Part shown: in pieces, positions 1 through 25,062 of the stretch
Layout of the letters: the number at the start of each line of letters is the position of its first letter
Position numbering within the stretch: position 1 is the first letter of the stretch
DNA from: a virus
Reading direction: 5' to 3' (one strand)
IMG/VR virus record: IMGVR_UViG_3300030107_000470
Location: 1 to 25,062 of that record
Length of the DNA stretch: 25,062 bases
Translations under genes and position numbers: made by a program
Notes under the pieces: model-generated
Seen by the model: the letters and a program-made list of their open reading frames with translations, nothing else
Database searches by the model: none
What the model was told of the DNA's origin: nothing

Positions 1-1737
1 TCTGTAACAACGCTAGATATTGGTGGAACAAATGTAACTGCAACAGCAGCAGAAATTAATTTAATAGATGGTGGTACTTCAAGAGGTACTACAGCAGTTG
101 CAGATGGAGATGGTCTACTTGTAAATGATGCTGGTACAATGAGAATGACTAATGTTACAACATTAAAAACATATTTTCAAACAGGCATATCTTCAGCAGC
201 AGACGACATTTCAGCTGGTGATGCAGCAGTTAATCTTACAACATCATCAGGAAACATTACAATTGATGCAGCAGCAAATGATTCAGATATTATATTTAAA
301 GGAACTGATGACAGTTCTGATATTACCATGCTTACACTTGATGGTAGTGATGCAGGATCAGCAACATTTAATCATGATATTATTTTAGGAAATGACTCCT
401 TTGTAAGATTTGGTGATGCTGGTGAAAAAATTACAGGAGATGGAACTGATTTAACAATAAATTCATCTAATGATTTACATTTAACAGCAACAACAGATAT
501 TAACGTTCCAGCAAACGTTGGTTTAACATTTGGTGATGATGCTGAAAAAATTGAAGGTGACGGAACAGACTTAACAATAACTGGTAACAATATTAAACTT
601 ACAGCAACTGCTGATGTTGTTCTAGCAGCTAATACAGGTTTAGTTTTAGATGGTTCTGGTAATGAAAAAATAGAATCAGATGGAACAGATATTTCAATTA
701 GTGTTGGTTCAAATGGAGATATTAATATTCCAGCAAACATAGGTGTAACTTTTGGTGATGATGGAGAAAAAATAGAAGGTGATGGAACAGATTTAACAAT
801 AGCATCTAGTGCTAAAATTAATTTAACCGCTACATCAGATATACATATTCCAAATGATGTTGGAATAGTATTTGGTGGAGATTCAGAAAAAATTGAAGGT
901 GATGGAACAGATTTAACTATAAGTGCAAATAATTTAACAGTGGATGCTGCAGCAGACATTACTTTAGATGCTGCTGGAAATAATTTAACATTTAAATCTG
1001 GTGGAACATCTATTCTTGATATTAGTAATAGTTCAAGTGATGCTGTTATTACTGCCAGCGTTCAAGATAAAGATATTGTATTTAAAGGCGATGACAATGG
1101 AAGTGCTATTACAGCATTAACGTTAGACATGTCTGAAGCAGGTGCAGCAACATTTAATTCAACAGTTACATCTGGAGCAGGATTAGTTATAGCTGACGCT
1201 GGTAACATAGGTTCAGCTTCTGATACAGATGCAATAGCAATTGCTTCAAATGGTGTTGTAACATTTAGTCAAGCACCAGTATTTCCAGATGGAAGTATAG
1301 CTGTAGTAGATTTAGACATAGACGGAGCAACAGATATTGGTGCTGATATAGTAGATGCAGATTTATTCATAGTTGATGATGGAGCAGGTGGAACTAATAG
1401 AAAAGTTGCTGCTTCTAGAATTAAAACATATATTGGTGGTGGTACATCATGGCAAGCAGTTAAAACAAGTAATTTTACAGCATCAGCTGGTCAGGGTGTC
1501 TTTGTTAATACAACATCAGCTGCAATTACAATTACTTTACCAGCAGGAACAATTGGAGACGAAGTATCTATTGTTGACTATGCTGGAACTTTTGATTCTA
1601 ATGCATGTACAGTGGCAGCCAATGGTTCAGAAAAAATATTTGGATCTACAAATGATTTAACAGTATCAACGGAAAGGGCGGCCTTCACTTTAGTATTTAC
1701 TGACTCAACACAAGGTTGGCTATTCAAGAATGATTAA
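1..1737 (+). CDS. Tail fibre-like structural protein, 5' partial
   Basis: The frame is open from base 1, so the gene begins upstream and the ATG at 139 is internal. The visible part is about 578 residues of beta-rich, Gly/Thr/Asp-rich sequence with no catalytic motif. Five copies of a roughly 34-40 residue repeat (core EKIEGDGTDLTI) lie at 409-963. After it comes a module ending DDGAGGTNRKVAASRIKTYI (about 1369-1431), a diverged copy of which is at the left edge (NDAGTMRMTNVTTLKTYF). The last about 90 residues (from ATSNFTASAGQGVF-type sequence near 1465 to the stop) resemble a C-terminal domain that I recall from many marine phage fibre and virion proteins, with VDYAGTF and TDSTQGWLF as landmarks. 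The TAA is followed at once by the ribosome site of the next gene. A virion tail or fibre role is inferred from the repeats and the neighbours. Confidence 0.75.
   Translation, partial: SVTTLDIGGTNVTATAAEINLIDGGTSRGTTAVADGDGLLVNDAGTMRMTNVTTLKTYFQTGISSAADDISAGDAAVNLTTSSGNITIDAAANDSDIIFKGTDDSSDITMLTLDGSDAGSATFNHDIILGNDSFVRFGDAGEKITGDGTDLTINSSNDLHLTATTDINVPANVGLTFGDDAEKIEGDGTDLTITGNNIKLTATADVVLAANTGLVLDGSGNEKIESDGTDISISVGSNGDINIPANIGVTFGDDGEKIEGDGTDLTIASSAKINLTATSDIHIPNDVGIVFGGDSEKIEGDGTDLTISANNLTVDAAADITLDAAGNNLTFKSGGTSILDISNSSSDAVITASVQDKDIVFKGDDNGSAITALTLDMSEAGAATFNSTVTSGAGLVIADAGNIGSASDTDAIAIASNGVVTFSQAPVFPDGSIAVVDLDIDGATDIGADIVDADLFIVDDGAGGTNRKVAASRIKTYIGGGTSWQAVKTSNFTASAGQGVFVNTTSAAITITLPAGTIGDEVSIVDYAGTFDSNACTVAANGSEKIFGSTNDLTVSTERAAFTLVFTDSTQGWLFKND
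409..963 (+). repeat. Five tandem coding repeats in the fibre gene
   Basis: Each unit reads roughly FGDDxEKIEGDGTDLTI followed by about 20 variable residues (LTATxDIxIPANVG). Spacing is 34 to 40 residues and the third unit is the shortest and most diverged (DGSGNEKIESDGTDISI). The DNA copies are similar but not identical, with frequent third-base changes. The pattern fits a repetitive beta-structured shaft. Confidence 0.85.
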
Positions 1738-1738
1738 T

Positions 1739-1744
1739 AGGAGA
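1739..1744 (+). promoter_or_regulatory. Ribosome binding site deciding a GTG start
   Basis: AGGAGA lies five bases before the GTG at 1750. The previous stop is at 1735-1737, and no ATG occurs at a suitable distance, so GTG is the likely start of the first propeller gene. Confidence 0.7.
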
Positions 1745-1749
1745 ATAGT

Positions 1750-2748
1750 GTGTCAAATTATAGAGAACTAAAAGGTTATAATGTTAAATCAGTTTCTAGC
1801 GATCCTAGTAATCTTAAATTAGGACAAGTTTGGTATAACTCTACTCTAGGGAGTATAAAAGTAGCACCTAAATTAGATTCATGGGCTGCTGGTGGAAGTT
1901 TAAATACTGCTAGAGGTTATTTATCTGCAGCTTCAGCTGGAACTCAAAATGCAACATTAGGTTTTGGAGGAAATGCTCCTCCAGCTGCTCAAATGAATAA
2001 TTCAGAATCTTATAATGGAAGCACTTGGACAGCAACACCAACTTTAAATGCTGGAAGAAGAATGTTAGGTGGAGCTGGAACTCAGACAGCTGCTTTAGCT
2101 TTTGGTGGTTTTAGAGATTCACCAGCAGGTCCACCATTTACAGGAAAAGGAACTGTAACAGAAGATTTTGATGGATCTAGTTGGACAACTGCTCCAGCTA
2201 CTATGGGTACAGGAGTAAATTTATTTGCAAGTTTTGGAACTAACACAGCGGCAGTTGCTGCAACTGGAACAGAAGGAACACAAACACAACTTTATAATGG
2301 TTCTGCATGGACTACATCTCCAGCAAGTGTAAACACAGGAAGATTTGATTTAGCAGGAGCTGGAACACAAACAGCAGGTGTAATATTCGGAGGATTAACT
2401 CCCCCAAGTGGACCTCCTTATACAGCCTCTTCAGCCACAGAAGAATGGAGTGGTTCATCTTGGACTACTGGTGGTGCGTTAAACACAGCAAGAAGAGGTC
2501 CTGGTGGTGCAGGGACACAAACAGCAGCTTTGGCTGCAGGAGGTGGCCCACCTTATGTAAATGCAACAGAAGTCTATGATGGAACAAGTTGGACAAATAA
2601 AACTAATTTAACTACAACAAGGGGAAGTACAGCAGGAGCTGGAACCCAAGCTGCAGGTCTTATTTTTGGTGGTCATAAACCTGCTGCAGCAAATGAAACA
2701 GAAGAGTTTACATTTGACGCAACACCTAGAACAGTGGATGTATCATGA
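1750..2748 (+). CDS. Kelch-like propeller tail protein, one six-blade unit
   Basis: This 332-residue protein starts at a GTG supported by AGGAGA. An N-terminal head of about 45 residues (YRELKGYNVKSVSS, then GQVWYNS) precedes six repeats of about 45-50 residues. Each has a TARxxxAGAGTQTAALAFGG strand pair and ends in an aromatic-containing Y-[DN]-G-x-x-W-T turn, which is the GG/Y/W/R spacing of Kelch-type propeller blades. The protein ends with TEEFTFDATPRTVDVS. Head, blades and tail recur in the two paralogues downstream, where the blade set is doubled. It contains no cysteine, signal peptide or membrane segment. The stop overlaps the next start by four bases (ATGA), so the two are probably co-translated. 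A virion receptor-binding or glycan-binding role is likely from context but not proven. Confidence 0.75.
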   Translation: MSNYRELKGYNVKSVSSDPSNLKLGQVWYNSTLGSIKVAPKLDSWAAGGSLNTARGYLSAASAGTQNATLGFGGNAPPAAQMNNSESYNGSTWTATPTLNAGRRMLGGAGTQTAALAFGGFRDSPAGPPFTGKGTVTEDFDGSSWTTAPATMGTGVNLFASFGTNTAAVAATGTEGTQTQLYNGSAWTTSPASVNTGRFDLAGAGTQTAGVIFGGLTPPSGPPYTASSATEEWSGSSWTTGGALNTARRGPGGAGTQTAALAAGGGPPYVNATEVYDGTSWTNKTNLTTTRGSTAGAGTQAAGLIFGGHKPAAANETEEFTFDATPRTVDVS

Positions 2749-4601
2749 CGGATTATAAAAATATACATGGTAAAAGAGTTAAATTTGCTACATCTGATTT
2801 AACTGGTACCGAGTCAGAAGGACAAGTATTTTATAGTGACACTGATAGCAAGTACAAAGTATCTGTGGCATCTGCTGCATGGGCATCTACTTCATCTATG
2901 ATTAGAAGTCCAGGAACAGCTCAAGCAGGAGTTTCTGGAACATCTACTGCAGCAATTGCATTTGGAGGTCAAAAAAATAATCCATATCCTGTTATAACTG
3001 ACACTGAAGAATTTAATGGATCAGGATGGTCTTCGGGTGGAGCTACTCCAGCAGCAAGATTTGGTTGGGTTGGTGGAATTGGAACAGCAACAGCAGCTTT
3101 AGGATCTGGTGGATTTACAGCTCCTGGGTCAGTGGCAACAGAGTCTTATGAATATGATGGTTCATCATGGACTGAAGGTGGAGATATTTCAACTGGTAGA
3201 GGTAACGCTGGAGGAGCGGGAACACAAACTGCAGGACTTGCTTTTGGTGGAAGAACTGGAGGTCCAAGTGGTTCTTCTAGATCGACTGCTGTTGAAGAAT
3301 ATGATGGTTCATCATGGACTGAAGGTGGTGCAATGCCAGCAGCAACAGATAGATTTACAGGAGCTGGATTACAAACAGCTGCTATTCAAGCAGGTGGAGA
3401 TTTAACTAATAGTTCTACAGGGATAAGTTCATGTTCAGAGTATGATGGATCAAGTTGGACAGCTCTTCCATCTTTAAATACATCAGGTAGAGCCGTAGGT
3501 AATTCAGGTACTACAACTTCAGCTTTAGCTTTTGGTGGTCAAAACAGAACTACAGCTACAGAAAGTTTTAACGGCACATCTTGGACTACATCTCCAGCTA
3601 CATTAGCCAATGCAAGAAGCACTACTCCTTTTAGTAATAGTAACTCAGCACCAAATAATTCTTCAGCTTTGGCGGTGGGAATCCAACCTTATGCTAGTAA
3701 TTGTGAAGAATATAATCAATCAGTAAATACAGTCACAGCAGCAGCTTGGTCAAGTGGAGGAAATTTAGGAACAGCAAGATACAATGCAGGAGTTTGTGGA
3801 ACAACTCCAGCAGGTTTATGTGCAGGTGGAAATACACCTGGTGGATTCACTCCAAATTCTGAAGAATATAATGGCACTGCATGGACTGAAGGTAGTAACT
3901 TAAATACATCTAGAGGTTCTATTCAATCTTTTGGATTACAAACTGCAGGAGTTTGTTATGGTGGATATACTGGATCACCAGCTGGTGTAAATACTACAGA
4001 AGAATATGATGGATCAAGTTGGACAAGTGTTAATAACATGGGTAATACTAGATCCGATGGTATGTCACATGGTATATTAACTGCAGGTTTAGGTTCAGGA
4101 GGTGCACCATCTAATACAGCTTTGTGTGAAGAATATGATGGAACTAATTGGTCAACAGGAGGTGCATTAAACGTGGGTAGAAAAAGTGGAGCTGGTACAG
4201 GTACACAAACAGCTGCTTTATGTGCTGGAGGTAATCCTCAACCAGGAGCAGCAGGTGAGTCATGTGAAGAGTATGATGGTTCTTCTTGGACAGCTGGAAA
4301 TGATTTAATTATTAATAAAGGTGGTACTACAGGTTTTGGATCACAAACAGATTGTATTGTGTTTGCAGGTGGTAATCCCACTCGTCAAACTTCTACACTA
4401 GGATATGATGGAACTAATTGGTCAACAAGACCAAGTTGTGCAACTGGAAGAGATGCTATAGGTAGTGCAGCTCAAGTATCAAGTTCAGCAGCAGGGTTTT
4501 TCTGTGCTGGAAGAACAACTGATGGTCAAGGAACTCAACATACAGAAGAATTTGTTGGAAGAACACTAACATTAAATACAAAAACCATAACTGATAGTTG
4601 A
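2745..4601 (+). CDS. Kelch-like propeller tail protein, two six-blade units
   Basis: This 618-residue paralogue of the preceding gene begins in its stop codon (ATGA overlap). It has the same head (YKNIHGKRVKFATSD, then EGQVFYSD), then six blades to about residue 322. A linker CEEYNQSVNTVTAAAW resembles a C-terminal tail joined to a new first blade, and six more blades follow from about residue 331. It ends TEEFVGRTLTLNTKTITDS. Blades carry the TQTAALAFGG and EEYDGSSWT signatures. The second half has about nine cysteines, mostly at equivalent blade positions (GLCAGG, VCYGG, LCAGG, FFCAGR, LCEEYDG, SCEEYDG), unlike the first propeller gene. Two 32-base stretches at 3150-3181 and 3297-3328 are identical. 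The likely role is a tail or receptor-binding protein made by duplication of a single-propeller ancestor. Confidence 0.75.
   Translation: MTDYKNIHGKRVKFATSDLTGTESEGQVFYSDTDSKYKVSVASAAWASTSSMIRSPGTAQAGVSGTSTAAIAFGGQKNNPYPVITDTEEFNGSGWSSGGATPAARFGWVGGIGTATAALGSGGFTAPGSVATESYEYDGSSWTEGGDISTGRGNAGGAGTQTAGLAFGGRTGGPSGSSRSTAVEEYDGSSWTEGGAMPAATDRFTGAGLQTAAIQAGGDLTNSSTGISSCSEYDGSSWTALPSLNTSGRAVGNSGTTTSALAFGGQNRTTATESFNGTSWTTSPATLANARSTTPFSNSNSAPNNSSALAVGIQPYASNCEEYNQSVNTVTAAAWSSGGNLGTARYNAGVCGTTPAGLCAGGNTPGGFTPNSEEYNGTAWTEGSNLNTSRGSIQSFGLQTAGVCYGGYTGSPAGVNTTEEYDGSSWTSVNNMGNTRSDGMSHGILTAGLGSGGAPSNTALCEEYDGTNWSTGGALNVGRKSGAGTGTQTAALCAGGNPQPGAAGESCEEYDGSSWTAGNDLIINKGGTTGFGSQTDCIVFAGGNPTRQTSTLGYDGTNWSTRPSCATGRDAIGSAAQVSSSAAGFFCAGRTTDGQGTQHTEEFVGRTLTLNTKTITDS
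3150..3328 (+). repeat. Identical 32-base direct repeats in adjacent blades
   Basis: The same 32 bases, coding for EYDGSSWTEGG, occur at 3150-3181 and 3297-3328, exactly 147 bases (49 codons) apart. Identity at third bases, while flanking blade sequence has diverged, suggests recent blade duplication or gene conversion. Confidence 0.85.
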
Positions 4602-4610
4602 TTTATGGTT
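4583..4610. repeat. 8-bp inverted repeat across a stop codon
   Basis: AACCATAA at 4583-4590 is the exact reverse complement of TTATGGTT at 4603-4610, with a 12-base loop that contains the stop codon of the preceding gene. The stem is AT-rich and no U-run follows, so a classical terminator is unlikely. It could be an RNA hairpin that limits exonucleolytic decay, or chance. Confidence 0.4.
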
Positions 4611-4625
4611 ATATTAATATATAAA
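4598..4625 (+). promoter_or_regulatory. Possible promoter before the 109-aa gene
   Basis: TTGATT (4598-4603), a 16-base spacer and TATAAA (4620-4625) resemble a sigma70-type promoter in one of the few real intergenic gaps of the left half (4602-4644). The region is so AT-rich that chance matches are expected. Confidence 0.3.
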
Positions 4626-4631
4626 TTAAAA

Positions 4632-4639
4632 AAGGAGGA
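4632..4639 (+). promoter_or_regulatory. Strong ribosome binding site
   Basis: AAGGAGGA, one of the most complete Shine-Dalgarno matches in the window, lies five bases before the ATG at 4645. It suggests high translation of the small gene that follows. Confidence 0.8.
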
Positions 4640-4644
4640 TTAAT

Positions 4645-4974
4645 ATGGCACTGTTTATATATGGCGTAGCAGCAAACACTGGAAAAGGATTTTTTACTGC
4701 AGAAGATAGAAGAAATTTTTTTCTAAGAGGTTATTCTGGTCACGATGGATCTAACTATGTAGATGTCTGGGTTATTGGAGCTAATGAAAGAGGAGCGTGT
4801 TGGTTAGCTGAAAAAAGCGGGACTGAAAAAACTAAAGCAGAAGCACAAGCTTTAGTTAAAGCATCGGATGATTTAGCTAGAACAGCTTGGGACAATAACA
4901 ATGTTGATGGAGAATCAGCTGACGACAAAAACTCAAGAATTGGAACAAAACCTGATTTTATAACAATCCCCTAA
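4645..4974 (+). CDS. Small protein between propeller genes, unknown function
   Basis: This 109-residue protein has a well-placed AAGGAGGA ribosome site. I do not recognise the family. The N-terminal half is aromatic and beta-like (FFLRGYSGHDGSNYVDVWVIGANERGACWLAE). The middle looks helical (KTKAEAQALVKASDDLARTAWDNN), and the end is acidic then basic (GESADDKNSRIGTKPDFITIP). No signal peptide, membrane span or catalytic motif is evident. It separates two long paralogous propeller genes and is followed after ten bases by the third, so a part in fibre assembly, capping or chaperoning is possible. That is only a guess from position. The strong ribosome site and its own candidate promoter fit an abundant virion component. 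Confidence 0.65.
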   Translation: MALFIYGVAANTGKGFFTAEDRRNFFLRGYSGHDGSNYVDVWVIGANERGACWLAEKSGTEKTKAEAQALVKASDDLARTAWDNNNVDGESADDKNSRIGTKPDFITIP

Positions 4975-4984
4975 AGGAATTTAA

Positions 4985-6856
4985 ATGTCTACGTATGAGT
5001 CACTAAAAGGACTAAAAATTAAATATTTATCTTCTGATACTTCAGGAGATAGAATTCAAGAAGGTGAAATATTTTATAATTCTGTAGATTTTAATCTTAA
5101 AAGTTATTTAGCAGTAGCTGCTTGGCATAGTGGTTTTCCTTTAAACACAGGTAGAACTCATCTTTGTGGCTCAGGAACACAGACTGCTGCTTTTGCAGCA
5201 GGAGGGTTAAAACCAGCTTTAGCAAATGAAACAGAAGAATACAGTGGAACTGGTTGGGCTGCTGGTGGAGATTTAAACACCGCAAGAAGTACTCTTGCAG
5301 CAGCTGGATCACAAACTGCAGGTTTAGCTTTTGGAGGAAATGCTACAACTTTAAGAAATGAATCAGAAGAATATGATGGATCTTCTTGGACTGAAGGAGA
5401 TAATTTAAATACAGCCAGAAGAGCATTAGCAGGAGCAGGCACGCAAACTGCAGGTTTAGCTTTTGGCGGTAGTAACCCTACTACAACTGAAAAAAATGAA
5501 ACAGAAACTTATAATGGTTCAAGTTGGACAGAAGTAGCCAATTTAAATGATGCAAGAGATTTTGTTGCTGGTTTAGGAACTCAAACAGCTGCACTTTGTA
5601 TTTCTGGAGAATCACCAAGTTTAGTCGCTAGTGTTGAATCATGGGATGGTTCAAGCTGGACTGAAGTTGGAGATTTAAATACTGCAAGATTTGGAGCAGC
5701 AGCATCAGGAACAACTTCTGCTGGTTTAGCGTTTGGTGGACAAAGTTCTACTGCTGTTGTAGGTTTAACAGAAAGTTGGGACGGAACTTCTTGGACTGAA
5801 ACAGCAGACATGTCAACAGCTAGAGAAAACACAGCTGGTTCTTTATCAGCTTCAAATCCAGCTACTCTTGTTTTTGGAGGAGGAGATGGTCCACCTTTTT
5901 CAGATGCAACAGAAGAATTTACAATATCGTTATCAGCAACAACTGCTGGAGGTTGGTCTAGTGGTGGTAATCTAAATGTTGCTAGAGGTTCAAGAGGTCC
6001 AAATGCTGGAGCAGGAACTTTAACAGCTGGCTTAGCATTTGGAGGTAATCCAGGTTCGGGTCCTTCACCACAATCGGCTGAAACAGAAGAGTATGATGGA
6101 TCTTCTTGGACTAACGCAAATGATGCTCCTGTTTCAAGAGGAGGAGGTGCTGCTTTTGGAACACAAACAGCAGCTCTTGGGGCAGCTGGTTATGGAACTC
6201 TTCCTGCATATTTTCCGACAGCTACAATATTATATGATGGAACAAATTGGACTTCAGGAGAAAATTTTCCTAAAACTGCAACAGACCTTGGATCTTGTGG
6301 AACTACTACTGCAGGACTTTCTTTTGCAGGCTACACACCATTACAAACTCCTTCTCCACAAAAAACTAATCAAACAGAAGAATATGATGGAACAGATTAT
6401 GCATCAGGTGGTAATATGAATACAGCTAGAAGAGCACCAGTTGCATTTGGAACTCAAACAGCTGCTTTTGGTGGTGGCGGTTTTGATGACGCTGTTAATC
6501 CGCACCCTGCACTTGCTAATGCAGAAGAATATGATGGATCTAGTTGGACTAATGTTACAAGCATGCCAGTTTCAAGACAAAACGCAGGTGGTTATGGTCT
6601 TCAAACAGCAGCTGTAATATTTGGAGGATATAGTGGATCTAATCAAACAACTGCTTTTACATATGATGGAACTAGTTATTCAGCAGCACCATCTATTGCT
6701 ACTGCAAGAAATGCTTTTTTCTGTTCAAAAGCAACTACAACTTCAACTGGTGGGTTTGGAGCTGGCGGAAATCCAGCACCTGTAGGTGCTAACACAGAAC
6801 ATTTTTCAGGAGAAACAACTGCATTAAGAGATGTCAAAACAGTTGACTTTGATTAA
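4985..6856 (+). CDS. Kelch-like propeller tail protein, two six-blade units
   Basis: This 623-residue protein is the third propeller paralogue. AAGGA at 4975-4979 lies just before the ATG. The head reads YESLKGLKIKYLSSDTSGD, then EGEIFYNS. Six blades run to about residue 312, where TEEFTISLSATTAGGW marks the junction between units. Six more follow, and the protein ends TEHFSGETTALRDVKTVDFD. Blade signatures LNTARxxLAGAGTQTAGLAFGG and EEYDGSSWT are closest to consensus in the first unit, with two blades using ESWDG instead of EEYDG. The layout matches the 618-aa paralogue, so both probably descend from a fused two-propeller gene. A role as an outer tail or receptor-binding protein is inferred. 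A 37-base gap follows before the next gene. Confidence 0.75.
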   Translation: MSTYESLKGLKIKYLSSDTSGDRIQEGEIFYNSVDFNLKSYLAVAAWHSGFPLNTGRTHLCGSGTQTAAFAAGGLKPALANETEEYSGTGWAAGGDLNTARSTLAAAGSQTAGLAFGGNATTLRNESEEYDGSSWTEGDNLNTARRALAGAGTQTAGLAFGGSNPTTTEKNETETYNGSSWTEVANLNDARDFVAGLGTQTAALCISGESPSLVASVESWDGSSWTEVGDLNTARFGAAASGTTSAGLAFGGQSSTAVVGLTESWDGTSWTETADMSTARENTAGSLSASNPATLVFGGGDGPPFSDATEEFTISLSATTAGGWSSGGNLNVARGSRGPNAGAGTLTAGLAFGGNPGSGPSPQSAETEEYDGSSWTNANDAPVSRGGGAAFGTQTAALGAAGYGTLPAYFPTATILYDGTNWTSGENFPKTATDLGSCGTTTAGLSFAGYTPLQTPSPQKTNQTEEYDGTDYASGGNMNTARRAPVAFGTQTAAFGGGGFDDAVNPHPALANAEEYDGSSWTNVTSMPVSRQNAGGYGLQTAAVIFGGYSGSNQTTAFTYDGTSYSAAPSIATARNAFFCSKATTTSTGGFGAGGNPAPVGANTEHFSGETTALRDVKTVDFD

Positions 6857-6893
6857 TTAATGTTTATATTTCAAAGTAAATGAAAGGATTAAC

Positions 6894-7577
6894 ATGTCAG
6901 ATAAAAGAAATATAAAACAATTAATAGAAAAAGAAGCACCTAATTTAAATAATTTATTAGATCCAGAAGATGTTCAACAATTTAAAGGTTTAACAGAAGA
7001 ACTTAAAGATACTTGGACTAAAAAACAAATGTTTAGAACAGAAACTGAAATGCAGTTTTCTGTGTTAAATGATGCAAAGTATCCAACAAAAGCTGCAAAA
7101 TATTGGCAGTGTGTTAGAGAACAAAACGTATTTTTAGAAAATTTAATGAATCTTTCTTTTGATTATAGAAGAACAGAAGTTAAATTAAAAAGACTACAAG
7201 AAAAATTAGGTAAGGAAGAAGACCCATTAAAAAAAGAATTATTACAAATTGATATAGATGAAAAAATATATGCAAAAGCTTCTATGCAATTAGTAGCAAG
7301 AGATAGAATGAGAGAAATAAAACTATGGTCTGGATTTAAAAAGAAATTTGATGATGGATCATTTGATACTAAAGATGTTAACACACATCAACTACATTCG
7401 TATCACCTAACTATGAAAAATAAAGCAGAGACATTAACATCAGGATCTAGTCAACCTGAAGTGTTTAATGTGTTAGGTCAATTACAATCTATTGAAAGAA
7501 TAAAGAAAGAATTGGGTCAACTAGAATATGAAAAGAAAGACAAACTTACACACGAACTTGGAGCAAAACCAGAGTAA
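6894..7577 (+). CDS. Charged helical/coiled-coil protein, unknown function
   Basis: This 227-residue protein has AAAGGA about seven bases before its ATG. It is almost wholly helical and highly charged: an N-terminal KRNIKQLIEKEAPNLNNLLDPEDVQQFKGLTEELKD, then a likely coiled coil around residues 85-150 (RRTEVKLKRLQEKLGKEEDPLKKELLQIDIDEKIYAKAS). A QLQSIERIKKELGQLEYEKKDK helix ends the protein. No enzyme motif or membrane segment is visible. Its 3' end overlaps the sulfotransferase gene by 50 bases. It heads the overlapping gene chain that runs to 10776, so it may be an assembly factor, scaffold or regulator of that cassette. I do not recognise a named family. Confidence 0.65.
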   Translation: MSDKRNIKQLIEKEAPNLNNLLDPEDVQQFKGLTEELKDTWTKKQMFRTETEMQFSVLNDAKYPTKAAKYWQCVREQNVFLENLMNLSFDYRRTEVKLKRLQEKLGKEEDPLKKELLQIDIDEKIYAKASMQLVARDRMREIKLWSGFKKKFDDGSFDTKDVNTHQLHSYHLTMKNKAETLTSGSSQPEVFNVLGQLQSIERIKKELGQLEYEKKDKLTHELGAKPE

Positions 7578-8346
7578 AAAATTATTTTTTTTAGTTGCAA
7601 TGCCAAGGTCGGGTAATACTTTGTTTGCATCTATTATAAATCAAAATCCAGAGATAGCAGCAACAGCTAACTCTATTACGTTAGAAATAATGAAAGATTT
7701 ATTTTTGCTTAAAGAAACAGATGTGTTCCAAAACTTTCCAGATCACAAATCTTTAGATAATGTAATAGATTCTGTTTATGATAATTATTACAAAGATTGG
7801 CCGCAACGTATACTTATTGATCGTGGCCCAGTAATGACTAAAGGTAATTTTGAATTAATGAAAAAACATTTTAAACGTCCTTTTAAATGTATTATATTAT
7901 TACGAAACTTAATGGATGTATTAGCCAGTTATATGCAATGGTATACAAAAAATCCAAATGCATTTCCCAATAGATTTGGTTTAAAAAATGATGAAGAAAA
8001 ACTATTTATGTTAATGCATAAAGAAGGAAGTATTGCTAAAGAATTAGAAGCAATTAAAAATGCTTATAATTATCCAGATATATGCCACTTTGTAAAATAT
8101 GATGATTTAGTTACAAATCCTGAAGAAGAATTTAAAAAGATATATAATTTTTTAGAAGAACCTTATTTTAATCATAGATTTAATAATTTAGAACAAATAA
8201 AAATAAATAGTTTATCTTATGATGATAAAATAGTTGGTAGCAATATGCATAAATTATTTGATGGACCTGTTAGAAAAGTATATAATCCTTATATAAAAAA
8301 AATTCCAGAAAGCATTAGGCTAAATTATGAACACATTAAATTTTAA
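7528..8346 (+). CDS. PAPS-dependent sulfotransferase-like protein
   Basis: This 272-residue protein has the two cofactor motifs of the P-loop sulfotransferase fold. A 5'-phosphosulfate loop (KKLFFLVAMPRSGNTLF, residues 17-33) follows the first beta strand, and a 3'-phosphate motif (CIILLRNLMDVLASYMQWY, about 121-139) holds the typical Arg and Ser. Length is normal for the family. By family knowledge it would move sulfate from PAPS to a hydroxyl on a glycan, small molecule or tyrosine; the acceptor cannot be read from the sequence. The ATG at 7528 overlaps the previous gene by 50 bases. A TTG at 7558 would still keep the first strand, whereas the ATG at 7600 would delete it and is rejected. 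The 3' end overlaps the first oxygenase gene by 20 bases. Placement among virion genes and oxygenases suggests modification of a surface or virion component. Confidence 0.78.
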   Translation: MKRKTNLHTNLEQNQSKKLFFLVAMPRSGNTLFASIINQNPEIAATANSITLEIMKDLFLLKETDVFQNFPDHKSLDNVIDSVYDNYYKDWPQRILIDRGPVMTKGNFELMKKHFKRPFKCIILLRNLMDVLASYMQWYTKNPNAFPNRFGLKNDEEKLFMLMHKEGSIAKELEAIKNAYNYPDICHFVKYDDLVTNPEEEFKKIYNFLEEPYFNHRFNNLEQIKINSLSYDDKIVGSNMHKLFDGPVRKVYNPYIKKIPESIRLNYEHIKF

Positions 8347-8986
8347 CGTTGTATTTTTAGGACAGTCTGTTTTAAAATATGAAGTTCCGTTAGATATATA
8401 TAATACTATTAATCATATTTATGAAACAAAACGACACGAGTTACCTAAAGCTAATCCACAATTAGTAGGTAAAATTCAAAACGAACATTCATTATTTTTT
8501 AATGGACCACCAAATAATAAAATGTATTCACATGATTTTTTACCACATAATGTTAAGCAATGGTTTCATGAAACTATGAAACATTATTTAGATTGGAATA
8601 AAATTTTAAACTATAAAATGCATTTAAATTCTATATGGGTAAATGAAATGAAAGCTAATGAATATAATCCAGTACATATTCATCAAGGATCAATATATAC
8701 TGGTCTATCTTCTGTTATGGTTTTAAAATTACCAAAAAATACAGGCATTGAATACTCAGCACCTGGTAAACCTATGAATGGATCTTTGCAAATATTAGGA
8801 AATTCTTCAGGACAATTTTGTAACTCAGACTATGGCCCAATATTAAAAGAAAGATCTTTTTTTGTTTTTCCATATGATATGAGGCATTGTGTTTATCCGT
8901 TTAATAGCACGGATGATATAAGAAGAACTTTAGCATGTAATATGGATGTAGAATATGATCCAGTTTTAAATAGGAGCGCATTTTGA
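8327..8986 (+). CDS. Putative 2OG-Fe(II) oxygenase, HxH type (first of four)
   Basis: This 219-residue protein looks like a divergent member of the phage/cyanobacterial 2OG-FeII_Oxy_5-like group, a double-stranded beta-helix fold. The candidate metal ligands are H117 and H119 in NPVHIHQGS and the distal H187 in FFVFPYDMRHCVYPF. R199 or R200 (DDIRRTLACNMD) would bind 2-oxoglutarate. Using HxH in place of HxD is normal in this group, as in the third oxygenase here. The ATG overlaps the sulfotransferase stop region by 20 bases, and the stop forms a TTGA overlap with the next gene. The substrate is unknown; hydroxylation of a protein, glycan or nucleic acid is possible. The N-terminal 100 residues are unlike those of the other three oxygenases. 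Confidence 0.7.
   Translation: MNTLNFNVVFLGQSVLKYEVPLDIYNTINHIYETKRHELPKANPQLVGKIQNEHSLFFNGPPNNKMYSHDFLPHNVKQWFHETMKHYLDWNKILNYKMHLNSIWVNEMKANEYNPVHIHQGSIYTGLSSVMVLKLPKNTGIEYSAPGKPMNGSLQILGNSSGQFCNSDYGPILKERSFFVFPYDMRHCVYPFNSTDDIRRTLACNMDVEYDPVLNRSAF
8971..8976 (+). promoter_or_regulatory. Ribosome binding site for a TTG start
   Basis: TAGGAG lies six bases before TTG at 8983, which shares its last two bases and the next A with the TGA stop of the upstream gene. No ATG is available before conserved sequence begins, so TTG is the likely start. Confidence 0.65.
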
Positions 8987-9564
8987 TTATATTAGAACCT
9001 AAATGGAAAAGTTGGATAATTGAAACAACTACACCTTTGTTTACTCCAGAACAATGTCAACAGATTATTGAGTGTGGCAGACGTCAACCACCGCAACAAG
9101 CAAAAGTTGGTACAGGCAAACCAAGTGGTGGCACAGATACAAAAAAAAGAATTACAACTATTAGTTGGATACCGTTTAATGAAATGAAACCAATGTATGA
9201 TCAAGTAAATAGTTTTATAAAAAAAACAAATTTAAATCATTTTGGATTTGAAGATGTTGGAGTAACAGAACAAGCTCAGTTTACAGAATATCCTGAAGGT
9301 GGGTTTTATGATTGGCATATGGATTGTGATATAAATATGCAACACGAACCTCCTGTTAGAAAAATATCAATGACAGTTTTACTTTCACCTGAAAACCAAT
9401 TTGAAGGAGGTCATTTAGAATTAATGGCTCCAGGTAAATATGCAAAATTAAAACAAGGGCATGCTATTTGTTTTGCATCATTTATAAATCATAGAGTACA
9501 ACCAGTAATTAGGGGAGTTAGGCAGTCTCTTGTTATGTGGTTTGGAGGTCAACCTTTTAGATGA
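8983..9564 (+). CDS. 2OG-Fe(II) oxygenase, prolyl-hydroxylase/PKHD-like, HxD type
   Basis: This 193-residue protein is the clearest enzyme of the four. It has FTEYPEGGFYDWHMDCD with ligands H112 and D114, then RKISMTVLLSPENQFEGGHLEL. The KLKQGHAICFASFINHRVQPVIRGVRQSLVMWFGG stretch holds ligand H170 and 2-oxoglutarate-binding R180. This order is typical of prolyl 4-hydroxylase/PKHD-type oxygenases such as PiuC relatives. It has no membrane anchor and should be cytoplasmic. Translation starts at TTG inside the TTGA overlap and the stop forms an ATGA overlap with the following gene, so it is coupled on both sides. Likely protein-side-chain hydroxylation is inference; the acceptor is unknown. Confidence 0.85.
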   Translation: MIILEPKWKSWIIETTTPLFTPEQCQQIIECGRRQPPQQAKVGTGKPSGGTDTKKRITTISWIPFNEMKPMYDQVNSFIKKTNLNHFGFEDVGVTEQAQFTEYPEGGFYDWHMDCDINMQHEPPVRKISMTVLLSPENQFEGGHLELMAPGKYAKLKQGHAICFASFINHRVQPVIRGVRQSLVMWFGGQPFR

Positions 9565-10142
9565 TAATAGAAAAATTTTTTCCAACAATTGTATATGGTA
9601 AAGATGTGCAATTAGATAATAATCAATTAGAACAAAATATTATTAATTGGGCTAATAAAGATACAGGTGTAGTAAAAACAAATTATAAAGGTTGGCATTC
9701 AACAACTGATATGCATACTAAACCTGAATATAAACCTTTATTTGATGAGTTATTTAAAATGCAGGAAGAAATATATAAATACGAACATTTAGATAGGAGA
9801 CCAAGATTAGGTAATATGTGGGCTAATATAAATCCACCAGGCGCTTTAAACAAAGCTCATGTTCATCCTAATGGATTATTCTCTGGTGTTTACTATATTA
9901 AAACACCAAAAAATTGTGGTAGATTAAATATAATGGATCCAAGACCTGGTATACAATGTAATATGCCTACAAGAAAATCAGGTAATCCTGGTAAAGATTT
10001 ATGGAGAGATATAAATTTAGAACCTGTAACAGGTAGAATAATAATGTTTCCTTCGTGGTTATGGCATTCAGTTGAAGAAAATAAATCAAATGATATAAGA
10101 ATATCAGTAAGTTTTAATTTTATACAAGATGGCTTTCAATAA
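9561..10142 (+). CDS. 2OG-Fe(II) oxygenase, HxH type (2OG-FeII_Oxy_5-like)
   Basis: This 193-residue protein contains the landmark series of the family I know as 2OG-FeII_Oxy_5: WANINPPGALNKAHVHPNGLFSGVYYIKTP with ligands H100 and H102, then GRIIMFPSWLWHSVEENKSNDIRISVSFNF with H169 and R180. Members are common in cyanophages and other marine phages. It starts in the preceding stop (ATGA), with GGAGGT about 11 bases upstream, and overlaps the fourth oxygenase by 14 bases. The catalytic set appears complete, so the enzyme should be active if folded. The substrate is unknown. Confidence 0.85.
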   Translation: MIIEKFFPTIVYGKDVQLDNNQLEQNIINWANKDTGVVKTNYKGWHSTTDMHTKPEYKPLFDELFKMQEEIYKYEHLDRRPRLGNMWANINPPGALNKAHVHPNGLFSGVYYIKTPKNCGRLNIMDPRPGIQCNMPTRKSGNPGKDLWRDINLEPVTGRIIMFPSWLWHSVEENKSNDIRISVSFNFIQDGFQ

Positions 10143-10776
10143 ATATCAAGTAATAAAAAATGCAATTAGTTATGAATTAGCTAATTTTATATTTAATTAT
10201 TTTTTACTTAAACGTGACGCAGTTGCTTTTATGTATCAAAATAATTTAATATATGACACAGGGATGTTAGGCACTTGGAAAGATGAACAAGTTCCAAACA
10301 CTTATTCTCATTATGGAGATCCTGTTATGGAGACTTTGTTAATGAAAGTATTACCGACAATGCAACAAGAAACAGGGTTGCAATTAATACCCACTTATTC
10401 ATACGCAAGAATATACAAACAAGGTGATATATTAAAAAGACATAAAGATAGACCTAGTTGTGAAATATCTACAACAATACATTTAGGAGGCCATCCTTGG
10501 CCTATCTATATAGATGGCACAGGAGCAAACAATGTTATAGATGAAAAAAAAGGTTTAGTTAAACCAGGCGCTCCAGCAGGCACTAAAGTCTTACTTGAAG
10601 TAGGAGATATGTTGGTATATAGTGGGTGCGAATTAGAGCATTGGAGAGAACCTCTAGAAGGTAATACTTGCGCTCAAGTATTTCTTCATTATAACCATGT
10701 AAATGGTCCTTTTGCTGAAAAAAATAGGTTCGACAAAAGGCCAATGTTAGGTGTTCCGAATTTTGGGAATAAATAA
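10129..10776 (+). CDS. 2OG-Fe(II) oxygenase, HxD type (fourth of four)
   Basis: This 215-residue protein has a core YARIYKQGDILKRHKDRPSCEISTTIHLGG with likely iron ligands H105 and D107. It continues with a WPIYIDG strand and GDMLVYSGCELEHWREPLEGNTCAQVFLHYN, where H171 is the distal ligand. R173 directly after it may help bind 2-oxoglutarate; the usual Arg ten residues downstream is not evident, since that area reads TCAQVFL. The fold type is that of prolyl-4-hydroxylase-like enzymes often seen in marine phages and picocyanobacteria. The start overlaps the previous gene by 14 bases and lacks a strong ribosome site, so translation may depend on coupling. It is the last gene of the modification cassette; the gp10-like gene follows after 14 bases. 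Confidence 0.8.
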   Translation: MAFNKYQVIKNAISYELANFIFNYFLLKRDAVAFMYQNNLIYDTGMLGTWKDEQVPNTYSHYGDPVMETLLMKVLPTMQQETGLQLIPTYSYARIYKQGDILKRHKDRPSCEISTTIHLGGHPWPIYIDGTGANNVIDEKKGLVKPGAPAGTKVLLEVGDMLVYSGCELEHWREPLEGNTCAQVFLHYNHVNGPFAEKNRFDKRPMLGVPNFGNK

Positions 10777-10790
10777 TATAATGAGGTTAT

Positions 10791-12938
10791 ATGTTACAAA
10801 AAGTAAAATTTGCACCAGGGTTTAATAAACAAGTTACATCAACGGGCGGCGAAAGCCAATGGGTTAACGGAGATAACGTTCGTTTTAGATATGGTACACC
10901 TGAAAAAATAGGCGGTTGGTCACAATTAGGATCTGTAGATATTACAGGTAGAAACACAGCTATTCATCACTTTATTAATACATCGGGTATTAAGTATGCA
11001 GCATTAGGTACAAACAGAATTTTATATGCATACTCCGGTGGTATATTTTATGACATACATCCAATCAAAACAACTACAACATTAACAAGTGCTTTTTCTA
11101 CAACTAATGGGTCAGCAGTTGTAACTTTAACATTTTCGTCTGCACACAATATAAATCAATACGATATTATATTATTAGACAATTTTACATCTATAACTAA
11201 TTCTAATTTTAGTTCATCAAACTTTGATGATAATAAATTTATGGTAACTAGTATTCCAACAGATACTACACTTACTATTAACGTTGGTTCAAATGAATCA
11301 GGATCAGGTGCATCAACATCAGGTGGTATTAGAGTTAAACACTACTATCCTGTTGGACCAGCAGTTGAAGTTGCATCTACAGGTTTTGGATTAGGACCTT
11401 GGAGTGGTTTTAAGTCCGGTCAGTTTACATCAACATTATCTTCAAATATAAATACATCAGTAACATCTTTGACTATGGCAAGTTCATCTTCTTTCCCATC
11501 TACTGGAACAGTTATTATTGGGTCAGAATTAATTACTTACACAGGAAACAGCAGTGGAACGTTATCGGGATTAACAAGAGGAGCTAGTGGTACAACGGCA
11601 GCTAGTCATAGTTCTGGAGCAACAGTTACAGATGCATCGGACTTTTTTGCATGGAATGCTGCAGCATCAGGAGACGTTATAACAGCACCAGGTTTATGGT
11701 CGTTAGATAATTTTGGTAATAAACTTATTGCAACAATTAGTAGTGGAGAAACATTTGAATGGAATTCAAATCCAACAGATGCAACGGATACAAGAGCAAC
11801 TATTGTGAGTAACGCACCAACTGCGTCTGCATTTACATTGGTATCTACACCAGATAGACACTTAATATTTTTTGGAACAGAAACAACTATTGGTACAAAA
11901 TCTACACAAGACCCAATGTTTGTAAGATTCTCTTCTCAAGAAGATATTAATACTTATACACCTTCAGCAACTAACACTGCAGGTACACAAAGACTTGCGG
12001 ATGGATCTAAAATTATGGGAGCGATTAGAGGTAGAGATGCAATTTATGTTTGGACAGATACAGCTTTATTTACTATGAGATTTGTTGGTCCACCATTTAC
12101 ATTCTCATTTCAACAAGTTGGTACAAACTGTGGATTGATTGGAAAGAACGCAGCTGTTGAAGTTGATGGTACAGCATATTGGATGTCAGAAAATGGTTTT
12201 TTTAGATATGCTGGTAGATTAGAATCATTACCATGTTTAGTTGAAGATCATGTTTTTGATGATATTAATACTACACCTAAACAACATATTAATGCAGGTT
12301 TAAATAACTTGTTTGGTGAAGTAATGTGGTTCTATCCAAACTCAGGATCGGGAACAGTTAATAGAGTTGTAACTTATAATTATTTAGACTCAACACCAGA
12401 TAGACCTGTTTGGACAACAGGCACATTAGCAAGAAGCGCTTGGCAAGATTCTGCTGTATTTGGTAAGCCACATGCAACAGAATATGATTCATCAGGCACA
12501 ACTGCTACAACAGATACAAATTATATTTTTGGTAACAGTGATGGTACCTCAACTTATTATGAACATGAAACAGGTTTAAATCAAGTTAAAGAAGGAGCTA
12601 CTTCAGCTATTGCAGCAAGTATTGAATCTGGAGATTTTGATATTGGTGCACAAGGGCTTGCTGGAGATGGAGAGTTTATGATGAAAATAAGAAGAGTTAT
12701 ACCAGATTTTTTAACACAAACAGGTAGTGCAAGAGTTACATTAAATTTAAGAGATTTTCCAAATGATACAGCAGCTAGTTCTACATTAGGTCCATTTACA
12801 ATAACAAGTGGTACACAAAAAATAGATACACGTGCAAGAGCTAGATCCATATCATTAAAAATAGATAACACAAGCACTAGTCAGTTTTGGAAGTTAGGAA
12901 CATTTAGAATTGATTATCAACCAGACGGGAGAAGATAA
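10791..12938 (+). CDS. Tail stabilisation protein, P22 gp10-like
   Basis: This 715-residue protein opens with LQKVKFAPGFNKQVTSTGGESQWVNGDNVRFRYGTPEKIGGW. This matches the remembered N-terminal pattern of P22 gp10-type packaged-DNA stabilisation proteins (PGxNKxxT, then W-x-D/N-x-VRFR-x-G-x-PEKIGGW). The body is beta-rich, with blade-like segments such as DRHLIFFGTE, GRDAIYVWTDTALFTMRFVG and ENGFFRYAGR. A Ser/Thr-rich insertion at about residues 210-285 contains GSELITYTGNSSGTLSGLTRGASGTTAA. The end is FWKLGTFRIDYQPDGRR. In P22 the protein closes the portal and joins it to the tail needle. GAGGT lies just before the ATG, and the stop overlaps the next start by one base (TAATG). Finding it here supports a podovirus. 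Confidence 0.72.
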   Translation: MLQKVKFAPGFNKQVTSTGGESQWVNGDNVRFRYGTPEKIGGWSQLGSVDITGRNTAIHHFINTSGIKYAALGTNRILYAYSGGIFYDIHPIKTTTTLTSAFSTTNGSAVVTLTFSSAHNINQYDIILLDNFTSITNSNFSSSNFDDNKFMVTSIPTDTTLTINVGSNESGSGASTSGGIRVKHYYPVGPAVEVASTGFGLGPWSGFKSGQFTSTLSSNINTSVTSLTMASSSSFPSTGTVIIGSELITYTGNSSGTLSGLTRGASGTTAASHSSGATVTDASDFFAWNAAASGDVITAPGLWSLDNFGNKLIATISSGETFEWNSNPTDATDTRATIVSNAPTASAFTLVSTPDRHLIFFGTETTIGTKSTQDPMFVRFSSQEDINTYTPSATNTAGTQRLADGSKIMGAIRGRDAIYVWTDTALFTMRFVGPPFTFSFQQVGTNCGLIGKNAAVEVDGTAYWMSENGFFRYAGRLESLPCLVEDHVFDDINTTPKQHINAGLNNLFGEVMWFYPNSGSGTVNRVVTYNYLDSTPDRPVWTTGTLARSAWQDSAVFGKPHATEYDSSGTTATTDTNYIFGNSDGTSTYYEHETGLNQVKEGATSAIAASIESGDFDIGAQGLAGDGEFMMKIRRVIPDFLTQTGSARVTLNLRDFPNDTAASSTLGPFTITSGTQKIDTRARARSISLKIDNTSTSQFWKLGTFRIDYQPDGRR

Positions 12939-13105
12939 TGGCAAAAATTGTACAATCATTAACACAACCACCTAAAGAGTATGATCAAGTTTCATTTTTA
13001 TCTTTAGTCAGAGATTTAAATGGTTTAATAGAAAAATTAAATACAACTTTTCAAGAAGAAAAAGGAGAAGATAATGAAGCAACTATCTTCTTTATAGGGG
13101 GATAA
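12938..13105 (+). CDS. Small 55-aa protein, unknown function
   Basis: This short frame codes MAKIVQSLTQPPKEYDQVSF and then an acidic helix (SLVRDLNGLIEKLNTTFQEEKGEDNE), ending ATIFFIGG. It is supported by a GGGAGA ribosome site at 12928-12933 and by one-base TAATG overlaps with both neighbours, which is the packing seen throughout this region. I know no family for it. It occupies the slot after gp10 where P22 has its needle gene, but it is far too short to be a needle by itself. Confidence 0.7.
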   Translation: MAKIVQSLTQPPKEYDQVSFLSLVRDLNGLIEKLNTTFQEEKGEDNEATIFFIGG

Positions 13106-13446
13106 TGGCTAATAGTTTTGTAAGTAAAAAAGCAGATTTAACCACTACTGACGCTACAACTTTATATACAGTGCCAACAGCAACAACTGCTATAGTTAAA
13201 TCTATATTAGTAAGCGATGATAGTGGGAGTGGGTCTAATATTACAATAGAAATAATAACACCTGCTGATGCTACTTTTAATGCAGCATATCAAAAAGCTA
13301 TATCTGCTAACACTCCGACTGAAATATTAACAAATCCATTGGTGGTTGAGACTGGAGAAATAGTAAGAATTACAGCTGGTCATGCAAATAGGCTGCATGT
13401 TTTACTTTCAGCCATGGAGGTATTGCCTAGGACTGTTACAACATAG
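13105..13446 (+). CDS. Small beta-rich structural protein
   Basis: This 113-residue protein starts in a TAATG overlap with GGGGG just upstream. It is rich in Thr, Ala, Val and Ile with alternating beta pattern (TLYTVPTATTAIVKSILVSDDSGSGSNITIEIITP, then EIVRITAGHANRLHVLLSAMEV) and no cysteine. This resembles small phage virion proteins with an Ig-like or jelly-roll fold that decorate heads or tails, and I recall similar proteins in marine phages. The role is inferred from composition and from its place between the gp10-like gene and the injection genes. It is the last gene before an 87-base gap. Confidence 0.65.
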   Translation: MANSFVSKKADLTTTDATTLYTVPTATTAIVKSILVSDDSGSGSNITIEIITPADATFNAAYQKAISANTPTEILTNPLVVETGEIVRITAGHANRLHVLLSAMEVLPRTVTT

Positions 13447-13448
13447 TC

Positions 13449-13478
13449 TTGATTTACTTGTTAAAAACGAGTAATAAT
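13449..13478 (+). promoter_or_regulatory. Possible promoter in the 87-base gap
   Basis: TTGATT (13449-13454), an 18-base spacer and AATAAT (13473-13478) resemble a sigma70-like promoter in the largest intergenic gap of the window (13447-13533). The rest of the gap holds a short CAGG/CCTG stem-loop at about 13486-13500 but no strong ribosome site. This is a weak call. Confidence 0.3.
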
Positions 13479-13533
13479 GTAAATTCAGGTGTAATTCCTG
13501 CCTAACTATAATATAAAATAATTGACATAAAAT

Positions 13534-14454
13534 ATGATTAACAGAGCAAAAATGCCAAGACAGTTATACGGATTAGGAAGTTTAGTTCGTAAACTTATAC
13601 CTAATGAGTTAGCAAATCTTGCAAGTAAAGCTGCACCATTTGTTGCACCATTTAATGCTCCTGCTGCAGCACTGATGAGAGGTATAGGTAGGTATGACAA
13701 AAGAGGTGATTTAGGTGATGCATTTAAACAAGGTGCATTAACTTTTGCTGGAGGTAAAGTAGCAGGTATGATACCTGGCACAGAAAATTATTTTGGACAA
13801 GGTATGCAAGGAGCTAGAAATCTTGCAACTGATATAGGTGGATTTTTTTCAAAAACTCCTGGTAAAACAGATTTGGATAAAACTGAAAAAGGTTTAGATA
13901 TTTTTAGACGTGGTGCTAAAAAATTAGAAAATATTCCTATAATAGGAGAACTACCTGATATGGTTAAACAACAAATATTAGTTGGTGGTGTAACTGCTGC
14001 AGGAACATATATCTATGAAAAATTTTTAGCAGAAGAACCACCTCAAGATACAAGTGAAACTATGGAAGAGTATTTAGCTAGAAGAAAACAAAATGTTGGT
14101 AAAAAAATGAGAACATATTTTGATAATTATTTTGCAAGTGATCCAGAGTACGCTGCATTAGATGATGAAGGTAGAAATGCATTTGTTGAAAGATACAATT
14201 TACGGGGTGGTGGTATGCCAATGGGTATTATGAGAACTAATCAAGCTGGAGTTATGGAACGAGACTATAGAGATAAAGGTGGTTTTGTGCCTGTAGGTAT
14301 TAAAGAAAAAGCAGATGATGTACCGGCTATGTTATCTAAAAATGAATTTGTAATGACTGCTAATGCTGTAAGAGGAGCAGGTAACGGTAGCATTGAAAAA
14401 GGAGCACAAAAGATGTATGATACAATGAAAAAATTAGAGAGAAGGGTTATATAA
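13534..14454 (+). CDS. Internal/injection-module virion protein with GG-motif C-terminus
   Basis: This 306-residue protein begins at ATG 13534 or, equally plausibly, ATG 13552 (MPRQLYGLGSLV); neither has a clear ribosome site. The N-terminal half has amphipathic Ala/Gly-rich helices (APFVAPFNAPAAALMRGIG; GALTFAGGKVAGMIPG) with membrane-active character, and a hydrophobic stretch QQILVGGVTAAGTYIYEKFL at about 150-169. The last about 80 residues read GGGMPMGIMRTNQAGV, then DKGGFVPVGIKEKADDVPAMLSKNEFVMTANAVRGAGNG. This matches a motif I recall at the ends of tape-measure and internal proteins (VPAML-x-x-x-EFVM). It starts a chain of one-base overlaps and large proteins, and is probably carried in the virion and ejected, by analogy with P22 gp7/gp20/gp16. 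Confidence 0.62.
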   Translation: MINRAKMPRQLYGLGSLVRKLIPNELANLASKAAPFVAPFNAPAAALMRGIGRYDKRGDLGDAFKQGALTFAGGKVAGMIPGTENYFGQGMQGARNLATDIGGFFSKTPGKTDLDKTEKGLDIFRRGAKKLENIPIIGELPDMVKQQILVGGVTAAGTYIYEKFLAEEPPQDTSETMEEYLARRKQNVGKKMRTYFDNYFASDPEYAALDDEGRNAFVERYNLRGGGMPMGIMRTNQAGVMERDYRDKGGFVPVGIKEKADDVPAMLSKNEFVMTANAVRGAGNGSIEKGAQKMYDTMKKLERRVI

Positions 14455-15557
14455 TGGAAGACGATTACGAAAAAGAATTTATGAGGCTCGTGAGTGAGTT
14501 AATGATGGATGGTCTTAGTCAACAAGAAGCAATTGAAGCAGCTAGAGATGAGCTTGATAGATTAAGAAATAAGTTTATGGCTGATGGCGGTAGAGTATTA
14601 AAACAAACAGGCGGTGTAACAGAATCAAGAACATTATCACCAGAATTTATTGAAGCAGCACAAAAAACATTTTTAGCTGATCTTACAAGACAAACTGGAA
14701 CACCAACAGTTACAACTGCAACAACTCAACAACCTGGTGAGACTGCACAACAGTTTGCACAAAGACAAGCATTAGCACAACAATTTGGAATTAGACAAGC
14801 AGGTATGGCTGCTCTTGCACCAACAGTTGCAGATGAAACACAATTACAAAAAGATGCTAGAGGTTTAGCAAGTGGACTTGGATCTTTTCAACCTTTCTTA
14901 ACTAAAGCTGCAACAGCAGCAGATGCAGCAACAGGGTTAATTGGACCAATGACAACAGCACAAAGACAAGCTTACATGTCACCTTTTCAACAAGATGTAA
15001 TTGATACAACGTTAACAGAATTTGATAGACAAGCTCAAGCTCAAAAAGCACAACAAGCAGCTAGAGCATTAGGGACACCTGGTGCATTTGGTGGTGGCCG
15101 TGAAGGTGTACTACAAGCAGAGTATCAAGCGGCAAGTGACAGGAATCGATCAGCTATACAAGCAGGATTATTACAACAAGGATTTCAACAAGCGCAACAA
15201 GCAAGAGCAGCAGATTTAGCTGCACAAAGAGGAATTTCTGCTTTACAATCTGGATTAGGTGCACAACAACAAGCATTAACAAGAGGACAGATATCTGGCC
15301 TTGGTACATTAGGTGCAACACAACAAGCGCAACAACAAGCTGTACTTGATGCACAAAGACAAGCAGCACAAATGGCAGTATCAGAACCTCAACAAAGATT
15401 ATCTACATTAGGTGCAGGTGTTATGGGAATAACGCCAGGTGCAGGAGCAATAAGATTAGATCAAGCACCAGCAGCGCAACAAGCTAGTCCATTAGCAACA
15501 GCGTTAGGTTTAGGTCTTGCAGGTGCTGATATCTATGGAAGGATATTTAATAATTAA
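14454..15557 (+). CDS. Gln/Ala-rich helical internal virion protein
   Basis: This 367-residue protein starts in a TAATG overlap. It has a short acidic helical head (EDDYEKEFMRLVSELMMDGLSQQEAIEAARDELDRLRNKFMADGGRV). A long Gln/Ala-rich region follows, with YMSPFQQDVIDTTLTEFDRQAQAQKAQQAARALGTPGAFGGGREGVLQAEY around residues 180-225 and coiled-coil sequence to about 310. The tail is hydrophobic (ASPLATALGLGLAGADIYGRIFNN). The YMSPFQQDVID to GGREG block recurs in many phage virion proteins as I remember them. The FMADGGRV motif links it to its neighbours. Long helices and a hydrophobic end fit a protein ejected into the cell envelope; function is inferred. Confidence 0.62.
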   Translation: MEDDYEKEFMRLVSELMMDGLSQQEAIEAARDELDRLRNKFMADGGRVLKQTGGVTESRTLSPEFIEAAQKTFLADLTRQTGTPTVTTATTQQPGETAQQFAQRQALAQQFGIRQAGMAALAPTVADETQLQKDARGLASGLGSFQPFLTKAATAADAATGLIGPMTTAQRQAYMSPFQQDVIDTTLTEFDRQAQAQKAQQAARALGTPGAFGGGREGVLQAEYQAASDRNRSAIQAGLLQQGFQQAQQARAADLAAQRGISALQSGLGAQQQALTRGQISGLGTLGATQQAQQQAVLDAQRQAAQMAVSEPQQRLSTLGAGVMGITPGAGAIRLDQAPAAQQASPLATALGLGLAGADIYGRIFNN

Positions 15558-16357
15558 TGTCTAGAACTTTAAAAAGACCAATGTTCAGAAGAGGTGGACC
15601 AGCTAATAATGGTATTATGACTGGTCTTACAGATAGAGAAAAATTTTCAACACAAGGAACTCTTCTTGATGTTGACAGAGCAAGATTAGAATCAAAAGCT
15701 ATACAAGACATTATGAATGAACTTGCACCAATTAGAAAAACAAGAGCACCTCTTGGAACAATAGGTTTTGCTTTAGCAACCGGTGAAGATCCAATAGATG
15801 CTTTAGGTTTAGGTTATAGAGACTTTGTAAAAAGAGATGACGCAAGAAGAGCATTAATAGATAAAAGAAAACAAGCAGCTGTATCAACTGCATTAGGATC
15901 ACAACTATCTACAAAAGGTAAAAGTAAAATTGCATTAGAAAAAATGATAGATTTATCTATTAAAGCTGGAGAGTTTCCAGATACTACAGAAGGAAGAGCT
16001 GCAGCGTTTAAAAAATACAGTATGAGTTCAGGAGACATCACTAGAGCTTCTATACCACAAAAAGTATTAGAGAGATTTAAAGCTTTTTATGCAGGAACAG
16101 GTGGAACTGAAGCAGAAGCAGAATATGATATTTTAAAAGACGAAGGTAAATTAAATATTGAAGGTACAGACTTTGGTAAAAAAGATTTAACAGTTAAAGC
16201 AGATAGAGAAGATATTGCAGACAATGAAGATTTTGGACCTGGTGATGGTTTTGTAGATATAGGTAATGGTAAAGTATATGTATTAAAACCAGGTGGTAAC
16301 AAAGAATCTTTTACAGCAGAAAACTACGAGATAATAGATCTAAAGAGTTTATATTAG
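15557..16357 (+). CDS. Injection-module protein with RRGG N-terminal motif, unknown function
   Basis: This 266-residue protein starts at a TAATG overlap, with AAGGA about 13 bases upstream. The N-terminus MSRTLKRPMFRRGGPANNGIMTGL is a pattern I recall in marine phage virion genes. A mostly helical body follows (AIQDIMNELAPIRKTRAPLGTIGFALATGEDPIDALGLGYRDFVKRDDARRALIDKRKQAA). The C-terminus is acidic and beta-like (DIADNEDFGPGDGFVDIGNGKVYVLKPGGNKESF). There is no enzymatic motif. Its stop overlaps the ribosome site AGGAGGT of the giant downstream gene, so the two are probably expressed together. A structural or ejected role is inferred from position. Confidence 0.6.
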   Translation: MSRTLKRPMFRRGGPANNGIMTGLTDREKFSTQGTLLDVDRARLESKAIQDIMNELAPIRKTRAPLGTIGFALATGEDPIDALGLGYRDFVKRDDARRALIDKRKQAAVSTALGSQLSTKGKSKIALEKMIDLSIKAGEFPDTTEGRAAAFKKYSMSSGDITRASIPQKVLERFKAFYAGTGGTEAEAEYDILKDEGKLNIEGTDFGKKDLTVKADREDIADNEDFGPGDGFVDIGNGKVYVLKPGGNKESFTAENYEIIDLKSLY

Positions 16358-16362
16358 GAGGT
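16356..16362 (+). promoter_or_regulatory. Consensus ribosome binding site overlapping a stop codon
   Basis: AGGAGGT lies four bases before the ATG at 16366 and shares bases with the TAG stop (16355-16357) of the upstream gene. Terminating ribosomes should land on the initiation site of the 1296-residue protein. Confidence 0.8.
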
Positions 16363-16365
16363 TAG

Positions 16366-19300
16366 ATGGCTAAAGATATAGATGCATTTGGCTACTTTGA
16401 CCTTACTCCTCAAGAACAAAGTTCAGAAACAAGTGCAGTTACAGCAGCCATGGCAGGTATTGCATCGGGTGTAATTAAAGTGCCTGAAGGTGTTATATCA
16501 CTTGGTGCAGAGTTAATTGATTTAGGTTTTGATACAGACACTGCAGCAAAAGTAGAACAAGCGTTTGATAAAATAAATGTATTTGAAGACGTAGCAGATG
16601 ACAGAGCTATTGGTAAAATAACAGAAACATTAATACAAATAGGTGTTCCAGGTAGTATAGGTTTTAAATTAGTAAGTGGTGCTGTTAAAGCAAAAAAAGC
16701 TGGTAACTATATGAATGCAGCGGGCATGAATCTACAAAAAGCTGCAAAGAAAGCAAACGATTTTAATAAAACATTAGGTAGAAAAAAATTTGTAGCTGGC
16801 GTTGCAGGTGGAGCTGTAGGAGAAGCATTTGTTGCAGATGTAGAAGATATAGGAAGTTTTGGTGATGTATTTGAAGCTGGACCAACACAATTAGAAGAAA
16901 CTACAGATGAAGGTGGTAGAGAAGATGCATTTAAAAAATTAATGAACAGAACTAAGTTTGGTTCGGAATCATTATTAATTACACCTTTTGTATATGGTAC
17001 AGGTAAAGCAATTAAAGCAGCGGCTACACGTGGTAGAAGAATAGAATTTAGTAACTCTACATTAGATAAATATTTTAATAAAGTATTTTCTGCATTACGA
17101 GCAAGAGGTGCAAAACCACAAGAAATTTTTGAAAGTAAAATGGCAGAAAAAGGTGCAACCATGGCAGATACAAACAGAGCTATGGAATTAGTTAAAAATA
17201 TAGATAGACAAGTAGACAGTATGTTTCCTATGTTTAAAAGTATTTTTGATAAATCAACTACAAAAAACAGAACAGAAATATATAAAACATTAAATGATGT
17301 TTTATTTTCTGACAACATAGGTCAAGATATTTCTAAAGCTAATGTAACAAAAGTTACAAAATTTTTAAAAGATAAAGGAGCTAAAGGTAATGCGGTTAAT
17401 GAAATATTTAAATCTTTAAATGGTGCAAGAGAAACTTTTTCAGAATTAATAAATGCATCATCTAATGCACCTAAAGATGTAAAAACATTACAATCATTGA
17501 TGGGTAACAGAGTAAGGGAATATCTTGGAAATACATATAGAATATTTGAAGATAAATCTATTTTACCATACATGAGATATGCTCCAACAGAAGAAGCTAT
17601 TAAAGACACAAAACAATTTTTTAAAAATTATGCAGCTAAGAATGGTAAAAAACTTACAGACTTTCAAGCAGAAACTATGGTTAACACTATTATTAAAACA
17701 GCACAAAAACAAAAAGGACCTCCAGGTTTACCTTTTAAATATGTTGATGACACAGCTGCAGATGAAGGACCAGAATTAGATAAATTTTTTAAAAATATAT
17801 TAACAGATCAAATTAAACCAGAACGTATTCTTGCTGAAACAAAAGGTAAAGACAAAGCTACAATACAGGCATTGTTTGGTAAAATGGAAGATCCTAGATT
17901 TTCTATATATAATAGTATGACAAAACTATCTGCTATTGCTAGAAAAAATGAATTATTTGAAAAAATTGCTAAACAAGATGATGCAATTAAAAGAACAGTT
18001 ACAAAAAATACACCTGCAGGTGCTAGAGGTTTTTTCTTTGATGATGCATTAGAAGCTGCAGATGCTTTACCTAATCAAGACATAGTAGAATTAGATAAAT
18101 ATTTGTTACCATTTTTTAGAGATGAATTTACAATTAATCCATTGCAAGGTAAATTTACTACAAAAGCTATAGCAGAAGGATTAGGTGATTCATCAAAAGC
18201 ATTAAAATTTTTATTTGAACCTAGACCGGGAGCTACAGGTGTAGAAAAAGGTTTAACATGGGGATATCGTAATTTAATTTTATTTCCAAAAGCATTGTCA
18301 CAAGTAGCAAAAACAATACTTGCGCCAGTAACACATTTTAGAAATTTATTTTCTGCAACAGGATTTTCTGCAGCAAATGGTATATTTTTTGAAAATCCTG
18401 CAATTGTAGCAAGAGCATTTGGTGATGCTTTTGCACCATTACAAACAGGAGCGCCAATAAAAAGAGCTTTAGGTAAAGTAACTGGTGTAGGTTTTGACGA
18501 AGCTGCTGCTAATGCAAGGTATAGAAAACTATTAGATCTTGGTGTTGTAAATTCACAAGTACAACTTGGTGATGTAAAAAATCTTTTACGTGATGTTAGA
18601 TTTGGTGAAAATTTAAACGTTGCAAAACCATTAGAATCTATGATGAAAAAACTTACTGCTGGCACAGCTAGAAAAGCAAAAGGTTTTATGAAAGGTGCAG
18701 AAGATTTATATACAGCAGAAGATGATTTATTTAAAATAGCAAACTTTGCTGTTGAACGATATAGATTAAAAAATGCATATACTGCAGCAGGTAAAAAATT
18801 TACAGATGATCTTTTAGATAATGAAGCAGCAGATATCGTAAGAAACACTGTGCCTAATTATGCATATGTATCTGACACAGTTAGAGCATTAAGACGTTTA
18901 CCACTTGGAACATTTATGTCGTTTCCATCTGAGATATTAAGAACAACAACTAATATTGCACAAAGATCATTAAAAGAAATAAAAGATCCAGCGTTAAGAA
19001 ACATTGGTATTAAAAGATTAATAGGTCTTGGAACAGTTTTAACAATAGCACCAAATGCAATACAATCAGGATTTCAAATTGCTAACAATGTTACAAACGA
19101 ACAATTACAAGCATTAAAACAATATCTACCTGATTGGTCTAAAAATTCTACAATACTACCAATACGATCAAAAGATGGTGAATTAAAATATATAGATTTT
19201 AGTCACGGTAATGCATACGACGTAGCTACAAGACCTATACAAACATTAATTAATGAAGTGCAAAGAGGTATTACAGATGAAGAAGTATTAATGAAAGGTG

Positions 19301-20256
19301 TATTACGTGGTATGGCAAAAGCTGCAGGTGAATTAGCTGATCCGTTTATATCAGAAGCAATCTACACAGAAGCTGCTTTAGATATTATTACAAGAGGTGG
19401 TCGAACAAGAGAAGGTAGACAGCTATATACTGAACGAACACCTGATGGAGAAAAAATAAAAATTATAACAAATCATTTAGCTAGAGCTATGTTACCTTTT
19501 TCGTATCAACAACTTAATAGATTATATCAAGCAGCAGCTGACAAACCATCTGAGCGTGGAGAATTTTTTGAAGTGCCGGATGAATTAGGTGGATTCATAG
19601 GATATAGAGCTGTAAAAGTAGACCCTGTAAGATCTATAGGATTTAAAATAGCAGATTATAAAAGAGGTATTAGAGAGTCAAGATCGTTGTTTACAGGTGG
19701 TCCAGAATCAGTTTTAAAAGGTGGACCTAAAACTCCTAAAGATGTTATTGAAAGATTTTTTATTGCAAACAAAGCAAGATTTAATGTTCAAAAAGAAATG
19801 TTAAAAAATATAGAAGCAGCAAATATTTTGGGAACTGACATGAGAAAATTTAGTCAAGAGTTTGCTGAAAGAGGTCTTGGTAAAACTTATGGAAGACTAA
19901 GAAGAAAAGATTTTAATCCATACTTTCCATCACAAGATATATTTAGAGAGTTTGAACAAATATCTAAAAGAATAGGTCAACCTAATCCTATGAAAGCAGC
20001 GTTAGGAACAATTAGATCTATGTCTAGAAGATTAAATCGTTTAAGATTAGATGATGAGTTTGATTTAAATCTTGATGATTACCTACCAGATCCAGATATG
20101 TTAGATCAATCTGCAGCATTACCTACACCACCTGTAAGCCCACAAGTAATACAACCAATACAAACTACAATGCAAACAGGTTTAACACCTACAGAAACTG
20201 CGTTGCTTTCTGAAGAAGAAAAAGCTATAAGGTTAAGACAGAGAGGAATGGCGTAA
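16366..20256 (+). CDS. Giant internal virion (ejection) protein
   Basis: At 1296 residues this is the largest gene in the window. It is mainly helical and basic, with no recognisable lytic or polymerase motif. Early hydrophobic, Gly/Ala-rich stretches (VTAAMAGIASGVIKVPEGVISLGAELIDLG at about 25-54; FVAGVAGGAVGEAFVADVEDIG at about 142-163) and a middle hydrophobic block near 634-675 (NLILFPKALSQVAKTILAPVTHFRNLF) suit a protein that passes through the tail and inserts into membrane. The last 60 residues are proline-rich, with PTPPVSPQVIQPIQTTMQTG. Length and position after smaller internal proteins parallel T7 gp16 and P22 gp16, but I see no lysozyme-type catalytic domain. It is coupled to the next gene by TAATG. 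The ejected-protein role is likely but not proven. Confidence 0.65.
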   Translation: MAKDIDAFGYFDLTPQEQSSETSAVTAAMAGIASGVIKVPEGVISLGAELIDLGFDTDTAAKVEQAFDKINVFEDVADDRAIGKITETLIQIGVPGSIGFKLVSGAVKAKKAGNYMNAAGMNLQKAAKKANDFNKTLGRKKFVAGVAGGAVGEAFVADVEDIGSFGDVFEAGPTQLEETTDEGGREDAFKKLMNRTKFGSESLLITPFVYGTGKAIKAAATRGRRIEFSNSTLDKYFNKVFSALRARGAKPQEIFESKMAEKGATMADTNRAMELVKNIDRQVDSMFPMFKSIFDKSTTKNRTEIYKTLNDVLFSDNIGQDISKANVTKVTKFLKDKGAKGNAVNEIFKSLNGARETFSELINASSNAPKDVKTLQSLMGNRVREYLGNTYRIFEDKSILPYMRYAPTEEAIKDTKQFFKNYAAKNGKKLTDFQAETMVNTIIKTAQKQKGPPGLPFKYVDDTAADEGPELDKFFKNILTDQIKPERILAETKGKDKATIQALFGKMEDPRFSIYNSMTKLSAIARKNELFEKIAKQDDAIKRTVTKNTPAGARGFFFDDALEAADALPNQDIVELDKYLLPFFRDEFTINPLQGKFTTKAIAEGLGDSSKALKFLFEPRPGATGVEKGLTWGYRNLILFPKALSQVAKTILAPVTHFRNLFSATGFSAANGIFFENPAIVARAFGDAFAPLQTGAPIKRALGKVTGVGFDEAAANARYRKLLDLGVVNSQVQLGDVKNLLRDVRFGENLNVAKPLESMMKKLTAGTARKAKGFMKGAEDLYTAEDDLFKIANFAVERYRLKNAYTAAGKKFTDDLLDNEAADIVRNTVPNYAYVSDTVRALRRLPLGTFMSFPSEILRTTTNIAQRSLKEIKDPALRNIGIKRLIGLGTVLTIAPNAIQSGFQIANNVTNEQLQALKQYLPDWSKNSTILPIRSKDGELKYIDFSHGNAYDVATRPIQTLINEVQRGITDEEVLMKGVLRGMAKAAGELADPFISEAIYTEAALDIITRGGRTREGRQLYTERTPDGEKIKIITNHLARAMLPFSYQQLNRLYQAAADKPSERGEFFEVPDELGGFIGYRAVKVDPVRSIGFKIADYKRGIRESRSLFTGGPESVLKGGPKTPKDVIERFFIANKARFNVQKEMLKNIEAANILGTDMRKFSQEFAERGLGKTYGRLRRKDFNPYFPSQDIFREFEQISKRIGQPNPMKAALGTIRSMSRRLNRLRLDDEFDLNLDDYLPDPDMLDQSAALPTPPVSPQVIQPIQTTMQTGLTPTETALLSEEEKAIRLRQRGMA

Positions 20257-22694
20257 TGGCAATAGATTTTGAATCATTCATAGCAGACCCAAAAATAACA
20301 GATCCTGGAATAGATGTATCCGGTATTAAAACTACTACACCTACCAGACAAGAATTATTATTTGATTTACCAGAATTTTCTGGAATTCAAGTTGATCCAA
20401 CTAGAGCATCTTACGTAGAAGATATATATAGAGCTTATTCTGGACAGATACCTAGTATTCCAGAACCAGTTGTTACAACACCACCAGTAACAAGTGGAGT
20501 AGGAACAGGCGACGGGGGACAAGCGACTACACCTATCACTACACCTACAACAACGGTTGGAACAAACACAGCAGAACAACAAAGATTAATAGATGCGGGT
20601 ATCGGAGTGCAAGCAGCACCAGGACAACCTGTTGTAGCGCCAGGTGAGGTACCAGTTACGCAAGCAGAAATAGATGCTTTTAATCAAATACCTGTAAATA
20701 CAGATTTTAGAAATCAACAATTAGTAAATCAAGGAATAGGAGTTAGAGTTGGAGACACAGGCCCTGTTGTAGCGCCAGGTGAGGAACCAGTTACACAGGC
20801 GAAAATGGACGAATTTAATGAAGAACAACAAAGCACTCTTCAAAATATATTAGGTCAAGCAGGTCAAACTGTTCAAGGAGCTATGAATCAATTAGGTAAG
20901 ATATCAGGATCTGTAGTAGATTTTGCAAATCAAACAGTAGATATATTTGGTAAAAAAATAAACGTAGGTAAAACTTTAGCAGCAGCTGCCATTAACAAAA
21001 TAGCAGGTGGCCCTGTAAGTTTAGTATTTGAACTATTACCTAAAGACTCAATAGAAAATAAAACAACAAGAGGTGTGGTTGATACATTAAAAGCAGAAAA
21101 AGATTATGGATTTAATATGCAATCTGGAAATTTAAATCAAGATCCTTTTGGTAGAAATCCAGTGTCTGCTTTTGGTAATTATGAACAAACATTATTAGAT
21201 GACATAGCTGGAGTAAATCAATCAGGATTTGAAACAGCAAAAATGAGAGAAAAGAAAAAAGAATTTGCACAAGATTATTTTAAAAAGAAAGCTGAATTTG
21301 CTGGTGGTGTTCAACAAACTTCAGATCAAATATCAGACATTCTTGGCCCTGGAGAATTTAAACCTGAAGGTGAGAATTTAGTTTCGCTAGAGAATCAACT
21401 TGCAGAACAAGCAAAAGAAAGAGCAGCTCAAAATGAATTAGCAAAATTAACAGGTGATGTTGATTTTGATGTTCCTACAAAATCTCAACCAGTAACAGGC
21501 ACCAAGGGACCACAAGTTACAGCACCAGTGACAGGCGTCACGCGACCAGGGACGGTTTTAGGTAAACCTGGCATTGAAAGATTTGATGATGCAGAAACAG
21601 ACATTGGTGGTAAAATACCAGCAGGTGCATCAACAACAGGAACTCCTGTAGATGCTTTAAATCCTGTTAACAGACAACAACATTTTGATAATACACAGAA
21701 ATTAAAAGATGCTGTTGCAGAAGGTAAAATTACAAATGAAGAATATAACAAGCTTAGTGCTTTTGATGCAAGAAAAACAATGGGATTAGGGACAGTAACA
21801 GGGACAGCAAGTGCTGCAATTTATCAAGGTGTTCAAACAGGAATAGGAGCATTAAGAGAAACTTTAGGTATAAATCCAGCTTTTGCAGGTGATCAATCTC
21901 TTGCAGAGGCAGCAGGCGATACTGCTAGAAATATTCAAGGTGTATCAGGAAACATAACACCAGAAGAACAAGTTAAATATCAAGAAATTATTAGTGGAGA
22001 AGATATATACAGAGATCCTATTTTAGGTATGGTTGAACCATCTGCACCAATGACTTTAGCTGACGATAAAATAAATACAATGACAGATGATGTAGATTTA
22101 GATCTTTTTGATACTACACCATCAGCACCATCTATTCCAACGACAGGCATAGACATACCAGATCCAAGTCCAACACCTTCATTTACACCAAGAGGTGGAG
22201 GAGCAGATAGAGATCCTGCACCATCACCATCACCATCACCAAATGAAGCAGCAGGTCGAGCAGCAGAAAATGCTCAAAGAGCAGCAATACAAGAAGCTGC
22301 AAGAGCTGGTATGACTGTAAACCAAGCAAAAGCATCTGTTGGAATGCCTGCAAATTTAGGCGACACAGGCGGCGGTGACAAAGGCGGCGGAGGCGGCAAA
22401 ATCGTCTGCACTATGATGAACGAATCTTATGGTTTTGGATCTTTTAGAAATAAAATATGGATGAAGTTTCATAAAAATCTTTCACCAGAATATCAAAGAG
22501 GATACCATAAACTATTTTTACCATTAGTTAAAATTGCTAAAACAAATAAAATAGTTAAAAAAATATTAGAACATATTGCAGTGCATAGCACTATAGACAT
22601 GAGACAATCCATGAGAGGTAAAACTCATTTATTAGGTAGAGCGTATAGAAAAATATTATTACCACTTTGTTACTGGGTAGGTAAAAATGCCTAA
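20256..22694 (+). CDS. Long Pro/Gly-rich virion protein with conserved C-terminal module
   Basis: This 812-residue protein starts in a TAATG overlap with AGAGGA eight bases upstream. Residues 60-105 are Pro/Thr-rich and disordered. A duplicated 34-residue unit occupies residues 111-144 and 156-189 (core PVVAPGExPVTQA). Residues 215-260 are Ala/Gly-rich with a hydrophobic segment (TLAAAAINKIAGGPVSLVFELL). Helical regions then alternate with Pro-rich linkers (PSPTPSFTP; APSPSPSPNEAA). A Gly-rich hinge (GGGDKGGGGG) leads into a compact basic end of about 98 residues from 715: KIVCTMMNESYGFGSFRNKIW, GYHKLFLPLV, then RAYRKILLPLCYWVGK. I recall that last module at the C-terminus of many unrelated phage proteins, function unknown. 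The stop overlaps the holin-like gene by eight bases. Confidence 0.65.
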   Translation: MAIDFESFIADPKITDPGIDVSGIKTTTPTRQELLFDLPEFSGIQVDPTRASYVEDIYRAYSGQIPSIPEPVVTTPPVTSGVGTGDGGQATTPITTPTTTVGTNTAEQQRLIDAGIGVQAAPGQPVVAPGEVPVTQAEIDAFNQIPVNTDFRNQQLVNQGIGVRVGDTGPVVAPGEEPVTQAKMDEFNEEQQSTLQNILGQAGQTVQGAMNQLGKISGSVVDFANQTVDIFGKKINVGKTLAAAAINKIAGGPVSLVFELLPKDSIENKTTRGVVDTLKAEKDYGFNMQSGNLNQDPFGRNPVSAFGNYEQTLLDDIAGVNQSGFETAKMREKKKEFAQDYFKKKAEFAGGVQQTSDQISDILGPGEFKPEGENLVSLENQLAEQAKERAAQNELAKLTGDVDFDVPTKSQPVTGTKGPQVTAPVTGVTRPGTVLGKPGIERFDDAETDIGGKIPAGASTTGTPVDALNPVNRQQHFDNTQKLKDAVAEGKITNEEYNKLSAFDARKTMGLGTVTGTASAAIYQGVQTGIGALRETLGINPAFAGDQSLAEAAGDTARNIQGVSGNITPEEQVKYQEIISGEDIYRDPILGMVEPSAPMTLADDKINTMTDDVDLDLFDTTPSAPSIPTTGIDIPDPSPTPSFTPRGGGADRDPAPSPSPSPNEAAGRAAENAQRAAIQEAARAGMTVNQAKASVGMPANLGDTGGGDKGGGGGKIVCTMMNESYGFGSFRNKIWMKFHKNLSPEYQRGYHKLFLPLVKIAKTNKIVKKILEHIAVHSTIDMRQSMRGKTHLLGRAYRKILLPLCYWVGKNA
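20586..20822 (+). repeat. Duplicated 34-residue unit
   Basis: Two copies at 20586-20687 and 20721-20822 lie 135 bases apart. They share GIGV, PVVAPGExPVTQA and a terminal FN. At DNA level 19 bases (20631-20649 and 20766-20784) are identical. It may be a structural repeat or a small binding module. Confidence 0.8.
22221..22240 (+). repeat. Hexanucleotide microsatellite coding Pro-Ser
   Basis: Three CCATCA units plus CC encode a PSPSPS stretch in the proline-rich linker of the 812-residue protein. Such a tract could vary in length by slippage. Confidence 0.7.
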
Positions 22695-22863
22695 AAAGTC
22701 AGCATTACAAAAGATAGAGGATCATGAGAAACTTTGCAGAATAATGCAAAGGCAGACTTTTGATCAGATTAAAGAATTAAAAACACAGATTGTTAGAATA
22801 GAAAGACTACTAATTGGTACAGCTGCTTTTGTAATAGTTAGTTTATTAGATAAAGTTCTTTAA
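22687..22863 (+). CDS. 58-aa coiled-coil plus membrane-anchor protein, holin-like
   Basis: This short frame begins MPKKSALQKIEDHEKLCRIM, continues as a charged heptad-like helix (QIKELKTQIVRIERL), and ends in one hydrophobic segment LLIGTAAFVIVSLLDKVL. Helix then C-terminal membrane span in under 70 residues is the plan of XhlA-type holin accessory proteins. GGTAGG lies five bases before the ATG. The gene overlaps the preceding stop by eight bases and its own stop shares TTAA with the opposite-strand helicase. A role in lysis or membrane anchoring is inference from shape and from its place at the end of the late gene block. No endolysin is seen next to it. Confidence 0.65.
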   Translation: MPKKSALQKIEDHEKLCRIMQRQTFDQIKELKTQIVRIERLLIGTAAFVIVSLLDKVL

Positions 22864-24290
22864 ATCCAAGCTTTCAACTCTTCACCCATAACCTGACTTG
22901 CAATATTAACTTTCTTACGTAAAGCTTTTACAATTCTTTCATCGACTGTATCCTCACATATAATATCAATGTATGTCATAGGTTTAGTTTGACCAATACG
23001 ATCTATACGAGCTTCTGATTGTTGTCTTTTTTCTAAATCATAACCATTAGAATAATACACCATATTTGATGCAGCTGTAAGTGTAATACCATAGCCACCA
23101 GTTTGCGGTGTACCTATAAAAAACTTACACTTGTCATCTTCTTGAAAACGTTTTATGTTTTGTTGTCTTTCATCTTGAGGTGTTAACCCATAATAATCTA
23201 CAAAAGAATCTTGACCAAATTCTTCTGAAATAGCTTTTATAATTTGTCTAACATCACTTTGCCAGTGGGCCCAAATAACAACTTTACCTTCTATTTCATT
23301 AAGAACATTTATTAATTCTTCAATACGATTGCTTTTTAATTCTTGCGTAGTGCCATCATCAGATTTAAAATGACCACACGTTATTTGTTGTAGTCTCATT
23401 AATTGTGTCAATGCATTTGCTGTCGTTAACATTTTACCATTTAAAATAGCTAATGCTTCTTTTTTCATTTGAGAATAAACTTTTAATTGTTCTGATGTTA
23501 ATTGAACTACTCTTTTCATAAAAGTTTTTTTAGGTAAATCTAAACAATCATCTTTTAATACTCTGTAAGAAAAAGGTTTTAATTTATCTGATAACTCACC
23601 AAGGTTACGATAACCAACAACAATTTGTACTGATCTACCACCAAAGTTTGCAGTCTTCATTATTGCATATCTAGTTCTAAAAGAATAATAAGAACTATGA
23701 TCTAGAAGCCAAGGGTCAAGAAACTCACATTGTTTGTATAAATCTAATGGCGATTTGGTTACAGGAGAGCCTGTAAGTATTCTTTTACACACAGCATATC
23801 TACCAAGAGATACTATGTTTTTAGTTCTTTTAGCTTCTGGATTTTTTATAGTTGTAGACTCATCTATGGCCATTAATGTTTTGTGTGAGTTTAAAAATTT
23901 TGCAGCAAAATCAACACCTTTTTTTGTAGAGAATGCTTCAACATTCATAATTAAAATATGTAAATCAATACCTGTTTGAAACAATGTGTCTAAATATTGT
24001 TTTTGTTTTTTTGTAATATTTGCTTGCCACAATACCGCCTTATTCTCAATGTGTTTTGGCAAATGTGCAGGGATTTCTCCGGAGTACCAATTTTTATATA
24101 CACCTTTTGGTGCTACAATTAAGACTCCATCTATTTTACCCTTATCATATAACATAGCAATATTATCTAATAATACTTTAGATTTACCGGTACCCATTTC
24201 CATAAAATATGCATAAGCTTTTTTCTCCCAAGACATTTCTAATGCTTTAAGCTGATGAGCGTAGGGCTTAGTTTTAAATTTATAATTCAT
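22860..24290 (-). CDS. SNF2-type superfamily 2 helicase/ATPase
   Basis: This 476-residue protein has the complete motif set: Walker A MGTGKS (32-37), motif Ia VAPKGVYKNW (59-68), DEST motif II (143-146), TGSP motif III (173-176), TGGYGITLTAAS in the second domain, and motif VI QSEARIDRIGQ (424-434). This is the compact phage version of SNF2 helicases. It would act in the cytoplasm on DNA, using ATP, in replication, recombination or removal of bound proteins. It is the only minus-strand gene here. The start ATG is about 13 bases from a predicted start site given by the palindromic promoter at 24305-24338. The leader has only a weak AGAAAG ribosome site. The gene ends against the holin-like gene with both stops sharing TTAA and no room for a terminator. 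Confidence 0.93.
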   Translation of the reverse strand: MNYKFKTKPYAHQLKALEMSWEKKAYAYFMEMGTGKSKVLLDNIAMLYDKGKIDGVLIVAPKGVYKNWYSGEIPAHLPKHIENKAVLWQANITKKQKQYLDTLFQTGIDLHILIMNVEAFSTKKGVDFAAKFLNSHKTLMAIDESTTIKNPEAKRTKNIVSLGRYAVCKRILTGSPVTKSPLDLYKQCEFLDPWLLDHSSYYSFRTRYAIMKTANFGGRSVQIVVGYRNLGELSDKLKPFSYRVLKDDCLDLPKKTFMKRVVQLTSEQLKVYSQMKKEALAILNGKMLTTANALTQLMRLQQITCGHFKSDDGTTQELKSNRIEELINVLNEIEGKVVIWAHWQSDVRQIIKAISEEFGQDSFVDYYGLTPQDERQQNIKRFQEDDKCKFFIGTPQTGGYGITLTAASNMVYYSNGYDLEKRQQSEARIDRIGQTKPMTYIDIICEDTVDERIVKALRKKVNIASQVMGEELKAWI

Positions 24291-24304
24291 TTTCTACTTT
24301 CTAG

Positions 24305-24333
24305 TTGACAATATAATATTGATAACCTATATT
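24305..24333 (+). promoter_or_regulatory. Rightward sigma70-type promoter
   Basis: TTGACA (24305-24310) is a perfect -35, the spacer is exactly 17 bases, and TATATT (24328-24333) matches five of six -10 positions. Transcription should begin about 24340-24341, at or next to the ATG of the gene to the right. Confidence 0.8.
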
Positions 24334-24338
24334 GTCAA
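24310..24338 (-). promoter_or_regulatory. Leftward sigma70-type promoter for the helicase
   Basis: Read on the minus strand, TTGACA is at 24338-24333, the spacer is 17 bases and TATATT is at 24315-24310. The start would be near 24303, giving a leader of about 13 bases before the helicase ATG at 24290. The -35 of each promoter shares one base with the -10 of the other. Confidence 0.78.
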
Positions 24339-24340
24339 GC

Positions 24341-24706
24341 ATGAAAGAAAATAATTTGTCAGTTGTATATGTAATACAAGAGATACCAGGAACTAAATCA
24401 GGTAGTCCTAAAATAAATATTATGGGTGCTTCAGAATATGGTGAGTTTAAATTTTTATTACCAGAGTTCTCTCAAATTATTTTTTCTCCTGGTCCTTTAA
24501 TATATAAGTTAAGACAAAAATTAAAAAATTTTAAACCACATGATTATTTACTACTTACAGGTGATCCTGCAATAATAGGTGTTACATGTTCTATTGTTTC
24601 AGATATGACAAGTGGTAATTACAATTTACTTAAATGGGACAGGCAAGAAAGAAAATACTATCCAATAGCAATAAATTTATACGAGAAAGGAGATATAAAT
24701 GAATAA
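24341..24706 (+). CDS. Conserved-looking phage early protein, unknown function
   Basis: This protein of about 121 residues begins MKENNLSVVYVIQEIPGTKS. The ATG at 24341 is preferred over an in-frame TTG at 24332 because the TTG lies inside the -10 box, upstream of the predicted start of transcription. No ribosome site precedes it, so the message may be leaderless. The body has IMGASEYGEFKFLLPEFSQIIFSPGPLIYKLRQKLKNF, then HDYLLLTGDPAIIGVTCSIVSDMTSGNYNLLKWDRQERKYYPIAINL. I recall similar proteins near replication genes of marine phages but no known activity. It overlaps the next gene by eight bases and would be co-transcribed with it. Confidence 0.75.
   Translation: MKENNLSVVYVIQEIPGTKSGSPKINIMGASEYGEFKFLLPEFSQIIFSPGPLIYKLRQKLKNFKPHDYLLLTGDPAIIGVTCSIVSDMTSGNYNLLKWDRQERKYYPIAINLYEKGDINE
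24687..24694 (+). promoter_or_regulatory. Ribosome binding site of the last gene
   Basis: AAGGAGAT lies four bases before the ATG at 24699, inside the end of the preceding gene. It is a strong match and sets the start. Confidence 0.75.
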
Positions 24707-25062
24707 TTTACAAAAAATGTTCATAGAAGATGCACCTCAACAAGTTAATGATTTGAACAATGTTGAGACATTATCTAGCCATGTTTTAGAATTACAAAAA
24801 CTAGAAGATGAAATTAAAATAGAAGAGGAAAGACTTTCGAGAAAAAAAGAACAATACGATAAGCTTTCACAACAAGTCATACCAGAAATAATGGAGTCTA
24901 TGAAATTAAAAACAATGAAATTAAGAGATGGTTCTGGCATAGAAATAAAAGAAATTTATAGCGCTACAATACCTTTAGATAAAAAAGAAGGCGCATTTAA
25001 CTGGCTTCGAAACAACGACTTAGGTGATTTGATTAAGAATGAGATCACTGTTTCCTTTGGTC
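24699..25062 (+). CDS. Coiled-coil early phage protein, 3' partial
   Basis: About 121 residues are visible and the frame is open at the window end. The N-terminal half is a coiled coil (HVLELQKLEDEIKIEEERLSRKKEQYDKL). It is followed by IPEIMESMKLKTMKLRDGSGIEIKEIYSATIP and KKEGAFNWLRNNDLGDLIKNEITVSFG. The pattern of helix, then K-L-x-DG-x-x-I-x-[IV]-K-x-x-YSA, then WLR-x-N-x-x-x-D-x-IKN-x-[IV]-[TS]-x-x-FG matches a small protein family I remember in many podoviruses near DNA replication genes, without a proven function. It overlaps the preceding gene by eight bases and has its own good ribosome site. Confidence 0.78.
   Translation, partial: MNNLQKMFIEDAPQQVNDLNNVETLSSHVLELQKLEDEIKIEEERLSRKKEQYDKLSQQVIPEIMESMKLKTMKLRDGSGIEIKEIYSATIPLDKKEGAFNWLRNNDLGDLIKNEITVSFG

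Follow-up and report, generated by a model that had tools for sequence, protein, structure and literature searches.

A phage gene block of four 2OG-Fe(II) oxygenases and an optional sulfotransferase that follows the type of the neighbouring tail fibre

In the phage loci compared here, the set of 2OG-Fe(II) oxygenases encoded next to the tail genes tracks the type of fibre encoded beside them, and the gene block described below is probably a tail-fibre modification cassette whose substrate is the fibre itself. The block was found in a stretch of viral DNA of 25,062 nucleotides (IMG/VR record IMGVR_UViG_3300030107_000470, positions 1 to 25,062; hereafter the window), in which all genes discussed lie on the + strand.

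An earlier note on this DNA had described a sulfotransferase gene and four oxygenase genes, placed back-to-back with overlaps of 20, 4, 4 and 14 bases. All five open reading frames and their overlaps were recovered as described: ST (7528–8346, 272 aa), OxA (8327–8986, 219 aa), OxB (8983–9564, 193 aa, TTG start), OxC (9561–10142, 193 aa) and OxD (10129–10776, 215 aa). Because they are preceded by p227 (6894–7577; PHROG 1409), which overlaps ST by 50 bases, the true unit consists of six genes, p227 included. The gp10-like tail gene downstream (10791–12938; PHROG 3287, 1e-106) lies outside the cassette and was used as the backbone reference. The closest relatives of ST were all collinear with the cassette (80/80), and the order OxA-OxB-OxC-OxD was kept in 214 loci, with 39 loci truncated but collinear and 4 exceptions; the arrangement is therefore not due to chance. 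The constant companion of the cassette is p227, which precedes OxA in 192 of 193 loci, the sole exception being a distant paralogue; PHROG 1409 also adjoins ST in L144-type phages and in cyanophage S-SKS1. OxB was duplicated in 37 loci.

ST is an optional member of the cassette. It was present in 171 loci and missing from 68; on the OxA tree its state switched at least 20 times, and loci without it retain OxA-D. Independent variation of the genes among relatives, named beforehand as speaking against a common pathway, was thus observed for ST and not for OxA-D. The dedicated pathway that had been proposed, hydroxylation and then sulfation, is upheld in that the cassette is co-inherited, as seen from the constant OxA-D order in the 214 loci; a single five-step pathway is not, as ST is optional and other enzyme sets exist.

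OxA, OxB, OxC and OxD are 2OG-Fe(II) oxygenases. Two carry an HxH motif (OxA and OxC) and two an HxD motif (OxB and OxD), as read earlier from the sequence, and both the motif and the distal His are invariant in each of the four alignments (H117, H119 and H187 in OxA; iron triads H112, D114, H170 in OxB and H105, D107, H171 in OxD). The carboxylate iron ligand of the canonical HxD/E motif is absent from OxA and OxC, which show HxH throughout the aligned members; therefore, their activity is less certain than that of OxB and OxD. OxA matches 2OG-FeII_Oxy_5 (PF13759, 5e-8), above the Pfam cut-off and below that of TIGR02466, and PF13759 was found in 12/12 OxA homologues. OxC matches the same family (3e-28), also passes the TIGR02466 cut-off, and is related to the solved structures PDB 3bvc and 2rg4. 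Profile comparison showed that OxA and OxC are relatives (E 3e-6), so that the four enzymes represent three lineages and not four.

OxB matches 2OG-FeII_Oxy_3 (PF13640, 2e-13), and its profile is closest to PKHD-type and prolyl-4-hydroxylase (P4H) structures (3dkq, 2e-16; PiuC, 2e-14; P4H 5c5t, 3e-12). OxD matched only PHROG 2954, named 'ferrochelatase', with no match in Pfam or NCBIfam; it was assigned from its predicted fold. The AlphaFold model of OxD (pLDDT 89) had Pseudomonas putida P4H (1e-8), a Dictyostelium PHD and PHD2 as best Foldseek matches. A double-stranded beta-helix fold is thereby predicted for OxD, and for OxB by its profile match to solved PKHD/P4H proteins. Both enzymes resemble P4H/PKHD-type hydroxylases such as P. 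putida P4H, PHD2 and PiuC; the likeness is one of profile for OxB and of predicted fold for OxD, whose sequence identity is only 12–16%. No ferrochelatase Pfam match was found among 16 OxD members. Identification of OxD as a ferrochelatase was rejected and, judged by the modelled prolyl-hydroxylase fold, this database label is wrong.

Upstream of the cassette lie three genes for Kelch-repeat fibre proteins, K1 (1750–2748, 332 aa), K2 (2745–4601, 618 aa; K profile 1e-180) and K3 (4985–6856, 623 aa; PHROG 27227, 2e-115; K profile 1e-182), with a gene for a small protein, s109 (4645–4974), between K2 and K3; s109 is conserved in loci of the Kelch class and had no Pfam match. The AlphaFold model of K1 (pLDDT 90.7) gave the Kelch domain of human NS1-BP as best Foldseek match (E 2.6e-15), and the top 50 matches were all Kelch-type proteins. 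K1, K2 and K3 are Kelch repeat proteins, and K1 is predicted to form a beta-propeller. A tblastn search of GenBank phages with the Kelch genes gave no match, for which repeat filtering is the probable cause.

The relation between enzymes and fibres was observed in 25 relatives sampled by the gp10-like tail gene alone, that gene being 81–93% identical among them. All loci with repeat fibres had oxygenases (10/10), as against none of those with other fibres (0/15; Fisher 3e-7, a test that ignores relatedness); with the HTVC023P lineage added, the counts were 31/34 and 0/17, respectively (Fisher tests here again ignore relatedness). The composition of the set also followed the fibre: a Kelch fibre with p227 was accompanied by OxA-D, with or without ST; a Gly-rich fibre by OxB-C-D only, without p227; another group of Kelch-like fibres by ST, OxC and OxB; and a non-repeat fibre by no oxygenases. 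In unrelated phages, too, ST repeatedly has Kelch-like, RCC1-annotated or Gly-rich fibre-type genes as neighbours; in S-SKS1 and S-SRM01 oxygenases lie close by as well. Gly-rich fibres scored beside OxB-containing sets carry the GNTPPVSPPQGN motif and contain 6.2% Pro, 76% of them with TPP, compared with 1.9% Pro and 2% TPP for those beside a lone OxC, a contrast that effectively rests on one comparison between lineages. This dependence on fibre type favours fibre modification over a role in host metabolism and, of the targets suggested earlier (a virion protein, a glycan or the host surface), it favours the virion protein.

The fixed order p227-(ST)-OxA-OxB-OxC-OxD and the position of OxB and OxD nearest to protein prolyl hydroxylases also favour the fibre as target. 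Against it stand HTVC027P, which has oxygenases and no obvious repeat fibre, three Gly-rich loci that have no oxygenases, a fibre amino-acid composition and a candidate tyrosine (see below) that do not vary with the presence of ST, and a second backbone (HMO-2011/HTVC033P-type contigs). There the cassette adjoins replication genes, intact and with p227, and no Kelch gene was found on the cassette contigs, these records being fragments of at most 23 kb.

ST is a PAPS-type sulfotransferase matching Sulfotransfer_1/_3 (PF00685/PF13469; Pfam, 2e-14). The PAPS signatures, a PRxGxT loop for the 5'-phosphosulfate and R126/S134 for the 3'-phosphate, are invariant down to 25% identity. The nearest solved proteins are TPST1 and CurM, TPST being the top PDB match of the ST profile (2e-9). 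The PAPS-binding loop is common to ST and TPST1/2. In TPST a catalytic Glu stands after this loop (GEETR); it aligns to Ala or Asn in ST. Tyrosine sulfation of a repeated fibre motif, EEYDG, was considered: Y occupied 70% of the sites in phages with ST versus 22% in phages without. This contrast is one between Y-type and W-type fibre clades, and among the 27 nearest pairs with and without ST on the OxA tree the difference in Y fraction was 0.000 (p 0.73), so that the state of the candidate Tyr does not track ST. The aromatic residue of EEYDG belongs to the normal Kelch motif, which together with the absence of the TPST catalytic Glu also led us to reject tyrosine sulfation of this motif.

In the proposed mechanism, OxB, OxC and OxD, joined by OxA where the fibres are of the Kelch type, would act as hydroxylases on side chains in the repeat adhesins whose genes lie just upstream, most plausibly before virion assembly, and p227 may serve as a fibre-specific chaperone or scaffold. 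Where present, ST would transfer sulfate from PAPS to a hydroxyl of the same adhesin module, on a hydroxylated residue, Ser/Thr or Tyr. Such modification would change fibre stability or receptor binding.

The enzymes could instead oxidise and sulfate sugars or lipids of the host envelope, for example to block superinfection. Glycans are frequent targets of sulfotransferases and oxygenases, in S-SRM01 the ST gene is followed by glycosyltransferase and nucleotide-sugar genes, and the oxygenases of S-SCSM2R adjoin glycosyltransferases. However, neither the cassette nor those homologous loci that were examined contained a glycosyltransferase, the enzyme set tracks fibre type even where the adjoining tail gene is 81–93% identical, and OxB and OxD resemble protein hydroxylases, which makes this explanation unlikely. 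That the enzymes act on p227 or on some other product of the block, fibre adjacency being secondary, we regard as more doubtful still: p227 is found with the enzymes in either backbone, also where no Kelch gene adjoins, and its family adjoins ST in other phages, but the Gly-rich class has OxB-C-D without p227.

The literature's proposal, that these are auxiliary metabolic genes acting on the host (2OG pool, nitrogen signalling, heme/iron), draws on suggested 2OG/NtcA and DNA-repair roles (Sullivan 2010) and on the naming of oxygenase and 'ferrochelatase' genes as partner metabolic genes (Wittmers 2022; PMC9599517). The prolyl-hydroxylase fold predicted for OxD, without any ferrochelatase match, would remove the heme link, and dependence on fibre type is not what a metabolic role would lead one to expect; we consider such a role very improbable. 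A phage-borne cluster tailoring a small molecule (a secondary metabolite) has only a slim chance of being correct: tailoring enzymes cluster similarly in biosynthetic loci, a cyanophage halogenase/2OG cluster was interpreted in this way (PMC7824862) and CurM, whose structure is solved, is closely related to ST, but the block has no scaffold-making enzyme and is associated with fibre type. Least probable of all is a gathering of unlinked accessory genes in a variable fibre hot spot; the frequent gain and loss of ST and the OxB duplicates fit it, and the conserved OxA-D order, the near-constant presence of p227 and the intact block in the second backbone do not.

Multi-oxygenase runs were already known; new here are the ST/OxA/Kelch variant and the link to the fibre. 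Such runs were described in pelagiphages, as metabolic genes, by Wittmers et al. (2022), and runs of four or five oxygenases in HTVC008M, HTVC023P, HTVC033P, Mosig and Syn9 overturn the view that the present one is unusual. The HTVC023P-type partner clusters belong to the same kind of phage and place oxygenases together with the OxD-family 'ferrochelatase'; OxB-OxC-OxD homologues are colocated near the gp10-like gene in HTVC023P (gp65–67) and 023Pt_psg01, as in the window. They differ in that no sulfotransferase, no OxA/p227/Kelch class and no link to fibre type are mentioned, and in that OxD was read as a ferrochelatase (PMC9599517), as opposed to the prolyl-hydroxylase fold predicted here. 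In HTVC008M (five oxygenases, gp068–072, with a tryptophan halogenase nearby), Mosig and Syn9, runs of adjoining oxygenases with an OxD homologue among them lie close to baseplate or fibre genes, but on a myovirus backbone, with another mix of families and no ST. In Synechococcus phages S-SKS1 and S-SRM01 an ST homologue adjoins beta-repeat proteins and oxygenases, with only 28–30% identity and no fixed OxA-D block.

2OG oxygenases are numerous in marine phages that infect the most abundant bacteria of the ocean, one cyanophage being reported to have 24, and their purpose has been in question since at least 2010, the usual reading being host metabolism. The fold predicted for OxD would correct the label behind heme/iron interpretations, and the dependence on fibre type offers a different and easily tested proposal, that the oxygenases finish adhesins, for which cultured relatives exist (HTVC023P, HTVC033P and HTVC008M). 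Of these, HTVC023P and HTVC033P have Gly-rich fibres with OxB-C-D; no phage in culture was found to combine Kelch fibres of the K type with ST. We tentatively suggest that marine phages may possess exchangeable, fibre-specific cassettes for post-translational modification, made up of several hydroxylases and an optional ST, whose action on propeller or polyglycine adhesins may leave sulfated hydroxy-residues there; if this is true, non-genetic adhesin chemistry would tune host recognition independently of fibre sequence.

The window covers most of a 29.7 kb viral record that is kin to the HTVC023P-type pelagiphages. It encodes a sulfotransferase (ST, 7528-8346) and, downstream, four 2OG-Fe(II) oxygenases (OxA to OxD, ending at 10776); the five ORFs were found with exactly the order and overlaps claimed in the earlier note. 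Conservation of this order among relatives was confirmed: all 80 close ST relatives on viral contigs were collinear with the window up to each contig's end, and over all loci OxA-OxB-OxC-OxD were ordered in 214; a further 39 were truncated yet collinear, and 4 were exceptions. Overlap lengths were conserved as well; at 99 of 109 loci, for instance, ST and OxA overlap by 20 bases. The PHROG 1409 protein that precedes the block, p227 (6894-7577), was immediately upstream of OxA in 192 of the 193 loci having enough sequence, the single exception being a distant paralogue. ST was present in 171 loci and absent from 68, and its state changed at least 20 times on the OxA tree, compared with about 58 times after shuffling. 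These order counts, the p227 linkage and the distribution of ST show that the core unit is p227-OxA-B-C-D, with ST optional; of the five genes proposed to co-occur as one set, the four oxygenases stay together, and ST comes and goes. Elsewhere in the window, the C-terminal part of an 812-aa protein (20256-22694) was about 77% conserved in several relatives and the remainder about 38-61%; this part reads like a separate domain.

The window ST contains Pfam sulfotransferase domains, and its PAPS-binding residues were invariant in an alignment of homologues. OxB is a 2OG-FeII_Oxy_3 protein with an HxD motif. OxA and OxC are 2OG-FeII_Oxy_5 proteins, whose catalytic activity is less certain because their motif is HxH. 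OxD had no Pfam match and carries the PHROG label 'ferrochelatase'. Its AlphaFold model (pLDDT 89) matched prolyl hydroxylases, the best being Pseudomonas putida P4H, and none of the 16 members of its family matched ferrochelatase Pfam models; the label is therefore wrong, and PHROG 2954 (window 10129-10776; HTVC023P gp67; HTVC008M gp068) is, on the predicted fold, a prolyl-hydroxylase-fold oxygenase. The earlier note counted four different oxygenases: all four are oxygenases by motif or fold, but OxA and OxC are distantly related to each other, so that the block holds three lineages. The 'DNA endonuclease (V)' labels of PHROG 274 and 2297 are here also attached to 2OG oxygenases.

Upstream of the block, K1 is a Kelch propeller predicted with high confidence (pLDDT 90.7; top match NS1-BP Kelch domain, 2.6e-15), and K2 and K3 share a profile with it; position and repeat character suggest that all three are tail fibres. 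Kelch fibres of all loci of this class fall into two types, Y or W, by the aromatic preceding [DN]GxxW, and the type switched 5 times on the OxA tree, independently of ST.

Relatives were sampled by the gp10-like tail gene alone (10791-12938), without selection for the cassette, and the 25 loci that had 4 kb or more of upstream sequence were scored. Oxygenases were present in 10/10 repeat-fibre loci and 0/15 other-fibre loci (Fisher 3e-7, relatedness ignored), despite a gp10 identity of 81-93% across these loci. In an independent sample drawn with the HTVC023P gene, they were present in 21/24 Gly-rich loci and 0/2 others, again ignoring relatedness; pooled counts, subject to the same limit, were 31/34 versus 0/17. 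The exceptions were three Gly-rich loci lacking oxygenases, and HTVC027P, which has oxygenases and no obvious repeat fibre. Kelch fibres and p227 pair with OxA-D, ST being present or absent; glycine-rich fibres pair with OxB-C-D, as seen in cultured HTVC023P and HTVC033P and in the assembled genome 023Pt_psg01; another Kelch-like fibre type pairs with ST+OxC+OxB. In conclusion, the enzyme set follows fibre type. There is a second pairing: in most HTVC023P-lineage contigs a single OxC directly follows a proline-poor Gly-rich protein (L163-type loci; HTVC023P gp70-gp71). Oxygenase-free relatives (L095, L106, L111, L116, L124, L132) carry about 5 to 10 proteins of about 200 aa arrayed upstream of the gp10-like gene.

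Against a model in which the enzymes modify adjacent tail fibres stands a second, HMO-2011/HTVC033P-type backbone (L047, L242, L273, L283, L382, L445), in which the p227-(ST)-OxA-D block adjoins replication genes; the block is therefore portable and fibre adjacency is not universal. A Kelch gene was sought on the HMO-2011-type block records, which are fragments of at most 23 kb, and none was found. In more distant phages (S-SKS1, S-SRM01 and single-cell viral contigs), ST homologues have beta-repeat or glycine-rich proteins as neighbours and, in most cases, oxygenases close by, and the p227 PHROG is again beside ST in S-SKS1 and L144-type phages. Three phage groups have PHROG 1409 (window 6894-7577; L144 1763-2602; L166 820-1653) alongside ST and Kelch-like fibres; the PHROG 1409 protein is a candidate chaperone, scaffold or substrate. 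Oxygenase runs also lie near structural genes in Mosig, Syn9 and HTVC008M; in the last (47853-66437), five consecutive oxygenases lie by baseplate genes, and both a tryptophan halogenase and one more oxygenase are encoded close by.

For such oxygenases, a role in nitrogen signalling or in DNA repair has been proposed (Sullivan et al., 2010; PMC3037559), and a 2023 OM43-phage paper called phage sulfotransferase function unclear (PMC10580990). Wittmers et al. (2022; PMC9599517) described eight oxygenase families of this kind that lie together with 'ferrochelatases' in HTVC023P-type phages, as partner metabolic genes; searching the text of that paper for sulfotransferase or tail fiber gave no hits. 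We found no proposal of fibre modification by such cassettes in the open-access literature.

As to the residue modified, EEYDG in the fibre repeats resembles a tyrosine-sulfation site, TPST1 was the best PDB match of ST, and Y at this site was far commoner in phages with ST than in those without, before control for clade. Among the 27 nearest pairs with and without ST the difference was zero (p 0.73), and the catalytic Glu of TPST is absent from ST. Since the Y excess is a clade effect and this Glu is missing, tyrosine sulfation at EEYDG was rejected and this tyrosine is not proposed as the target. A GNTPPVSPPQGN motif recurs in Gly-rich fibres scored beside OxB-containing sets and is absent from fibres beside lone OxC, a contrast that is in effect one lineage comparison, under a distance rule that scored some HTVC023P/psg01 fibres, farther from their triad, as 'none'. 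Given the likeness of OxB and OxD to prolyl hydroxylases and the occurrence of the GNTPPVSPPQGN motif beside OxB-containing sets, the best lead is proline, as a candidate hydroxylase target in the fibres.

Follow-up and report, generated by a model that had tools for sequence, protein, structure and literature searches.

The divergent junction and its facing hexamers

The window analyzed here, a stretch of 25,062 nucleotides, derives from a 29,674-base virus fragment. Near its right end, an SNF2-related helicase gene and a gene of family phrog_5888 diverge from a short intergenic region (Table 1). Downstream from the phrog_5888 gene are genes for Pam3 gp33-like and gp34-like proteins, a primase, and a UvrD-type helicase. 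Elsewhere in the window, the plus strand between positions 1750 and 6856 encodes long tail-like proteins of repetitive sequence in which GTQTAALAFGG motifs recur.

The element at this junction ends 14 bases from the helicase ATG and 2 bases from the rightward ATG. Its letters are TTGACAATATA ATATTGATAACC TATATTGTCAA, or TTGACAATATA-N12-TATATTGTCAA in short form, and the two arms make up a perfect inverted repeat of 11 bp around a 12-base center. On either strand, TTGACA is followed after 17 bases by TATATT, and bases 24310 and 24333 are each common to one −35 hexamer and the opposing −10 hexamer. This geometry had been described in the initial annotation, and it proved exact on re-reading of the letters. 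Each arm consists of a −35 hexamer and a reversed −10 hexamer and has no other content. The flanking bases (G on either side) and the first and last bases of the center (A and C) are unpaired, so the symmetry stops at the hexamer edges.

Table 1. Features at the divergent junction (window coordinates)
Feature	Position	Strand	Evidence
Leftward gene, SNF2-related helicase (PF00176, phrog_62)	22860–24290	−	PHROGs and Pfam matches
GAAAG at predicted leftward transcript start	24297–24301	−	Shine-Dalgarno-like
Interlocked promoter element (predicted), 11-bp inverted repeat with 12-base center	24305–24338		Letters; exact arms in at least 119 viral contigs
−35 hexamer TTGACA, predicted rightward promoter	24305–24310	+	Invariant in 69/69 distinct flank-anchored 34-mers starting TTGAC
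−10 hexamer TATATT, predicted leftward promoter	24310–24315	−	Promoter match; one position varies in 7/69 34-mers
Center, 12 bases	24316–24327		Varies between relatives
−10 hexamer TATATT, predicted rightward promoter	24328–24333	+	Promoter match and conservation across 34-mers
−35 hexamer TTGACA, predicted leftward promoter	24333–24338	−	Promoter match and conservation across 34-mers
First rightward gene (phrog_5888, Pfam Pam3_gp32-like)	24341–24706	+	PHROGs and Pfam; ATG at predicted transcription start
GAAAG at predicted rightward transcript start, inside first codons	24343–24347	+	Letters; relatives' ATG distances

Each direction carries sigma-70-type hexamers (6/6 and 5/6 matches) at a spacing of 17. 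Within positions 15000–25062, the two hexamer pairs of the element are the sole promoter matches of 11 of 12 positions, and promoter matches of all grades show no excess there (37 observed versus 41.9 in shuffled sequences). The window has two occurrences of TTGACA-17-TATATT, versus an expectation of 0.015. Inverted repeats of 11 bp with loops of 3–20 bases are not rare by themselves (one observed, 0.27 expected). Thus, the inverted repeat alone could be due to chance, but its conservation could not; the element is not a chance occurrence, because exact arms with a variable center recur in at least 119 viral contigs (see below). No tRNA was found, and no terminator-like match lies at the site.

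The rightward message would most likely be leaderless, with the A of the gene's ATG (24341) as its first base. In 81 of 101 distinct elements, the distance between the beginning of TTGAC and the rightward gene's first open ATG is 35–37 bases, although element length ranges from 33 to 38 bases. The count of 81 rises to 84 if a later ATG is counted, and in the other 17 the ATG lies elsewhere or is absent. A distance that remains constant despite varying element length fits a transcription start at the ATG, and it is indirect support for a start 6–8 bases beyond the −10 hexamer, as sigma-70-type promoters have. The end of the −10 hexamer is exactly 7 bases from an ATG in 67 of 147 interlocked sites (class-A loci), and the remaining distances, chiefly on the helicase side, are 13–29 bases. 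One-way promoters of the same phages sometimes have a −10-to-ATG distance of 6–7 bases as well. The leftward message is predicted to start near 24302 and to have a ∼12-base leader. Each predicted transcript has a GAAAG motif at its start, and the leftward one is Shine-Dalgarno-like and presumably pairs as such.

Conservation at junctions of related phages

A scan of 2.9 million viral contigs recovered at least 119 stretches with exact arms and a variable center. Among the matches listed, the common flanks are broadly CTTTCTAG before and GCATGAAAG after the element, and the center differs from phage to phage. A flank-based search was used so that loci would not be picked by their arm sequence. 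It returned 84 distinct inserts, and both arms are exact in 59 of them; eight of the 84 have no TTGAC near the start and were taken as chance matches, and another two were set aside because they were out of register. In the 69 distinct 34-mers starting with TTGAC, 18 of 22 arm columns are invariant. The four remaining columns fall within the −10 parts, and the center is loosely conserved. Fifteen variants of 33 or 34 bases have a single altered arm (the left in 11, the right in 4), and none of the 15 has a mirror-compensating change in the same context.

Junctions were also located through their genes. Exact arms are present in 14/79 junctions found with the window helicase, 16/78 found with the rightward gene, and 0/78 found with the helicase of phage HTVC027P. 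TTGAC facing GTCAA is present in 77/79, 75/78, and 1/78 of the same sets, respectively. Judged from these comparisons, what evolution keeps is the predicted face-to-face promoter pair and not the perfect mirror. The initial annotation had staked its case on symmetry being retained in close relatives that keep the gene order. Perfect symmetry is indeed lost in such relatives, but the facing −35 elements persist.

Two designs account for nearly all of the relatives' junctions. Of 235 examined, a number that leaves out five loci with <60 bases before the match (L036, L109, L136, L317, and L320), 153 are interlocked (97 distinct, 33–38 bases), 74 have a shared −10 element (36 distinct), and eight have neither form. 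Relatives of HTVC027P have a single central TATA-like −10 element common to both directions, flanked by TTTACT and TTGACT on opposite sides. In 30 of their 35 scored junctions, 23 bp separate the predicted start sites (one of 36 has no plus-strand match). Relatives with 33-bp elements carry TATATG or TAGAAG, where position 6 of the −10 hexamer is not T, and these are weak by E. coli standards. Left and right arms are of mixed types in relatives L113, L116, L152, and L156.

On a helicase tree of 217 rows, the distinction between shared and interlocked forms requires two changes. The exact palindrome requires 26, with at least 18 forced by supported branches, on a tree in which rows picked for the palindrome are over-represented (exact-arm loci L161–L275 are included). 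Exchange of junctions between phages is possible. Among annotated phages, DNA matches to the region were found in the Pelagibacter phages HTVC027P and HTVC023P and in phage 023Pt_psg01, and the exact palindrome is absent from the matching region of all three. The best reading is that the element belongs to a group of Pelagibacter phages related to HTVC027P.

Rearranged loci are informative about which feature the two-way form accompanies. The rightward gene was found in 381 loci, which overlap and are not independent. The helicase gene is divergent and adjacent in 359 of these, 13 have an insert in between, and nine are cut short. The two-way element is kept at the divergent junction in all 11 of the insert loci taken in (L340 and L347 were left out). 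An exact palindrome precedes an inserted rightward gene in five loci (L166, L174, L205, L217, and L259) and follows an inserted leftward gene in L198. Nonexact interlocked forms are at the divergent junction in L098, L148, and L157, and a shared −10 element is there in L332 and L334. The displaced rightward gene in L098, L148, L157, and L166 has its own TTGACA and TATATT with no opposing TGTCAA, which corresponds to a one-way promoter. Because the two-way form stays with the diverging pair, the symmetry belongs to the divergence and to neither gene. The inserted gene of L174, L205, L217, and L259 starts directly after the palindrome, between the helicase and rightward genes, and encodes a protein of ∼480–520 amino acids with an N-terminal glycine-rich motif that by eye resembles those of FAD enzymes.

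A scan for further copies gave ten matches away from a recorded helicase start, and the reversed-sequence control gave none in 1.44 million bases. Six were ascribed to junctions whose helicase gene is cut off or outside the comparison (L175, L200, L273, L367, L369, and L418), and the L198 match was ascribed to a moved junction. Two interlocked pairs exist in addition to the main junction, at L419:3504 and in L388. The former (L419:3504–3537) lies where genes for a terminase small subunit and a protein annotated without function diverge. Its terminase-side ATG is 7 bases after the −10 hexamer, and at the main junction the rightward gene has the same distance. The exact palindrome has a single location in each of the nine larger records tested, which argues against a repeated operator. 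Six of these nine records have further matches to TTGACA-16..18-TATNNT, and those inspected in G001, G003, G004, and G007 are upstream of genes and mostly have TATATT.

Proposed competing promoters and alternative explanations

The best explanation for these data is that the element probably comprises two strong, interlocked, mutually exclusive host sigma-70-type promoters, with the left one serving the SNF2-type helicase and the right one serving early replication genes. Opposed core elements overlap between divergent genes, and this arrangement is kept in 153 of the 235 junctions. The hexamers and their spacing, their conservation, their tie to divergent junctions, the ATG distance, and the confinement of arm changes to the −10 parts all favor this explanation. 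The weak −10 hexamers of 33-bp relatives, the very high conservation of the arms, and a lean toward joint change of paired arms (see below) were counted against it. The proposal of the initial annotation that a divergent promoter lies at the helicase/early-gene junction is strongly supported by the comparative evidence, namely conserved two-way elements and the insert loci.

If this explanation is true, then the geometry would have two polymerases compete for the same DNA. With each −35 hexamer abutting the opposing −10 hexamer, host RNA polymerase could occupy only one promoter at a time, and each genome copy would start either leftward into the helicase gene or rightward into the early replication operon. 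A palindrome would arise simply because both promoters have the same favored hexamers at the same spacing, and binding by a dimer would not be needed. The perfect mirror would be the state in which both promoters sit at the same favored sequence. Promoter activity, the start points, mutual exclusion, and early timing are predictions of this model. HTVC027P is described as encoding no RNA polymerase and using that of its host (PMC12753301).

The alternative that survives best is nevertheless unlikely, and holds that the palindrome is an operator where a dimeric regulator of phage or host origin contacts both arms, thereby blocking or balancing the two promoters. The near invariance of the arms (18 of 22 columns among 69 elements) exceeds that of many promoters, and a second symmetric arm type, TTGACATATA/TATATGTCAA, is present in 12 of 115 rows. 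In addition, six bacterial contigs carry the same palindrome, often with symmetry reaching into the flanks. Two of these copies (L410:486–519 and L412:2516–2549) are just upstream of XRE/ImmA-like regulator genes (HTH_3 plus Peptidase_M78), and it is possible that they serve as autoregulatory operators. In the phages, however, the symmetry ends at the hexamers, and the single-arm variants and mixed arm types described above count against an operator. A tree test of paired arms, which leaves out the exact-arm loci L161–L275, gave 3.8 same-way changes and 0.0 opposite changes (median p 0.125), a lean toward joint change that is not significant.

Searches for a regulator cover part of the genes. 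No DNA-binding family was found among eight proteins near the junction compared with PHROGs and Pfam, and none stood out among ten proteins compared with Pfam or ten compared with PHROGs (overlapping lists, each with nine proteins from the 84 ORFs of one relative and a tenth from L416). A 61-amino-acid protein (L413:353–538) suspected by eye of having a ribbon-helix-helix fold was supported as such by neither Pfam nor PHROGs. The phrog_5888 protein was also considered as a repressor and rejected. No DNA-binding protein among its structural neighbors stands out as a simple repressor fold, and it bears a weak CARF/SAVED resemblance. The dimeric repressor and compact switch put forward in the initial annotation are not supported, given the absence of compensation in 15 arm variants, the mixed arm types, and these protein comparisons, which take in part of the genes.

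The E. coli bioA/bioB genes have facing, overlapping promoters around a palindrome that is the operator of a repressor. The predicted phage promoters face each other and overlap in the same manner, but their arms contain promoter hexamers only, and the partial scan revealed no repressor.

It is highly improbable that the element is a packaging, recombination, or replication site with an incidental promoter match. An inverted repeat with a free 12-base center is similar in form to cohesive-end sites, and the records of HTVC027P, 023Pt_psg01, and HTVC023P are cut here. But these three records begin exactly at the ATG of gene 1, a likely choice of an annotator, and the terminase genes are 12–20 kb distant. 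Moreover, contigs continue through the element, the element tracks divergent gene pairs, and a shared −10 element takes its place in HTVC027P relatives. Equally improbable is an RNA hairpin in a leader or terminator: its 11-bp stem is assumed to be stable, but both predicted transcripts start outside the repeat and neither contains it.

Comparison with known divergent promoters

The preferred reading of two interlocked promoters has precedents. Bidirectional promoters of E. coli and other prokaryotes likewise consist of pseudo-symmetric DNA with two divergent starts, and in the available text only one polymerase is bound at a time, with strong −35 elements creating competition (PMC12825309; PMC10268837). 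As defined by Warman, Grainger, and colleagues, the starts are 7–25 bp apart and the −10 elements overlap (PMC10268837, available text). The window element falls outside this definition, as judged from predicted starts: These are at 24302 and 24341, 39 bp apart, the −10 elements are separate, and each −35 element overlaps the opposing −10 element. In contrast, the HTVC027P relatives do fit the definition by their predicted distance of 23 bp, a value among those commonly reported for bidirectional promoters (PMC12825309, available text).

The Pc and Pr promoters of plasmid pLS20 are also divergent and on the same DNA, and polymerase binds only one of the two at a time (PMC4207663). That system differs in pairing a weak promoter with a strong one and in its use of a dedicated regulator and DNA looping, and a perfect palindrome of equal promoters is not described in the available text of its report (PMC4207663). 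Overlapping divergent promoters are themselves already known. The interlocked pair is ordinary in its parts and unusual in its compactness and spread.

Our literature search found no study of pelagiphage promoters, and the word "promoter" is absent from the available text of two pelagiphage papers (PMC12753301, main text; PMC9599517). Pelagiphages are abundant in the ocean. A conserved, recognizable early promoter pair could help to locate promoters in uncultured relatives. The junctions also offer a natural series for testing how two polymerases share a site, in which the arms are equal, one arm is weakened, a direction is lost, or the −10 element is shared. We tentatively speculate that the element is a divider that operates without a regulator. 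Equal interlocked promoters would force a choice between helicase and operon for each incoming copy, polymerase exclusion alone would set the balance, and one phage group would use two symmetric designs, interlocked and shared −10, at the same junction.

The product of the first rightward gene has no solved relative that could be found by sequence. Its structural model (pLDDT 77) has as its nearest solved structures mostly CARF/SAVED domains and ring nucleases of CBASS and type III CRISPR systems. The similarity is below the level of kinship (Foldseek best E 0.011; VIA-align best Z 7.9, rmsd 3.3, 105 aligned). Two rows among the structural neighbors belong to Csa3, a CARF-type transcription factor, and there the match covers the N-terminal part of Csa3. 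The modeled resemblance offers a lead that this may be an early counter-defense protein.
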